Of a stretch of 63,151 bases of DNA, positions 1-63,151 are shown one piece after another. Location: NCBI GenBank assembly GCA_944371605.1, contig CALVXU010000014.1, forward strand, positions 1 through 63,151, written 5' to 3'. The notes below the pieces were generated by a model. The model was not told the origin of the DNA, made no database searches, and worked only from the letters and a program-made list of their open reading frames with translations. This DNA comes from an uncultured Bacilli bacterium (lineage in GTDB: Bacteria; Bacillota_I; Bacilli_A; RFN20; CAG-288). Position 1 is the first letter of the stretch. The number at the start of each line of letters is the position of its first letter. The translations under genes and the position numbers were made by a program.

Positions 1-563
1 TGTTATAATTCCATCTTCACTTCTTTTAATGCATCTACCTTTAAGTTTTGCACATTGGCTTGCTATTCGATCTATGCATATTAGAACGACATCTAAATTA
101 GTTATCTTCTCTCCAAATGGTGTCAAAGGAAGAGCGATATCATTGATCAAACCTAAAGCATTTTTCTAAAATTTGAGTAAAAGAAAAGGCTCGACTGGGA
201 GCCATACCAAGCAATTTCGGTTATTTTTTAGACGTTCTTCTAAGTCTTTTAAATCGATGTCCTTGTCTCTCAATTCGTCCCCAGCCCTAGTAGCATCATC
301 AAGAAGTTGCTGGTCTATTTCTTCACCATTTTCCTGATTGTTTACCAAGGCGTATTCATATCTATGAGCTATATCTTCTTCCAAGTCATAGAGTGAATCC
401 TCGGTAAACGGAATGAATTTTGCCAGTTTCTCTGCCGAATAATGCTGCCTGATAAAATCGACCAAGAAATCACTTGCCTTTTCCCTTTCTTCTTTTCTCC
501 TTTCTCTGAGCCGTCCTCAAAGTCTTTATGACGTAGAGGAATCCCGTTCATATTTTGTATCAA
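1..563 (-). pseudogene. Decayed gene at window edge (frameshift plus amber stop)
   Basis: On the minus strand an ORF starts at 563 (MIQNMNGIPLRHKD...) and a second frame opens near 500 and reads EKASDFLVDFIRQHYSAEKL... down to an amber TAG at 166-168. The same frame is then open for 55 more codons to the window edge (KNALGLINDIALPLTPFGEK...). The A/G-rich homopolymer stretch around 475-510 is the likely frameshift. No ribosome-binding site precedes the ATG at 563. The acidic, helical middle part (residues such as DLEEDIAHRYEYAL) looks like former protein, but I do not recognise a family. It could also be two small overlapping genes; a broken gene is the better reading. No function is proposed. 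Confidence 0.45.
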
Positions 564-676
564 AATATTTTAAATTTTTAATATATAAGCTTTATATAAA
601 TACAAAAATACTAACGTATTAATGTGATATATACTTAATCATCTAAAGTAAAAATAATATTTTACTGATCAAAAAC

Positions 677-711
677 AAAAAAACTCCTATATAGCCGAAG
701 CCATATAGGAG
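677..711 (-). terminator. Rho-independent terminator after feoB
   Basis: Read on the minus strand, CTCCTATAT and ATATAGGAG (684-711) form a 9-bp stem extended by GGC/GCT around a TTCG tetraloop, followed by seven T (677-683). It lies about 170 nt downstream of the feoB stop and ends the feoAB transcript. The rest of 563-881 shows no gene; a weak CCTCA/TGAGG pair (752-783) is the only other structure noticed. Confidence 0.85.
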
Positions 712-881
712 AGAGCAAAAGGAATTTTTATGTTGGAATTTATTATCAATACTAGAGACCTCACACGAAAGAACAGCTTCACGCTTGAGGCATAATAAAT
801 ATAATCAATGCCTTTTTAAAAGTCAAATAGAAAATTATATTTTTTTAAAGTAAGCGTTTTCTTATATCTAAAAATCATTTA

Positions 882-3254
882 TCAATGACAACAATCATGT
901 CTTTTAGAGCTCTTTTTACATTTAGACACAGTATTTAAAGAAGCATAATTAAGCGAATTTTCGATGAAATCAGCGCTCTTATCTTCAACTTTGAATGGGA
1001 TGAGGTGTATCGGACGTCTCTTATATTTCACAAAGTAATAATTGACGACAACCAAACCTAAAAGCAAAGAGATTAAAACGATAGCGATGATACCATCAAC
1101 GAGTTCTAAAGTTCCATATCGGTCGGTTCCGATGAGCGAGAAGGCACCGAGTCCATAAGTCATTAAAGATAAGATATACGAAGTCAAGATCCAAAAGATC
1201 AAAACAAAGCGGAAATTCTTTTTAGATTTCAATTCAGCTTTAGCAGCTGACATGGCAGCCACACAAGGCAAAGTGAAGAGATTAAAGACAAGGAACGAGA
1301 AAGCTCCAGCAACATTGATACCAGCAGTACTAGCGCTATAAATATTTAATGATTCCATTGTTCCAACCACTTGTTCTTTAGCGACTAATCCAGTGAAAGC
1401 TGAAACGACATATTTCCAACCATCAGTGCCATGCGCAAAACCTAAAGGATAGAAAAGCGGCTGAACAAATTCACCTAACGAGGCTAATATTGATTGACTC
1501 AAATCACCGACTTCTTCACCAGCTTCATTGACTATCGTTGGAACCATCTGCCAATTCCAGGTGAAAGTTTGTAAGAACCATAACAATCCAGACATCAAAG
1601 CGATGATAGTACCTGCTCTGATGATAAAGCGCTTAGTCTCTTCCCAAAGAGCGATTCCAGTAGCTTTGACTTGCGGAACCATATAAGGTGGAAATTCCAT
1701 GATAAAAGGCGAACTAGAACCTTGAATGATGAATTCATTTGAGAAAAAGCCAGCGATGATCGCACCGACGATACCGATTGCATACATGATGAATGCGACG
1801 ATACCACCTTGTAATGCACCACCTGTTAATACTTGGATGATCATTGTTCCTATTCCCATAAAAATCGGAAGTTTAGCACCACAAGCGAAGAATGGTGTCA
1901 ACGAGATAGTGAGCACTCTTTCTCTTTGACTATCGATAGTCCTAGCTCCCATTATTCCAGGAACAGCACAACCGAAGCAAGAGATCAAAGGCACGACGCA
2001 TTTTCCAGATATGCCGAACCTTCTCAACAATCTATCAAACACGAAAGCGACACGGGCCATATAACCTGAATTCTCTAGTAGTTGTATGAAAAGAGTCAAT
2101 AAAACTATCAGCGGCAAGAAGGTTAAGACAGCAAAGACCGAGGCTAAAATACCATCACATATCAATGATATAAGCCATGGCTGAGCATTGATACTAGCTA
2201 ATCCAGCTGATATTTGTTCAAGCAACAAGCCATTTAGCAAATAATCAAATGTATCTTGTAGGAAAATACCTAGAGAAGGCATGCCAGGCTCTTGGTCTTC
2301 ATAAAATGGCCTGATAGGTCTTAATCCCATAGAGCCCATAAATAAAAAGTCAGAGTTAAAAACGATGCAAAAGACTAAAAACATGATGATAGCAAAAATA
2401 GGCAAACCCAACCAACGATTAGTCAATACCTTATCAACCCGATCAGAAAAGGATATCTTAGGAGCTAATACGCTGTGTTTATAAAGCGGGTACAAGGTGG
2501 ATTCGATATAAGCATATCTATCATCTGCAATCTGCTCTTCGACATCTTCTAAAGACTCTTGTGAATCCGTTTTGATAATCTCTTCAGCTTTTTTAGCTAA
2601 TTCAGGATATTGCTGTGTGATCAATTGATCTTTTTCTAATAATTTACTAGCGACAAATACTGGTGATTTGATGTCCTGTTCTTCAGCTAGAGCTTGAATC
2701 TCTTCAACGCAGTCTCTTAAAGCTTGGCTTTTTAACTGCGAGATACCCTTTCTCTTTAAGCCTTTACAGGCATAGATAGCTTTCATCAAATCTTTCATGC
2801 CTGTTCCTTTTAATGCTGAGATAGGGATGACAGGCACACCTAATTTTTCTGATAAAGCCTTGATATCGATTTCATCTCCGCGTTTTTCAACCACATCCAT
2901 CAAATTTAAAGCGATGATCACAGGGACATCCATCTCTAAAACTTGACTCGTTAAGAAAAGATTACGAGAAAGATTAGTAGCATCTACTAAATTGACGACG
3001 ACATCCGGTTCACCAGTCAATAAATAATTGCGAGATACCACCTCTTCTGGAGTATAAGGTGAAAGTGAATAGATACCAGGCAAATCAATGATTTGAATCG
3101 GTTCTGGAAAATCCTTTTTTCTTTTATATAAACCTTCTCTTCTTTCAACTGTGACACCCGGCCAATTTCCGACATGTGCTTGCGATCCTGTCAAATTATT
3201 GAATAAAGTCGTCTTTCCACAATTAGGATTACCACATAAAGCTACTTTAAACAT
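882..3254 (-). CDS. feoB: Ferrous iron transporter FeoB
   Basis: FeoB moves Fe(II) across the cytoplasmic membrane and carries a G-protein domain. Visible are G1 GNPNCGKTT (8-16), G3 DLPG (57-60) and G4 NLMD (117-120), a helical spacer domain to about residue 275, then a membrane domain with two Gate/Nucleoside-recognition halves (LLTLFIQLLENSGYMARVAF around 385, and a second block around 560-700). The 790-aa length is slightly above usual. The C terminus ends in a short Lys/Ser/Cys/His tail (RHDCCH) that could bind metal. It starts 2 nt after the feoA stop, so the two are cotranscribed and probably translationally coupled. Family assignment is certain; the tail function is inferred. Confidence 0.97.
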   Translation of the reverse strand: MFKVALCGNPNCGKTTLFNNLTGSQAHVGNWPGVTVERREGLYKRKKDFPEPIQIIDLPGIYSLSPYTPEEVVSRNYLLTGEPDVVVNLVDATNLSRNLFLTSQVLEMDVPVIIALNLMDVVEKRGDEIDIKALSEKLGVPVIPISALKGTGMKDLMKAIYACKGLKRKGISQLKSQALRDCVEEIQALAEEQDIKSPVFVASKLLEKDQLITQQYPELAKKAEEIIKTDSQESLEDVEEQIADDRYAYIESTLYPLYKHSVLAPKISFSDRVDKVLTNRWLGLPIFAIIMFLVFCIVFNSDFLFMGSMGLRPIRPFYEDQEPGMPSLGIFLQDTFDYLLNGLLLEQISAGLASINAQPWLISLICDGILASVFAVLTFLPLIVLLTLFIQLLENSGYMARVAFVFDRLLRRFGISGKCVVPLISCFGCAVPGIMGARTIDSQRERVLTISLTPFFACGAKLPIFMGIGTMIIQVLTGGALQGGIVAFIMYAIGIVGAIIAGFFSNEFIIQGSSSPFIMEFPPYMVPQVKATGIALWEETKRFIIRAGTIIALMSGLLWFLQTFTWNWQMVPTIVNEAGEEVGDLSQSILASLGEFVQPLFYPLGFAHGTDGWKYVVSAFTGLVAKEQVVGTMESLNIYSASTAGINVAGAFSFLVFNLFTLPCVAAMSAAKAELKSKKNFRFVLIFWILTSYILSLMTYGLGAFSLIGTDRYGTLELVDGIIAIVLISLLLGLVVVNYYFVKYKRRPIHLIPFKVEDKSADFIENSLNYASLNTVSKCKKSSKRHDCCH

Positions 3255-3256
3255 TA

Positions 3257-3727
3257 CTAGTCAGCCTCCTTATCAGAGTTCTTAAGAGCTTGGTTCCTCT
3301 CTTTTAGTTGTTTCTTTCTGAGTTTTTCTTGTTCGATAAATTTTTCATCTTCCTTTTTAAACTCAGCTCGAGCAGCTTTAGTAGGAACTCTTTTCATCTC
3401 GACATTTGAAAACCACTCATTGATCTTCTTAATTCTATTGATCAATGGGATTTTAGATATGAAGCTTTTTAATCTCGGATATTTTTCTATCTCTTCATAA
3501 TTAGTCGGAGTCAGTGACTCAACTTCGATCGAAGACGCAAACTCACGGTTGATCGCTAATCTACCATCCTTAACTTTAATGATGATGTCTCCGGTACGAT
3601 TATATAAGCAGGTGATATCTGCTCCCTTCATCATAGAAAGATTTTCAAGATGTCTTTTATGACGATAATCGGTATTAACTGCTAATATTTTGAGCTCTTC
3701 ACGTGGACAAGCTTGTGTTAAAAGCAT
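3257..3727 (-). CDS. feoA: FeoA-domain protein with basic C-terminal extension
   Basis: FeoA is the small SH3-like partner of FeoB. The first 72 residues or so fit the FeoA fold (EELKILAVNTDYRHKRHLENLSMMKGADITCLYN...GDIIIKVKDGRLAINREFA). Typical FeoA is about 75 aa; this protein is 156 aa, with a second half (about 75-156) that is charged and ends in a Lys/Glu-rich probable coiled coil (EKFIEQEKLRKKQLKERN). That extension is not a known FeoA part and may contact the membrane or FeoB. AGGAGG lies 9 nt before the ATG, which fixes the start. First gene of feoA-feoB. Confidence 0.85.
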   Translation of the reverse strand: MLLTQACPREELKILAVNTDYRHKRHLENLSMMKGADITCLYNRTGDIIIKVKDGRLAINREFASSIEVESLTPTNYEEIEKYPRLKSFISKIPLINRIKKINEWFSNVEMKRVPTKAARAEFKKEDEKFIEQEKLRKKQLKERNQALKNSDKEAD

Positions 3728-3741
3728 ATTAGCTGCCTCCT

Positions 3742-3786
3742 GTTAACTTACGTTAACGAGTATACTTTTTTTTCTTTGTTTGTCAA
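3742..3786 (-). promoter_or_regulatory. feoAB promoter with palindromic operator at the start site
   Basis: On the minus strand: TTGACA (3786-3781), 16-nt spacer, TATACT (3764-3759), immediately followed by GTTAAC-GTAA-GTTAAC (3757-3742) and then the SD. The promoter matches sigma-A consensus almost perfectly, and the inverted GTTAAC pair covers the expected transcription start, the usual position for a repressor site. Iron control (a DtxR/MntR-like or Fur-like repressor) is inferred from the target genes; the sequence does not tell which regulator binds. Confidence 0.75.
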
Positions 3787-3794
3787 CTGATATT

Positions 3795-5162
3795 TTAAAA
3801 ATTATTGTTATTTATCGTTTGAAAATATTCATCATGAACTAAAACATCATCAGGACGATTAGACATCTGATAACAGCTATTAGCTGTTAAAAAGAGCAGT
3901 AAAATCACAATATTGAACAGCGTATTGTCAACTAATCCGATCAGCTCAAATAGTAGTAAAAATAATAAGAACAAATACTTGTCAGATGTCTGTTTCTTAA
4001 AACAACAATAATAGATTTTAATCTCTAATAACACATATGCGATTAATCCGAAAGATCCGCCTAAAACCATCGTAGACAAAACAGTATTCGACAAGAATAA
4101 AACCGTACCCGAATTAGTGATCAACGATGAGATTGAAGTTCCGATCACCGGATTGTCTAAGAATGATTGAATACTATGGTCATATAGTTCGACACGATTA
4201 GCGATACTGCTATCAAATATATTCAAGCTTTGAATCGCGGTTAAAACACGACTATTAAACCTAGCATTAAAAGCCATAAGCAACGCGAAAGTTACGCCGA
4301 TAGAAACAATCGCAGCTAGAGAGATATAAGGATAGTATTTCCCATATGTTTTAAATGTTAACAAAATCAAAGGGATAAGACCTAAAATCAAGCATAATAA
4401 ACCTGAGTCTGTCGATAGAATAATAATGTTATAGATAGTAAAAATCTCTCCTATGATATATAAAAACTGCTTTTTTGAAAGAAGCAGGCTGAAGAAAGGC
4501 AAGGACAAACATAATAATGTAGATGCGGTTTTAGAATTATAAGACCATCCTAAATTCAAATCACCACCTATAAACCCAAAACCGTTACGCGTTTGATATA
4601 TAAAGATTTCAATGCCGATAAAAATAGCTAGAAAAGCATATGTTTTACAAAAGTAATTGATGGTCTCTCCTCTTCCTAAAACAGTGGAAAAGACAACATA
4701 CAAAAGCAAAGCTAAAAAAAGAAATAACAAATAAAGTATCCCTTCTGATGAAGCACTGTTGTTTTTGATTGAATTATAAAAATATGAGATTAAAAAGACG
4801 ACGAAAAGAGTTGCGAAAGGAACTAAAATATCTCCTTTGATAAATTTCGGCTTTCGTATGATGATAAAGATGATCTCTGAAACTAAAATAGCTGTCAATA
4901 AAAGATATAAATAACTCGGTATAGAAGTAAAACTGATCGATTTTGAACAAACGATGATGGCAAAAAGCATCAATGGCATATAAGCTCTGCCATCCTTACA
5001 AGCGATTGGTAAAAAAGCGATCAAAGAATAACAAACAGCTGGTAACCAAGCTAAATTGTTAGGTGCCACCCAAGTCAAAAGAGCAAACAAGCCGATCACG
5101 GCAGGAAATAAAAACGAATCGATAAATGCTCGAGTTTTCTCTATCAACAAATTTAACTGCAT
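3795..5162 (-). CDS. O-antigen ligase/polymerase-like polytopic membrane protein
   Basis: 455 aa with about eleven to twelve hydrophobic segments. The stretch NRVELYDHSIQSFLDNPVIGTS (about 320-342) sits in a large outside loop and matches the Wzy_C/O-antigen ligase pattern (Arg..Tyr/Trp..f..nP..G). In Gram-positives such proteins polymerise or ligate surface polysaccharide or teichoic-type glycans. No glycosyltransferase genes are adjacent, so the substrate is unknown. On the minus strand TATACT lies only 6 nt before the ATG with no SD, so the mRNA may be leaderless. Confidence is good for a Wzy-like membrane protein, low for the exact role. Confidence 0.65.
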   Translation of the reverse strand: MQLNLLIEKTRAFIDSFLFPAVIGLFALLTWVAPNNLAWLPAVCYSLIAFLPIACKDGRAYMPLMLFAIIVCSKSISFTSIPSYLYLLLTAILVSEIIFIIIRKPKFIKGDILVPFATLFVVFLISYFYNSIKNNSASSEGILYLLFLFLALLLYVVFSTVLGRGETINYFCKTYAFLAIFIGIEIFIYQTRNGFGFIGGDLNLGWSYNSKTASTLLCLSLPFFSLLLSKKQFLYIIGEIFTIYNIIILSTDSGLLCLILGLIPLILLTFKTYGKYYPYISLAAIVSIGVTFALLMAFNARFNSRVLTAIQSLNIFDSSIANRVELYDHSIQSFLDNPVIGTSISSLITNSGTVLFLSNTVLSTMVLGGSFGLIAYVLLEIKIYYCCFKKQTSDKYLFLLFLLLFELIGLVDNTLFNIVILLLFLTANSCYQMSNRPDDVLVHDEYFQTINNNNF

Positions 5163-5270
5163 ATAAAAAGTATAGCAAAACCGGACATTAATATCTTAAT
5201 AGTTATTCAAATTCTGATAACTTCCTCATATTTTTGATGATCAATAGCATATATGACAAATTAAAGAAAG

Positions 5271-5313
5271 AAAAAAGCACTCGTTCTTGTTATTGAACAT
5301 AATAGAACGAGTG
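5271..5313 (-). terminator. Terminator after the 761-aa lipoprotein gene
   Basis: CACTCGTTCT and AGAACGAGTG (5278-5287 / 5304-5313) form a 10-bp stem with an inner TTAT/ATAA extension. On the minus strand it is followed by a T-run (CTTTTTTC). It directly follows the stop of the lipoprotein gene at 5328. Confidence 0.85.
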
Positions 5314-5327
5314 TTTATGACCAAAGA

Positions 5328-7613
5328 TTAATTCAAGCTAGGCTTATCAGTGATAATCGTAGTTCCTATATCATTAAGCGTTGCTGTTAAATCATAAGTT
5401 CTATAGAAATAAGAACCGTTGGTTCCTTCAAAATAGCCATCGAATTGTAAGTCAAATGTGATAACTTTAGTGCTTTCATCAAAAGTCAATTCAACTTCAG
5501 CACCAGTATAGTTCGTAAAGTGTAATCCGAAAAAGAAATTAACGAATGAATCGATAGCTGTGCTCTCTTTAATAGTATAGGTGTTGCCGCTCACAGATGT
5601 GATGTAATTAGCGGTACTAACTAAATCGGCAACAGTGAAATAGACATCCTTAATAGTTCCCATAACAGCTGTGCCTTCATCCCAGCTGCCATCGGTTTTA
5701 TTATAGGTGGTTATAGTTCCATCTTCTTCATATACATAAGATATTGTTTCGGTAGAATTAACATTCTGTTGAGAATACAATTCATTATCGGTAAACATTG
5801 CTTTAGAAGTGATATTATCAGTCGATTTCAGTGGACCATACGTGCCAGAAGTCATATCTTCCTCAGTAGCGGAATAGTTGCTTATAGTTTGAGAAGTTGT
5901 AAAGCTAGCGTTGATGCTATTAGAGAAAGTATCACTTATAAATTTTGATAAAGGATTAGAGGTGGAAACAGGTTCAGGATCAAAAAGTTTAATTTCAAAA
6001 TAAGATGATGGCATCGCAAATAAACTGATCTTATACACGCCTGTTCTAGTAGTTAATGTATAGATTATTTCATTATATTCGGTCTTTCCGGTATTGACCC
6101 ATCCGATTTCTGTTAAAGCTTCTTCGTATTTGCTCATAGCTGTTGCAGCGTCAGTATAGACCCCAGAATCAAAGTTCACATTAATAGTATCGTAACCATA
6201 TACAAAACCGAAATCACTATCGCCGACTATCAATCCTTCGATGTTATTAGGATAAGGCAGATTGTTAGGCGAACCGACTTTTTCAGTCAAATAAGCTTCT
6301 AAACCTGAAACATTTAAATCTGACCAATTGTTTTGATCTGCGTCTTTTTCTTCATAGTCACTCTCAGTATATCCGACATCAGTAGTGCCGACATCAGAAA
6401 CAGTTACTGTCACATCTCCAGTGAATCCTAAGACGTCATAAGAGTACTTGACAGTATAAGTGCCATCACCATTCACAGTGAATGAATAGGTGGAAAAATC
6501 AGATAACGAAAAGTTAGATCCTTCAAGGATTTTGTCAACAAAGAACATATCATAGTATTGATCCATGCCTAAGCCAGCTGTGGTTGTGAAGGTTTTACCA
6601 TCCTTACCGACTGTGAAGAGTTCAGGAGCGATATCAAACTTCGATTTTAAATCGCTCAGTTTTCTTTCAATATCTGGTAATGCGACTCCTTTCGCGACAT
6701 GAGTATCATCATTGAATTCTACTTGAACTAATCCGCTTTCTAATTGGACATAACCATATGGTGCCTTATCAGCATCTCTGAGGTTTTTAACATAAAGAGC
6801 ATTATCATCGACTTTCACTTGATAATTTTCATCTGAATATTCGCCAGAGGGATCAACATCTAAATAGGTGATAGTGTAATTTCCTAAAGCCAATTTATCA
6901 AAAGCCTCTTTTAATAAATCATGGGCTTCTTCATGCGGTCTAACTTCGATGACTGGGACGTTGATATCCTCTTTAGTCGAAAGAGTAAAAACCAATTCAA
7001 AAGATTTTGTTCCACTCTCTCCAGTTAAAGATAAAGAAGTGATGTCAGCATCATCATATAAAAACGAAAATTCCTCAAAAATCAGATTGCTATATCCAGT
7101 GAAAACAGAACCGAAAGTGGTTTGTAAATTATTAGGTATCGTCGCTATGAAGAGATTATCTTCAGCTTTAAAATTACTGGGTTGCAATTTAGCGATAGGG
7201 TTCAAATATCTGTTGAAATCGATCGGTTGTTGTGTCAATTCATCCACATAAACAAATTCATCTAAGGTGTTATTTGGTAAAAGTTCTTTACCTACGATTT
7301 TACCTTCAAACTCTCCTGTCCCATTATAGTAATGTTCAGCAGAACCATACGCTTCATCATTTAGATAATATTCATCATCACTGAAAAAGCCTTGCAGATT
7401 AGTGACTTGACTCTCTTCACCGCTTTCAATCGTGAGCGTTCCTTCAAATGCTAATCCTTCTTCAGCTGTCAAAACTTTTAAAAAATCTTCAATATTTGCT
7501 CGCTCATCGCTGTTGCTAGAATGAGAAGTGGAACTATTAATTGACGAACTAGTTCCATCACAACCAGCCAACAAAAGCGCAAACAAAGATAATAGTAATA
7601 TTTTTCTTTTCAT
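5328..7613 (-). CDS. Large lipoprotein of unknown function
   Basis: 761 aa. An N-terminal signal (MKRKILLLSLFALLLAGC) with lipobox LAGC puts the acylated Cys at residue 18, followed by a Ser/Asn-rich linker (SSSINSSTSHSSNS). The remainder is acidic and beta-rich. At least two similar folding units seem to be present, one from about 40 to 240 and one from about 545 to 755, both with tracts such as ELVFTLS or ELTFDESTKVITFDLQFDGYF typical of LolA-like or ligand-binding barrels; this resemblance is by eye only. Lgt, which would lipidate it, is encoded at 17.7 kb. It is a single gene with its own terminator. No function assigned. Confidence 0.8.
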   Translation of the reverse strand: MKRKILLLSLFALLLAGCDGTSSSINSSTSHSSNSDERANIEDFLKVLTAEEGLAFEGTLTIESGEESQVTNLQGFFSDDEYYLNDEAYGSAEHYYNGTGEFEGKIVGKELLPNNTLDEFVYVDELTQQPIDFNRYLNPIAKLQPSNFKAEDNLFIATIPNNLQTTFGSVFTGYSNLIFEEFSFLYDDADITSLSLTGESGTKSFELVFTLSTKEDINVPVIEVRPHEEAHDLLKEAFDKLALGNYTITYLDVDPSGEYSDENYQVKVDDNALYVKNLRDADKAPYGYVQLESGLVQVEFNDDTHVAKGVALPDIERKLSDLKSKFDIAPELFTVGKDGKTFTTTAGLGMDQYYDMFFVDKILEGSNFSLSDFSTYSFTVNGDGTYTVKYSYDVLGFTGDVTVTVSDVGTTDVGYTESDYEEKDADQNNWSDLNVSGLEAYLTEKVGSPNNLPYPNNIEGLIVGDSDFGFVYGYDTINVNFDSGVYTDAATAMSKYEEALTEIGWVNTGKTEYNEIIYTLTTRTGVYKISLFAMPSSYFEIKLFDPEPVSTSNPLSKFISDTFSNSINASFTTSQTISNYSATEEDMTSGTYGPLKSTDNITSKAMFTDNELYSQQNVNSTETISYVYEEDGTITTYNKTDGSWDEGTAVMGTIKDVYFTVADLVSTANYITSVSGNTYTIKESTAIDSFVNFFFGLHFTNYTGAEVELTFDESTKVITFDLQFDGYFEGTNGSYFYRTYDLTATLNDIGTTIITDKPSLN

Positions 7614-7710
7614 TATAATCTCCTTAATGTAGGAATTTTAACATTATATAATGTATAACACAAACTTAAAAACTTTATCCAATATAGATAGCTTATGATA
7701 AGATTATCAA

Positions 7711-10700
7711 GTGATGGATAAAATACAGCACCTCAAATCTTATATAAAAGATTTACCTCGAACAGCTCTTGTCACGTTAGATGCTTTTTTCCAATGGCTC
7801 AAAAGAACATTCCTACATCCCAGTGAAGGGATGAAAACATTTTATCTTTTATTCATCATCAGCATTCTTTGCTTTATCTACACATGGGTGACTCACGATT
7901 TCACAGTTCCACTAGGAGGTGATTACACCCTACAAGAGATGACTTTTCTCTTCAATGGTTATGATGACTGGCATGAGTTTTTCAGAACAGGTGATTTTCC
8001 GAATTGGGACTATTCAGTCTTTTTAGGAGTCGATAACATCGGAGCTAATTCTTTCTATTATCTGTTCAGTCCGTTCTTCCTGATATTATTGATTTTTCCA
8101 CGTGATTGGTTGTTAGTATTACAAGGCTTAGAATTCGTACCCAAATTAGTCATAGCTGGGATGCTGTTTTATTGGTATCTAGGATCATTTAAACAGTTAT
8201 CTTATAAGACTAGAAGAATCGGAGCATTGTGTTTTGCTTTTTCTGGATATACATTTTGTTACCTTTGGTTCCATTTTTTAGACTCGGTCGCTTTTTTACC
8301 TCTCATCTTTTTAGGGATTGAAAGAGTTATTCAAAAAAAGGATCCGCGCATCCTCTTAGTGGGGTTCTTACTTAATGCGATGGTTTCGTATTTTTTCTTC
8401 GTCGTCTTTATGATAGGTGGTTTTCTCTATGCTATCTTCCGCTTTTTCCAAACGATTAAAGAGCGTGATCATGATCAAAATTGGGCTGTCTTCGGATTAG
8501 GATTCTTTTCGTTTTTGATAGGTATTTTCCTCAGCGCTTTCGTTTTGTTACCAGGTATAACCACCGCTTTAAGCATGCCTAGAGTAAATAGTGGAGAGAC
8601 ATGGTTAGATGGCATATTAAATGCTGATGGTATATTTAATAAATTAGTCGCTGTTTTTACCTATCCTTGGTCATCCAGTCAAAATCAGATCACACCACTT
8701 GTCAACTTTTTGTTCATGCCGCTAGGTTGCTATTATTCTAATTTGTTGAATGTCAGTTGGTATGATAATATGCAAGCCTCTTTATATGTGACAACGCCGA
8801 TGTTACTGATTTTCTTCGTCGGTCTCATAAACTTATTAAAAAATAAAAAATGGGGGCAATTGTTCGCTTTCGCCTTCACCCTCTTCTTGCTATTTTCACC
8901 GATCGGTTTTTATTTGTTCAGCGGATTTACAGTCGGATATGCTCGATACTTTATCATCCCGATATCTTGGATGGTGGTCTTCGATTGTCATGTGCTTGAA
9001 AAACGAAAAGAAATTCCACGCACTGATTTAGACATATCATTTATCATAGTTATTTTCTTATCGATCATCTCCATGTTCTTAGTCGTTTATGAAGTCAATA
9101 ATAATCCTTCTTTTTATCCGAGTTCCACTTATTGGGATTTGAGATTGATCGAAGTGGTCATTTCTATCGTTTGGATGTTTATCTGTTACTTATTGTTAAG
9201 ACATTTCTTCCATAAAAAGGCTTTCTCAAGAACCGCTTTGATCCTCGCTTCTCTCGATATAGTAGTGATGGCCAATGTCAGTATCATCTGCCAAGGCACT
9301 GTAAACATCGACACAATGGCCGGCGGTCCACAAAACATCGCTACTGAAACTGAAATCATAAAGCTATTAAAAGCTTCAGAAAACGATGACTTTTATCGCG
9401 TTTATAATACGACTGCTGATCGTGGCAATATCAATATCTCTTTAAGAGAAGGATATAATGGCTTAGGTGCTTTCCATTCAGTATATCCTTTCGGTGCACA
9501 GGATTTTCTCGATCGGTCTAAAATCCCATACACTTATCAAAACTGGTCTATGGGCATTCATAATCATCGCGAAAATTTAGAAACTTTTTTAAGCACTAAA
9601 TACTATTTAGTCCCCAAAGTGAGCAAGCCGACAGAGCCATATGTGATACCTAGTCAAGAATATGATATACCTTATGGATATAAAAATATTCTGGATGTCA
9701 CTGAAGAAGAGCAGAAAGCTTTGAATGTCGATTATTCCGAAGAACTACTGGATTATTTATCTTCTGAAGAATGTGATAAATCTTTATATGTTAATCTCAA
9801 TCACTTAAATGGTATCTTCTCTTTCGATACCATCATCAACACCGCTTGGTTAAGCACTTATGTTGATGAAGAGGGAAACTATACTTACGGGCGATATGAA
9901 GATATCAACGAATATCCTTTGCTGAGATTTGCAATGCTCGATGACAAAGATTATCAAACATTTAAAGAGGATAATAAGTATAACGCTGATACAGTTGTCA
10001 TAAATGGTGTCGAAACAGTGATGACAAACACTTTATCAACTAATAGAAACAGATTCTATAACGCTATCGTTACCAGTGATTACGAGGAAGGAAATTCAGG
10101 AGCCATAGAATATGTGTCTGGTTATTCTGATTTAGACATTCAAGTTTATTCTGCTCAATGGCCAGCGACTGAAGCCGTTCCATCTGGAGAATATGCATAT
10201 ATGAATCCCCTCGATCCTTATGATATGACTGGCAAAGCTGAATATGATCAAAACAATCCTTTCTTAGCTTGTAATGGAATCGGACCAGCTGATGTCAAAT
10301 ATAATTATGATACTTTGACTGACGATGATGGTGAACATCTCGATACATATACACGCCAAGTTCTTTATAATTCAAAATTAGTGATCACTCCTAAAGATAG
10401 CTTTGGTCGCCCTGCTCTTTTATGTGAAGACGCTGATCCTGATGATCCAGAAACCGGATATTATATTTCAATTGATAGCACTAATAATATCGACTGGCGT
10501 TTCTTTGATGAAAACGGTGTTCTTATTTCTAAAGCTCAACATTCATTTTCAGATTATAAAACAGCCCATGGATATTATGTCGATCGACCTGTCAGCAAAA
10601 TAGTCGGCATCATTTTAGAAGGAAATAAAGAAGAACCTTGTTATATTGACAGACCAAATATCTATTTGACACATAATTCTGATTATCAAAAAGCTATTGA

Positions 10701-11106
10701 TGTTCAAAAACAATATAAAGCGACAATCACATACCGAACATCAGATGAAATGCATTTCACAACTTCATATGAGAGCCCTCGCTTTGTCGTCTTAAATTAT
10801 CCTCTACAAGATGGATTCACTTTATATGAGATCACCAAAGATGAAAACGGAGAGGAGATAAGAACTCCGATCGACCTTTACAAAGCTCAAGGCGGCTTTA
10901 TCGGTTTTGAAGGAAAGAGCGGCGAATGCGATTATGTCTTAATCTATGAGACGCCGCATTTAAGTCTTGCGATGGCTGTGACCGCAATCGGAATCTTAAT
11001 CACTTTGATCTGTTTAGCATATTATTCATATAAGCATAAACAAGAGCACGCTTTAGATGCTATCTCCTGGCATGCAAAGCAAAATGACTCCAGTACTAAT
11101 GAATAG
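7711..11106 (+). CDS. YfhO-family large membrane protein
   Basis: 1131 aa. The N-terminal half (about 40-530) has a dozen transmembrane segments; near the start is a conserved loop with GGDYTLQEMTFLFNGYDDWHEF followed by FPNWDYSVFLGVDNIGANSFYYLFSPFF, typical of YfhO/GT-C-type proteins. The second half is a large extracellular domain, closed by one last TM (about 1090-1110) and a short cytoplasmic tail. YfhO proteins are implicated in glycosylation of lipoteichoic acid or surface glycans in Firmicutes. The start is GTG 7711 or ATG 7714; no SD is seen, and a TATGAT (7694-7699) lies 11 nt upstream, so a very short leader is possible. Confidence 0.85.
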   Translation: MMDKIQHLKSYIKDLPRTALVTLDAFFQWLKRTFLHPSEGMKTFYLLFIISILCFIYTWVTHDFTVPLGGDYTLQEMTFLFNGYDDWHEFFRTGDFPNWDYSVFLGVDNIGANSFYYLFSPFFLILLIFPRDWLLVLQGLEFVPKLVIAGMLFYWYLGSFKQLSYKTRRIGALCFAFSGYTFCYLWFHFLDSVAFLPLIFLGIERVIQKKDPRILLVGFLLNAMVSYFFFVVFMIGGFLYAIFRFFQTIKERDHDQNWAVFGLGFFSFLIGIFLSAFVLLPGITTALSMPRVNSGETWLDGILNADGIFNKLVAVFTYPWSSSQNQITPLVNFLFMPLGCYYSNLLNVSWYDNMQASLYVTTPMLLIFFVGLINLLKNKKWGQLFAFAFTLFLLFSPIGFYLFSGFTVGYARYFIIPISWMVVFDCHVLEKRKEIPRTDLDISFIIVIFLSIISMFLVVYEVNNNPSFYPSSTYWDLRLIEVVISIVWMFICYLLLRHFFHKKAFSRTALILASLDIVVMANVSIICQGTVNIDTMAGGPQNIATETEIIKLLKASENDDFYRVYNTTADRGNINISLREGYNGLGAFHSVYPFGAQDFLDRSKIPYTYQNWSMGIHNHRENLETFLSTKYYLVPKVSKPTEPYVIPSQEYDIPYGYKNILDVTEEEQKALNVDYSEELLDYLSSEECDKSLYVNLNHLNGIFSFDTIINTAWLSTYVDEEGNYTYGRYEDINEYPLLRFAMLDDKDYQTFKEDNKYNADTVVINGVETVMTNTLSTNRNRFYNAIVTSDYEEGNSGAIEYVSGYSDLDIQVYSAQWPATEAVPSGEYAYMNPLDPYDMTGKAEYDQNNPFLACNGIGPADVKYNYDTLTDDDGEHLDTYTRQVLYNSKLVITPKDSFGRPALLCEDADPDDPETGYYISIDSTNNIDWRFFDENGVLISKAQHSFSDYKTAHGYYVDRPVSKIVGIILEGNKEEPCYIDRPNIYLTHNSDYQKAIDVQKQYKATITYRTSDEMHFTTSYESPRFVVLNYPLQDGFTLYEITKDENGEEIRTPIDLYKAQGGFIGFEGKSGECDYVLIYETPHLSLAMAVTAIGILITLICLAYYSYKHKQEHALDAISWHAKQNDSSTNE

Positions 11107-11137
11107 TTGACCTGTTTTAAAACGTAACTTAAACCTT

Positions 11138-11143
11138 TATAAT
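11138..11143 (+). promoter_or_regulatory. -10 box 8 nt before start codon (probable leaderless mRNA)
   Basis: A perfect TATAAT ends 8 nt before the ATG at 11152, and there is no purine-rich SD. Transcription would begin at or within a base or two of the start codon. The -35 is weak (TTTTAA, 17-nt spacer). Confidence 0.6.
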
Positions 11144-11151
11144 TAAATCAA

Positions 11152-12309
11152 ATGGGAAACAACAATAAAATTTTGTATCTTCAAGCGGGCGGACCGACCA
11201 GTGTGATCAACGCTTCCTTTTTAGGTTTGTTCGATGAAGCTAAAAAACATGATAGTCAAGTATATGTTTCACCATACGGGCTATCTTCTTTATTAAAAGA
11301 TCAAATCATAGAGATTAAAAATATCAATCATAATTCTCTTATCAAAAGACCCGGGTCCTATTTTGGATCAGCGCGAATTCATCTCAAAGATATAGATACC
11401 ATCGATATGATCATCAAAACTTTGGCTAACAATAATATTCATCAAATATTTATCAACGGTGGAAATGACACGATGGATTCTGCCTTAAAAATATCCAGTG
11501 CTGCCAAAAGAAAGAAATACGATTTACAAGTCATCGGTATACCAAAAACTATCGATAACGATTTAAAAGAGACCGATCATACACCCGGTTATGCTTCAGC
11601 AAGCAAATTCATCATCAACGCCCTAGCTAGCATTATCATCGATGACTTATCTTATAAAAAAGGCAGAGTCAATATCATCGAAGTCATGGGTAGAGATTCA
11701 GGATATCTAGCTTTAGCTAGCAATCTCGTCCGCAAAAACGGCTTTGCAATTGATCTGACATATATTCCTGAAGTTCCTTTTTCAATAGATGATTTCGCGA
11801 AAAAAGCTTCTGAAATTTATGAGTCTAAAGGACGTTGCATCACCGTCGTTTCTGAGGGTATCAAAGACCAACACGGCAAATTGATTTCTTCTATGCAGAC
11901 AGAGGATGCCTTCGGAAATATTCAAATGGGTGGTGTGAGCTCATATTTAGCTAACTATTTGACTAGAAAAGGCCTAAAAACCAGAGGTATAGAATTGAAT
12001 GTCTTACAAAGATCAGCTTTTTTCTTGACATCTGAGATAGATGTTAAAGAAAGCTATCAAGCTGGTAAAGCTGCTTTCAGATTTGCAAATAAACAACTTT
12101 CAGATGTGATGGTTTCTTTCAAAAGAATCTCTAATAATCCTTATAAGATTCAATTTGTCCCAGTCCCATTATCGAAAGTAGCAAAGTTACCAGCTGAATT
12201 AAATTTACAATTTTACGATTCTAAAAAACAACGAGCCACTAAAGCTTTTTATGATTATTTAACACCACTTTTAGGAAAAAACTTTTTAAAGATAGCATTA
12301 GATATTTAG
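11152..12309 (+). CDS. Phosphofructokinase family, pyrophosphate-type active site
   Basis: 385 aa. Transfers phosphate to fructose 6-phosphate (glycolysis). Motifs: GGPTSVIN (13-20), GGNDT (103-107), PKTIDND (131-137), MGRDSG (179-184). In ATP enzymes the corresponding sites read GGDGS and PGTIDND. An Asp at the 104-equivalent and Lys at the 124-equivalent are the established marks of PPi-dependent PFKs, so PPi is the likely donor. The preceding Asp is Asn here, which is less usual. Apparently a single gene with a leaderless-type promoter. A sugar-kinase side role cannot be excluded, since a second PFK may exist elsewhere in the genome. Confidence 0.85.
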   Translation: MGNNNKILYLQAGGPTSVINASFLGLFDEAKKHDSQVYVSPYGLSSLLKDQIIEIKNINHNSLIKRPGSYFGSARIHLKDIDTIDMIIKTLANNNIHQIFINGGNDTMDSALKISSAAKRKKYDLQVIGIPKTIDNDLKETDHTPGYASASKFIINALASIIIDDLSYKKGRVNIIEVMGRDSGYLALASNLVRKNGFAIDLTYIPEVPFSIDDFAKKASEIYESKGRCITVVSEGIKDQHGKLISSMQTEDAFGNIQMGGVSSYLANYLTRKGLKTRGIELNVLQRSAFFLTSEIDVKESYQAGKAAFRFANKQLSDVMVSFKRISNNPYKIQFVPVPLSKVAKLPAELNLQFYDSKKQRATKAFYDYLTPLLGKNFLKIALDI

Positions 12310-12434
12310 AAACTTATTTTCATCAACAAACAGAGCATCATTGTTGACTTTTTTATATGGCTTTTGTTATGTTAATCACACAAGGAACGGAATATTTGAG
12401 AAAGCTTATGTTTTCTTAAAAGAAAGGATCAAAA

Positions 12435-13277
12435 ATGAAAAAAACAAAGTTCTTTTTGCCTCTCTTCTCTTTGGTGCTCCTTGCAGGCTGCACTGGGCCT
12501 AATTCTAGTAGTCAAGGCACCTTAGATATTGATGAGGTCATCACCAATTCTAAAAACAGTAACCTTTTCGCTTATGAAGCTGCTACTTCCATCGGCTTAT
12601 TAGCGACCATCAATCCCACCACAGTCAAATCAGCCAAACGCGAAGCCAGTCAACAATTGATCGATCAAGTGAAAGAATACTTACCATCAATCGAAGCTGC
12701 CTTGCGTGGGAACGATCTTCTTTTAAATAATTTTGAAGTTGAATCCGATAGGGAAGAATATAAAACAAAATTAGTTGTCACTTATAAAGATGTTTCTTTA
12801 GCAGAAACTTCTTTCACAATGTATTATAACGAAACTCCTACTGGAGATAGAGACGATCACGACGAGGAAGAAGCCATCATTGATGGACTCGTTGTCGTCG
12901 GTGAAAACGAATATCAAATGCGTGGAGAAAAAGAAAGAGAAAATGACGAATTAGAAGTCTCCTTCTCATATCATCTCGATGATAATAATTATGTCAGAGT
13001 TTCACAAGAAATTGAGAATGATGAACAAGAATTCGAGTATGAAGTCTATGAGAATAAGCGACTCATCCATTCATATTCTTTAGAGATGGAAAATGATGAA
13101 GTCGAATTGCACTCACAATCCATAGGTCAGAATCTTTATTTAGAATTTTCTTTCTTCAAAAGAGACGATCACAACTATATCAGCTGCTATGTAGTTAATA
13201 ATCAAGAAAGAGAAAGAATTCTCTTCGAAAAGATAGTTGATGATCAAGGCGTTGTGACTTATAACGTCGTTCAATGA
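12435..13277 (+). CDS. Small acidic lipoprotein, unknown function
   Basis: 280 aa. Signal peptide MKKTKFFLPLFSLVLLAGC with lipobox LAGC (Cys 19), then NSSSQG linker. The mature part has a helical segment (about 35-90) and then a very acidic beta-rich region (about 100-280) with alternating ENDE/DDND patterns (RENDELEVSFSYHLDDNNY, NDEQEFEYEVYENK). This acidity suggests cation binding, but no motif confirms it. SD AAAGGA lies 8 nt before the ATG. A perfect hairpin with T-run about 130 nt downstream (13405-13425) probably ends the transcript. No family recognised. Confidence 0.8.
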   Translation: MKKTKFFLPLFSLVLLAGCTGPNSSSQGTLDIDEVITNSKNSNLFAYEAATSIGLLATINPTTVKSAKREASQQLIDQVKEYLPSIEAALRGNDLLLNNFEVESDREEYKTKLVVTYKDVSLAETSFTMYYNETPTGDRDDHDEEEAIIDGLVVVGENEYQMRGEKERENDELEVSFSYHLDDNNYVRVSQEIENDEQEFEYEVYENKRLIHSYSLEMENDEVELHSQSIGQNLYLEFSFFKRDDHNYISCYVVNNQERERILFEKIVDDQGVVTYNVVQ

Positions 13278-13286
13278 GGTTTTAAA

Positions 13287-13538
13287 TTATTCCGCTAACT
13301 CTTCGTTAATCCTTTTAAAATCTAATTCTTCAGTCGCGGATATCTCTTTGATTACGGATTCTAACATACTGATTTTTAGATTTTTTCCATCATCGCATTC
13401 TTCAGGGTCCTCTTGGACCCTTTTTATTGAAACCAAAAGAAAATTAAGAATCTGATAATAATTATCTTCATCGAATTTTTTGACGCTCAACGCTTTCAAT
13501 GTTGCGATGGCCATACTGCTCAATTTAATCTTTTTCAT
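13287..13538 (-). CDS. Possible small helical protein (uncertain ORF)
   Basis: 83 aa from the ATG at 13538 (MKKIKLSSMAIATLKALSVKKFDEDNYYQILNFLLVSIKRV...); a TTG at 13559 would add seven residues. The composition is that of a real, mostly helical protein and the ORF is open, but no SD is visible and the plus-strand terminator of the neighbouring gene (13405-13425) lies inside it. Function unknown. It may be a genuine gene whose sequence doubles as the terminator, or chance. Confidence 0.4.
   Translation of the reverse strand: MKKIKLSSMAIATLKALSVKKFDEDNYYQILNFLLVSIKRVQEDPEECDDGKNLKISMLESVIKEISATEELDFKRINEELAE
13405..13425 (+). terminator. Perfect terminator hairpin for lipoprotein gene
   Basis: GGGTCC-TCTT-GGACCC followed by TTTTT. 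A textbook intrinsic terminator in the plus direction, 128 nt after the stop of the 12435-13277 gene. Confidence 0.85.
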
Positions 13539-13728
13539 TGTTATATCTTGCTGTTTCAATTCATATTACTACTTTTTCTGACTAAAGCAAAATAGATAAA
13601 GCAGTATGTTTCAGCAGCCGTCAGAATGTTCTCATAAAAGTTAAATGAACAATTCTTATTCCGATTGTGTCAATTGCCTTTTTATTCGCTATTTGTTTTA
13701 TAATAATTTGATGGAGTGATTTTTAAAA

Positions 13729-16578
13729 ATGACAGATAACTATAAAGATTACATAGTCGTCAAAGGCGCTAGAGAAAACAACCTTAAAAATATAAATTTA
13801 GAAATACCAAAAAACTCTTTGGTAGTCTTTTCTGGTGTTTCCGGATCTGGAAAGTCCACCTTGGCCTTTGATACCATTTTTGCTGAAGTCCAACGTCGCT
13901 ATGTCGAATCCTTATCCAGTTATGCTAGACAATTCTTAGGTGATTTTTCAAAACCGGATGTCGACTCCATCGATGGACTATCACCAGCTATTTCCATCGA
14001 TCAAAAAACCACTTCTCATAACCCTCGCTCAACCGTAGGAACAGTCACTGAAATCTATGATTACCTGCGTCTTTTATATGCTAGAATCGGTGTTGCCTAT
14101 TGTCCTGATCACAACATTCCTATCACCGCCTATTCATTACAACAAATATATAATTCCATCAAAGACTATCCTGAAGGAAGCAAAGTGACTATTTATGCCC
14201 CAGTAGTACAAAATGAAAAAGGGACACACATAGCTACAATGTTGAAATTTTTCACTGCTGGTTTCAATAGAGCTAAAATCGACGGCTCAGAATTAAAGAG
14301 ATATGAAGAACCACCTATGTTGGATAAAAATCAAAAACACACCATCTCTTTTGCTATCGATAGATTACTATTATCCAAAGGAAAAGAAGACCGTTTATTC
14401 AATTCTTTAAGAACGGCACTAGATTTTGCCAAAGGATATGTCATCATTGATATCAACGGGAAAGAGAAATTATATTCTGAACATCAATCATGCCCGTTAT
14501 GCGGCTTTACAATTCCACCTTTAGAACCTAGATTGTTTTCTTTTAATAACCCATTAGGCTGTTGTCCAGATTGCAATGGATTAGGTGTTAAAATCGAAGC
14601 TGACCCTTCTTTGATAATCACAGATCCTTCTCTATCTATCGATGAGGGCGCTATCGGATGTCTTCCCAAAAACAATCACGAAACAATCGAATGGTCTGAT
14701 TTCTATGCCGTTTTAGCAAAATATAAAATCAACAGCAAAACACCGATTTGTAAATTATCTGAACGACAAAAGAATATCATCATTTACGGACCTGAGGAAC
14801 CTGTGAATTACATCTATGAAAGTTCCAACGGATCCAAGATCAAAAAATCAGTGACAGAAGGTCTAAAAGCGCGCATCGACCGTCTATATGTGTCAACAAA
14901 ATCAGAATTCATGAAAGAATTCTATGGCTCTTTTATGTCTGAAAGAGAATGTCCTACCTGCCATGGCGCTAGATTATCTAAAGAAGTTCTATCAGTAAAA
15001 ATAGGCGGCCTTAATATTTACGAATTATGTTCGATGAGCTTACAAAAAATCTATGATTTCTTCACCGATTTAGTTCCTACTCTATCACCGATGCAACAAA
15101 GCATTTCAAATATGATCATCAATGAAGTCAAAAATCGTTTGAAGTTTTTAATCGATGTCGGTCTTGATTATTTGACTCTATCTAGAAATGCGTCTACTCT
15201 TTCCGGCGGAGAAAGTCAAAGAATACGTTTAGCCACTCAAATCGGAAGCCGTTTGACTGGGGTCCTTTATGTCTTAGATGAACCTTCTATCGGTCTGCAT
15301 CAAAGAGACAATGACAAACTGATCAACACCTTGAAAGAGATGCGTGATTTGGGTAATTCTTTAATAGTCGTAGAGCATGATGAAGACACGATACTCGCTG
15401 CTGATTACGTCGTCGATATAGGACCTGGCGCTGGTGACCATGGCGGAAAAATCATCTATGCTGGTGAACCTAAAGGTTTAATAGCTGATACAGATTCTTT
15501 AACAGGCGACTATCTGTCAGGAAGAAAGATGATTCCTACACCAAAACTCAGAAGAAAATTTGACAAATTTATCACTATCCATAATGCATATTGTCACAAT
15601 TTAAAACATATCGATGTCAGAATACCTACCAGCTGTTTCACTTGTGTCACCGGTGTTTCTGGATCTGGTAAATCATCTTTAATCGATGAAATCTTATATC
15701 ATAATGTTAGACAAGCTTTAGGCTTTAAAGATTTAAAAGAACCTTATTGCGATAAGATTGATAATGTGAAACTTTTCTCTAAAGTTATTAACGTATCACA
15801 AGAACCGATAGGCAGAACTCCAAGAAGCAACCCGGCTACTTATATCAAGGTTTTTGATGATATCAGAGATGTTTTTGCCCAGACTTCTGATGCTAAAATG
15901 AAAGGCTTAACCAAATCTATGTTTTCATTCAATGTGCCAGGAGGTAGATGCGAAGCTTGTCAAGGCGCTGGGGTTAGAAGAATATCGATGAATTTCTTGC
16001 CTGATGTTTATGTGACATGTGATGTTTGTGATGGCAAAAGATATACAGATGATGTTCTAAATGTGAAATACCATGGCAAAAATATCTCTGATGTTTTAGA
16101 CATGAGAGCTGAAGAAGCTTTATCTTTCTTCTCAGCAGTTCCACAGATTAGAAGAAAATTACAAACTCTAGTTGATGTCGGATTGGGATATATCAAACTA
16201 GGTCAATCATCAACCACTATCTCTGGAGGAGAAGCTCAAAGAGTTAAACTCGCCTTTGAATTAGAACGATATTCTGATGGTAAAACTTTATACATTTTAG
16301 ATGAACCGACTACTGGTTTACATCCGCATGATATCTCACGACTGATCAATGTTCTCAATCGTTTAGTTGATAACGGAAATACAGTAGTCGTCATCGAACA
16401 CAATCTCGATGTCATCAAATCTGCTGATTATATCGTTGACTTAGGACCTGAGGGTGGTGATAGAGGCGGAAACTTGCTTTTTGAAGGAACACCAGAAGAT
16501 TTAACAAATTGTAAATCCTCTTATACTGGCCAATATTTAAAACGCGAATTACAAAAAGAAAAATATCAGCAAAAATAA
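13729..16578 (+). CDS. uvrA: UvrABC excinuclease subunit A
   Basis: 949 aa, the usual length. DNA-damage recognition ATPase of nucleotide excision repair. Two ABC modules: Walker A GVSGSGKST (36-44) and a second GVSGSGKSS near 640; signatures LSGGESQ and ISGGEAQ; zinc sites CPLCGF...CCPDC (about 250-280) and CEACQGAG...CDVC (about 743-765). The usual partner uvrB is not adjacent. TATAAT lies at 13699-13704 and GGAG precedes the ATG by about 11 nt. The gene appears to be transcribed alone. Confidence 0.98.
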   Translation: MTDNYKDYIVVKGARENNLKNINLEIPKNSLVVFSGVSGSGKSTLAFDTIFAEVQRRYVESLSSYARQFLGDFSKPDVDSIDGLSPAISIDQKTTSHNPRSTVGTVTEIYDYLRLLYARIGVAYCPDHNIPITAYSLQQIYNSIKDYPEGSKVTIYAPVVQNEKGTHIATMLKFFTAGFNRAKIDGSELKRYEEPPMLDKNQKHTISFAIDRLLLSKGKEDRLFNSLRTALDFAKGYVIIDINGKEKLYSEHQSCPLCGFTIPPLEPRLFSFNNPLGCCPDCNGLGVKIEADPSLIITDPSLSIDEGAIGCLPKNNHETIEWSDFYAVLAKYKINSKTPICKLSERQKNIIIYGPEEPVNYIYESSNGSKIKKSVTEGLKARIDRLYVSTKSEFMKEFYGSFMSERECPTCHGARLSKEVLSVKIGGLNIYELCSMSLQKIYDFFTDLVPTLSPMQQSISNMIINEVKNRLKFLIDVGLDYLTLSRNASTLSGGESQRIRLATQIGSRLTGVLYVLDEPSIGLHQRDNDKLINTLKEMRDLGNSLIVVEHDEDTILAADYVVDIGPGAGDHGGKIIYAGEPKGLIADTDSLTGDYLSGRKMIPTPKLRRKFDKFITIHNAYCHNLKHIDVRIPTSCFTCVTGVSGSGKSSLIDEILYHNVRQALGFKDLKEPYCDKIDNVKLFSKVINVSQEPIGRTPRSNPATYIKVFDDIRDVFAQTSDAKMKGLTKSMFSFNVPGGRCEACQGAGVRRISMNFLPDVYVTCDVCDGKRYTDDVLNVKYHGKNISDVLDMRAEEALSFFSAVPQIRRKLQTLVDVGLGYIKLGQSSTTISGGEAQRVKLAFELERYSDGKTLYILDEPTTGLHPHDISRLINVLNRLVDNGNTVVVIEHNLDVIKSADYIVDLGPEGGDRGGNLLFEGTPEDLTNCKSSYTGQYLKRELQKEKYQQK

Positions 16579-16622
16579 GCGACTTATAAATAGCAAATTT
16601 ATCTGTTAGAGAAATAAAGTTT

Positions 16623-16652
16623 ATTTTATCTATTAATTATATTTGATAAAAT
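16623..16652 (+). repeat. Inverted repeat upstream of hprK
   Basis: ATTTTATC (16623-16630) and GATAAAAT (16645-16652) are perfect inverted copies separated by 14 nt, about 30 nt before the hprK start. It could be an operator of the hprK operon or part of an AT-rich terminator for uvrA; the sequence alone does not decide. Confidence 0.35.
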
Positions 16653-16682
16653 AACGTTGCTGAACTTAAAGGAGATGAGCCT

Positions 16683-17735
16683 ATGTTCACAAGCTTAGAT
16701 TTAGCCAATCATTTTGGCTTTAAAATCATCAATGGTGATATCAAATCTTTAAATCGTCAAATCATTGTTCCTGAATTAGATAGACCCGGTCTCGAATTAC
16801 TCGGTCTTTTCAGTTATCACGAAAAGAAGAGAATCATGTTGATCGGAAATAAAGAGATGGCACTGATAACCAATGCTAAGAATGAAAATATATATCAAAA
16901 CTGCTTAAAAATCTGTAATCCAGAATGCCCTGCTGTCATCATCACCCATGGCAATCCATGCCCTGAGCCATTGTTGAAAGCTGCAAAAGAGAATGATTGT
17001 CCGATATTCGGTTATGATTCTGATACTTCTCAATTAGAATCAGATATGTATGTCTATCTGACAGAAGCTTTAGCGCCAAAAACAGCGATTCACGCATGCT
17101 TATTAGAGATTTATGATATCGGTGTTCTCATCCAAGGTGAATCAGGTATCGGTAAATCAGAGATCTCATTAGATTTGATCAAAAAAGGGCATCGATTGAT
17201 CGCTGATGATCGTGTAAATATCTCTGCTGTTAGAGGACATTTGGTGGGAACTTGTCCAGAATCAATTTACGGTATGATGGAAGTTAGGGGTATCGGAATC
17301 ATCGATGTTTCTAGAATGTTTGGTATCAATTCTTTATCTAAAAGCACTCGCATCAAATTATTGATCAACCTAGTATCTTTTAATCGCGATGAACCTATGG
17401 AAAGAATCGGCATGAAAACTGATCGTTTCGAGATTTTAGGCGAATCTATCCCTTTGATAAAACTTCCTGTATCAGCCGCTAGATCGATGTCAGAAATCAT
17501 CGAAACCGCTGTGACTAACTATAAATTAAAAGACTACGGATATGATACTGGGTATGAATTTCAAAGACGTTTAGAAGAACTTCATGAAAAACAAGAGATT
17601 AAAAAAAGAGAAGCTGAACTATTTATAAAACAGAAAAACAATAATGCTCAAACATCTTCTTCAACTTCAAAGAGTTCTTCATCGATTCAGGTTGGCATCA
17701 TCAATCCTGAATCTTCAGATAAAAGAGGTGAATGA
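16683..17735 (+). CDS. hprK: HPr kinase/phosphorylase
   Basis: 350 aa. Phosphorylates and dephosphorylates the regulatory Ser of HPr (and Crh) according to glycolytic state, so it is the sensor of carbon catabolite control. P-loop GESGIGKS (152-159) and the HPrK signature MEVRGIGIIDVSRMFG (199-214) are intact. Beyond residue about 315 there is an extra Lys/Glu then Ser-rich tail (SSSTSKSSSSIQ), so it is about 35 residues longer than Bacillus HprK. SD AAGGAGATG lies before the ATG. It overlaps lgt by 4 nt, starting the hprK-lgt-HAD-trxB-whiA run. A target, the Crh-like protein, is encoded at 43.6 kb. Confidence 0.97.
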   Translation: MFTSLDLANHFGFKIINGDIKSLNRQIIVPELDRPGLELLGLFSYHEKKRIMLIGNKEMALITNAKNENIYQNCLKICNPECPAVIITHGNPCPEPLLKAAKENDCPIFGYDSDTSQLESDMYVYLTEALAPKTAIHACLLEIYDIGVLIQGESGIGKSEISLDLIKKGHRLIADDRVNISAVRGHLVGTCPESIYGMMEVRGIGIIDVSRMFGINSLSKSTRIKLLINLVSFNRDEPMERIGMKTDRFEILGESIPLIKLPVSAARSMSEIIETAVTNYKLKDYGYDTGYEFQRRLEELHEKQEIKKREAELFIKQKNNNAQTSSSTSKSSSSIQVGIINPESSDKRGE

Positions 17736-18778
17736 TGAACTTTCTAACCCTTTATTCCGATGGGGGATATCCAGAAGGCATCCCTTTTGATAAACCTATT
17801 GTTAGATTTTATGCTCTCTTCATTCTTATCGGTGCTCTATTAGCATTAGCTATTTCTAATTATCGAGCATATAAAGAAGGATATGATGCTACTTTCTTTA
17901 ATATGGTCTTTTTAATCGCTTTTCCTTGTGGAATAATCGGTGCACGCATCTGGCATGTCATCGCTAGTTGGTCACAAGAATATGCTAATGCTCCTTTTTA
18001 TCACGTGTTTGAAATTTGGAGAGGTGGTCTAGCTATTCAAGGCGGAGCGATCGGTGGGATTTTGGCCGGTGTATTATTCGTCTTTTTCGCTAGAAAAGGC
18101 ATGCCTATTTTAAAAGCTACTGACTTAGCAGTTCCTACCATACTGATCGCTCAAGCCATCGGCAGATGGGGGAATTTCTTTAATTCCGAGGTCTTCGGAC
18201 ATGCCGTTTCATTAGAGGCTTGGTCATTTTTACCAGGTTTTATAACAAATAATATGACCGGAGATATGTCATCTAGCATCACCATTCCAAGCTCCGGTAT
18301 AGCTGCTCCTTTGTTTCTAGTGGAGGGCTTGATAAATATAATGTTTTATTTCGTCATCACCGAAGGCTTAAAAGCAGCAGAAGGTAAATATTATAAAGAT
18401 GGCGATCAATCTTTCTCTTACTTTATCGCATATGGAATTGTCAGGCTAATTCTCGAGCCTCTAAGAAATCCCGCTTTTATTATGGGAGAAGAAAATGGTG
18501 ATAAATCAACTTATAATTCTATGTTGATGGCTATCGCTTTTATCATCATCGGTGTCATCTTGATCATCGCTAATCATTTATTCAGATATCTCTATGCTAA
18601 AAAAATACTGGTTTTACCCGCTTATTTTGAAAAATATCTCGCATCTAGAAGAGTCATCAAAAAGACAGAAGCATCAAAACATGAAAACTCAAACTCTAAA
18701 GATGATTTGACTTTCGATGACGAAAAGATTAAGGCGTTAGAAGAAAAATTTAAAAATGAACAAGACCAACAAAAATAA
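17732..18778 (+). CDS. lgt: Prolipoprotein diacylglyceryl transferase
   Basis: 348 aa. Transfers diacylglycerol to the lipobox Cys of prolipoproteins, the first step of lipoprotein maturation; this window alone encodes several clear substrates. About seven TM segments; the signature region GGLAIQGGAIGG (about 98-109), then IAQAIGRWGNFFNSEVFG (around 142-159) with the essential Arg and Asn, and a second Arg in YGIVRLILEPLRNP (about 228-241). The C-terminal tail after the last TM (about 60 aa, charged) is longer than usual. Overlaps hprK upstream (ATGATG junction) and the HAD gene downstream by 23 nt. Gene order hprK-lgt-ppaX is conserved in Firmicutes. Confidence 0.97.
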   Translation: MMNFLTLYSDGGYPEGIPFDKPIVRFYALFILIGALLALAISNYRAYKEGYDATFFNMVFLIAFPCGIIGARIWHVIASWSQEYANAPFYHVFEIWRGGLAIQGGAIGGILAGVLFVFFARKGMPILKATDLAVPTILIAQAIGRWGNFFNSEVFGHAVSLEAWSFLPGFITNNMTGDMSSSITIPSSGIAAPLFLVEGLINIMFYFVITEGLKAAEGKYYKDGDQSFSYFIAYGIVRLILEPLRNPAFIMGEENGDKSTYNSMLMAIAFIIIGVILIIANHLFRYLYAKKILVLPAYFEKYLASRRVIKKTEASKHENSNSKDDLTFDDEKIKALEEKFKNEQDQQK

Positions 18779-19412
18779 AAATATCCAAGTCATCATCTTT
18801 GACTTAGATGGGACTTTAGTCGATACTGCTTTATATATCGTTTTAAATTACACACATCTATTTTACAAATATCATAAACCAATACCTTCATTAGAAACGA
18901 TGGTCTATTTTTCTGGGCCGCCCTTAACAGAAATCTTCAAGCGATATTTTCCTGATATTCCTCAGAATGAACTGTTGAAAGAGTTCCAAGCGTTTGCTGA
19001 CAAATATGGAAACATATTTGCTAATCTATATGAAGGCGAGATTCAAACGCTTAAAAAGTTAAAAGAAGCCGGCTATAAATTAGCTGTGATCACTAGCAAA
19101 CGAGAAAAAGCGATGAATGATAACCTCTCTTATTTTAAAATCAAAGATTATTTTGATATCTTAATTCCTCTAGACAGCGAATTTCCGCCAAAGCCACATC
19201 CTCAAAGCATCGAATATATTTTAAACTCTTTACATTTGAGGACAGAAGAGGCGATGATCATCGGAGATTCTGAATCCGATATTCAAGCTGGTATCAATGC
19301 TTCAATCAAAACAGGTTTGATAACATTTGGCCTTAAGAAAAAACCAGATGTTACTGCGGATGAAGAATTCGCCTCATTCGAAGAGATTGAAAGGAGCTTT
19401 GTTTATGAATAA
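18756..19412 (+). CDS. HAD-superfamily phosphatase (PpaX-like)
   Basis: 218 aa. HAD motif I FDLDGTLVDT (about 15-24), motif II VITSKR (about 110), motif III/IV with Lys and GDSESDIQAG (about 169-178), and a helical cap after motif I: a haloacid-dehalogenase class phosphatase of the PpaX/Gph type. In Bacilli PpaX lies in the hprK-lgt operon and hydrolyses the pyrophosphate formed when HprK phosphorolyses Ser-P-HPr; the same position here supports that role. Phosphoglycolate phosphatase is the alternative. The start overlaps the lgt 3' end, and the gene ends over the trxB start. Confidence 0.85.
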   Translation: MNKTNKNKNIQVIIFDLDGTLVDTALYIVLNYTHLFYKYHKPIPSLETMVYFSGPPLTEIFKRYFPDIPQNELLKEFQAFADKYGNIFANLYEGEIQTLKKLKEAGYKLAVITSKREKAMNDNLSYFKIKDYFDILIPLDSEFPPKPHPQSIEYILNSLHLRTEEAMIIGDSESDIQAGINASIKTGLITFGLKKKPDVTADEEFASFEEIERSFVYE

Positions 19413-20331
19413 TAAAGAAGTAGCCATCATCGGTTTAGGTCCTGCTGGTGTCAGCGCCAGCATCTATTTAAAAAGATATGGCATGGTCCCTGTCCCATTT
19501 GAAAAAGAATTAGTAGGCGGCAAAACAAATTACACGGAAAAAATTGAAAACTACCCCGGGTTCATCAATGAAAAAGGCCCAGTGCTGAGCCAGTATTTTG
19601 AAAAACAATTAAAAGATTTGGAAATCAAACCGATTTATAAGACGATCACCGCCCTATCAAAAAACGGAGATGGCACATTTCATATCGAATATGGAAAAGA
19701 GAGCCAAGACTTCAAATATGTCATCATCGCTAATGGTTTAAAACAAAAAGAATATCATCTCGAAGGGGAAGAGGCGTTCAATCGCCGCGGATTTTCATCT
19801 TGTGCTATTTGTGATGGTCCTTTTTATAAAAATAAAAATGTAGTTGTCATCGGCGGTGGTAATGCCGCTTTTGAAGAGGCGTGTTATTTAGCCACCATCT
19901 GTAATCATGTATCTTTAGTGGCTAGAAGAACAGAATTCAAAGCACAAGATCAAGTTATCAAGCGTTTTAATTCTTACGATAACACTACTTTATATGCGCC
20001 TTATGAAGCCATATCTTGTAAGGGTTCGACAACTTTAGAAGAAATAACTTTAAAAAATCGTAATACTGGTGAAACAACATCTGTCAAAGCTGATGGTCTA
20101 TTCGTTTATATCGGAGCTGTTCCGGCTTTAGATTTTTTAAAGATCTCTGACTTAGTCGATGAAAACGGCTTTCTCATCACTGATATGAAAATGCAAACAA
20201 AAGTTAAAAATCTCTTTGCGATAGGAGATTGTCGCAACACCTTATTGCGTCAAGTCGTCTCGGCTTGCAATGACGGAGCGCTTGCAGCCACCGAGCTCTA
20301 TCAGGATTATTTAAATACCGATGAACAATGA
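19405..20331 (+). CDS. trxB: Thioredoxin reductase
   Basis: 308 aa from the ATG at 19405, chosen because GAAAGGAG lies 8-9 nt upstream and the protein then begins at the FAD-binding strand (MNNKEVAIIGLGPAGVSA). Contains the redox pair CAIC (Cys133, Cys136), an NADPH-binding GGGNAAFEEA around 155 and the C-terminal FAD motif FAIGDCR. Reduces thioredoxin with NADPH. The CATC of most TrxB is CAIC here, a mild change. Overlaps the HAD gene by 8 nt and whiA by 11 nt, so translation is coupled. Confidence 0.93.
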   Translation: MNNKEVAIIGLGPAGVSASIYLKRYGMVPVPFEKELVGGKTNYTEKIENYPGFINEKGPVLSQYFEKQLKDLEIKPIYKTITALSKNGDGTFHIEYGKESQDFKYVIIANGLKQKEYHLEGEEAFNRRGFSSCAICDGPFYKNKNVVVIGGGNAAFEEACYLATICNHVSLVARRTEFKAQDQVIKRFNSYDNTTLYAPYEAISCKGSTTLEEITLKNRNTGETTSVKADGLFVYIGAVPALDFLKISDLVDENGFLITDMKMQTKVKNLFAIGDCRNTLLRQVVSACNDGALAATELYQDYLNTDEQ

Positions 20332-21289
20332 ATTACCATTTGCCAAACAAGTAAAAAATGAAATAGCTTTAAACAGCTACACAGATGAGCAAAAGAAATT
20401 TATCCTCTCTGGCTTTGCTAGAACCAGCGGCTCTTTTTCGATTGGCAAAAGGCCGTCATTGACTCTTCACACCGAGTTAGCCTGTGTCGCTAAATTGCTT
20501 TTCAGTTGCTTGAAAGATGTTTACTCTCTCTCTCCAAATATCATCTATGAAAAAGTGAAACGTTTCCACCAAGGGCTAGTCTATTCAGTCCAAGTCGAAG
20601 ATGCTCAGCTCTATAAAGTGATGGAAGATTTAGAAATCTTTAAAGATGGACTAGAAAGGATTCCACCATCCGAAGGACTGAAAAGAAAAAATTTAAAATA
20701 TCTCATCATAGGATCTTTTCTCGCTAACGGCTCAGTCAACAATCCCTCATCTAAAAAAACCTCTTACTTTTTAGAAATGGCTTTTTCTGATAAAGGAGAT
20801 AGTCTAGCAATCAAGAAAAAGCTCAACACTTTTAAAGAAGAGAGGACGATGTCATTCAAATATATAAAAAGGCGAGACAAACATGTTTTATATCTAAAAA
20901 AGAGCGATCAAATCTCTGTTTTTTTATCTTATATCGGTTCAACCGAAGCGATGTTTGAATTTGAAAATGTCCGCATTTTAAAAGATGACATCAATAACAG
21001 CAATCGTTTATCGATTTGTGATTCAGCTAATTATGGTAAAACTTTATCCGCTTCTAAAAAAGACATCGAAGATATAAATTTCCTTTTAAAATACAAGCAT
21101 ATCAATCTTTTTGATGACAAAACTAAGGCGGTCATCAATAAAAGATTAGAAATGAAAGATGCCAATTATCGCGAGCTTGCTGAAGCGATATCTGATACAG
21201 GTATAACCATCACTAAATCAGGCGTGTTCCATATTTTGCAAGGATTGAGAAAACAAGCTGAAGAGCTGAGGAAAAAATTAAACTCATAA
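20321..21289 (+). CDS. whiA: WhiA-family DNA-binding protein
   Basis: 322 aa. WhiA combines an N-terminal degenerate LAGLIDADG homing-endonuclease fold (FARTSGSFSIGKRPSLTLHTELA, around 32-54; and LIIGSFLANGSVNNP, around 128-142) with a C-terminal HTH (YRELAEAISDTGITITKSGVFHILQGLRK, around 280-310). It affects cell division and chromosome segregation in Firmicutes. In Bacillus subtilis the order is trxB-yvcI-rapZ-yvcK-whiA-crh; here trxB abuts whiA directly and the intervening genes are missing. Confidence 0.92.
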   Translation: MNNELPFAKQVKNEIALNSYTDEQKKFILSGFARTSGSFSIGKRPSLTLHTELACVAKLLFSCLKDVYSLSPNIIYEKVKRFHQGLVYSVQVEDAQLYKVMEDLEIFKDGLERIPPSEGLKRKNLKYLIIGSFLANGSVNNPSSKKTSYFLEMAFSDKGDSLAIKKKLNTFKEERTMSFKYIKRRDKHVLYLKKSDQISVFLSYIGSTEAMFEFENVRILKDDINNSNRLSICDSANYGKTLSASKKDIEDINFLLKYKHINLFDDKTKAVINKRLEMKDANYRELAEAISDTGITITKSGVFHILQGLRKQAEELRKKLNS

Positions 21290-21578
21290 ACAGATTTATG
21301 GATAGCGCATTAAGAAAATGATAGATGTATAAAACTCTCTGTTTAATATATTCACAAGCATCAGATGAGTTTTTTTATCGAGCTCATCTTTTCACACATT
21401 AAAATCGATTGATTGAATTGCGCACTATGCAATCATTTTATTTATCAAAAACAAGAAATGAGCTCACATTTAGCTAAAATAAAATATGAAAGCCCTATTA
21501 TTCTTAAAATGTTGTAAAACTATTTAAAAAATAAGAAATTTTAACTATAATTGTCTATGAAACTAAGGAGGACATATA
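21290..21578 (+). promoter_or_regulatory. whiA-gap intergenic: weak terminator and gap promoter
   Basis: A stem AGATGAG/CTCATCT (21363-21389) followed by TTTT is a modest terminator for the hprK-whiA operon. The gap promoter is probably TATAAT at 21546-21551 with a poor -35 (TTAAAA, 16-nt spacer); a strong SD AAGGAGG (21565-21571) lies 7 nt before the ATG. No cre box or CggR-type direct repeats were recognised. Confidence 0.6.
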
Positions 21579-22613
21579 ATGTCTATTAAAATTGCAATTA
21601 ATGGTTTCGGTCGTATCGGTCGTCTTGCCTTCAGACGTGCTTTTGAAGACAAGGATTTCGAGATTGTTGCTATCAATGATCTCTCTTCCACTTCTAATTT
21701 AGCTTACCTCTTAAAGTATGATTCTGCTCATGGCACCTATCATCATGAAATTGATCACGATGATACTAACATCATTGTTGATGGAAAGAAGATTCCAGTT
21801 TTCAAGCTCAAAACTCCTGATGCTGATCACCTCTTCCCTTGGAAAGATTTAGGCGTTGATGTTGTCATGGAATGCTCTGGTCACTACCTCACTCAAGAAG
21901 CTTGTGAATGGCATCTCAAATCTGGTGCTAAGGGTGTTGTCATGTCTGCTCCAGCTAAAGATAAAGAGACTCTCACCTATGTCTATGGAGTCAACACTGA
22001 TACATTGACTGCTGAACATAAAGTTATTTCTGGCGCTTCCTGCACCACTAACTGCTTAGGTCCAGTTTTAAAAGTTATCGAAGATCACTATGGTATCGAT
22101 GGCGGTTTCATGACCACTGTTCACGCCTATACCAATGATCAAACCAACCTCGATTTAATCAAAGAAAAAGACTTCCGCAGAGGACGTGCTGCTGCTCAAA
22201 ACATCGTTCCTACTTCCACCGGTGCTGCTAAAGCTATCAACTTAGTCATCCCTTCATTAGCTGGCAGAATGCAAGGCGGTGCTATCCGTGTTCCTGTCTT
22301 AGATGGTTCCTTAATCGATGTCACCTTGAAGCTTAAGAAAGAAGTCAAAGATGCTGCTGAGATCAATTCTCTCATGAAGACTGCTTCTGAAAATGAGCTC
22401 AAGGGTGTCTTAGGCTATACCGATGATCCTATCGTCTCTAGAGATATCTTAGGAAGAACTGAAGGTGGTATCTACAATGGTGATCAAACCAAAGTCTTCA
22501 CCACTCCAGATGGCACTCAGCTTGTCAAAGTCTTCGCTTGGTATGATAACGAATATTCTTATACTTGCCAATATGTCAGACTCACCAAGCTCTTCGGCGA
22601 GAAATTAGCCTAA
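21579..22613 (+). CDS. gap: Glyceraldehyde-3-phosphate dehydrogenase
   Basis: 344 aa. Oxidises and phosphorylates GAP to 1,3-bisphosphoglycerate. NAD-binding GFGRIGRLAFR (10-20), catalytic Cys in GASCTTNCLGP (near 155), catalytic His in TTVHAYTNDQTNLD (near 180). Codon use is clearly biased (frequent TTC, CTC, ATC, AAG), unlike neighbouring genes, as expected for a very highly expressed protein. First gene of gap-pgk-tpiA. Confidence 0.98.
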   Translation: MSIKIAINGFGRIGRLAFRRAFEDKDFEIVAINDLSSTSNLAYLLKYDSAHGTYHHEIDHDDTNIIVDGKKIPVFKLKTPDADHLFPWKDLGVDVVMECSGHYLTQEACEWHLKSGAKGVVMSAPAKDKETLTYVYGVNTDTLTAEHKVISGASCTTNCLGPVLKVIEDHYGIDGGFMTTVHAYTNDQTNLDLIKEKDFRRGRAAAQNIVPTSTGAAKAINLVIPSLAGRMQGGAIRVPVLDGSLIDVTLKLKKEVKDAAEINSLMKTASENELKGVLGYTDDPIVSRDILGRTEGGIYNGDQTKVFTTPDGTQLVKVFAWYDNEYSYTCQYVRLTKLFGEKLA

Positions 22614-22640
22614 TAATTTTCTAAAATCAATTGAATTTGC

Positions 22641-22673
22641 GGCGGTGGGTCTTCGGCCTGCCGCCCTTTGTTT
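22641..22673 (+). terminator. GC-rich intercistronic hairpin between gap and pgk
   Basis: GGCGGTGGGT (22641-22650) pairs along all ten positions (with G-T wobbles) to GCCTGCCGCC (22656-22665), loop CTTCG, then CTTTGTTT. The T-run is poor, so it is more likely a partial terminator or an mRNA 3'-end stabiliser setting gap above pgk-tpiA than a full stop. Confidence 0.7.
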
Positions 22674-22697
22674 AACGAATAATAATCGGAGGAAAAT

Positions 22698-23936
22698 ATG
22701 AAGAAATTAGTTTCTGATTTAAATGTTGCTGAAAAGAGAGTATTAGTTAGAGTTGATTTTAATGTTCCTCATAAAGGCGACGTCATCTCTGATGATAACC
22801 GTATCAGAGCTGCAATTCCCACTATCGCTGAATTGGTCAAAAAGAACGCTAAAGTCATCTTGATGTCTCATTTAGGCAAGATCAAATGGGGCAAAGTGGA
22901 TGATGCTGAATTAGCTAATGAAATCAAAAAGAACGATTTAAAAATCGCCGTCGCTCCATTAAAAGCCCACTTAGAAGCTGCTTTAGGACATGAAGTCACT
23001 GTTAAGTTCTCACAAGATACTCATGGCGCTAATTTAAAAGCTAGTGTTGACGGATTACTTCCTGGTGAAGTTTTATTAGTTCAAAACACTCGCTATGAAA
23101 AAGGCGAAACCAAAAATGATGCCGCTTTAGCTGCTGAATGGGCTGGCTTAGCTGACGCTTATGTGATGGATGCTTTCGGTTCTGCTCACAGAGCACATGT
23201 GTCCACCGTCGGCGTTCCAACTCTCTTAAAAGAGCAAGGCAAAGAGACTGCAGTCGGTTATCTCGTTGAAAAAGAGATCAAAGGTTTAGGTCGCTGTGTC
23301 GATTGTCCGGAAGATGCTCGTCCATATATCGCCATCTTAGGGGGCTCTAAGGTCTCCGATAAGATCAAAGTCATCGATACTTTATTGAAGAAGTGTGACA
23401 AAATACTTATCGGCGGTGGTATGTCATATACATTTTTAGCTGCTGAAGGTAAACATATCGGCTCTTCTTTATTTGAGGCTGATCAAGTAGAATATGCTAA
23501 AAATTGCTTAGCTACTGGTAAAATTGTTTTGCCTATCGATAACGTTGTCGCTGAGAAATTTGAAGATCCTCAAGACATCAAAACTGTTGGTGATGAAATT
23601 CCTGAAGGTTATATGGGATTAGATATCGGGCCTAAGAGCGAAGAGCTTTTCCGCAAAGAGATTTTAGAAGCTAAGACCATCTTCTGGAACGGACCGATGG
23701 GCGTCTTCGAAAATGAGAAATTCGCTAGCGGTACTAAAGCTGTTTGTAAAGCGTGCGCTGATGCTACTAGCGCTGGTGCCTTCTCTGTCATAGGCGGTGG
23801 TGATTCAGCATCTGCTGCTAAACAATTCGGCTATGCTGATAAATTCTCTCATGTTTCTACTGGCGGTGGTGCAAGTTTAGAGCTCATTCAATTCGAAGGT
23901 CATTTGCCAGGTATTGATGATATAGAAGAAAAATAA
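22698..23936 (+). CDS. pgk: Phosphoglycerate kinase
   Basis: 412 aa. Makes ATP from 1,3-bisphosphoglycerate. N-terminal signature KRVLVRVDFNVPHKG (about 13-27), nucleotide-binding GGGMSYTFL (around 245) and the C-terminal FSVIGGGDSASAA (around 362) with GGGASLELI (around 392). SD CGGAGG lies 7 nt before the ATG. Only one base separates its stop from the tpiA start. Confidence 0.98.
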   Translation: MKKLVSDLNVAEKRVLVRVDFNVPHKGDVISDDNRIRAAIPTIAELVKKNAKVILMSHLGKIKWGKVDDAELANEIKKNDLKIAVAPLKAHLEAALGHEVTVKFSQDTHGANLKASVDGLLPGEVLLVQNTRYEKGETKNDAALAAEWAGLADAYVMDAFGSAHRAHVSTVGVPTLLKEQGKETAVGYLVEKEIKGLGRCVDCPEDARPYIAILGGSKVSDKIKVIDTLLKKCDKILIGGGMSYTFLAAEGKHIGSSLFEADQVEYAKNCLATGKIVLPIDNVVAEKFEDPQDIKTVGDEIPEGYMGLDIGPKSEELFRKEILEAKTIFWNGPMGVFENEKFASGTKAVCKACADATSAGAFSVIGGGDSASAAKQFGYADKFSHVSTGGGASLELIQFEGHLPGIDDIEEK

Positions 23937-23937
23937 A

Positions 23938-24699
23938 ATGAGACGTAAAAAATTATTGATGGGCAATTGGAAGATGAATCACACTATCGCAGAAGCTGCT
24001 GCTTTTTGCGAAGATGTCAAACGTGATAATCTCCTCAAATTGGCCCGCTCCAAAAATGTTTTATTAGGTGTCGCTCCCAGTTATCTCTCTTTACAATCGG
24101 TTAAAAAGCATTCCCACGGACTTATCGTCGCCAGTCAAGATGCTCATTATGCTGATCACGGCGCTTTCACTTCTTCAGTTTCTATTCCGATGCTAAAAGA
24201 GATCAACATCAATTGGTCGATCATCGGTCATTCCGAAAAGAGAACTTATGACGGCGAGACTTCCTTCACTTGCAATCGTAAGATCAAATCTCTATTAGCT
24301 GAAGGTTTCCATGTCGTTTATTGCGTCGGTGAAACTGCTAAAGAATATGATGAAGGCATCACTAAAGATATCATCAAAGAACAGATTCTAACCGGCTTGA
24401 TGAATGTCTCGAAAGATGACATATCACATATCGTCATCGCCTATGAACCAGTATGGTCAATCGGGACTGGCAAAAATGCTTCAGAAGAAATCGCTGAAGA
24501 TATTTGTGCCTATATTCGCTATTTGATTTCTGAATTGTTCGGCAAAGTTGCCAGCCAAAAAATATTGATACTTTATGGTGGATCAGTCAAACCAGAAAAC
24601 ATCCATAACTATATGGCATGCAAAGATGTCGATGGTGCTCTAGTCGGCGGTGCAAGTTTAAAGTCTCAATCATTTAAAGCTTTACTAGAAAACATCTAA
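23938..24699 (+). CDS. tpiA: Triosephosphate isomerase
   Basis: 253 aa. Interconverts DHAP and GAP. Catalytic residues visible: Asn/Lys in GNWKMNHT (9-16), His in IIGHSEKR (about 97-104), Glu in YEPVWSIGTGKNAS (about 165-178), and the phosphate loop YGGSVKPEN (about 215). Translationally coupled to pgk. Followed by a terminator. Confidence 0.98.
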   Translation: MRRKKLLMGNWKMNHTIAEAAAFCEDVKRDNLLKLARSKNVLLGVAPSYLSLQSVKKHSHGLIVASQDAHYADHGAFTSSVSIPMLKEININWSIIGHSEKRTYDGETSFTCNRKIKSLLAEGFHVVYCVGETAKEYDEGITKDIIKEQILTGLMNVSKDDISHIVIAYEPVWSIGTGKNASEEIAEDICAYIRYLISELFGKVASQKILILYGGSVKPENIHNYMACKDVDGALVGGASLKSQSFKALLENI

Positions 24700-24725
24700 T
24701 AAAACTAGTGTATTAATAAATAAAA

Positions 24726-24761
24726 GAGCAATCTCCTGTTAAAGAAGGTTGCTCGTTTTTT
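24726..24761 (+). terminator. Terminator of the gap-pgk-tpiA operon
   Basis: GAGCAA (24726-24731) and TTGCTC (24749-24754) with an inner CT/AG pairing zone, followed by GTTTTTT, 26 nt after the tpiA stop. Confidence 0.85.
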
Positions 24762-24809
24762 GTTAAATATGTCATTCCAGTTAAGTGTTGATGATGGTTA
24801 TATAGTTAT

Positions 24810-24890
24810 ATATTTAGAGCTAGACTAGGCAGTTATTTAGCAAGAATCTCCTGTTTTAGTCTAGCTCTAAATATCTTAGGAGATTCTTGC
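24810..24890 (+). repeat. Two interleaved perfect inverted repeats (A-B-A'-B') before transposase remnant
   Basis: A = 24810-24827 (atatttagagctagacta) and A' = 24857-24874 are perfect 18-bp inverted copies. B = 24840-24852 (gcaagaatctcct) and B' = 24878-24890 are perfect 13-bp inverted copies. The order A-B-A'-B' means each stem has one arm of the other in its loop. B' contains the SD AGGAG of the transposase remnant and ends on the base before its ATG. The 3-nt link between A' and B' makes both full stems together sterically unlikely, so they look mutually exclusive: an SD-occluding switch, or the terminal structure of an insertion sequence. Confidence 0.85.
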
Positions 24891-25202
24891 ATGAACAAAC
24901 TTGTTCATTTACCTTATCTTTCTGCTTTTGAAAGATATAGAAGAGACTTTTATGAATTTTCAATAATCAAACCTGTTTATGATCATAAATTTGATCATTG
25001 TCAACATTGTAATAGCAAAGACATCATCAAATATGAAAAAATACATAATAGGCAAAGATATAAATGTTCTCTCCCCATTATTAGTCTTGATATTGTGAAA
25101 CCTTTACATCGTTTTGCTTTATTCCGTAAAGTTCTGCTAACTTTTCTACTTTATCTAGTAAATAACCAAAGTTTTTCTTTGTCAATAATCCATCAGTTAT
25201 AA
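24891..25202 (+). pseudogene. Truncated transposase (N-terminal zinc-ribbon part)
   Basis: The first 59 residues or so end in a Cys4-type zinc ribbon, HCQHCNSKDIIKYEKIHNRQRYKC, as at the N terminus of IS1595/ISL3-like DDE transposases. After Cys59 (base 25067) the expected ribbon end and catalytic domain are gone and the frame runs into the antisense of the DUF2971 gene. SD AGGAG lies within the upstream stem. This remnant marks the left border of the accessory island. The exact IS family is not determined. Confidence 0.7.
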
Positions 25203-25902
25203 AGCTTGGTTGTTTACGTATTTCAAATTCTTTTTCATCACTTGGCTTAGGACATACAAGATATAAGTGCTTTATATTTGCTGATTTTTCTTTTGGAATT
25301 CTTATAGTTATGCGAACTTCAGATTCAAATCTCCAACCTGCCCTTTTAGATATTATTTCTTGGTAATCTCTAATATCTTTATTCTCTTTATAATTCCATT
25401 GCGCAGAACTATCTGGTCGACAAATATATAATTCGTTGTCTGTTTCACCTTTTCCATAATAAATTACGTCTTGAATTTTAACGTAATCTATATGGATTTT
25501 GTCTTCATTTGAAACAGCTGGAAGCTTCTTATAAACATCAAATCCATTATTAGATTTCAAATTTAAACATTTTTTTATATAAGTATTTGAAAAGCGCAAT
25601 AACACACCATTCCAATTCCCATACAACTTCCACATAGCAATATTTTCATCAGTTAAATAAGTCATACAACAGCTAAAATATATGAATCCATCATTTCTAT
25701 TCATATTCTCTCTATCGTTTTTATCTTCCCATTCAGTTCCAGATGAAAACATAATTGTAGGTGTTGAAGTTTTAAAATATTCTTTATTAAAATTTACATA
25801 CTTAGAAAAGTAATGATGTCTCTCACCTTTCCAACAAAGAAAGTCTGCTAAATCACTAATATTTGTAATATCTTTAAGTTTTGTATCTTTATCAAATATC
25901 AT
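25081..25902 (-). CDS. DUF2971-family protein
   Basis: 273 aa. The block FIYFSCCMTYLTDENIAMWKLYGNWNGVLLRFSN (about 73-106) is the core DUF2971 pattern (f..S.t....MW..Y....G..l.f). The family has no settled biochemical role; members often sit in variable genomic islands and near defence genes. It is the last gene of the minus-strand island run, 30 nt after the lipoprotein. A TATAAT on the minus strand about 13 nt before its ATG suggests an extra promoter with a very short leader. Its 3' end abuts the truncated transposase. Confidence 0.75.
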   Translation of the reverse strand: MIFDKDTKLKDITNISDLADFLCWKGERHHYFSKYVNFNKEYFKTSTPTIMFSSGTEWEDKNDRENMNRNDGFIYFSCCMTYLTDENIAMWKLYGNWNGVLLRFSNTYIKKCLNLKSNNGFDVYKKLPAVSNEDKIHIDYVKIQDVIYYGKGETDNELYICRPDSSAQWNYKENKDIRDYQEIISKRAGWRFESEVRITIRIPKEKSANIKHLYLVCPKPSDEKEFEIRKQPSFITDGLLTKKNFGYLLDKVEKLAELYGIKQNDVKVSQYQD

Positions 25903-25932
25903 ATTAAACCCAAATTATAAAAATAACTCCAT

Positions 25933-26670
25933 TTAAAGATACTGAGTATCTTGATAGTGCTCAAAAACAGATTGTAAATATTTGACCATTTTAGTTAATG
26001 ATTGTGAAGGTGCTTCAACATCATAATATGGTTCATCGCAAAAATAATAGTTTTCAACTTCAATTGTTTCATTATAGTTTCCATAAATATTATGCTCATA
26101 ATTTTTTATTGAATAACTCAAATTACCTGTTTCAAAGTAAAAACTATATGTCCATAAAGTATAAAAGTGACCACTAGTAATACTTTGACGTTGAATTTCG
26201 GCGTGATCCGAATAGACTTCACCTCCCCATCCACTTTTAGAATTGAATTGAGTCAACATTAAAACGTCAAGAAAATTACGATATGATGGTATATTAAAAG
26301 TAATTGTAAACATCTCATCATATTTAGGAGCATCACTAGTCAATCGTATAGTTCCACTTTGACTAGACGAATTCACTTGAAGGTTAGCATAATTGATAAT
26401 TATGTCTTTATCTTCAACACTGATCGCATCAGGGAGTTCAACATAGCTAGCGTCAATATCAATCGGTTTATTATATCCTTCAAAATCACCATTACTAAAT
26501 GCGTAATGATCTTGAATAAATTGTTTATTATATTTCACTTCAATTGGTTCAGAAAAAAGAGTAGTAAAATAAGAATTCAATTGTTCTTTGATTCGACTAT
26601 CATTTTCACAAGAAGTTAAGAATAATGAAAGACTAATAAGTAATCCTAGTTGTATTTTTCTTAATGTCAT
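25933..26670 (-). CDS. Lipoprotein, unknown function
   Basis: 245 aa. Signal peptide MTLRKIQLGLLISLSLFLTSC with lipobox LTSC (Cys 21). The mature part is beta-rich with several Tyr/Asn-rich strands (SGHFYTLWTYSFYFETGNLSYSIKNYEHNIYGNY) and no recognised motif. SD GGAAATT lies before the ATG. Member of the minus-strand island run. Confidence 0.75.
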   Translation of the reverse strand: MTLRKIQLGLLISLSLFLTSCENDSRIKEQLNSYFTTLFSEPIEVKYNKQFIQDHYAFSNGDFEGYNKPIDIDASYVELPDAISVEDKDIIINYANLQVNSSSQSGTIRLTSDAPKYDEMFTITFNIPSYRNFLDVLMLTQFNSKSGWGGEVYSDHAEIQRQSITSGHFYTLWTYSFYFETGNLSYSIKNYEHNIYGNYNETIEVENYYFCDEPYYDVEAPSQSLTKMVKYLQSVFEHYQDTQYL

Positions 26671-26752
26671 AATAATTTCCTTTCTATTTATGTTTATGTA
26701 GTATTTTTAACAAAAAGTTATTGTCTCTATACTTGCTTCTGTACAAATAAAT

Positions 26753-27196
26753 TTAGCCAAACAGCTTTACTCTTTCACATTTACGAAAACGGAAAAATAT
26801 ATAAACGTAATATAACGTATAGCCAATAAAATAAGCGATGATGTCACCCCATTTAAAATGAGCAGTTTTGTTAAAAATATTGATTATTTCTAAAATATAT
26901 GGTCTTAGAACTTCCCAAACAATTGAAGAGATAACGAATAAAATTAAATAGAAAAAAATATTAAATATTATTATTTTTCTAGCTAACGAAGTAAAAAAGC
27001 CAAGAATACAGCAAACTACAATTGGACATAAAAAATCATTAAATTGATTAATCATAAGGTATTCAATCCAAGAATTATTTTCATTTATTCTTGGCTTAAT
27101 AACTAACGAATTAAGAAGATAAAGTCCAAAAGCAAAAGCACAAATACTAATTTGAATTATCCACTCTTTTTTGTTTGCTTTTTTAAAAAAAGTCAT
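26753..27196 (-). CDS. Small four-TM membrane protein (VanZ-like by eye)
   Basis: 147 aa from the ATG at 27196 (MTFFKKANKKEWIIQISI...). The longer reading from 27265 overlaps the TIR gene and begins with an implausible Cys/Tyr-rich stretch, so it is rejected. Four hydrophobic segments, with a polar KWGDIIAYFIGYTLYYVYIFF at the C-terminal end resembling the Asp-containing helix of VanZ-like or similar small membrane proteins. Starts 17 nt after the TIR stop, so probably cotranscribed. Function unknown. Confidence 0.65.
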   Translation of the reverse strand: MTFFKKANKKEWIIQISICAFAFGLYLLNSLVIKPRINENNSWIEYLMINQFNDFLCPIVVCCILGFFTSLARKIIIFNIFFYLILFVISSIVWEVLRPYILEIINIFNKTAHFKWGDIIAYFIGYTLYYVYIFFRFRKCERVKLFG

Positions 27197-27213
27197 ATAT
27201 TTGCCTAATAATT

Positions 27214-28569
27214 TTAGCCTTGAGTTGCAATTACAATACCAATAATCAGCACAACAATGAGACAAACAATAACTGCAATAGTTGCGAAAATCTTAGTCTT
27301 CTCTTTATTTCTTTCCTCAAGAATTATTTTTTGCTGTGCTTTCCTTTTTATCTCGTTTTTAGCTTTTTCTATCTTACTTTTAACTATAGGAATTATTTGT
27401 TCATATGATTTAATAATTGAATTATCAGTTTCTTCTGAGCCCATTAAGGCTTTTAATGAATTAAGATTAGATACATAAACAGACAATGTGTGTTCTTGTG
27501 CTTCAATAATTTCATCAGCAGTAAGTCCGAAGCTGCCATCGCTAGGCATATCACCTTCTAAATAAGCTTTTCCTTTATCTAAGTCACTTATCAAAGTTGA
27601 AACCTTCTGTTGTTTCAAAACAAAAGACATATCATTTACTGGAATAACAGGTGCTGTTGAAGGCTTAGATGACTCTTTACCAAATATTTTATCGATTCCT
27701 CTCACTAAATCCTGAAGAAATCCTATCTTATCCATATTTTGAGATTGGAATCCTTGGAATTCTTTAGGCATATCATAAGCATCCATATTCTTATAACAAG
27801 GGATGAAATATTTATCTTTTGTTCCTTTAATAAAAGATAAATATCTTGACCATTCATTCTTCACCCATACGGCATTGAAGTATTCAGGATTAGTTCCTAT
27901 AGCTAACATAACTTTAGCTGAACGTAACGCGGCAAAAATTATAGGTTCATATTGAGAACCAATCTTACTTTCAAGAGTAATTCTAGAAAAGAAAACTTTA
28001 TAACCTTTATCAGTAAGAGCCGTATAAATATCTTGTGAAATAACAGAATCTTTAGTTCTTTCTCCATTCTCATCAGTTTCTTTATAACAAATAAAAATAT
28101 CATAGGGCTCTTCTTTTTGAGAAATTGAAAGAATCTCTTTTTGAAGTCTATCAATCTCTTTAGCTTCTTTTTCATAAAGTTCTTTTGATGTCACATCAGA
28201 AAGTTCAATAACCTTTTTATAGTCATTATCATCGAGAAGAGATTCATAGTTAGTTCTATGACAAGTAGGGACTTTATCACCAGTTTTAGGATCGTCTACA
28301 TATTCAATACCATATTTACAAAGACATATCCCCCAATAAGCTTCTGCTTCATTAGGATACTCAGAAACTATGCCTTGATAAACAGAAATAGCCATATCAA
28401 ATTCATTATGAAGTCTACAGGTATTGGCTCTATTATAAAGTTTAACTAGCTTTTCATTATCAGTAGATGGAATAGTTTGCTGACTTCCACAATAAGGACA
28501 AGTAGTTATCTTTTCTCCTTCATTTACTTCTAAGTTGCCTCCACACATTTTACATCTTAAGATTGCCAT
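27214..28569 (-). CDS. Zinc-ribbon/TPR-like/TIR-domain protein with C-terminal membrane anchor
   Basis: 451 aa. Zinc ribbon CKMC...CPYC (Cys 6, 9, 24, 27), then a TPR-like helical stretch (about 38-90: NRANTCRLHNEFDMAISVYQGIVSEYPNEAEAYWG), a TIR domain (about 154-297: EPYDIFICYKETDENGERTKDS...QDIYTALTDKGYKVFFSRITLESK), a helical linker and a C-terminal TM helix (about 425-447). Glu208 in GSQYEPII aligns by eye with the catalytic Glu of NAD-cleaving TIR domains (SARM1 GKFEDKLI), so NADase activity is plausible. GGGGGAG lies 7 nt before the ATG. Bacterial TIR proteins commonly act in anti-phage signalling, but a non-defence scaffold role remains open. Confidence 0.85.
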   Translation of the reverse strand: MAILRCKMCGGNLEVNEGEKITTCPYCGSQQTIPSTDNEKLVKLYNRANTCRLHNEFDMAISVYQGIVSEYPNEAEAYWGICLCKYGIEYVDDPKTGDKVPTCHRTNYESLLDDNDYKKVIELSDVTSKELYEKEAKEIDRLQKEILSISQKEEPYDIFICYKETDENGERTKDSVISQDIYTALTDKGYKVFFSRITLESKIGSQYEPIIFAALRSAKVMLAIGTNPEYFNAVWVKNEWSRYLSFIKGTKDKYFIPCYKNMDAYDMPKEFQGFQSQNMDKIGFLQDLVRGIDKIFGKESSKPSTAPVIPVNDMSFVLKQQKVSTLISDLDKGKAYLEGDMPSDGSFGLTADEIIEAQEHTLSVYVSNLNSLKALMGSEETDNSIIKSYEQIIPIVKSKIEKAKNEIKRKAQQKIILEERNKEKTKIFATIAVIVCLIVVLIIGIVIATQG

Positions 28570-28670
28570 ATTTTTTCTCCCCCTTTTTAATCATCGTTAT
28601 GATTACATCCTTTTTTAATTAAATAAGAATGTAATTTTGGGACTGCATTAATATCCTTAAGTTTCATTTT

Positions 28671-29381
28671 TTAAACATTTTTAGATTGTTTACAAATAAT
28701 TGAACGTTGTTGAAGCAAATTACGTATAGTATCTATATCGTTATTAATAGCTTGTTCCCTATTATCTTGAATGTCTTTTGTCAGTTTTTGAAGTTCAGTC
28801 ATTAACTTTTTATCAACATCAGCAGTCGCTTCTGAAGATACTGGATCTATATATCTAAGCTCGTCAGATAAAGCGCTGATTTCATCTTTAATATCACCAT
28901 CAGTTTGAGTCACAAAAAGTTTAATTTTTAATCTTAAATCCTTAATGAATCTAGTTGAATCTTCTACTTGTTCACTGCTTGTTTCAATCTGTTCTTTAGC
29001 TTCTTTTTTAGCGAAGAAAATAAACGGATACCAAATTAAGCCTATAAGATAGACGATAAGAACAATCCAGAAGAAGAGACCATTCACTAAAGAATTGACA
29101 ATGTAGAAAACGATAGTAAAAACAATAAGCTCAATACTAGCGCCCACAGCTCCTTTTATAAATGGATAGATGAATGTGATTGCAAGTCCTTTATTCTCTT
29201 CTTTTCTTTTTAAAAGAAGGAGAGGTAACCAAACAAGAATAGCTAGTAAAACACATAAAGAATAATTTAAATAATAAGAAGAAAGATCATATGGTTTTAC
29301 GGGTATTAAAAAGTAAATTAAAGTATATATAGCAACAACTAAAGCAAAGAGAATTATTCCTGTAAATTTCTTTTTCATCAT
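28671..29381 (-). CDS. Membrane protein with C-terminal coiled coil, unknown
   Basis: 236 aa. Four TM segments (about 7-28, 42-60, 75-98, 103-127), then a cytoplasmic helical domain (about 135-236) with a heptad-rich part and the motif SDELRYIDPVSSEA (about 177-190). It overlaps the SPFH gene by 4 nt (ATGA) and the TIR gene follows 101 nt later. The order suggests a membrane platform linking the SPFH and TIR proteins; that is inference. No family identified. Confidence 0.75.
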   Translation of the reverse strand: MMKKKFTGIILFALVVAIYTLIYFLIPVKPYDLSSYYLNYSLCVLLAILVWLPLLLLKRKEENKGLAITFIYPFIKGAVGASIELIVFTIVFYIVNSLVNGLFFWIVLIVYLIGLIWYPFIFFAKKEAKEQIETSSEQVEDSTRFIKDLRLKIKLFVTQTDGDIKDEISALSDELRYIDPVSSEATADVDKKLMTELQKLTKDIQDNREQAINNDIDTIRNLLQQRSIICKQSKNV

Positions 29382-31003
29382 TTGGCATCTCCTGATTTTC
29401 TCTCACCACAATTAGGGCAGAACTTGCTTGTGATTCCTTTAGTTCCACATTTTGGGCAATCCCAAGTCGTATTTAAAACCGGTTTAGGGCATCCGCATTC
29501 AGGACAAAAACGACTTGTCAGTCCTGTTTTATGACATTGAGGACATTCCCAAGTGTTGCTATCTTGTGTTTTTTGATTACCATTCATAGCTGAAGTGACA
29601 TTATTAGCTACTTCTTTAGCCAAAGAAATACCAACTCCTAAATCAACAAGACTATTAGCTATACCACTGCTAGAACCATTAGGATTGCTTGCTATAGCAG
29701 TGCCGATCTGTCTTTGCGTCTCTTGCTGATAGGTATATCCTTTCATTCTCATCTCATCAGCTTCAGCTTGAGCTTTTAATCTATAAGCTTGTGCATCTGC
29801 TTGAGCTTTTAGTAACTGCATCTGAACATCAGTATTAGCTTCAACTAATTTTCTTTCTTGTCTTGCTTCTGCCTCAGCTTTAAGAATTCTTTCCTGTTGA
29901 ACTTTAATAAAGCGTTCACCATATTGCTCTTTCATCCTACGGAAATTAGGATCATCATCAGGAGTCATGATATTCATCACAGTGAATTGAGGCATGAAAA
30001 GTCCGTATTCTCCTAACACTGGATTGATTTTATCTTTAAGTTTATTAGATATATCTTCTAAATACTCATCTATCTCAAGAATATTAATACCTTCTTCTCT
30101 GATGATTCTAGCGAGATTACTTTTTACTGAAGTGATAATGATAGAACGGAACATACCATTCATGCTTTCTGGAGTTAAAGTATTAGATATGTCATTTTGC
30201 TTTAAACCATTTGTGGTACCAACAAGTTTGATAAGAAGTTTTCTAGGTTCTTTTATCTCTAAAAAGAATTCTCCACTTGCTCCTATGTCAATATTTAATC
30301 CTGAAACAGGATCAAAAAGTCTTATCTTAGATGGCGTTCCCCATTTAAGACCAGTATGAGTGACTAAGTTAACAAAGTAAATTTCAGAATGGAAAATATT
30401 ATTATCTTGACTGATGGGAAGTTTATATGTCTTTCCTAAAAGAGGCAGTCTTTCTGTATCAAGAGTATATCTACCTGGCCCAAAGCTGTCTAAAGCTTCA
30501 CCATTTCTAAAGAAAATAGCTTCTTGTGATTCATGTACGATTAGTTGACTTCCACTAGCAAAATCTTCAAATGGATACTTCCAAACTAAAACATCATTTG
30601 CGCCTTCATATTTGATAGTTAATATTCTATCTTGCTTAAGAATTTCTTCTTTCTTTGCTTCTTTTTGAACATTGATATTAGTATCACAAACAGGGCAAGT
30701 ATAAGTATCAGCATTAGAATCAACATGAAGTTCACAACCACAAGTCGGACAATGTATATCGATAAGTTTACTCGTATTTCCAGAATCGATAAGAGAGTTA
30801 TGACAAACTGGACAAACACTACCTTTCTTTTGATCATAAACTACAACATTTCTACAATGCGGACAAGTTCTTGAAGTATATCTATCTGTTTTTGTATCAA
30901 TCTCATAACCACATTCACATGTGATTTTTTTGGAGGCAAATAAAGACGATGAAGCTTCATGATACCTTCCACAATTGGGGCACTGAATCAAAAATTTGGA
31001 CAT
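29378..31003 (-). CDS. SPFH/Band-7 domain protein with multiple zinc ribbons (YdjI-like)
   Basis: 541 aa. Three N-terminal Cys-pair modules within residues 1-112 (CPNC, CECG, CPHC, CPVC, CPTC, CPVC), an SPFH domain (about 130-350: QLIVHESQEAIFFRNGEALDSFGPGRYTLDTERLPLL...), a long coiled coil with EARQERKLVEANTDVQMQ (about 365-420), a small-residue segment, and two C-terminal zinc ribbons (CPQC..CPEC, CPKC..CPNC). The layout is that of the YdjI/viral-core-like SPFH proteins, which oligomerise on membranes. SD GAGAGG lies before the ATG. The repeated zinc ribbons match that of the TIR protein. Confidence 0.85.
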   Translation of the reverse strand: MSKFLIQCPNCGRYHEASSSLFASKKITCECGYEIDTKTDRYTSRTCPHCRNVVVYDQKKGSVCPVCHNSLIDSGNTSKLIDIHCPTCGCELHVDSNADTYTCPVCDTNINVQKEAKKEEILKQDRILTIKYEGANDVLVWKYPFEDFASGSQLIVHESQEAIFFRNGEALDSFGPGRYTLDTERLPLLGKTYKLPISQDNNIFHSEIYFVNLVTHTGLKWGTPSKIRLFDPVSGLNIDIGASGEFFLEIKEPRKLLIKLVGTTNGLKQNDISNTLTPESMNGMFRSIIITSVKSNLARIIREEGINILEIDEYLEDISNKLKDKINPVLGEYGLFMPQFTVMNIMTPDDDPNFRRMKEQYGERFIKVQQERILKAEAEARQERKLVEANTDVQMQLLKAQADAQAYRLKAQAEADEMRMKGYTYQQETQRQIGTAIASNPNGSSSGIANSLVDLGVGISLAKEVANNVTSAMNGNQKTQDSNTWECPQCHKTGLTSRFCPECGCPKPVLNTTWDCPKCGTKGITSKFCPNCGERKSGDAK

Positions 31004-31044
31004 TTAACATTTTCCTCTCTTAAATCTTAAAACAACTGTAACCA

Positions 31045-33522
31045 TCAAAAATTTGGTTGATAAGCGCCCCATTCAACATGATAGCCGTTTGGATTCCAAT
31101 TTGAATCCCATCCTTCTGGTTGTGATGATGCTTGACAATAAATAGTCAAATCACTTGAACAATTTGAAAATGCATATTCACCTATTGAGGTTACTGATTG
31201 TGGAATTGTAATTGAATTTAATGAAATACAATTGGCAAAAGCATAATTTCCTATATTTTCTAAATGACTATTTTCTTCGAAAGTAACAATGCTTAAATTT
31301 TGACAACCATCAAATATTCTTTCATCCAATAAAATAACATTGCTTGGAATTGTTACCGAGGTAATAGAATTATTCTGCAAAAATATTTCATTAGCTAATT
31401 CTCTAACAGGATAATCAACGCCATCAACATTAATAAAGTTAGGTATATTTATTTCAGTATTTGTTCCACTGTATTTAGTGATAATCAAATATGTTTCACC
31501 ATTATCATCTACATTAGAAGCATATCTAAATCCATCGTCAGTAACACCTGCAATAACATCATTGCCGCCTTTATATCCCCAAATAACTAAACAATCTAAT
31601 TCATCCTTCCACCCAATTGGCTTAGAAGTGCATTGACAATAAATTGTCAAATTATCACAGCCATGAAATGCCCACTGTTCTATCGTAGTAACACTTTTTG
31701 GAATAACGATTGAATTCAAAGAAGCACAGTCAGTGAATGCCCAAGAACCTATGCTTGTGAGTTCACTATTTTCTTCAAATTTAACAGTTGTTAAATTACT
31801 ACAGAAAGAAAATGCACTAACTCCAATTTTAATAATGCTTTTTGAAATAGTAAGTTCTCTTAATTCATTATTTTGTGTAAATGCGATTTGGCCAATTTCT
31901 TTAATAGGATAGGTCACATTATTAATAGATCCTTTACTAGGAATATTAATATTTTCGAGATCATAATACTCCCTATTCAAATCATTAATTTCAAAATCAT
32001 CAATACAAATGTATTTTTCATGGTTTTCATCTTCTTTAACACTCATTCTATAAGGTGTATAAACTGCTTTCAAACTAAGGTTTTGCATCATTTTAGAATC
32101 GATAGCACATGAAGCATAATATATAAGATCTTCTTCATATTTCCATCCGGCAAAGGCATAATGATCATTCTTAGGAATAGGTAACATAACAACGCCATCT
32201 TCAACACAATAATGATCGATGCTATTCTCATCAAGGACACCACCATTATTATCCTCATAAGTGATAGTGAAATAATTCCATTTAGCTTCTAACACATAAT
32301 CATGATTAGGCATCTCAAAAGTATAAGTAGCTTCTTCAGAAACTAATTCATTATTTTCATCGTACCAACCTAAAAATCTCACATCTGTTTTAGATTTAGC
32401 CTCAACAGTGACTTTTGATTGATACTTTCTCTCCTCTTGATATTCAGGTTGATATTCAATATTAGCTTCTGATTTCATCAAAACTTCACCATGCTCTTCA
32501 TTATTGCTATAGATGCGCATAGTGAATTCATCATTATCAAATCTTGCTTCTAATACTATATCCTTTTCAGGTAATGATATAGTGTAATTCGCTTCATTTG
32601 AAAGCAAAACGTCTTCATAATACCAACCGATAAATTTATATCCTTGATGTGGTGTGACTGAAACATCAGCACCACTGTTACATTTATATTGACCAGCACC
32701 AATGATATCTCCCGCATTTTCAATATTACTGATGATAGTCAAATTCAATGTATCAGAATAGATGGCTTTTAACGTTATATCATCAACTAAAATGATATCT
32801 TTGACTTTATTTCCTTTTTCATCAAAAATCTTTTCGCCCTGATATTCCCAACCTCTGAAAACATATCCATCTTTATGGCAATCAAAGAAGAGATTATCAG
32901 ATGTCAATGAACTCACCTCAATCGGTCCAAAATAAGAAGCTGAGCTTCCTCCATTCAAATCAAAATCAATTGAATACAATATTTCAGAACTAGAGTAGGT
33001 AGCAGTATAAGTTTTATCTTCAATAGCATCAGTAATACTAGGTGACCATCCTGTAAATTCATATGTAAACTTATCATCTTCTTCCCTAGTCGGTGTAGCA
33101 CCATCATAACTCGGAGTTGAACCATATGGAACATTCTCATCAACTTCTAATATTGATCCATCATAGTTTTTCCAAGTGATAGTGATAGGTTTAGCTTCAG
33201 TTTCACTATCGGTATAAGAATAACCACATACTGAACAAGTATGAGTCGTATATCCACCATGTTCATAAGTAGGATCAACAACTTCATCTACAAAAGTATG
33301 TTTTTCTTTATCACCTTGTACATCATGACCACATGTGGAAGGGTGCCAGTGATAAGTCTCATCATGTTCATATGAACTACTATAGGTATGTTCATGAACC
33401 TGAGTTGAAGAATTCAAATCTTCACTAGAGCTATCAACATTAGCACAACCAGTTAAAGCAGGGCTAAAAGCAAGAACACAAATCGTCAAAACTTTAAACA
33501 ACATTTTCTTATCCACTTTCAT
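31045..33522 (-). CDS. Lipoprotein with InlB-type repeats and BspA-type leucine-rich repeats
   Basis: About 825 aa. The start is ATG 33522 or, judged by GGAGG spacing (8 nt), GTG 33516. Signal peptide with lipobox LTGC, then a His/Cys-rich module (HEHTY...HWHPSTCGH...CSVCGY), about five InlB/Listeria-Bacteroides repeats (pattern FTGWSPS, GYKFIGWYYED, RFLGWYDEN, YAFAGWKYEE), and two clusters of BspA LRR_5 repeats (NNELRELTISKSIIKIGVSAFSFC; SLNSITIPQSVTSIGEYAFSNC). Such architecture is typical of host- or surface-adhesive proteins of gut bacteria. It heads the minus-strand island run, 41 nt before the SPFH gene. Confidence 0.85.
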   Translation of the reverse strand: MKVDKKMLFKVLTICVLAFSPALTGCANVDSSSEDLNSSTQVHEHTYSSSYEHDETYHWHPSTCGHDVQGDKEKHTFVDEVVDPTYEHGGYTTHTCSVCGYSYTDSETEAKPITITWKNYDGSILEVDENVPYGSTPSYDGATPTREEDDKFTYEFTGWSPSITDAIEDKTYTATYSSSEILYSIDFDLNGGSSASYFGPIEVSSLTSDNLFFDCHKDGYVFRGWEYQGEKIFDEKGNKVKDIILVDDITLKAIYSDTLNLTIISNIENAGDIIGAGQYKCNSGADVSVTPHQGYKFIGWYYEDVLLSNEANYTISLPEKDIVLEARFDNDEFTMRIYSNNEEHGEVLMKSEANIEYQPEYQEERKYQSKVTVEAKSKTDVRFLGWYDENNELVSEEATYTFEMPNHDYVLEAKWNYFTITYEDNNGGVLDENSIDHYCVEDGVVMLPIPKNDHYAFAGWKYEEDLIYYASCAIDSKMMQNLSLKAVYTPYRMSVKEDENHEKYICIDDFEINDLNREYYDLENINIPSKGSINNVTYPIKEIGQIAFTQNNELRELTISKSIIKIGVSAFSFCSNLTTVKFEENSELTSIGSWAFTDCASLNSIVIPKSVTTIEQWAFHGCDNLTIYCQCTSKPIGWKDELDCLVIWGYKGGNDVIAGVTDDGFRYASNVDDNGETYLIITKYSGTNTEINIPNFINVDGVDYPVRELANEIFLQNNSITSVTIPSNVILLDERIFDGCQNLSIVTFEENSHLENIGNYAFANCISLNSITIPQSVTSIGEYAFSNCSSDLTIYCQASSQPEGWDSNWNPNGYHVEWGAYQPNF

Positions 33523-33531
33523 AGCCTCCAA

Positions 33532-33861
33532 TTTTTCAATGCTTTATTGTCAAGATACCTTCAAATTATTTTTTAGTGACAATACAATATCTCCTATCTC
33601 TTATATATGATTAGTTATAAGTGGTTAACACTCTATTTTTATCCCAAAAAATATTAGTGTCAATCAAGAAACAGACGCCAGTGACAAGCTCTGTCATTAA
33701 GGTGAAAAAATATTGTATTTTTATATTTACAAAAATGCTTTTTTGTAAGATGGGCGATCATATAAAGCTTAAAAATAATTTCATTCATAAATCAATTTCT
33801 ATATTTTACCAATCTTTATTATATTGTGTAGATTGTTAACTATATAGTTTCATATTTATAA
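33532..33861. promoter_or_regulatory. Non-coding regulatory stretch with palindrome TGACA-N5-TGTCA
   Basis: No convincing gene. TGACAAGCTCTGTCA (33682-33696) is a perfect TGACA-N5-TGTCA palindrome. GACGCCAGT (33674-33682) beside it recurs inverted as ACTGGCGTC at 34145-34153, on the other side of the small HTH gene. Half-sites (TGACA or TGTCA) occur near 33578 and 33659. This looks like the operator zone of the LRR-lipoprotein/SPFH/TIR run. Confidence 0.6.
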
Positions 33862-34071
33862 TTATTTTTTAATAAGTTTAAATGTATTAAACTTTCTATC
33901 ATAAATAACTTTTGTCTTATGATAAGTTAACAGATACTTGCGAACTACATTAATATAACGAATACTAGTGCGATTGCAACATTCACACGCTTCACTTATG
34001 TCCGCAATCGTCAATTTTTTCCTCTGTAAGAGCGTGTCATAAATAAAAAGTATGGCCATTGTTTTTTCCAT
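33862..34071 (-). CDS. Small helix-turn-helix protein
   Basis: 69 aa. The segment LTIADISEACECCNRTSIRYINVVRKYLLTYHKTKVIYDRKFNTFKLIK fits a winged-HTH of the HTH_11/DeoR N-terminal type (recognition helix around NRTSIRYINVVRKYL), ending in the wing, with no effector domain. GGAGGTGACATT before the ATG is a strong SD, so it is a real gene although short. It lies between the two TGACA-N5-TGTCA palindromes and points toward the LRR lipoprotein operon, so it may control that operon or itself. Confidence 0.7.
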   Translation of the reverse strand: MEKTMAILFIYDTLLQRKKLTIADISEACECCNRTSIRYINVVRKYLLTYHKTKVIYDRKFNTFKLIKK

Positions 34072-34189
34072 AATGTCACCTCCGAATTCAATGACATATT
34101 TAGTCTTTCATCCGCACTTAAAAATAACTATCAACAAGACAGAAACTGGCGTCACCAAAATAGAAATTATTTAATTTTTCAGTTTAGAC

Positions 34190-34204
34190 TGACAGTATTT
34201 GTCA
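34190..34204 (+). promoter_or_regulatory. Second TGACA-N5-TGTCA palindrome upstream of tandem-XRE gene
   Basis: TGACAGTATTTGTCA has the same half-sites and the same 5-nt spacing as 33682-33696. It lies just upstream of the presumed -35 of the gene at 34257, whose TATAAT (34245-34250) ends 6 nt before the ATG. Confidence 0.65.
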
Positions 34205-34256
34205 TAGTAAACAATACTTATTTCTTAAGGCCATAAATTTAAATTATAATATTCAT

Positions 34257-34940
34257 ATGCTTATTTCTAATGACTATGGATCTTTTATTAAACAGCGAAG
34301 AAAAGAGATCGGTATTTCCCAGCAAGATTTAGCAAATGCGCTTGAATGTACCCCACAAGCTATTAGTAAATATGAAAATAATAAAACCAATATTTATCTT
34401 GGCTTATTAGGAACATTTGCTAAAGTCTTGCAGGTTGATATAACCAGTTTCCTTCTTTGCAAAAGTGAGAAAGCAAATGACTTAGCTGACAATAATCAAT
34501 TTAATCAGAAAGCCTTTGTTGAAGAACTACTCTTTCTTAGAGAAAAGAATAAACTGAGCCAAAGAGTCTTCTCTGAAAAAATAAATATTCCTGTATTCAG
34601 AATAACTAAATGGGAAAATGGCAAAGCTCTACCTACTTTAGAAGAATTTTGTAGAATTGCAGACTTCTATCACATTTCTTATGATGAACTATATTTTGCA
34701 AAACTATTAGATACTTCTAAAGAAGGACAAAAAACAAAAAAGAAAATAAATAAAAACGTATTAATCGCTAGTATTATTGGAGTGATTTTTACTATTATCG
34801 CATTGATTTTACTTATTGTTTTTATTCCCAAATCTCATATCAGCAATGGTTCTAATTTAACATACCCTAGTAATATAAACTCAAGCGAAGGCCATCCACC
34901 ATTTATTGAATCAATAGATATAGTTCCAGACAAAGATTAA
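34257..34940 (+). CDS. Tandem-HTH (XRE) membrane-anchored regulator
   Basis: 227 aa. First XRE HTH about 8-65 (IKQRRKEIGISQQDLANALECTPQAISKYEN), second about 83-140 (LREKNKLSQRVFSEKINIPVFRITKWENGKALPTLEEFCRIADFY), then a Lys-rich stop and one TM helix (about 164-190), leaving a short Ser/Asn-rich outside tail. One-pass XRE proteins of this type can sense surface signals. TATAAT 6 nt before ATG and no SD imply a leaderless mRNA. The next gene, a giant lipoprotein, begins 12 nt after its stop, so regulator and lipoprotein are cotranscribed. Confidence 0.85.
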   Translation: MLISNDYGSFIKQRRKEIGISQQDLANALECTPQAISKYENNKTNIYLGLLGTFAKVLQVDITSFLLCKSEKANDLADNNQFNQKAFVEELLFLREKNKLSQRVFSEKINIPVFRITKWENGKALPTLEEFCRIADFYHISYDELYFAKLLDTSKEGQKTKKKINKNVLIASIIGVIFTIIALILLIVFIPKSHISNGSNLTYPSNINSSEGHPPFIESIDIVPDKD

Positions 34941-34952
34941 TTCGAGGTGATT

Positions 34953-37900
34953 ATGAAAAAAATATTACCAATCTTTTTAATTTCTACCTTATTTCTTACT
35001 TTGACATCCTGTATCAATTCACCACATAGTAGTAATGAAATGTCGTCATCTGATTTCACTGAAAAAGAAGAGATATATAGCGTTCCTGAATATCAAGGTA
35101 TGACGATTCATAAAACGCAAGAGAGCGCAACTAATAGTATTCTAAATTTTGAAGCCAAGAAAGATAAAAGCACGAATAGTACTGATTTATCTGAGATGGT
35201 TGATTATCCAGTAGAAAAAGATGATGAAGTCAAATATTATGTAGAACCAAATGAATGGTTCTACTTAAACATTTATCTTTCAAATCCAGATAGTTATGAG
35301 ATTCAATCGTTCACTTTAAACGGACAAAAATATGCTAACTACATGTTTGAAGAAGGCTCTACTCTAGAAAAGATTATTTTGCATCTTCAAGCGCCTTCAA
35401 AATCTGGATACTTCACTTTTCATATTGAAGCTATGAAGTATCTAGACAACAATGAAATAAGAGATGTGACGATGAATAATAATACCACTATTCAAGTTGG
35501 TATACCTTATGAAGAAATACCTAGCTGTTTAGTCAAGTCTAGTATCTACACAGATGGTGCTCAATTTGAATTAGAAATCAAAGATGATAATGAGTTAATC
35601 AAAGATAATCCAATCTACTTTTATTTATCCGATGGTGAAAAGATTATCAAATCTAAAAAACTACAGATCGGAACTAATAAAGTTGATATCCCTGATCTTC
35701 AAATACAGAAAGCATATCAATACGGAGTAATAACAGCATATGATTCAGCTGATGGTCAAGAAACACATGCTGAATGGCTAGTCAAAGAAACATTTCAAAC
35801 TAAGCCGCCGATAGCTTTTTCATATATTGATCCGAGTATGAATAGTGTAGAATTCAGTTTATATTCAGAAGTTGATTATGAAACCAAACTAAACAAGATA
35901 AGTCTCTTTGATGGATTGAAAGAAATAAAAACGATAAGTCCAAGTATTGATGAAACCACCTTTTCAATTGAGGACCTGTTATCTGATCATTCATACACAA
36001 TAAAAGTCGATTATCAATATGTGATTCAAGAGACAAATTATCAAGATATTATTTCTATCAATTTTAAAACTGAAGCTAGTCTTCCACCACAAGTGTCATT
36101 TGAGCTATACAATAAAACACAAACAAGTTTATCGTTTAAATTAAATGTTTTAGACATCAGCAACACATTTGAATTAAAAGAAGTTGTTTTAAGTGATGAA
36201 ACAGGTGAATTAAGCATCATCACTGAAACAAAAGACATTTATACTTTTGATAATCTGTTTTCTAATCGCACTTATTTCATCAAAGCAAGTTACTACTTTA
36301 ATCTTAATGATGGAAAAGGAAGACAACTTGGAAAAACCGAATCTTTTTCAGCTACCACTTTATCTTATACAGCACCAACAATCAAAGAAGAGCAAGTCAT
36401 ATTAGACGAGACTGGTTTTTCAGTTTCGTATAGTATGGACTTAAATGTAGAAGGCGAAATTGATTCACTTATTCTGCTTAAGAATGGAATTGAAATTGAA
36501 AAAGTAGATTCTTCTTATGCATCTTTTTCTGATTTGAAACCAGAAAGCGAATATGTTGTTCAAGTTTTATATCATTATGATTTAAAAGATGGAAACGGAA
36601 TCTACAATGAAGTCGCTTCCTTTACTTACAGAACATTTCCAGAAACAAAGATTTTGCGCTTTGATGTTGAAAATGAAAATGCCATTAAAATAGGTGATAC
36701 TATCTTCTTTTCCATTTATCTAGAAAATAAACGTAATTTGATAGCTACTAAAGTTCGTGTCAACGGAATAGAATTAGCAGTAAGTCCTCTTTCTTCAACT
36801 GCTAAACTTTTAGTACAAGTGCTTAACGATGGCAGCTTTGGAACTGGTGAAATCAATTTCCATCTTGATGGAATCTATTTCAAACAAAATGATAAAGAAA
36901 TCTTTTTAAGAACAGATTTATCTTCTGAATTATTCTTCATCAACGGCAACATGAAGCTATTAGAAGCGGCCATCGTTGATAAAGAATTAAACAGAAGAAT
37001 CTATGCCTATCCTGATGAACAACTATTCTTGCTATTACGTTTTGACAACGAATCTGATTTTAATTTAGAAAAAATAAATGGCGTTTCAATTTCAGACTTA
37101 AATATCACTGCATTAGATTCTTCAAATTATCTTTTAGAACTAGATATGACACCATCGACAACATCTACTTTTGTTCTTGAGCAAATCCAATACAGAAATG
37201 ATTATTCTCAAGGTGAAATAAATCTTTCAAAAACATTATCTTATGTCACTTTGGCTGATAGAAGTGTTGTTGAAATAAATGATATAAACGACCTTAATGA
37301 TATTGATGATTATCATTATTACAAATTGACTGCAGATATCGATTTATCTAATACTAAATATCAGGGTAGTGAACTAAAAGGTTATTTTGATGGAAACAAT
37401 CATAGCATCTCCAATATGAAAGTCATCGCTAATGTTGATGGTGAAACTAAATTAGGTCTATTCACTTCGGCAACAGGTGCGATCGTCTCTCTAAATATTA
37501 AAAACTTCTTTTTCAATATCGGTTTAAATAATAGTATTGGTGAAAATGTCCAAGTAGCTTTCTTAGCTGGTGAGGGAGAAAATTTAAGCATCTCTAATTG
37601 CACTGTTGATAATAAATCCATCCTTAGCATTAATAATGGTATAAATAAGCTAAATAATGCTGGCGGCTTTATTGGTACTGGATATGGTAACATAGAAATT
37701 TCTAATAGCATCAATGCTGGTAATATTTCTGGAATGGTAGGAGTTGGTGGCTTTATAGGCAGAATGTCTGAGAAAAATGGCGTCAATTATTTAGTTAATC
37801 TTCATAAACTTGAAAATAAAGGATCTATTTATGGCGAAAAGCTTGTTGGTGGAATGATAGGAAACGCTGATAATAAAGGAAAAATAGTATTAGAAGATGT

Positions 37901-38309
37901 TTTAAATAGTGGAAAGACAACGATTACTACAAATAATAATTCATCATATTGTGGTGCTTTTGTCGGTTATTCTTATTATGGAGTTGAAGTCAATTTGACA
38001 CATGGTATTAATATCGGAAATAGCAAATATCTTCTTGGGTTTAATGAGCAAATAGTAAAAATTGACAATAGTCTTAATCTATTAGATGGTTCTTATCTAT
38101 CAAGCGCTCATAATTACAGTAATGGTCAAAACATAATAGAAACAAATAATTCCTATGCGCTTTCTTGCCCAGAAACCAATTATTCTTGCGATAAACAACA
38201 AATCATTTCAAAAGAAATATTTAACTCATTAGGTTTTGACGCAAGCATTTGGAGTTTTATTCTTAATGATGATAAAGATGATATTATGATTTCACTATTA
38301 TTTGATTGA
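34953..38309 (+). CDS. Giant surface lipoprotein with Fn3-like and GLUG-like repeats
   Basis: 1118 aa from the ATG at 34953; GAGGTG directly before it decides the start over the GTG at 34947. Signal MKKILPIFLISTLFLTLTSC, Cys 20. After a Ser-rich linker come a domain to about 190, then several repeated beta domains about 90 aa long (TTFSIEDLLSDHSYTIKVDYQYV; YTFDNLFSNRTYFIKASYYFN; ASFSDLKPESEYVVQVLYHYD), Fn3-like, and a C-terminal part with GLUG-like motifs (GVGGFIGRMSE, LVGGMIGNA, FDGNNHSISNM). Surface binding is likely. The last 30 nt or so overlap antisense a dead DUF4143 ATPase gene, so its C terminus may be new or truncated. Confidence 0.8.
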   Translation: MKKILPIFLISTLFLTLTSCINSPHSSNEMSSSDFTEKEEIYSVPEYQGMTIHKTQESATNSILNFEAKKDKSTNSTDLSEMVDYPVEKDDEVKYYVEPNEWFYLNIYLSNPDSYEIQSFTLNGQKYANYMFEEGSTLEKIILHLQAPSKSGYFTFHIEAMKYLDNNEIRDVTMNNNTTIQVGIPYEEIPSCLVKSSIYTDGAQFELEIKDDNELIKDNPIYFYLSDGEKIIKSKKLQIGTNKVDIPDLQIQKAYQYGVITAYDSADGQETHAEWLVKETFQTKPPIAFSYIDPSMNSVEFSLYSEVDYETKLNKISLFDGLKEIKTISPSIDETTFSIEDLLSDHSYTIKVDYQYVIQETNYQDIISINFKTEASLPPQVSFELYNKTQTSLSFKLNVLDISNTFELKEVVLSDETGELSIITETKDIYTFDNLFSNRTYFIKASYYFNLNDGKGRQLGKTESFSATTLSYTAPTIKEEQVILDETGFSVSYSMDLNVEGEIDSLILLKNGIEIEKVDSSYASFSDLKPESEYVVQVLYHYDLKDGNGIYNEVASFTYRTFPETKILRFDVENENAIKIGDTIFFSIYLENKRNLIATKVRVNGIELAVSPLSSTAKLLVQVLNDGSFGTGEINFHLDGIYFKQNDKEIFLRTDLSSELFFINGNMKLLEAAIVDKELNRRIYAYPDEQLFLLLRFDNESDFNLEKINGVSISDLNITALDSSNYLLELDMTPSTTSTFVLEQIQYRNDYSQGEINLSKTLSYVTLADRSVVEINDINDLNDIDDYHYYKLTADIDLSNTKYQGSELKGYFDGNNHSISNMKVIANVDGETKLGLFTSATGAIVSLNIKNFFFNIGLNNSIGENVQVAFLAGEGENLSISNCTVDNKSILSINNGINKLNNAGGFIGTGYGNIEISNSINAGNISGMVGVGGFIGRMSEKNGVNYLVNLHKLENKGSIYGEKLVGGMIGNADNKGKIVLEDVLNSGKTTITTNNNSSYCGAFVGYSYYGVEVNLTHGINIGNSKYLLGFNEQIVKIDNSLNLLDGSYLSSAHNYSNGQNIIETNNSYALSCPETNYSCDKQQIISKEIFNSLGFDASIWSFILNDDKDDIMISLLFD

Positions 38310-38720
38310 TGGCATAAGCTTCAAAGAAAGCTCCAGCAAAATAACTTTTTTAAAGATTCAGCATTATCCATTTTGGCTAAATAACAAGCAAGTTCGGTAT
38401 CATTAAAATAAATTTTACCTCTCTTTCTTAGACGTTTTATCATTGAATCATTATATGGTTTAAGAAGATATATGATAATTGTCTTTTCATCAATCCCAAT
38501 GATATTAACTATATTTTGATAGACACACTCTTGACCTGTTAAAGAAACAAAAAGTTCCATAAATTTTTCAAATCATATAACTCAGAATATGAGCCTTTAA
38601 CAATAAATTTAAATTGCCATTTCCTGATTAGTAAATATGTGAGCTAAGGTTGATTTACCAACCCGTCTAGCGGCAATTATTAAAGTTATAGTTCTCTAGT
38701 TTTCACGCATTGTTAATTGG
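38281..38720 (-). pseudogene. Remnant of AAA_14/DUF4143 ATPase
   Basis: Minus-strand pieces of one gene: Walker A IIAARRVGKSTLAHIFTN (about 38660-38605) with an amber just before it; a large gap (about 150 codons missing); then LFVSLTGQECVYQNIVNIIGIDEKT joined to IIYLLKPYND with about 18 residues deleted, KIYFNDTELACYLAKMDNAESLKK, and after a one-base slip in an A6 run (about 38345-38351) the frame continues as SYFAGAFFEAYAINQIIVKS to a stop near 38281. These are hallmark motifs of the ATP-binding DUF4143 family. At least four lesions make it a certain pseudogene. It marks the right border of the island. Confidence 0.85.
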
Positions 38721-38826
38721 GCTATCACTTATAAAATTACAGCTCCATATTATTTGGAATTTATATTTATAATATGAAACAATTTGACTTTAATAATAAC
38801 AATTGGTTAAGATTGTTTATAAAAAA

Positions 38827-40113
38827 CTAATCAACTACTTTCACCTTATGAGAAAAATAATACGAAGTTAATTTGACTAAATCATCTATATCATGACTAC
38901 CAGCCAGTTCATTAGCTGAATGCATAGCAAGCTGAGGTAAGCCAATATCACAACTTATTAAAGAAACCTCACTATTAGATAGATTTCCTAAAGTAGATCC
39001 TCCTCTCAAGTCAGAACGATTAGTGAATTCTTGATAATTGAGATTTAAGTCTTTAAGCAATGATTTGACGATGGCTGACGAATAGGCATCAGAAGTATAA
39101 GATTGATTAGCGTTATATTTGATAACCACACCTTTATTAAGCTCAATTTTAGTTGTTTTATCAGTGTATTCAGGATGATTGGGATGATCAGCATGAGCGT
39201 TGTCAATGCTGAGTAAGAATGATGAAGCGATGCTAGCTTCATAATCAGCATTTAAATTTCTTGTTATTCTAGTAAGTGTATCTTTTAAGAAAGTGGAATT
39301 AGCCCCTTGTCTTGTAAGACTTCCTACCTCTTCATTATCAAAAGCAGCATATAAAGGTATGACATCTGCAACATCAATTTTAGTCTCTAAGAAACCGAGC
39401 AGAGCTGAATAAGTGGACATCAAATCATCGAGTTTAGGAGATGAGATAAATTCTTGATCAAGACCAACTAATCTAGGTTTGTCACGATTATATAAGAATA
39501 AATCATGCGATAATATTTCATCATCCGAATTTAAATCGGCTTCTTTCTTTAAAAACTCAAAGAAATCAAATTCTTTATCAGTTATAGTTCCTAAAAGAGG
39601 AATCATATCTTTGCTGGCATCAAATTTATATCCTGAATTCACTTCTCTATTCATATGGATACAGACATTAGGAATCTGAAGTAAATCTTTATCAATATTA
39701 ATAAGCTTAATTCTTAAAACATCATCACTTCTATATAAGATTCTTCCAGCGATAGATAGTGGCCTATCCATCCAAGAAGAATTGATCATGCCACCATATG
39801 GTTCCACATTTAAAGAAAGAAGATTATTAAATCTTATCACTGGATTAGGTTTGACCTTAAATGTAGGTGAATCAGTGTGAGTAGCACTGATCAGAAAACT
39901 GACACTAGTTATTTTGGAAGGTAATTTAAAAGCGATTAACGAGCTATCATTACGAGTGACAAAATAGCTTTTACCAGAAACTAAGTCATATGATTCAGTC
40001 TCTTTAAGTTCAATAAAACCAGCTTTGATCAGTTCTTGTTTAAGATTATCGACAACATGAAAAGGCGAATATGAGTTTTTTAATAAATCGAGTGTTTTAT
40101 CTAAATTATTCAT
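38827..40113 (-). CDS. M18-family aminopeptidase
   Basis: 428 aa. Zinc exopeptidase of the aspartyl/M18 group; releases N-terminal residues from peptides. Metal ligands visible: His in SATHTDSPTFKVK (about 91-103), Glu-Glu in FDNEEVGSLTRQGA (about 262-275), Asp in LSIDNAHADHP (about 306-316) and a late His in AMHSANELAG (about 401). Begins right after the trpS stop (4 nt) with no SD of its own, so translation is probably coupled. Dodecameric enzyme in the family; intracellular. Confidence 0.93.
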   Translation of the reverse strand: MNNLDKTLDLLKNSYSPFHVVDNLKQELIKAGFIELKETESYDLVSGKSYFVTRNDSSLIAFKLPSKITSVSFLISATHTDSPTFKVKPNPVIRFNNLLSLNVEPYGGMINSSWMDRPLSIAGRILYRSDDVLRIKLINIDKDLLQIPNVCIHMNREVNSGYKFDASKDMIPLLGTITDKEFDFFEFLKKEADLNSDDEILSHDLFLYNRDKPRLVGLDQEFISSPKLDDLMSTYSALLGFLETKIDVADVIPLYAAFDNEEVGSLTRQGANSTFLKDTLTRITRNLNADYEASIASSFLLSIDNAHADHPNHPEYTDKTTKIELNKGVVIKYNANQSYTSDAYSSAIVKSLLKDLNLNYQEFTNRSDLRGGSTLGNLSNSEVSLISCDIGLPQLAMHSANELAGSHDIDDLVKLTSYYFSHKVKVVD

Positions 40114-40117
40114 AATA

Positions 40118-41260
40118 TTAATGTTTTTGTTTTGCTAAATAAGCGGCTAATTTTTCTTCATCTGCAAGTTTCTTTTTGAACGCCTTGCACTGTTTTTCAA
40201 TAAACTTATGATCCTCAAAATAATTGACTTTAAGCGCTCTTCTCACACGTGAAAGAGTCATCTTAGCTTTTTCTCTAGCTCTCAATGTCCCTTCTTCTAG
40301 CACTTTATAAACAGCAGGTATATCTTTTTCATATTCTTTTCTGCGGGCTCTGATCGGATCTAAAACATCATTTAAAACAGCTGCTAAAAATCTTTTGACA
40401 GTCACATCTCCCAAGCCACCATTTTCATATTTTGCTTTTAAGCTTGCTAAGTCAGCATATTCTGGCAAATATTTTCTAAAATGGTCATCTGTGACAAACG
40501 CTTCTAAGTAGATAAATACAGGATTATTCTCTGTGTGTCCTTTATCTTCAACTTTTAGATGAGTCGGATCAGTAAACATTGTCATAACTTTCTTATCGAC
40601 AGTTTTTCTATCATCAGATAAAAAGATGCAGTTGTTCAAAGATTTGCTCATCTTAGCTTTGCCATCTAATCCAGGCAAACGTTTACATGAGCCGTTTTCA
40701 GGAAGCATAATTTTAGGGTAGACCAACGTTTCACCATATAAAGAATTGAATTTATGAACTATTTCTTGGCATTGTTCAATCATTGGGGATTGATCTTCAC
40801 CTACTGGAACTATCGTGGTATCAAAAGCTGTGATATCAGCAGCTTGAGAAACTGGATAGCACAAAAAACCAGCGGGGATAGATTCTTCAAATGCACGCAT
40901 TTTTAATTCGTTTTTTACTGTCGGATTGCGCTCTAATCTTGAAAGGGTCACTAAATCTAAAAAATAGCATGTTAATTCAAACAATTCAGGAATTTGTGAT
41001 TGAACGAATATAGTAGTTTTGCTCGGGTCTAAACCACACGATAAATAATCCAAGGCAACTTCGACAAGATTTTCCTTAATCTTATTAGGATTTTCCCAAT
41101 TATCAGTCAAAGCTTGGGTGTCAGCTATCATCACATAACATTCAGAAAAGTCTCCTGAATTTTGCAATTCGACTCTCCTTCTTAATGAACCGACATAGTG
41201 CCCTATATGAAGCTTACCTGTAGGGCGATCTGCTGACAACATGATAGGTTTAGTATCCAT
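40118..41260 (-). CDS. trpS: Tryptophanyl-tRNA synthetase
   Basis: 380 aa. Class I synthetase with HIGH-type motif KLHIGHYVGS (16-25) and KMSKS in DGKAKMSKSLNN (about 200-211). Charges tRNA-Trp. About 45 residues longer than the usual 330 because of a basic C-terminal tail (YFEDHKFIEKQCKAFKKKL...). AGGAGATATT before the ATG is a good SD. Cotranscribed with the downstream M18 aminopeptidase and probably with galU and the ORF-3-like gene upstream. Confidence 0.96.
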   Translation of the reverse strand: MDTKPIMLSADRPTGKLHIGHYVGSLRRRVELQNSGDFSECYVMIADTQALTDNWENPNKIKENLVEVALDYLSCGLDPSKTTIFVQSQIPELFELTCYFLDLVTLSRLERNPTVKNELKMRAFEESIPAGFLCYPVSQAADITAFDTTIVPVGEDQSPMIEQCQEIVHKFNSLYGETLVYPKIMLPENGSCKRLPGLDGKAKMSKSLNNCIFLSDDRKTVDKKVMTMFTDPTHLKVEDKGHTENNPVFIYLEAFVTDDHFRKYLPEYADLASLKAKYENGGLGDVTVKRFLAAVLNDVLDPIRARRKEYEKDIPAVYKVLEEGTLRAREKAKMTLSRVRRALKVNYFEDHKFIEKQCKAFKKKLADEEKLAAYLAKQKH

Positions 41261-41268
41261 AATATCTC

Positions 41269-41874
41269 CTAATATGCGCTTAATTTTTCAGGCAAATTCA
41301 AATAGCCTTCTTCTAACAACGGCATTTCCTCTTCTAATTCTTTTTGATATGTATCCACTGTGAATTTATCAAAGTCTATTTCAAAACAATCTTTTCTAGA
41401 GACCTTTCTATCGATTATAGGTATATAAATAATCGCATCTTTATCGTTTAAAAGCTGCTTTAAAGTAGATAAATTGAAAAGCATTCCATAACCGATACCA
41501 GAGATGATTTTAATATTGTTCAATGACTCACTTTTAGCATTATCATCTAAGATTTCGAGTTTGAACTCATATATTAAAGATGGTCCATAGGAAAATTTAA
41601 TAGTATCACCCGAATGCAAGTTTAAAGCTGCAAAAGGGATATCCGAATCTAATTCATATCTCATATCTAATGATTTACAAAATTTATAATCTACTCTGCT
41701 GACAATTCTTCTATCAGCAAAAGTGAAAGAATATAAATATCCAGGCTGTGCTTTAAAAATAGCTATAAAACTATATGCGAGCTTATCCAAAGTCATTCTG
41801 CCCGGAATGATGATATCCCGATACAAACTTTCACGATAATTTTCAAAATAAACTTTAATCAAAAAATTATTCAC
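41269..41874 (-). CDS. pRiA4b ORF-3-like protein
   Basis: 201 aa. The pattern LIKVYFENYRESLYRDIIIPGRMTLDKLAYSFIAIFKAQPGYLYSFTFADRRI matches the pRiA4b ORF-3-like family (beta-rich; r.i.ip...tl..L...I...fgw...hl..f). The family is scattered among chromosomes and plasmids and has no proven function. GTG start shares GTGA with the galU stop, so it is translationally coupled to galU, which is an unusual setting. Confidence 0.75.
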   Translation of the reverse strand: MNNFLIKVYFENYRESLYRDIIIPGRMTLDKLAYSFIAIFKAQPGYLYSFTFADRRIVSRVDYKFCKSLDMRYELDSDIPFAALNLHSGDTIKFSYGPSLIYEFKLEILDDNAKSESLNNIKIISGIGYGMLFNLSTLKQLLNDKDAIIYIPIIDRKVSRKDCFEIDFDKFTVDTYQKELEEEMPLLEEGYLNLPEKLSAY

Positions 41875-42746
41875 TTGGTTTTCTCTTTTAAATAGGCTAG
41901 GACTTCATCTTTTAAATCTTCTCTTTTCAAAGCATAATCAATGATAGCTTTGATATAACCGAACTTATCGCCGATATCATATCTAGTGCCAGTAAAAATA
42001 CAAGAATAACAAGGTCTCAATTCCATCGATGCCTTGATAGCATCAGTCAATTGAATCTCTCCACCAACACCTGGAGCTGTGGTCTCTAAAACATCAAAAA
42101 TCTCTGGTGGGAGAATATATCTACCTAAAACAGCAACATCTGAAGGGGCTAAAGAAGGATCTTTAGGTTTTTCAACCATATCACAAACTTCGAAGAGAGC
42201 TGCGTCAGATTTATCTTTTGGTTTCACCACACCATATTTCTTTAAAAGATGTTGAGGGACTCTCTTACATCCCAAAATAGTTCCACCAGTTTTTTCATAT
42301 GCATCGATTAATTCACCGATGGCTGGTGCTTCATCAAAATCGATTAAATCATCACCGAGCAAAACAGCAAAAGGTTCACCATTCGCAAACGATTTCGCAT
42401 ATAAAATAGCATCGCCTAATCCCTTAGGTTCACGTTGTCTGATGAACATGACATTAGCCATTTCAGCTATTTTTCTCATCTCATCAGCTTCTTTATCTTT
42501 TCCAGACTTTCTCAATCTAGATTCTAATTCATAATTGACATCAAAATAATCTTCGATGCTCTCTTTAGTTGAAGATACAATAATCAAGATATCCTTAATA
42601 CCTGCTTTAACAGCTTCTTCAACAATGAAGTGGATATTGGGGATATCGATGATTGGCAGCATTTCTTTAGGCAAAGCTTTAGTGACTGGTAAAAATCTTG
42701 TTCCTAATCCAGCAGCTGGTATAACAGCTTTAGTAACTTTATTCAC
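41871..42746 (-). CDS. galU: UTP-glucose-1-phosphate uridylyltransferase
   Basis: 291 aa. Makes UDP-glucose for glycolipids and surface polymers. Nucleotidyltransferase signature AAGLGTRFLPVTKALPKEML (11-30), LGDDLID (about 131-137), and VEKPKDPSLAPSD with GGEIQLTDAI near 242. GTG start at 42746, supported by GAGG 7 nt upstream. First gene of galU-ORF3-trpS-M18. It fits with the YfhO-like and Wzy-like proteins as supplier of activated sugar. Confidence 0.96.
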   Translation of the reverse strand: MNKVTKAVIPAAGLGTRFLPVTKALPKEMLPIIDIPNIHFIVEEAVKAGIKDILIIVSSTKESIEDYFDVNYELESRLRKSGKDKEADEMRKIAEMANVMFIRQREPKGLGDAILYAKSFANGEPFAVLLGDDLIDFDEAPAIGELIDAYEKTGGTILGCKRVPQHLLKKYGVVKPKDKSDAALFEVCDMVEKPKDPSLAPSDVAVLGRYILPPEIFDVLETTAPGVGGEIQLTDAIKASMELRPCYSCIFTGTRYDIGDKFGYIKAIIDYALKREDLKDEVLAYLKEKTK

Positions 42747-42887
42747 TTTGAAACCTCACTATTAATTTATTTATAAATTATATCATATTTTTTAAATTGT
42801 TTTTTTAGACAACAAAATTAAATTTTAAAAGAAAATGTTGATTTCACCCCCCCCTAATGAAGAAAATATTTAGTGGAGGATTTAAAT
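42747..42887 (+). promoter_or_regulatory. Divergent intergenic region with C8 tract
   Basis: An eight-C homopolymer (42848-42855), striking in an AT-rich genome, lies between TTGATT (42839-42844) and the SD GGAGG of the next plus gene. Promoter elements are not clear. Tracts like this can vary in length and alter promoter spacing. Confidence 0.45.
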
Positions 42888-43343
42888 ATGTTTTGTCCAA
42901 AATGCGGTAAGGATTTAGGTGATACTAAACAATTGATTTGCCCTGAATGCGGTGCTGACTTAACTAGCGCTGCGCAGGAACAAGATAATAGCGGCTTATC
43001 AACTGATTATGCGACAACTGGAACTGCGCAAAAAAGCGATATCACCACTGATGCTGTCCCTGACACTTTAAAAAAGCAAGAGACATCGAGCTTTGCTACA
43101 GGTATCGTCTCAATCATCTTTGGAATCATCTCTTTCTTTATTTTTTGGTGGTTAGGAATCGCAGCATTAGTCATGAGTATTTCTAGCTTAGTGATCAGTA
43201 TTCGTCTGCTAAAATCTGGTCGCAAAACAGGGTTAACGATGGCTTCGTTAGTCTTAAATATTGTTGCTATCGTCTTAGCTATAATTGAAATTATTGTAAC
43301 CGTTGTTGTTTTCTCTACTGTTGGCATAGGAACTGGTGCATAA
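42888..43343 (+). CDS. Zinc-ribbon membrane protein (DUF4190-like)
   Basis: 151 aa from the ATG at 42888, chosen because GGAGG lies 7 nt upstream. N-terminal zinc ribbon CPKC...CPEC (Cys 3, 6, 18, 21), a polar linker (about 25-70) and two TM segments (about 70-105 and 118-145) with the DUF4190-type spacing GIVSIIFGIISFFIF...LLKSGRKTGLTMASLVLNIV. Function unknown; common in Firmicutes. Apparently a single gene closed by a terminator. Confidence 0.8.
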   Translation: MFCPKCGKDLGDTKQLICPECGADLTSAAQEQDNSGLSTDYATTGTAQKSDITTDAVPDTLKKQETSSFATGIVSIIFGIISFFIFWWLGIAALVMSISSLVISIRLLKSGRKTGLTMASLVLNIVAIVLAIIEIIVTVVVFSTVGIGTGA

Positions 43344-43359
43344 AAAACAAAAATAAAGG

Positions 43360-43387
43360 CGCTTAATTTTTATAGTTAAGCGTTTTT
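43360..43387 (+). terminator. Terminator after zinc-ribbon membrane protein gene
   Basis: CGCTTAA (43360-43366) and TTAAGCG (43376-43382) form a 7-bp stem followed by TTTTT, 16 nt after the stop. Confidence 0.85.
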
Positions 43388-43541
43388 ATTTTGTCTCAAA
43401 ACTATATTTGCAAAACAATTACGTAATAAAAAAGAGAAAATACGTTTTTTTACATTATTTTCACACATTTTAGATATCGATAAGCTATAATTAATAGCGG
43501 AAATTTGTAGATTACAAGCAAATTATTTTTTTCTTTTGCTC

Positions 43542-43570
43542 TTGTAATCGCTTACAGATTTTTTTATAAT
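43542..43570 (+). promoter_or_regulatory. Promoter with cre box over the -35 (Crh-like gene)
   Basis: TTGTAATCGCTTACA (43542-43556) matches the catabolite-responsive element consensus WTGNAANCGNWNNCA at every fixed position. Its first six bases are also the -35 (TTGTAA), 17 nt from a perfect -10 TATAAT (43565-43570). CcpA bound here would block RNA polymerase, so repression is expected. The upstream GATTACAAGCAAA (43510-43522) forms a partial inverted repeat with TTTGCTCTTGTAATC. Confidence 0.75.
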
Positions 43571-43589
43571 ATAGGTGCTAAGAAATTCT

Positions 43590-43856
43590 ATGACAAGTTA
43601 CAAGATTACGATTAATGACATGAATGGTCTAACTTCTAGATCAAGTGCTGAACTAGTTGAAGAAGCTAACCATCATAAATGTCACATCACCTTAAAAATT
43701 GAGAACGGCGAAGAGTGCGATCTCAAATCAATTATGAATGTTTTTGCTCTCTCTCCAATCAGTAAAGGTGAGGTTATCACCATTGAGTGCGATGGTGAAG
43801 ATGAAGTCGAAGCTCAAAAAGGTTTCGAAAAACTTTGCAACGAATATCGTTTTTAA
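43590..43856 (+). CDS. Crh-like HPr paralogue lacking the PTS histidine
   Basis: 88 aa. HPr fold length and pattern: MNGLTSRSSAELVEEANHH aligns with the active-site helix of HPr (G-[IL]-H-A-R-P-A), and CDLKSIMNVFAL with the regulatory-Ser region (LKSIMGVMSL). Position 15, His in HPr, is Thr; Arg17 is kept; Pro18 is Ser; the regulatory Ser (Ser47) is intact. Such a protein cannot carry phosphate from Enzyme I but can be phosphorylated by HprK, as Bacillus Crh (Gln15). Role inferred: CcpA co-effector. ATG at 43590 is preferred; a GTG at 43575 would add five residues but falls at the expected transcription start. The leader is about 12 nt. Confidence 0.8.
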   Translation: MTSYKITINDMNGLTSRSSAELVEEANHHKCHITLKIENGEECDLKSIMNVFALSPISKGEVITIECDGEDEVEAQKGFEKLCNEYRF

Positions 43857-43944
43857 AACTTTCTATAGTGATTGTTTTCTTTCAAAATTAGACTACTATT
43901 TTCTAAATATTTGTATATCATAGGCCAATTGATATAGTCGTGTA

Positions 43945-44507
43945 GTTCTCATTTCATTCTATTTATCAGATTTATCATTTAATTTTCCTATCTCAGCTTT
44001 CTTAGCAAAGCTATCTTTAGTCACCTTTATCTTATAAAGTATTAACGTTTAGTTAAGTTGAGAGAATTTCTATATTCAATAACTGGTTTATAGAAATTAT
44101 GTGATAGGATGGATTTAAGGCTAGATTAAATTTAGTTGAAAGTTTTCTGTCATAGATAGAGATAGAAAATAAAAGAAAGATATTCTGATAAAGGGAAACC
44201 TAATAAGATGCTATAGCTATTAGGAAAAGCCCGAATGTTGGGAAGTTTAAGGGACGAGAAGAGAAGTGTCGTTTATCCCGTATGAACATTATGATGGGAA
44301 GAAAGACTATTACGTGTTGAAAGTAGAGACGTTATTTGAGAAGTTGTCGAGAAGGGATGTAGTTGTTGTCGAGATGATACGTCAAACAGCGGTTGTGCCA
44401 AGCGCAATCTGAAGGGAGATAAAACTATTTTAACTACTACTAATGATGAAAGTTCACACGGGTAGACCCAGTTAGCAATTGTTGAATTGTTTAACTGGGT
44501 CTTTTTT
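43945..44507 (+). ncRNA. Probable large structured non-coding RNA (about 560 nt)
   Basis: Between the Crh-like gene and the converging gene at 44506 lie about 650 nt with no ORF on either strand. A promoter TTGTAT (43911-43916)-16-TATAGT (43933-43938) precedes it and a strong plus-strand terminator ends it. The 3' two thirds are purine-rich and contain many hairpins: AATTTCTATA/TATAGAAATT (44065-44099), CCTAATA/TATTAGG (44199-44224), GGGA/TCCC enclosing ACGA/TCGT (about 44251-44279), GGTTGTGC-CAA-GCGCAATC (44391-44409). No tmRNA, RNase P, 6S or SRP signatures are present. Length and layout resemble ornate large RNAs such as ROOL or GOLLD, but I cannot confirm a family. Confidence 0.6.
44464..44507 (+). 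terminator. Strong terminator at the end of the RNA candidate
   Basis: GACCCAGTTA (44465-44474) pairs perfectly with TAACTGGGTC (44492-44501), with an inner AATT/AATT stem, then TTTTTT (44502-44507). It points in the plus direction and touches the stop codon of the converging gene. Confidence 0.9.
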
Positions 44508-44895
44508 ATTGAAAATGACTATTTATTAAATCAGAAAAATAAGAAGATATCTCTTTATATTTTGCCTCTTTAAAAGGTTGCACGCCTTTATAGGCAAAAT
44601 ATGTTTTATCTACATAATCAATAGTGATCATAAACTTAATTGAATAATCTGTAGGATCATCTTCGAATTTATGTGCAAAATAATGTTTATCTAATCTTTC
44701 GGGATCTAATAGACTAGATATTTTTTTGGATAAAGAGGAAAATTCTTCATCCGAAAAATGCTTCTCTTTTTGTTCAAACCCATATTTAAAAACAAGGGAC
44801 TTCTTATTTTGATAATCGATTTCTAACCTGTCGACTTGAGAAATAGCTTGTGAGTTTCTCTTCCAAAAAACAACTTTTTTGATCTGTTTTACCAT
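44506..44895 (-). CDS. Hypothetical protein, 129 aa
   Basis: 129 aa, no signal or TM. Alternating beta strands (KKVVFWKR, SLVFKYGF, YSIKFMITIDYVDKTYFAYKG) with a helical insert (FSSLSKKISSLLDPERL), a compact alpha/beta protein. Its ATG lies inside the preceding gene (7-nt overlap), so the pair is coupled. The two proteins have similar length and strand order after the zinc ribbon of the first and may be paralogous or partners. No family recognised. Confidence 0.7.
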   Translation of the reverse strand: MVKQIKKVVFWKRNSQAISQVDRLEIDYQNKKSLVFKYGFEQKEKHFSDEEFSSLSKKISSLLDPERLDKHYFAHKFEDDPTDYSIKFMITIDYVDKTYFAYKGVQPFKEAKYKEISSYFSDLINSHFQ

Positions 44896-45389
44896 ATATT
44901 AGACTCGATAAAAAATGGCAAAAATAATTTGTCCAATCCAGCTAAATAGGGCGGAAAATCATTGTTTTGAATAGTGATAGTTTCATGATGGTTAAATTCT
45001 AATATTACTTGATAGTAGTCTTTAGATTCATCGATAACCTCAGAGCTCGGCCAATCTAAGATAAAAAAGTTTTCAAAAATGACTTTTTTAAAGGTGCTAA
45101 ACAAGTTTTCAATATTAACTTTTTTATAAGCGAAAGATTTTTGTTCTTTAAATCTAGTAGGATAGAGAATAATACCATCCTCTTTTTTTTGAATTTCAAC
45201 TATTTTATGATCATCTTTTTCAATTTTCTTAAAATAACATGCCTTGAGATCTTGCTCTAATGAGAGAAGATTACTTCCATCATTGACACCAAAATCTTTA
45301 TCACAGTCTTCACAATGAAAACCATGGTTGTGAAAACCCGAATCGCTGAACACAGAAACATTTTCTTTTCCACAATAAGGGCAGATCAT
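44889..45389 (-). CDS. Zinc-ribbon hypothetical protein, 166 aa
   Basis: 166 aa. N-terminal zinc ribbon CPYC...CEDC (Cys 3, 6, 26, 29), then a beta-rich domain (YQVILEFNHHETITIQNNDFPPYLAGLDKLFLPFF). It shares a 4-nt overlap (ATGA) with the upstream pseudouridine synthase gene and 7 nt with the downstream gene: three coupled genes. Function unknown; the ribbon suggests RNA, DNA or protein contact. Confidence 0.7.
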   Translation of the reverse strand: MICPYCGKENVSVFSDSGFHNHGFHCEDCDKDFGVNDGSNLLSLEQDLKACYFKKIEKDDHKIVEIQKKEDGIILYPTRFKEQKSFAYKKVNIENLFSTFKKVIFENFFILDWPSSEVIDESKDYYQVILEFNHHETITIQNNDFPPYLAGLDKLFLPFFIESNIW

Positions 45390-46129
45390 AAACTATCCTC
45401 CAATTTTATGTGCGTTATCTTTAATAATTGTAAATATTCATCACGACTTAGAAGACGAGTCTTTCCAACTTCTACATCTAAGTTGATCGGACCTAAAGAT
45501 CGTCGATGCAATTTGATGACATCATAACTATATTTGCCGAATAGTCTTTTTATTTCATGATACTTACCTTCATGAATGGTGATATCAGCATGATATTCAT
45601 CTTTGATGACTAACTCAGAAGAGGCCGCTTTTTCACCCCTTCCGATATCGATATCTCCTGCTTTAAAAATATCAACTAGCCCTGGTTTTAATATATGATT
45701 TACAGTCACTTCATAAGTCTTTGGTATGTGATATTTCGGACTGGCTAAACGACTATTTAAAACACCATTATCCGTCAGAAGCAAAAGACCAGTTGTATCA
45801 TAATCAAGTCTTCCAACAATTCTCACACGCTTGCGATATTGCTCAGGTATCAGATTCATCACTGATGGGTATCTTTCATCAATCATGGATGAAAGATATC
45901 CTTCTGGCTTATTAAGCATGATAGTGATATATGGTTGATTAGAAACCTTTATACCATTGACTTCAATCACATCGCATCCAGTGATATCAGTGCTGTAATC
46001 AGTTATAATTTCACCATTGATCTTCACTTCTCCTTTGTGGAAATATTTTTTAACACTTTTACGGCTTCCGAAGCCATTCAAAGATAAAAATCTATCGATT
46101 CTCATAGCAGTTAAAGTTTTAATGCTCAT
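45386..46129 (-). CDS. RsuA/RluB-family rRNA pseudouridine synthase
   Basis: About 240-247 aa. N-terminal S4 RNA-binding domain (MRIDRFLSLNGFGSRKSVKKYFHKGEVKING), then the catalytic block RIVGRLDYDTTGLLLLTDNG with the nucleophile Asp, and KTYEVTVNHILK. Isomerises a uridine in rRNA; the short length and S4 domain fit RsuA more than RluB, but the target cannot be read from sequence. The start is ATG 46129, which overlaps the stop of the preceding gene, or ATG 46105 at the family's usual N terminus; neither has an SD, so coupling is likely. Confidence 0.88.
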   Translation of the reverse strand: MSIKTLTAMRIDRFLSLNGFGSRKSVKKYFHKGEVKINGEIITDYSTDITGCDVIEVNGIKVSNQPYITIMLNKPEGYLSSMIDERYPSVMNLIPEQYRKRVRIVGRLDYDTTGLLLLTDNGVLNSRLASPKYHIPKTYEVTVNHILKPGLVDIFKAGDIDIGRGEKAASSELVIKDEYHADITIHEGKYHEIKRLFGKYSYDVIKLHRRSLGPINLDVEVGKTRLLSRDEYLQLLKITHIKLEDSL

Positions 46130-47141
46130 TTGTTTTAGACAGATCACCACATGTCGGTTTGTTCATAGCTGAAAGAAGACCTGATGTTAATGTTTCATAT
46201 AAAGAAAGCGGTTGACATAATGACACAACAATCAGATTTGAAATTCCGTTTTTAACCATCTTAAACTCTTTGATGGTCAAGGCAATAGCGATGAAGAAAA
46301 GTCCTACTGGAATGACAATAATCATGAATAGTTGTGCTAAATCAGTAGTGATATCTGTAAAAAATGGTTGTTTGAATTCGAATGATAAAAGAATGATAAT
46401 ACCAGAAAGAAAGAATCCGAGCCGCATACCAGAAGAAAGATGCTGGTTGTTTTTAGGGGTTTGATATTTGAGGATAAATCCGAAAATATAACCGGCGAAA
46501 ACAGCAATAAAAGCGACTAAAATCATGACGATATTATCTTTAAAACCAATAAATCTTGTAATATTAGACATAAAGTTGCTAATTTGTAAATATGCATTAC
46601 TTAAGAAAAATAAAGTCCCTAAAGAAACACCACAAAATGTTAATAACATCACTGAAATAAACATTAAAAAGAATATAGATATATAACCTGTGATATTTGA
46701 AAAATCTATCATCCCAATCGAAATAGTATAAATCCAAAATGAAATGCCTATAGCGATAAAAACGCCAATCAATGTCAGCCAAATATTGTTTTTATTACCT
46801 TTAAATAAACGATAAAACTCTATGATACTAAATCCAAAAGCCAATGCGACTAAACCGATATTAATGATCTGTTTATAGTTTTCGTCTAAATAAGATATAG
46901 GCATTAAAAAGAAGAAAAAGCCTCCTAATATAGCTCCTAATAGAAAAAACCATTTATGTTTGAAATTAAGACAAAACTTTTCACCTAAAGTAGCTTGCGG
47001 GAAATCATAATCTTTTATCCCCATTGTCTCGTTTAAAGCTTTTGAGTTAAAAAAAGGTATCCAAGTCAAAGCTCCGCTTAAAAAACCCCCGAAGAGTGAA
47101 GCGACTTTCGCTGTAGTTTTCTTCTCAGCAGTTTTGAGCAT
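46119..47141 (-). CDS. Polytopic membrane protein, unknown
   Basis: 340 aa with about nine hydrophobic segments from residue 60 onward, preceded by a polar N terminus with FGGFLSGALTWIPFFNSKALNETMG. Two halves each include a Gly-rich helix (LLGAILGGFFFFLMPIS; MRLGFFLSGIIILLSF). No transporter signature that I recognise. Lies between the Pho block and the RsuA gene on the same strand, 37 nt after phoR, and may be cotranscribed with either. Function open. Confidence 0.7.
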   Translation of the reverse strand: MLKTAEKKTTAKVASLFGGFLSGALTWIPFFNSKALNETMGIKDYDFPQATLGEKFCLNFKHKWFFLLGAILGGFFFFLMPISYLDENYKQIINIGLVALAFGFSIIEFYRLFKGNKNNIWLTLIGVFIAIGISFWIYTISIGMIDFSNITGYISIFFLMFISVMLLTFCGVSLGTLFFLSNAYLQISNFMSNITRFIGFKDNIVMILVAFIAVFAGYIFGFILKYQTPKNNQHLSSGMRLGFFLSGIIILLSFEFKQPFFTDITTDLAQLFMIIVIPVGLFFIAIALTIKEFKMVKNGISNLIVVSLCQPLSLYETLTSGLLSAMNKPTCGDLSKTNEH

Positions 47142-47178
47142 GCTAATATTATATAAAAGTTCATCACAAATTTCTCAC

Positions 47179-48882
47179 TTACTTATTTAAGATTATTGTA
47201 AATGAGGTCCCTTGTCCAAAAGTAGAAGACACTTCGATTTTGAAACCATAACTATGACAGATATGTTTGACAATCGCCAAGCCTAATCCTGTGCCTTCGA
47301 TATTGCTTTTAATTCGAGAGTTATCCACACGATAAAAGCGCTCAAAGATATGGGGTAATTGTTCTTGTCTGATGCCGATGCCTGTATCAGATATTTTAAA
47401 GATATGCTTCGTCTCATCCAAAACAATAGTTATTTCACCATTATCTTTATTGTATTTAACAGCGTTATCGATTAAATTTCCAAATAGTTTTTCCATATCT
47501 AAGCGATTAGCAGAGATGATATATGAGGAGATAGACTTATGAACTGTCAGCTTCTTTTCTTGAATTTTAGGTGCCAAAATATCTAAATAATTTTCGATGA
47601 TTTCTTCGATATCGACATTTTCTACCGGCTTTTTATCAACATTTTCAAGCTGATTAATAGTCAACATATCTGCGAGCAATTCACGCATTTTTTTAGCTTC
47701 TTGAATCGCTTTTTGAATAGCTGTTTTTTGTTCTTTAGGATCAGAAATGAAGTCATTTTCAACCAGTTCTAAATATCCGATCACAGATGTGAGTGGGGTT
47801 TTTAGCTCATGACTGGCATTAGCAAAGAAATCCGCTTTAGTCTTATCAAGCGTTTTTTCTTCTGTTACATCAGATAAAAAAGAGATGACTCCGGAAGGAG
47901 TATTAGGTGACCAAGAATAAGGTAAGGAAACTATCGTCACTTGATAAATACGACCATGATATGTGAAAGTAAACGGAGAGATATCGCGTTTTATTTCTAA
48001 AGCTCTTTGAATCTTATCAGAATATCCTTGATCGATAAATAACACATGATAATCTTTATTTAAAATGTTTTGTTCATCATAATTGAATAATTTACTAGCA
48101 TATCTATTCACAAAGGTGATTTTTTCTTCACCAGATATCGCCACTAAACCGATAGGCATAGAATCCAAAATCATTCTGAGTTTTTTCTTCTCAGTCTCTA
48201 AATCTGATATTTTCTCATCCAAAGAAGAAGATACTAAATCAATCGATTTAGCAAGAATATTTAAATCGTTAACATCTACAATGGTAGCAGGATCTAATTT
48301 AGATAAAAACATCAATCTTTGAACTTGATCAGTCAGCGGTTTGATACGTTTTTGATAATTATGATAACGATATAAAATAAAGAAAATAGTCAAAATGACT
48401 ACAACAACTGAACCATATATCAAAAAATTCCTAGCGATTAAAACCGCCTGACTTTCATTGATAGCTGCTCTGATATAATACTGTGGGTTTTCTTGATCGC
48501 GAACAGCCAAATATATCATGTTATAACCATAGGTTGACTTTCTAGTTACTATCTTTCCTAAATTATCACTATCAAGTTCTATGGCTGAATTATCAGAAGC
48601 TAATAAATCTTTCGAATCATATAGGATTGAATAATCATCGCTTGATTTTTGAATGATTGAAATTCTAACTCCAGAATCAACAAAAGCATCAGCAACTTCT
48701 TGTCCTGTTTCTTCAGGATTGTTCCCATTAAAAATATATTGAGCAATTTTTATAGAACTCTTTAAATCGTTTGTAGTATGTTCGTTTCCTGAAATATAGA
48801 TAGCCACAAAAGAGACGATAAAAAGGGCTATCCATACAAAACAAAAAATGATGGTTTCAATCAGGTTTCTTTTCGAGCTCAT
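47179..48882 (-). CDS. phoR: Phosphate-sensor histidine kinase PhoR
   Basis: 567 aa. TM1 (about 10-30), an extracellular sensor part (31-148), TM2 (about 149-171), a linker helix, a PAS domain (about 233-343), HisKA with phospho-His358 in ANASHELKTPL, and HATPase with NAVKYNKDNGE, DTGIGI and GTGLGLAIV. The architecture is that of PhoR. Shares ATGA with phoP. Its place next to pstSCAB-phoU makes phosphate the likely signal; in this family signalling passes through PhoU and the Pst transporter. Confidence 0.93.
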   Translation of the reverse strand: MSSKRNLIETIIFCFVWIALFIVSFVAIYISGNEHTTNDLKSSIKIAQYIFNGNNPEETGQEVADAFVDSGVRISIIQKSSDDYSILYDSKDLLASDNSAIELDSDNLGKIVTRKSTYGYNMIYLAVRDQENPQYYIRAAINESQAVLIARNFLIYGSVVVVILTIFFILYRYHNYQKRIKPLTDQVQRLMFLSKLDPATIVDVNDLNILAKSIDLVSSSLDEKISDLETEKKKLRMILDSMPIGLVAISGEEKITFVNRYASKLFNYDEQNILNKDYHVLFIDQGYSDKIQRALEIKRDISPFTFTYHGRIYQVTIVSLPYSWSPNTPSGVISFLSDVTEEKTLDKTKADFFANASHELKTPLTSVIGYLELVENDFISDPKEQKTAIQKAIQEAKKMRELLADMLTINQLENVDKKPVENVDIEEIIENYLDILAPKIQEKKLTVHKSISSYIISANRLDMEKLFGNLIDNAVKYNKDNGEITIVLDETKHIFKISDTGIGIRQEQLPHIFERFYRVDNSRIKSNIEGTGLGLAIVKHICHSYGFKIEVSSTFGQGTSFTIILNK

Positions 48883-49550
48883 TTGAGAAAACGATAACCA
48901 ACACCATAAACTGTGAGAATATGTTTACCTTCTTCTCCTAGTTTAGTTCTCAAGCTTTTGACATGGACATCAATAGTCCTTGTTTCGTATGCTTGTCTAT
49001 CTCCCCAAAGAACGAATAAGAGATCATCTCTGGAGACTACATTATCACTATTTTTCATCAATTCAAAAAGAATTGTGAATTCAGCATTTGTGAGAAGAAC
49101 TTCTTTGCCATCTACCTCGCACAAGCGGCGATTATAATCTATCAAAGTCTTTCCAATCTGAATGATACTATGCGATTTTTGACGGCGATATTTGGCATTG
49201 ACACGAGATATCAATTCTAAAATATCAAATGGTTTTTCTAGATAATCATCAGCTCCTAAATCTAAATTATTCACCTTATCTACAACTTGTGATTTAGCAG
49301 ATAAAACCATGATTTCGACATCATCATTGCTGCGATTTTTACGAATCTGTTGAATGATCTCTTCGCCAGAAATATCAGGTAACATCAAATCTAGTAAGAC
49401 TAGATTAGGCTTTTTTTCTTGAAAGGCTTTCAAAAAATCGTGTCCATTAGAAAATGTCGAAACATCATAGTCTTGTTTGCTCAAGGCTAACTTGATTATT
49501 TTAGCGATGTCATCATCATCTTCTAATGAATAAATACAATATTTCGTCAT
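48879..49550 (-). CDS. phoP: Response regulator PhoP (OmpR family)
   Basis: 223 aa from the ATG at 49550 (MTKYCIYSLEDDDDIAKI); a longer reading from 49652 overlaps phoU and is rejected. Receiver domain with acidic pocket EDDDD (10-14), phospho-acceptor Asp54 in LLDLMLPD and Lys in LEKPFD; C-terminal winged helix of the Trans_reg_C type (TRTIDVHVKSLRTKLGE). GAGG precedes the ATG. Expected to bind the TTWACA-like repeats upstream of pstS. Confidence 0.95.
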   Translation of the reverse strand: MTKYCIYSLEDDDDIAKIIKLALSKQDYDVSTFSNGHDFLKAFQEKKPNLVLLDLMLPDISGEEIIQQIRKNRSNDDVEIMVLSAKSQVVDKVNNLDLGADDYLEKPFDILELISRVNAKYRRQKSHSIIQIGKTLIDYNRRLCEVDGKEVLLTNAEFTILFELMKNSDNVVSRDDLLFVLWGDRQAYETRTIDVHVKSLRTKLGEEGKHILTVYGVGYRFLK

Positions 49551-49572
49551 ATGTTGTTTCGCCTCTACTTTT

Positions 49573-50220
49573 TTATATAACAACTTGATCTTTATGGAAC
49601 CCAGAAATGATATAGACAAGCCATTCAGCGATATTAGTCGCATGATCAGCAATTCTCTCTAAATATTTTACAATCATAGTTTGATAAACAGTATTATAAG
49701 CTGTTATTTTTTTCTCTTCGTTATATTTGACGATAGTTTTTACTACTTCCCAGAATTTAGCATCGACAATATCATCTCTCTTTAAGATGTCATCCGCTAA
49801 CTTCTCATCCATTTTCACACAGCAATATAGAGAATCCTCAACCATCTTCATGACTATATCGATGATTTCTTCCATACCAGGAATGACTTTTATCTCGCCA
49901 TCTAACTGCTTGATCAGATCACTTGTATGCTTGATATCAAATGCTTGATCCCCGATTCTTTCCACATCTTCTACCAATTTAAAATTTCCGCAAATCTGTC
50001 TCAAATCTCCAGAATAAACTTTTTCTTTGAGCAATATCTGCATGCACAAGGACTCAATCTCGCGCTCATAAAGATTGATTTTGTCATCATCAATCTCTAA
50101 TTTTGCATCATATTCACCATGGAGATAATACTGAAAAGCTGTTTTACATGCGTTAATAACAACGTCCAACATCTTATATACTTTAGTATCAATTTGTTGA
50201 ATTTCATTATCGAGATTCAT
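49573..50220 (-). CDS. phoU: Phosphate signalling regulator PhoU
   Basis: 215 aa. Two three-helix bundles with the metal-binding acidic motifs E..RIGDQAFDIKHT (about 90-103) and ERIADHATNIAEWLVYI (about 188-204). PhoU ties PstB activity to PhoR and dampens phosphate uptake. Lies 18 nt after pstB and 22 nt before phoP. SD AAGGAG precedes the ATG. Confidence 0.96.
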   Translation of the reverse strand: MNLDNEIQQIDTKVYKMLDVVINACKTAFQYYLHGEYDAKLEIDDDKINLYEREIESLCMQILLKEKVYSGDLRQICGNFKLVEDVERIGDQAFDIKHTSDLIKQLDGEIKVIPGMEEIIDIVMKMVEDSLYCCVKMDEKLADDILKRDDIVDAKFWEVVKTIVKYNEEKKITAYNTVYQTMIVKYLERIADHATNIAEWLVYIISGFHKDQVVI

Positions 50221-50238
50221 AATTCAAACTCCTTTTTA

Positions 50239-51051
50239 TTAACTGAAACGACCAGTGATATAGTCATTGGATTCTTTTTCTTTTGGATGAGAGAAAAATT
50301 CTTCTGTTTTATTAAATTCTATCAATTTACCCAACATAAAGAAAGCAGTATAGTCTGATACTCTTGTCGCCTGTTGCATATTATGAGTGACGATGATAAT
50401 CGTATACTTTTCTTTTAATTTTTGAATCAAAGATTCAATCTTAGAAGTCGCGATCGGATCAAGTGCAGATGTCGGTTCATCCATCAATATGACGTCCGGA
50501 TGCATGGCTACACATCTAGCTATACATAAACGTTGCTGTTGACCACCAGATAGAGCCATGCCTGATTCTTTCAAGCGATCTTTAACTTCATCATATAACG
50601 CCCCCTCTTTTAAAGAATCGATGACTAATTGATGCAAGTATTTTTTATCTTTGATACCTTGGCATCTAGGGCCATAAGTGATGTTATCTTTAATAGACAT
50701 CGGAAAAGGATTCGGCTGTTGGAAAACCATACCGACACGAGAACGCAAAAGTATCGGATTAATCTTATTGATGTCGACGCCATTATATAAAAGTTCACCT
50801 GTGACTTTGCAGCCATCGATGAGATCGTTCATTCGATCAAAGCATCTTAAAAAAGTCGATTTTCCACATCCGGAAGGGCCGATAAAAGCAGTGACTTTAT
50901 TCTTATAAATTTTGATATTGATATCTTTTAATGCTTGATTGTCATCATAGAATAGATTGAGATTTTTAGCTTCAAAAATGACAGGTGATTTTTCTTCTGT
51001 CTGTTCAAAAATAGGTGTATCAAGTTTTTCGGTATACTTCTCATCACTCAT
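50239..51051 (-). CDS. pstB: Phosphate ABC transporter ATPase PstB
   Basis: 270 aa from the ATG at 51051 ([10 protein letters not shown]); GGAGAG 8 nt upstream decides it over the upstream ATG at 51144, which lies inside pstA. Walker [10 protein letters not shown] (58-66), signature LSGGQQQR (about 167), Walker [14 protein letters not shown] (about 183), H-loop VTHNMQQA (about 214). Energises Pst phosphate import. Overlaps pstA by 8 nt. Confidence 0.97.
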
Positions 51052-52750
51052 TGTTATTCTCTCCTTCTTTTTCTTCGATAACAGCTTTGATTTCATTCGT
51101 CTGTCCCACAGATAAGATAGCCTTTTTAGCCTCTTTATGGGCAATATATTTTTCTTTGACTTTCACTATGATTTTCGCCATCCAGCTCTGCTTTTTCGAT
51201 GTAAATTTATCCAATTTACTAGCTATTAATTTGACTGTAATATTCAAAAGCAAAACAACTATTAAAATCAAGATAGCAGCAGCGGCAGTGGAACGATAGT
51301 TCGGGTTTTCTTGTCCAGAGACTGAGCGCCAGATATAAACAGCTAAAGTAGCCGCTGATGATTGATTAGGTCCTACTGTATCTGAGATGACAGCACCGGT
51401 TGCAAAAATCAAAGCTGCCGATTCACCAACGATTCTTCCAGTAGCTAATAAGCCACCAGTGAGAATGCCTGGCACTGAGTTAGGTAAAATAACTTTGAAG
51501 ACCGTCTGCGTTTGCGAAGCGCCTAAAGCAAGTGAAGCGTGTTTTAATGAACTCGGTATCACATTGATAGCCTCTTCTGTATTTTTGATAATCGTCGGTA
51601 AGACCATGCAGGCGAGCGTAGCAGCACCTGAGAGGATTGTGCCTGTCGCACCACCTCCTGAGAAGATCGGAATAAAAATGACAGCACCAGCCAAACCAAA
51701 GATGATCGATGGTATGCCAGAAATCATATCGATCATCGATCGAATCACAGCAGTGATTTTATTTTTCTTAGCATAATAAGCTAAGTAAATTGCCGCTCCT
51801 ATTCCTAATGGTAATGAAAATAGCAAGGAGAATAAAACCATCCAAAGGGTTGCGATAAGAGGGCCTTTGATTCCGAAGCCACCGATCTCGACGATAAACG
51901 AATATATAGTCACAGCATTATCGATTTTTTCAACAGCATCACTAGCGGAAGCATCTCTATTAAAAGCGACGATCTCCCCTTCTTCTGATAGACCGCCGAT
52001 ATTCATGACAGAATAATTATTTGAGTAGTCTAAAACATCTCCTGTTTCTTTATCAGTCAAAGTATAAAATGGAGAATTTGGATCTACATATGTGATGATT
52101 AAATCATGTGAACCATCCTTTTTTTCTCCTTCAGCAAACATGATTCCCCATTTTTCAGAAAATGCTTCATTATCTAAAATTTCACTCGGAGATTCATACG
52201 TCACTTCCGGATTAACATGTATTCTTTCTGCAAGATTAGTGGTGATTTTATGAGCAGAATTATCTCCAGTGATAAATGGCCACGAAAAAGTCGAACCTCC
52301 AGTCGCAAAGCAATAATAAACTATCAATATCAAGACGATCAAAGAAATAGCAGCGCAAATATAAGTGATGATATTTTTAATGATATCGGAAAAGATCCTC
52401 TTTTTACGATTCAATTCTTTATCGTGGAAAATTTTATCATAACTAGCTTTTTTCTCTTCAGATGTATAAGAAAAGCCATTTTCAACAGTATCGGACAAAT
52501 CTTTGATATCGACATCTGTATAATCAGTCTCAGCTAACGCTAAAGCATCTCCATCTAAATAGGCACTGATTTGGCGTGAGACACGCATAGCCTCTGAAGA
52601 ATCTTTTACACCATAAGTTTCAAAGAGAGAGCTATCACCGTTAAAAAGTTTTTTGGCATCTCTTTTCAATGCTTTTCTAGCATCTTGTTCCGATAAACCT
52701 TCAGCGATTTTAGCTTGTAAAAGAGATTCAGTATCAATAACTCTAGTCAT
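51044..52750 (-). CDS. pstA: Phosphate ABC transporter permease PstA with long N-terminal extension
   Basis: 568 aa, against roughly 300 for typical PstA. The permease core (about 285-520) is standard: [29 protein letters not shown], the EAA-like loop [30 protein letters not shown]. Before it are about 125 cytoplasmic residues (acidic, helical: [26 protein letters not shown]...), a TM (about 128-150), and a 130-residue extracytoplasmic loop (about 155-285) with [21 protein letters not shown]. The extra parts have no recognised family. Overlaps pstC by 8 nt. Confidence 0.92.
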
Positions 52751-53825
52751 TGTCTTCTCCTTTCGAAGCTAATTTCAAATTTTTAGCTTTGACAAACAAA
52801 GATTCAAAGAGAGAGACAATAGCAGATTTCTTCATCTTTTGACCAGTGCGACGAGCATACATCGTATTCTTGATATGATTTAAAGTCAAATCGATAACAA
52901 TGATTAATAAAATCAATAAAATGCCAGCAGAGAAGCGGATATCATAACCCATAGATCCGACTTGAGCTTCAGCCATACCCATAAGCATCGTGCTGGTCAA
53001 AGTGGCAGAAATATCTAAAGGATTACCAGTAGGTCCTGACATCGCATTTCCGATAACCATCTGAACAGCTGTTGCTTCTCCTAAAGCTCTGCCGACGCCT
53101 AAGATGATGCCAGCAAAGATTCCAGAAGAAGCATCTTTTAAAATAATTTTAAAGTTAGTTTGTGTCGGTGATGCTCCTAATGCTAGCGATGCTTTTATCA
53201 TGGCTGGATTAACTGATTTAATAGCTGTTACAGACATCAAAGTCATTGTAGGAATGGACATAAGAGCCAAGACTAGCACACCAGATAATAAAGAGCGTCC
53301 ACCAAAAGTGCTGAATCCGATAGAATTTGCAAAGCTGTTTATCATCGGACAAATATAGCCGATGCCGAATAAGCCATAGATGACTGAAGGGACAGAAGCT
53401 AATAATTCAATACCAGTTTGAAAAACTGAAGAGACGGTCTTAGGAGCGATGCGAGTTATTAATACTGAAGTTAAAATGGAAAGCGGTATTGAGATGATCA
53501 AAGAAAGAGCGGTCGCATATAAAGTATTTAAGACTAAATAACCAGCACCATGACTGAATTCACCACCATTCCAAGTAGTTTGCGTGAAAAATTCTAAGAA
53601 ATCTTGAGTTCCTGTAGCATCACCATCCGCAGAAGTATAAGACTTTACAAATGGCAAGATACCTTTATATAAAATAAAAACGACAATAAAAATGATGACC
53701 GATGCACAAATAGCAGCAATAGCAAAAAAGATACCTTTTACAATCTTATCGATTTTCTTTTTACTCTCAGCTCGTTTAATGCTGTAATCATCATAATTAA
53801 GGTTATGTTCCAAATTTTCGCCCAT
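52743..53825 (-). CDS. pstC: Phosphate ABC transporter permease PstC
   Basis: 360 aa. Six or so TM segments; the EAA-like loop [34 protein letters not shown] (about 207-240) contacts PstB. The charged N-terminal 30 residues and C-terminal tail are cytoplasmic. Pairs with PstA as the channel of the Pst importer. SD GGGAG lies before the ATG. Confidence 0.96.
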   Translation of the reverse strand: MGENLEHNLNYDDYSIKRAESKKKIDKIVKGIFFAIAAICASVIIFIVVFILYKGILPFVKSYTSADGDATGTQDFLEFFTQTTWNGGEFSHGAGYLVLNTLYATALSLIISIPLSILTSVLITRIAPKTVSSVFQTGIELLASVPSVIYGLFGIGYICPMINSFANSIGFSTFGGRSLLSGVLVLALMSIPTMTLMSVTAIKSVNPAMIKASLALGASPTQTNFKIILKDASSGIFAGIILGVGRALGEATAVQMVIGNAMSGPTGNPLDISATLTSTMLMGMAEAQVGSMGYDIRFSAGILLILLIIVIDLTLNHIKNTMYARRTGQKMKKSAIVSLFESLFVKAKNLKLASKGEDND

Positions 53826-53854
53826 GATTTTTCTCCCGTCTAAGAAGCAAGAAA

Positions 53855-53882
53855 GGGGAACAGTTAATTAAAACTGTCCCCC
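53855..53882 (-). terminator. Hairpin between pstS and pstC (partial terminator)
   Basis: Minus strand GGGG-ACAGTT ... AACTGT-CCCC stem with a short T-rich tail (TTTCTT). Located in the 87-nt gap after pstS. Probably lowers transcription into pstCAB and protects the pstS message, giving excess binding protein. Confidence 0.7.
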
Positions 53883-53912
53883 AATAGTTAAATTCAGTTG
53901 ATTAGAGTGTGA

Positions 53913-54953
53913 TTATAATCCGAGAGTATCAGCCCAATCAGCAGTTTCGACGATTTCAGCATAGGTTTCAGTATGAGTAGCAGTGAGAACACCACCAGCT
54001 GCTTTAACAATCGCATCACCATCGAGAGAATTCATGAATGCGACAAAGGATTGAATCAAAGCGATTTGAATTTCATCTCTATCTTCAGAAACGGCTTTTG
54101 GATACATGTAGTTGAAATTACGTTGGAGAGGATAAGAGCCATCCTTGATATTTTCTTCGTTAGCCTCAACATATTTCGTTCCATCGCTAGAAACTTTTAA
54201 TGTTTTGAGATCGGTATGAGTTTCGAGCCCTTCTAATGAACAATAACCAATGCCATTATCAGTAGCTTCGACCGAACTAATCATATCGCCATTAGTAGCG
54301 ACTTGACCGACAGAAGAAGTTAACAATTTATCATCAGATTTGGCGTCTTCGATACCGATTTTAGTGCAGAAGCCATCTCTTGTGCCAGAAGCAGTATCAC
54401 GAGTGAATGGTTTGATTTCACCGGAAGCGCCAGAAGCGATTGCGCTCCAATCAGTGATAGGATCTTCACTAGAATAATCAGCTCCAAAGTTTGCTTCAGA
54501 AGTCTCTGCATCAGCGATAGCAGAGGGATTGACATAAATATCTCTTAATTGTTGAAGAGTGATTTGGCTGACATTAGTATTAGCAGTATTGACGATAACA
54601 GCGATACCATCGGCACAGATTTTGCCATTGGTATAATCGGCTGTCTTTTCAGAATCGTTGAATTCACGAGAAGCGAAACCGACATCACCTGTTCCGTCTT
54701 CTAATCTCTTAAAAGCATCTCCAGAACCAGTATGATCGTGAACAGCTTCAGGTCTATTTCCACTTTCAAAAGTGTTGACCCAAGCATCGGTTAAATCTTT
54801 TGACATAGATTGAACAGAAGTAGAACCGACAAAAGTGACTATTCTATCACTTAAATCGACAGTGGTACCATTACTAGAAGAATTGGTAGTGTCACAAGAA
54901 GCTAACATAGATAAGGCGCAAATAGAAACTGCAAGTACACCTAATTTTTTCAT
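53913..54953 (-). CDS. pstS: Phosphate-binding lipoprotein PstS
   Basis: 346 aa. Signal MKKLGVLAVSICALSMLASC with lipobox (Cys 20) and SSSNG linker. Phosphate contacts: TFVGSTSVQSM (about 40-50), GSGDAFKRLEDGTGDVGFASRE (about 82-103) and TRDTASGTRDGF (about 184-195). Captures phosphate outside the membrane and delivers it to PstCA. AGAGG precedes the ATG. First gene of the pst operon. Confidence 0.96.
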   Translation of the reverse strand: MKKLGVLAVSICALSMLASCDTTNSSSNGTTVDLSDRIVTFVGSTSVQSMSKDLTDAWVNTFESGNRPEAVHDHTGSGDAFKRLEDGTGDVGFASREFNDSEKTADYTNGKICADGIAVIVNTANTNVSQITLQQLRDIYVNPSAIADAETSEANFGADYSSEDPITDWSAIASGASGEIKPFTRDTASGTRDGFCTKIGIEDAKSDDKLLTSSVGQVATNGDMISSVEATDNGIGYCSLEGLETHTDLKTLKVSSDGTKYVEANEENIKDGSYPLQRNFNYMYPKAVSEDRDEIQIALIQSFVAFMNSLDGDAIVKAAGGVLTATHTETYAEIVETADWADTLGL

Positions 54954-55026
54954 TTTTGATTTACCTCTTTTAATTTAAAACCGCAAATATGTTATTGATT
55001 ACAATTAAAGGGATAAACCCTAAACC

Positions 55027-55053
55027 TGTTAAGAATTGTAAAGAAATCGTAAA
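55027..55053 (-). promoter_or_regulatory. Tandem Pho-box-like repeats and pstS promoter
   Basis: On the minus strand three hexamers in a row: TTTACG (55053-55048), TTTACA (55042-55037), TTAACA (55032-55027), spaced 11 and 10 nt, matching the TT(A/C/T)ACA repeats bound by PhoP. The last hexamer can also serve as -35, with TTTAAT 17 nt further down. The location before pstS, next to phoPR, supports phosphate-starvation activation. Confidence 0.7.
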
Positions 55054-55251
55054 AACGAGTTCATTCATCATCGACTACTAATCATTTCTTTAAAATCTAA
55101 ATTTTAATAATTATTAATACTATTAACTTAATGTTTTATATCGAAAAAATTATTTATTGTTTCATTATAATGAACGGTGAATGATAAAGTAAATCACAAG
55201 TTAAAATGGTATAATCTCTTTGTTACATTTGACATCTAAGAGGTGATATTT

Positions 55252-55878
55252 GTGGAAGAAGCTTCAGTGCAATTATCTCGATTGATAAAAGAAAAATATT
55301 ATTTAGATTCCATCGATGAAGACATGATTTTTAATTTTGAAGAAGTTAAAAATTTATCTTTTCTCAATGATTTAAATCTATCAGAAGATTTTAAAAATAG
55401 ATGCCGATCTGATTTCTTTTACTTGTTTCCATATGCAAAAGATAAAAAATTAGTCTTTTCTTTTTTTGCACGATTAGGAAGAAACATTTTTTTGATTGAT
55501 AAATTACCACAATTTTGCTTTGACACGCTATCTCCTTATCACATCAAACAATACGAAGATCGTATCATTGAAGAAACTGATAAAATACAATTAGATTCAC
55601 AACAATTACCGCTATTGTTCGATTTCTTTCATCAACGAGTTGAAAAAATGCAATTACTTGATTTTTTACAAAATGAAAATGTATTAAAAAGCGCTGATTA
55701 TAAATTTTATGAAGTACTGTTATTAGCTGGAAATAAAAATGAAAACAAACTCTTTTCAGACTTTATCTATATAACCAAAAAAATATTTAAAGAATATGTT
55801 CAAAATATAGGTGCTATCGCTGAAGAAGATTTCAAGCTACTATCCCCGATAAGAATAGGAGAAGAAAATGAAGGATAA
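55252..55878 (+). CDS. Hypothetical protein, 208 aa
   Basis: 208 aa from the GTG at 55252; GAGG 8 nt upstream favours it over the GTG at 55243. Cytoplasmic, mostly helical, rich in Phe, Lys and Asp (DFKNRCRSDFFYLFPYAKDKKLVFSFFARLGRNIFLIDKLP). TATAAT at 55210-55215 is its promoter. Overlaps the next gene by 11 nt. I do not recognise a family. Confidence 0.75.
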   Translation: MEEASVQLSRLIKEKYYLDSIDEDMIFNFEEVKNLSFLNDLNLSEDFKNRCRSDFFYLFPYAKDKKLVFSFFARLGRNIFLIDKLPQFCFDTLSPYHIKQYEDRIIEETDKIQLDSQQLPLLFDFFHQRVEKMQLLDFLQNENVLKSADYKFYEVLLLAGNKNENKLFSDFIYITKKIFKEYVQNIGAIAEEDFKLLSPIRIGEENEG

Positions 55879-56368
55879 AATCAATTTATATTTAAGCCGT
55901 GCTAAAGATAAAAATCGTTTATACGGTTATCTGCATCTCATCTTTTCTATCTGTTTGATTTTTCTCTTTTTTGTTCCAGTTTTTTGCACATTTGTTCAAG
56001 GTGAAAAAGAAAGCATTTTAGGCTATTATTCATTTGAGTTCATGAATGATAGTTTTGATATCATCCATTATGCTATTTCGATATTGATAATTTCAATAAT
56101 ATTATCAATATGTCTATTTATCACCAGCATCACAACTATTCTTGTCGATGAAAAAAGTTTAGCAAAAGCTAAAAATTCCAACTTGATAGTCCTAGCCTTA
56201 AAAACAATCACAGACATCATATTACTGATAGTAGCTGACCAAACCAAAACTAATATTCAATTAGATTGGGGCGGTTATATCTTGCCTGCAATCGATGTTG
56301 TTTTCTTTGGAATAAGCCTTTATTTTAAAATAAATGATAAGAAAAAAACCGAAAATATTGAAGAATAA
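55868..56368 (+). CDS. Four-TM membrane protein, unknown
   Basis: 166 aa. TM segments near 20-40, 62-86, 105-120 and 135-152; short cytoplasmic ends rich in Lys. Translationally coupled to the preceding gene (SD GGAGAAG inside it). Converges on the alpha-glucosidase gene, leaving only 4 nt between stops. Function unknown; likely partner of the 208-aa protein. Confidence 0.72.
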   Translation: MKDKINLYLSRAKDKNRLYGYLHLIFSICLIFLFFVPVFCTFVQGEKESILGYYSFEFMNDSFDIIHYAISILIISIILSICLFITSITTILVDEKSLAKAKNSNLIVLALKTITDIILLIVADQTKTNIQLDWGGYILPAIDVVFFGISLYFKINDKKKTENIEE

Positions 56369-56372
56369 ATAA

Positions 56373-58007
56373 TCATTTTATCTTGTATATTCTGGCTTCA
56401 TATGGTTTTAGATAACTTGCATTTGCACCATAATTACTTAAAACCAATTTTTTATCGATTAGATTAAATTGTTTTGGTATCTCACATTTTTTATAGCTGA
56501 AGTTAAGAACGACTAAAAGTTTAGAAGTTTCATCATATCTCTCATAGACAAAAAGATTTTTATTCGTTTGATAAAATTTGATATCACCTCTTCCTAAAAC
56601 TGGATATTCCCTTCTGAAAGAATTGAGCTTTTTGACATAGTTTAATGGTGAATCTGGATCTTTCATCAAAGTCGTCGCATTTAATTTATCCCCATCTTCA
56701 TAATACTTTTGCCATGGTTCAACCCCAGGAGTTGAAAAACCATATCCACAAGTATCATCAAATGGGAATGGATATCTAGCATCATCTCTCCCAAAATGCC
56801 TTGCTATTTTCCACGCTGATTTCTTAGGCATAAATCTTCCTATAAATCGATAAAGAAACTCAGCTACAATATCATGTGACTCTTCATAATCTAAACTTTT
56901 ATAATCTGTTAAGCCTAGCTCTTGTCCCATATATATAAAACAAGCGCCTTTAAGGGTATATAACATCGTCAATAGCATTTTACTTCCGCTTTGTGGATAC
57001 TTATCGCTTCTCACATACTTTCCCACAGCGCGATGCTGATCATGGTTTTCTAAATAATTACCATTATAACTGACTTTGTTTTGCCATTCGATTATCGTCT
57101 TTTTAATCCTTTTTATATTTGGCTTTGAAGAAAAAAATCCATTAGCAAACGCGATATCAAAATTGAATATTGCGTTGAGCTCATCTTCTAAAAAAGCTTC
57201 CCCTTGATCGGAATTGATCCCATAGCATTCGCCGATCAAAACCGCATCCTTTCTTTTTAATATCACATCTTTATTCAGCTTTTTTAAAACTTGATGGCAT
57301 CCCTGAGTCGCGACAAAATGCTCGCATCCGATAGGCTTAGAAAGAGATGTTCTTTTTCCATCAGCTAAACTTTCTTTATAAATCTCTGAAATAACATCAC
57401 AGCGGAAGCCATAAATTCCTTTATCAAGCCAAAAATTCATGATATCTTCAACTTCTTGAATCACTTGTGAATTGTGGAAATCTAAGTCAGGTTGTTCTTT
57501 AGAGTAGAGATGAAGATAAAACATTCCTGGTTCATTTTCCAGCTCTGTCCAGGCTGAACCAGTGAAAGTAGTCGTCCAATTATTTGGTGGTAATCGATGG
57601 TTTTTCCCTTTGCCTTTTCGGAAATAATAATACTTTCGATATGGTGAATCAGGATTCTTCAACGCCTCTTGAAACCATCTATGTTTATAAGAGGTATGAT
57701 TGATAACTAAATCCATGATGATTTTGATTCCTCGTTTGTCGGCTTCTTTTATCAGCCTTTCAAAATCATCCATTGTTCCGAAAAGAGGATTAATATTCTT
57801 ATAGTCGCTGACATCATATCCCATATCTATCATCGGCGAAGGATAAATAGGAGATAACCAAATCAATTTAAAACCTAAATCGGCGATATAATCAAGCCGA
57901 GAGATGATTCCATTTAAATCACCTTTGCCATCGCCATTAGTATCTTTAAACGATATCGGATAAATCTGATAAACAGCGTTATCTTTTAACAATCCTGTTC
58001 TATTCAT
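56373..58007 (-). CDS. GH13 alpha-glucosidase (oligo-1,6-glucosidase type)
   Basis: 544 aa. Cytoplasmic TIM-barrel glycosidase of the GH13_31 type. Region I DLVINHTS (99-106), nucleophile Asp204 in GFRCDVISE, acid/base Glu260 in IGECYG, Asp323 in ENHDQ, and the calcium-type loop DTNGDGKGDLNG (22-33). Val205 after the nucleophile is the residue associated with alpha-1,6 specificity (isomaltose, dextrin branches); alpha-1,4 enzymes usually have Ala or Thr. The start ATG lies 3 nt after the T-run of the upstream terminator and lacks an SD, which is odd. Confidence 0.92.
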   Translation of the reverse strand: MNRTGLLKDNAVYQIYPISFKDTNGDGKGDLNGIISRLDYIADLGFKLIWLSPIYPSPMIDMGYDVSDYKNINPLFGTMDDFERLIKEADKRGIKIIMDLVINHTSYKHRWFQEALKNPDSPYRKYYYFRKGKGKNHRLPPNNWTTTFTGSAWTELENEPGMFYLHLYSKEQPDLDFHNSQVIQEVEDIMNFWLDKGIYGFRCDVISEIYKESLADGKRTSLSKPIGCEHFVATQGCHQVLKKLNKDVILKRKDAVLIGECYGINSDQGEAFLEDELNAIFNFDIAFANGFFSSKPNIKRIKKTIIEWQNKVSYNGNYLENHDQHRAVGKYVRSDKYPQSGSKMLLTMLYTLKGACFIYMGQELGLTDYKSLDYEESHDIVAEFLYRFIGRFMPKKSAWKIARHFGRDDARYPFPFDDTCGYGFSTPGVEPWQKYYEDGDKLNATTLMKDPDSPLNYVKKLNSFRREYPVLGRGDIKFYQTNKNLFVYERYDETSKLLVVLNFSYKKCEIPKQFNLIDKKLVLSNYGANASYLKPYEARIYKIK

Positions 58008-58010
58008 AAT

Positions 58011-58036
58011 AAAAACTGCTTCGCAAAGGAAGCAGT
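58011..58036 (-). terminator. Terminator overlapping the alpha-glucosidase leader
   Basis: Minus strand ACTGCTTC-CTTTGC-GAAGCAGT followed by TTTTT, ending just before the ATG at 58007. It ends the upstream lipoprotein message and occupies the place where the alpha-glucosidase RBS should be. Confidence 0.85.
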
Positions 58037-58049
58037 CAATGTATTCTTG

Positions 58050-58640
58050 TTATTCAGTAACAGTTTTTAAAGAAAAAGTATATTCAGTAGATTTCTCGAC
58101 TGTCGCACTTACTGTCTCGCCTTCATTTTCCATCGTAAGCACGAGTTTAACATCACTTGAGAATGGTAATCCTTCAGAAGTATAAACAGACTCAGAATGA
58201 GTGGAGGTATCTAAAGAAATTTCAGTATCAGGAATTGCGATAGAGCTTGTCGAATCAACACTGATACCTAATTCAGTGCCATTGTTCAAATAGTATTTGA
58301 TTTCTGTATTACTATCAGCAGTCGCAGACAATGTTTCTAAAGTCAATCGATCTAAAGCGACTGGTTGAACCTCTTCTGTGACGATTTGTGGTTTATCAAC
58401 ACTATATCCTAACTGTTGTAATACATCCTTTAGTTCATCAGAGGCGTCTTTCACTTCAATAGTGCTAGTAGCAGTACCAATATCATACTTATCAGCTAAA
58501 TTTGTCGTATAATTTTTTTCAACAAATTCAGTCGCTTCTCTCAAACTGATCTGTTCGCCTAAATAGGAACAACTAGATACTACTCCCAAGAAACCTAATG
58601 AGATGATTCCAGTAGTTAAGAACTTTTTAATATTGCGCAT
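58050..58640 (-). CDS. Lipoprotein, unknown function
   Basis: 196 aa from the ATG at 58640 (GGGG 6 nt upstream). Signal ends in GVVSSC (Cys about 24). The mature part has an N-terminal helix (LREATEFVEKNYTTNLADKYDIG) and then beta strands with many Ser/Thr/Glu (SVDSTSSIAIPDTEISLDTSTHSESVY). No family recognised. Followed by the terminator at 58011-58036. Confidence 0.72.
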   Translation of the reverse strand: MRNIKKFLTTGIISLGFLGVVSSCSYLGEQISLREATEFVEKNYTTNLADKYDIGTATSTIEVKDASDELKDVLQQLGYSVDKPQIVTEEVQPVALDRLTLETLSATADSNTEIKYYLNNGTELGISVDSTSSIAIPDTEISLDTSTHSESVYTSEGLPFSSDVKLVLTMENEGETVSATVEKSTEYTFSLKTVTE

Positions 58641-58712
58641 AATGAACCCCTTTCCATTTCCCATTCATTATAAACATAAATATATTATATATTCTAACAA
58701 AAAATAAATCGA

Positions 58713-59543
58713 TTAAAAGCAAACAATTAAACCACCCGGCATCGCATAATAGGAACAAAGCGCTTGGTTCTCTCTGATAGTGACAGAATCGAATTGATAT
58801 CGGCTTTCAATAGCTCGCTTAATCTTATTAGCATCTTCTGAAGCTTGCGTATGTGAGATAATACAATTTTTATGCAAAGTTGTAGAGGCAAATTCACCGA
58901 TGTCTTCAATTAATTTTTCAATGGCTTTTTTTATAGTGCGGCATTTGTCTTTGATTTTGATCTCACCATCAACACCATAAAGGACAGGCTTGATATGTAA
59001 TGTAGAGGCGATCAAGCCGATGAGCTTATTGATGCGACCGTTTTTAATAAAAACATCAAAATGCGACAAAATAAATAAAAGTTTCATTTGATCACGATAT
59101 TTAGTGAGTTCGACTTGTATTTCTTCAAAAGATTTATTTGCTTTAATTAATTCATAAGCTTTGTTTGTCATCAATTCCATTGTTCCTGCGACAAGTTTAG
59201 AATCTATAACAAAAACATCTTCTGGAGAGCTATATAGATTTTTAGCAATCATTGCAGAATTATATGATCCAGAAAGTTTTTGAGCTATAGTGATCACTAT
59301 ATATTTGTCAGCGCCAGTCATACGCGAAAGAAAATCATTAGGAGATGGGCATGAAGATGATGAGACAGATTTGCTTTGCATGATTCTTTCAAGCATTTCA
59401 TCAATCGAGCAATGACCATCATCAATATATTGCTTGTTATCAACAATAACAGTTAAAGGAGCAACATCAAATCCAACTTCAGGATCAGTGATATAGCCTG
59501 GATGTAAGTTCGAAGAACTATCAACGATAATTTTATATTTCAT
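58713..59543 (-). CDS. DegV-family fatty-acid-binding protein
   Basis: 276 aa. N-terminal IIVDSSSNLHPGY (4-16), VAPLTVIVDNKQYIDDG (about 27-43), SSSCPSPNDF (about 57-66) and GRINKLIGLIAS (about 169) are DegV hallmarks. The family (FakB) presents a fatty acid to the kinase FakA for phosphorylation and use in phospholipid synthesis. FakA is not in this window. The protein ends MPGGLIVCF, as usual for the family. SD GAGG lies 9 nt before the ATG. Confidence 0.93.
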   Translation of the reverse strand: MKYKIIVDSSSNLHPGYITDPEVGFDVAPLTVIVDNKQYIDDGHCSIDEMLERIMQSKSVSSSSCPSPNDFLSRMTGADKYIVITIAQKLSGSYNSAMIAKNLYSSPEDVFVIDSKLVAGTMELMTNKAYELIKANKSFEEIQVELTKYRDQMKLLFILSHFDVFIKNGRINKLIGLIASTLHIKPVLYGVDGEIKIKDKCRTIKKAIEKLIEDIGEFASTTLHKNCIISHTQASEDANKIKRAIESRYQFDSVTIRENQALCSYYAMPGGLIVCF

Positions 59544-59815
59544 TTTTATCTCCTCAATAAACGGATTGTAAATTATTGTAGTGATTTTATACCCCTATAA
59601 CAAGATTTAAAGCTTTTATCAAAACCAGAAATCTCACTCGGATAATTTTAGTTTTTTGTGTGTTATCACACTTATTTTTCTTTCTAAAATTTAAAGCTTA
59701 ACCAATGGAATAGATTAGACTTATAATATAAGCGATAAATAAAGACTAGATAAATATTAATAAATATATTAATATAAATGCTTGCTGGTGTGCATTTTAT
59801 TCAAGGAGAATCCAA
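59544..59815 (+). promoter_or_regulatory. degV-secA divergent intergenic region
   Basis: No gene. GTGTG-TTAT-CACAC (59658-59671) is a perfect hairpin followed by a T-rich stretch; it may be a weak terminator or an operator. A strong SD AAGGAGAA lies before secA. Clear promoter boxes were not found with confidence. Confidence 0.4.
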
Positions 59816-62308
59816 ATGAGTTTTTTTGACAAATTATTCCGTATTGATCAGCGCGCTTATAAAAAAATAGAAAGAAAAGCAAAAGTTGTTTTCCAATATG
59901 AGGAACCGTTTTCAAAGCTTTCTGATGGTGACTTAAAAGCTAAAACTGCTATTTTTAAACAACGCTTAAAGAATGGTGAAACAATCGATGATATTTTACC
60001 TGAAGCTTTTGCTGTCGCTAGAGAAACTGGACGACGTGTATTAGGTCAATTCCCTTATCCAGTACAAGTCTTTGGTGCTACTGTCTTGAATGAGGGCGAT
60101 GTCGCTGAAATGAAAACCGGTGAAGGTAAAACTCTGACAGCTACAATGGCGGTTTATTTAAATGCTCTTGAAGGCAAAGGAACACACGTTGTCACTGTCA
60201 ACGAATATTTAGCTCAACGTGATGCTGACTGGATGGGAAATATCTATCGTTTCTTAGGTTTAACAGTCGGCGTCAATCTTCGCGAAAAGAATGCGACTCA
60301 AAAACAAGAAGCTTTTAATTGTGATATCACTTATACGACTAACTCTGAAGTCGGCTTTGACTACTTACGTGATAATATGGCTAAATCAGTTCAAACCCGT
60401 GTTTTAAGAGGTTTGCACTATGCCATCGTCGATGAATGCGACTCAATCTTAATCGATGAATCAAGAACTCCTTTGATCATCTCCGGTGGTAGTGGTATCA
60501 CCGCTTCCACTTATGTCACTGCTGATCGCGTCGTTAAAAAGATGCGTAAAGATCGCGATTATATCATTGATGTTGAAAAGAAAACTTGTTCTTTGACTGA
60601 AAAAGGTGCTCTTTTAGTTCAACAAGCCTTCTCAATCGATAATCTATATGATGCTAGATGGGCGGATTTAAACCATCGTATTCAACAAGCTTTAAAAGCC
60701 AATTACATCATGAAGAGAGATATCGAATATATGGTCAGCAATGATGAAATTCTTTTGATTGATGGTTTCACTGGCCGTGTCATGAAAGGTAGAGAGTACT
60801 CAGATGGTTTGCAACAAGCTTTGCAGGCTAAAGAACATGTTAATATCAAACCTGAGACAGTCACTTTAGCTACTATCACTTATCAAAATTTCTTCCGTTT
60901 ATATGATAAATTGGCTGGTATGACAGGAACCGCTAAAACTGAAGAAGAAGAATTCCGTAAAGTTTACAACATGCGTGTTATCACCATTCCAACCAATAGA
61001 CCAGTCGTTAGATATGATGATAGAGATACTATTTTCGGTAATGAAAAAGCTAAGTACCAGGCTTTGGTAGAAGATGTCAAAGAAAGACATGCCAAAGGTC
61101 AACCGATTTTAATCGGTACACCTTCTGTTGAAAAATCTGAAATCGTAGATAAATTGTTGAATGATGCCAACATTCCTCATGAAGTTTTAAACGCTAAAAA
61201 CAATGCCAAAGAAGCTGTCATCATCGCTCAAGCCGGTCAAAAGAACGCTGTCACTATCGCCACCAACATGGCTGGTCGTGGTACTGATATCAAATTAGGT
61301 GAAGGCGTTAAAGATTTGGGCGGCTTAGCTGTTTTAGCAACAGAAAGAAATGAATCACGTCGTATTGACAACCAATTGAAAGGCCGTTCTGGTCGTCAAG
61401 GTGATCCTGGCTATTCAAAATTCTATGTGTCTTTAGAAGATGAAATCTTCATCCGTTTCGCTCCTAAATCTTATAAAAATTTATATGAAAAACTAGGAGA
61501 TGATGCTTTTGAATCAAAGATGATGTCTAATGCTATCACTCAAGCTCAAAAACGTGTTGAAGGTCAAAATTTTGATACTCGTAAGCAATTATTAAACTAT
61601 GATGATGTTCTCTCTCGTCAAAGAAAAATCATGTATGAGAGAAGAGATCATATTTTATATTCTAAATCCGTCAGTGACACCATTCCTGGATATTTCAATT
61701 TAGTGACTAAAGCGATCTGTGATCAATCTTTCACTATCAAAGATCAAGAAAAAATCATGGATGCTGACAAATTGAAAGAAAATACTATCAAAGCTTTATC
61801 TATCCCCGAAGATTTGATTCCTTTCTCTGTCTTTGATGGTGTCAGCTATGATGATGCTGTCGAATTATTATCTGCTAGATTATTAAGACACTACCACGAT
61901 CTATCTAAAGATTGGACAGAGAAGATGAGAGATTTTGCCGAAAAGACCACAACTCTCGATTGTATTGATAGACGCTGGACAAAACATATCGATCAGATGA
62001 GCAAATTGAGAGAAGCCATTTGGTTACGTTCTTATGCTCAAACTGATCCTTTACAAGCTTATACTAATGAAGGTTTTGCAATGTTCGATGCCATGAATAA
62101 AGCTATCGCTGGCGATGTTGTGAGAACCTTATTCAGAGTTCAATTCAGAGCTAATGCTAGAGCTGTCAATGAAGCTATTGAAAAAGCTCCTATCAGTAAA
62201 ACAAACACCGCTACTATTTCTACACCTAAAGATGTTAAATTCGATTCCAATATCGTCCCTGATGACGACGGAATAGACCGTTCTAATCCAACAGCTAAAA
62301 TCATGTAA
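59816..62308 (+). CDS. secA: Preprotein translocase ATPase SecA
   Basis: 830 aa. Motor of the Sec pathway. NBD1 P-loop MKTGEGKTLTAT (99-110), DEAD-type VDECDSILIDE (about 205-215), the preprotein cross-linking domain, NBD2 with TNMAGRGTDIKLGEG (about 483-497) and LKGRSGRQGDPG (about 520), then helical wing and scaffold domains. The usual C-terminal zinc motif (CxCx8CH) is absent; the protein ends NPTAKIM after a Pro/Asp-rich tail. secA-prfB order is common in Firmicutes; 17 nt separate them. Confidence 0.98.
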   Translation: MSFFDKLFRIDQRAYKKIERKAKVVFQYEEPFSKLSDGDLKAKTAIFKQRLKNGETIDDILPEAFAVARETGRRVLGQFPYPVQVFGATVLNEGDVAEMKTGEGKTLTATMAVYLNALEGKGTHVVTVNEYLAQRDADWMGNIYRFLGLTVGVNLREKNATQKQEAFNCDITYTTNSEVGFDYLRDNMAKSVQTRVLRGLHYAIVDECDSILIDESRTPLIISGGSGITASTYVTADRVVKKMRKDRDYIIDVEKKTCSLTEKGALLVQQAFSIDNLYDARWADLNHRIQQALKANYIMKRDIEYMVSNDEILLIDGFTGRVMKGREYSDGLQQALQAKEHVNIKPETVTLATITYQNFFRLYDKLAGMTGTAKTEEEEFRKVYNMRVITIPTNRPVVRYDDRDTIFGNEKAKYQALVEDVKERHAKGQPILIGTPSVEKSEIVDKLLNDANIPHEVLNAKNNAKEAVIIAQAGQKNAVTIATNMAGRGTDIKLGEGVKDLGGLAVLATERNESRRIDNQLKGRSGRQGDPGYSKFYVSLEDEIFIRFAPKSYKNLYEKLGDDAFESKMMSNAITQAQKRVEGQNFDTRKQLLNYDDVLSRQRKIMYERRDHILYSKSVSDTIPGYFNLVTKAICDQSFTIKDQEKIMDADKLKENTIKALSIPEDLIPFSVFDGVSYDDAVELLSARLLRHYHDLSKDWTEKMRDFAEKTTTLDCIDRRWTKHIDQMSKLREAIWLRSYAQTDPLQAYTNEGFAMFDAMNKAIAGDVVRTLFRVQFRANARAVNEAIEKAPISKTNTATISTPKDVKFDSNIVPDDDGIDRSNPTAKIM

Positions 62309-62325
62309 AGAAAGGAAGCCGAACA

Positions 62326-63151
62326 ATGAAAGAACTTTTCGAGCTCAATAACCAATATAAGGCTATCGAAGAAGGCGTTCTCGATTTGCAAGGCTGTCTT
62401 TGACTTACCAAATTTAGAAATTGAAAGTCAAAAGCTCAGCGAGCAAACAACTGCCCCTTCTTTTTGGTCAAATATCAGCAAGGCTAAAGAAATCAATAAG
62501 AGACTCAGTCAAGTCAATGATATCATCTCTAAAATGTCTGATTTTAAAAAACGTCTTTCAGAATGTAAGGACACTATCGATTTTCTCAAAGAAGAAAAAG
62601 ATGATGAGATTTTTAACGATTTAGATAATTCTTTAAAAACTTTAAGCAATGATTTTAGCTCTTTTCAAAAAGAAATCTACTTTTCAGGTCCTTATGATGC
62701 TAATAACGCCATCGTCGAATTTCATCCCGGTGCTGGTGGAACTGAAGCACACGACTGGGCTAGTATGCTATTAAGAATGTATGAACGATATTGTGAAATA
62801 AAAGGTTATACATATAAGGTATTAGATATATTAGAAGGTGAAGAAGCAGGGATCTCTTCGGCTACACTTCTCATCTCTGGCAAAATGGCTTATGGAAATC
62901 TTCGTTCAGAAAATGGAGTTCACCGTTTGGTGCGCATCTCTCCTTTTGATGCATCTGGATCTAGACACACATCGTTTGCATCCATATCAGTCATGCCCGA
63001 ATTCGACGACTCAATCAATATCGATATCAACCCAGCAGATTTACAAGTAGATACCTATCATTCATCAGGAGCTGGCGGCCAAAACGTCAATAAAACTGAA
63101 TCAGCAGTCAGAATCACTCATAAACCTACGGGAATAGTCGTTTCTTGTCAG
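62326..63151 (+). CDS. prfB: Peptide chain release factor 2 (partial, programmed +1 frameshift)
   Basis: Recognises UAA and UGA. The first 25 codons end GGC TGT CTT TGA at 62403; skipping T62401 resumes as GAC TTA CCA (DLPNLEIESQ...), the classic CTT-TGA-C autoregulatory shift. The SD-like element before it is only AAGG (with CTGT in between), weaker than in E. coli. The rest, to the window end, shows HPGAGGTEAHDW, SPFDASGSRHTSF (the SPF specificity motif) and the GGQ loop SSGAGGQNVNKTESAV, so peptidyl-tRNA hydrolysis is intact. The 3' part lies outside the window. Confidence 0.96.

Follow-up and report, generated by a model that had tools for sequence, protein, structure and literature searches.

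A conserved candidate non-coding RNA with a five-base repeat array beside an HPr-family gene in uncultured Bacilli

The stretch of DNA analysed (the window, 63,151 nucleotides) from an uncultured Bacilli bacterium contains, downstream of an HPr-family gene, a unit of approximately 563 nt (43945..44507, plus strand), which raises the question of what kind of RNA it may specify. The original prediction, made from the letters of the window, described a promoter-terminator unit with no ORF and likened its product to large ornate RNAs such as ROOL, GOLLD and OLE. Both boundaries of this unit could be located. The extended -10 promoter TGATATAGT (43930..43938, plus strand) gives a predicted start at about 43945, and the sequence TTGTAT (43911-43916) lies 16 bases further upstream of TGATATAGT. 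This TGnTATA-type box is kept in 11 of the 12 homologues described below and is poor in G008, while no -35 element is consistent across the 12. The unit closes with an intrinsic terminator (44465..44507, plus strand) composed of the two-part hairpin GACCCAGTTAG-CAATT-GTTG-AATTG-..CTGGGTC followed by T6. The hairpin (44465-44501) together with T6 folds at -20 kcal/mol, and paired changes are seen in both of its halves among nine genomes. The longest ORFs within the unit are 48 and 44 aa, and no frame is kept because the nearest homologue (G012) differs from the window across this stretch by gaps of 4, 2, 4 and 3 bases, which bears out the predicted lack of a conserved ORF.

Conservation and genomic context of the unit

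All genomes compared are metagenome bins of uncultured species, and 12 homologues of the unit are available, one of them partial at a contig end (G009). The unit directly follows the HPr gene in 12 of the 14 same-genus genomes in which the HPr locus was found. Its nearest relative, G012, encodes the entire unit in the same place with 87% identity, the first 250 nt and last 110 nt being more similar to the window than the middle. A terminator-pattern search identified the unit in three additional members of the genus, and inspection downstream of HPr added G004, G005, G002, G007, G008, G013 and the partial copy of G009. The two remaining genomes (G011 and G014) have no unit and carry a terminator immediately after HPr, and in the family's other genera the HPr loci adjoin ordinary genes and lack the unit. 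A scan of GTDB genomes for the HPr gene yielded metagenome bins of Bacilli from rumen and gut, including RUG11704, RUG810, UBA7642, RGIG4442 and SUG800. The homologues range in length from ~110 nt (G005) to ~700 nt (G010), with 500–700 nt in most species, and the two smallest homologues (G005 and G008, ~110–150 nt) end in unrelated terminators.

The gene upstream of the unit in all 12 genomes (43590..43856, plus strand) encodes an HPr-family protein (Pfam PTS-HPr, 3.6e-18). The site of His15 in this protein reads GLTSRSSA, and the Ser46 site (KSIM) is retained. The same pattern is found in each genome of the family, where the sole HPr-like protein detected lacks the His15 site (GLTSR or a similar sequence where GIHARP would stand) and keeps the Ser46 site. 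Due to the loss of the His15 site, the protein would not be expected to carry phosphate for sugar uptake, and it looks Crh-like. Because the adjoining HPr keeps the site of the regulatory serine and not that of the phosphocarrier histidine, a link between the non-coding RNA and carbon status is attractive but unproven. On the other side of the unit are two convergent genes (44506-45389, minus strand) encoding proteins of 129 and 166 aa without Pfam matches, the second with a CxxC zinc-ribbon-like start. They adjoin the locus in several genomes, among them G014, where the RNA is missing. The placement of the unit in a variable zone next to zinc-ribbon genes was half right, since its constant partner is the HPr gene upstream.

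No known RNA family accounts for the unit. With Rfam gathering thresholds applied to the whole window there was no match at 43945-44507, and lowering the cut-off to E = 10 at the locus and E = 1 at the 11 homologous loci gave nothing credible. The covariance models of ROOL, GOLLD and OLE, and those of CsrB, RsmY and RsmZ, had no match in the window, at the locus or at the 11 homologous loci. A tmRNA is rejected, as ARAGORN found neither tmRNA nor tRNA in the window and Rfam found no tmRNA; RNase P RNA is rejected as well, its gene sitting elsewhere in the same genome (226.7 bits). The absence of both signatures had been predicted correctly. A second copy of the non-coding RNA was not found elsewhere in the window genome, and a phage origin is rejected, the sole match among phage records being a 35-base chance match. 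We conclude that the locus very probably holds a conserved non-coding RNA gene, apparently specifying a long, self-terminated RNA unlike any Rfam family. Three features of the locus go beyond the original prediction: HPr as the conserved neighbour, a palindrome over the promoter and an array with a period of five bases.

The pentanucleotide array

The body of the RNA consists of a degenerate array of pentanucleotides, typically GAGAC, that places a G every five bases, with runs such as GAGACGAGAAGAGACGAGATGGGAAGAG. The unit of the array can be written as G, A/G/T, G/T, A/T(C), C/T/A. Across all homologues, a GA has another GA five bases downstream in 179 cases, where 79.7 would be expected (z 12.5). 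The spacings of 10 and 15 are also peaks, and those of 4, 6 and 9 are depleted. Chains of 9–14 units are present in five genomes, and the array is weak in G000, G004, G008 and the partial G009. The window's own RNA is weaker in this respect than its relatives, with eight GA-GA pairs at spacing five against 3.1 expected (p 0.018). The clearest run in the window is GGGAC GAGAA GAGAA GTGTC GTTTA (44251..44275, plus strand); the rest of the repeat-rich region (44276..44400, plus strand) contains scattered GAGAC, GAGAA, GGGAT, GAGAT and GATAC units and differs from G012 mainly by indels.

The array was searched for as five in-phase units in 23 genomes of the family and as six in 279 genomes of the order. 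Chains of six units occur in five of the 279 genomes, all belonging to the same genus; every chain runs in the RNA's sense and, with one exception, lies at the locus. The same search with the pattern written backwards returned zero six-unit chains in the 279 genomes. Six array stretches, taken from homologues other than G000 and G012, fold about as well as their shuffles (z -2.1 to +1.1), so the array body is probably largely single-stranded. Pair alignments show substitution of the unit's first G in 5/114 cases (4%) and of the other positions in 26/113 to 43/113 (23–38%), although alignment of repeats favours G-to-G matches and part of this signal may come from the alignment itself. Adjacent units resemble each other no more than they do once their order is shuffled, and a slippage repeat is rejected on this ground. 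A nearly fixed G combined with dissimilar neighbours is as expected from selection for a repeated recognition site, unlike slippage.

The same motif in transporter leaders

The lone six-unit chain outside the RNA locus belongs to G007, where eight units fall within an intercistronic leader, a stretch of ~45 bases that separates a transporter permease gene from the ribosome-binding site (RBS) of a solute-binding-protein gene. Four units are found at the same leader position in G002, and the orthologous leader of G013 reads GAGGC AGGAC GAGAC GAGAT, its binding protein being 59% identical to that of G002. Because G002 and G007 are close relatives, the leader evidence amounts to about two independent events. 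The binding-protein leaders of G003 and, outside the genus, of G019 and G022 have no array.

A 2.08 Mb contig of G013 was scanned, with approximately 3.5% of it masked. Array matches as strong as that of the G013 leader number about ten per genome on both strands, and the chance of such a match in a given leader of ~75 bases is therefore of the order of 1 in 5,000. When all 923 leaders of G013 were ranked with a profile built without G013, the two highest scores both went to leaders of ABC-transporter binding-protein genes. At the top stands an OppA-type gene (SBP_bac_5) following an OppF gene, and next comes a sugar-type binding-protein gene orthologous to the G002 and G007 case, whose product has no Pfam match and was identified by its lipobox and by its position behind a BPD_transp_1 permease. 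The OppA-type gene with the top leader (853922-855759, L220, minus strand) is split in two frames, through either a frameshift or an assembly error.

The genome of G013 as a whole has no excess of the motif (39 merged array matches against 42 in the control), and its lipoprotein leaders taken together score no higher than the rest (p 0.27), the top two leaders alone standing out. The four-unit pattern outside the locus is likewise about as frequent as in the control. As these weaker arrays do not rise above the control, any regulon would be small, and the motif points to a few specific targets and not to a large regulon. A pentamer run just before the RBS of a PckA-like gene in G003 (L098, ~1470-1521) is not kept in G002 or G008, and pckA was rejected as a shared target. 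Other four-unit matches, at the end of grpE, in repeat proteins and in coding genes, are mostly inside coding sequences at control numbers and were also set aside.

A proposed protein sponge and its alternatives

A motif that the RNA and the mRNA leaders share in one orientation calls for a factor that binds both. Two known RNA-binding proteins were rejected as the reader of the array. The spacing of the units fits TRAP, but PF02081 has no match over the cut-off in 23 genomes of the family, a search in which the Bacillus subtilis control was found. Hfq is excluded in the same way, with no PF17209 match in the 23 family genomes and the control positive in five. The GGA motif of CsrA does not fit GAGAC, the commonest unit. 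With TRAP and Hfq absent and GGA a misfit, the RNA would be a sponge for another protein, as CsrB is for CsrA (PMC7652899).

The favoured reading is that the RNA sequesters an RNA-binding protein that reads the pentamers and that the transporter leaders are the targets of this protein, which we hold to be plausible, if somewhat short of an even chance. The RNA would be transcribed as a stand-alone gene from the promoter just after HPr and would end at its own terminator, and its working part would be an extended, mostly unpaired array whose binding sites place a G at every fifth base. A protein that recognizes specific RNA sequences, neither TRAP nor Hfq, would bind this array and also the shorter arrays directly upstream of the RBS of some genes for ABC-transporter solute-binding proteins, altering the translation or stability of their mRNAs. 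Having more sites, the non-coding RNA would titrate the protein away from the leaders, in a mode like that of CsrB and RsmZ on CsrA and with its sites spaced in a (G/U)AGNN-like manner, as those of TRAP are. The conserved locus with its promoter and terminator, the lack of coding, the array confined to this genus with its near-fixed first G, and the recurrence of the array in transporter leaders are observed; transcription, the reader protein, its sequestration and the direction of regulation are inferred. More tentative is the wider proposal that the genus uses a new RNA-binding regulator working in steps of five bases, with leader arrays controlling the mRNAs of transporter binding proteins and a sponge RNA next to the only detected HPr controlling the regulator; we would sooner expect this to fail than to hold. 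If true, sponge-and-target regulation would extend beyond the systems of CsrA and Hfq to bacteria with neither Hfq nor TRAP, and would be tied to nutrient uptake and encoded next to HPr, a protein of carbon status. The array with its period of five is also a ready-made bait for the reader protein.

CsrB/CsrC and RsmY/RsmZ resemble the RNA described here in being stand-alone and terminated, in repeating many times a short motif that is also found ahead of the RBS in mRNAs, and in the fast change of length and site number. Many motif copies in one terminated RNA are present at this locus, the array being presumably the motif of the protein, and the further trait of a motif in target leaders is clear in a few transporter leaders, with no excess genome-wide. 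CsrB and RsmZ carry GGA motifs in separate hairpin loops, whereas the array here is of the GAGAC type, probably mostly single-stranded and with a period of five. Transporter mRNAs are targets of GcvB-type sRNAs, which are similar in the possible control of ABC solute-binding-protein genes; unlike the case of GcvB, the leaders here carry the RNA's own motif instead of its complement, and there is no Hfq. TRAP binds GAG/UAG triplets with spacers of 2–3 nt (PMC3913778). The spacing in the TRAP-bound leader of the trp operon is close to the GAGNN every five bases seen here, but the arrays have up to dozens of units, GAT, GGG and GTG variants are common, and none is a trp leader.

A second reading, which we regard as unlikely, holds that the unit is a long 3' UTR of the HPr mRNA and that a coated purine array guards this mRNA and the transporter mRNAs from 5' exonucleases. 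It takes as an RNA hairpin the imperfect palindrome ATATCATAGGCCAATTGATAT that spans the promoter (43915..43935, plus strand) and could be an operator, or a 5' hairpin in the case of read-through from HPr. This inverted repeat overlapping the -10 box reads ATATCAT-TGGCC-ATGATAT in most homologues and has other letters with the palindrome retained in G004, G005, G002, G007 and G008; there is no second copy elsewhere in the window genome. Its arms covary between species (ATATCAT/ATGATAT, CCAT/ATGG, ATCATA/TATGAT) in the manner of an RNA hairpin, as the 3' UTR would have it. The space behind HPr in G001, G004 and G005 would hardly fit a terminator, if at all, a terminator follows HPr at once in G011 and G014, which are without the RNA, and the leader arrays are themselves intercistronic. 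Against these points, G013 has a terminator-like hairpin and T run between HPr and the RNA, and the extended -10 is kept in all but one homologue. Co-transcription with HPr would also be compatible with the sponge.

It is decidedly unlikely that the RNA is a base-pairing sRNA, in which the C/U-rich box CCCUUUCU near the 5' end would mask the Shine-Dalgarno (SD) sequence of its targets and the purine array would be a platform or spacer. The box, CCCUUUC(U), lies in the purine array and is present in 9 of the 12 homologues, including the two shortest, within ~30–60 nt of the predicted start. However, it is absent from G000, G012 and G004, and so from the window's own RNA. Base pairing would also leave unexplained both the array and the occurrence of the same, not the complementary, motif in the transporter leaders, and the 23 family genomes have no Hfq. 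The CCCUUUC(U) box resembles the 3' tail of 16S rRNA.

Rather improbable is a satellite-like repeat, neutral or selfish, retained where the intergenic sequence tolerates it. The array length changes fast, as between G002 and G007, and the unit was lost or never gained in G011 and G014, both of which would suit such a repeat. The dissimilar neighbouring units and near-fixed first G described above speak against it, as do the strand bias, the conserved ends and the recurrence of the motif in transporter leaders.

The ornate, self-assembling RNA of the original prediction now appears very improbable. ROOL, GOLLD and OLE (PMC12286853) are similar in size range, in the promoter-terminator unit and in palindromic loops (GCUAUAGC/GCCAUGGC), and most species have forms of 500–700 nt. 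The 563 nt fold at -146.6 kcal/mol against -120.4 +/- 6.9 kcal/mol in shuffles (z -3.8, with 0 of 100 shuffles as good). The window contains a predicted hairpin CCTAATA-N12-TATTAGG (44199..44224, plus strand; from the sequence and pair alignments) with the palindromic loop GCTATAGC at 44210-44217, and GCCATGGC occupies a comparable place in G001, G004, G006 and G010. This loop is reminiscent of RNA dimer contact loops and is possibly a dimer contact. Its eight letters differ between the window and L003, L004, L005 and L043 with the palindrome kept. In contrast to ROOL, GOLLD and OLE, the RNA has no conserved fold and is not located by tRNA arrays or phage genes. The consensus of a nine-homologue alignment has 22 pairs, comprising one short 5' helix and the terminator hairpin, and a global conserved fold is rejected because the structure common to the nine is confined to the ends. 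The covariation by which the original prediction proposed to be checked is seen at the ends, and the body has no common structure. Pairwise folding within subgroups gave some compensatory changes, so subgroups may have local helices. The lack of any Rfam match, the species versions of ~110–150 nt and the roughly sevenfold range in length also disagree with an ornate RNA. If the sponge is correct, an unstructured repeat RNA may look ornate from its size and predicted folding alone.

That the 3' part encodes a translated peptide of 9–13 residues is barely credible, since AUG is almost absent, subgroups differ in their peptides, a frame of this length often stays open by chance and the shortest forms have none. 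The SD-like box GAAGGGAG (44411..44418, plus strand) is kept in long homologues as AGAAGGGAG, AAGGAGG or AGGAGG, ~60 nt upstream of the terminator, and is followed 8 nt later by a 12-codon micro-ORF with the non-AUG start ATT (44427..44465, plus strand), which is probably not translated. Relatives have similar frames of 9–13 codons that begin with AUC, AUU or UUG at a constant spacing of ~8 nt from the box and end at the terminator, and three differences between G010 and G001 in this region are synonymous.
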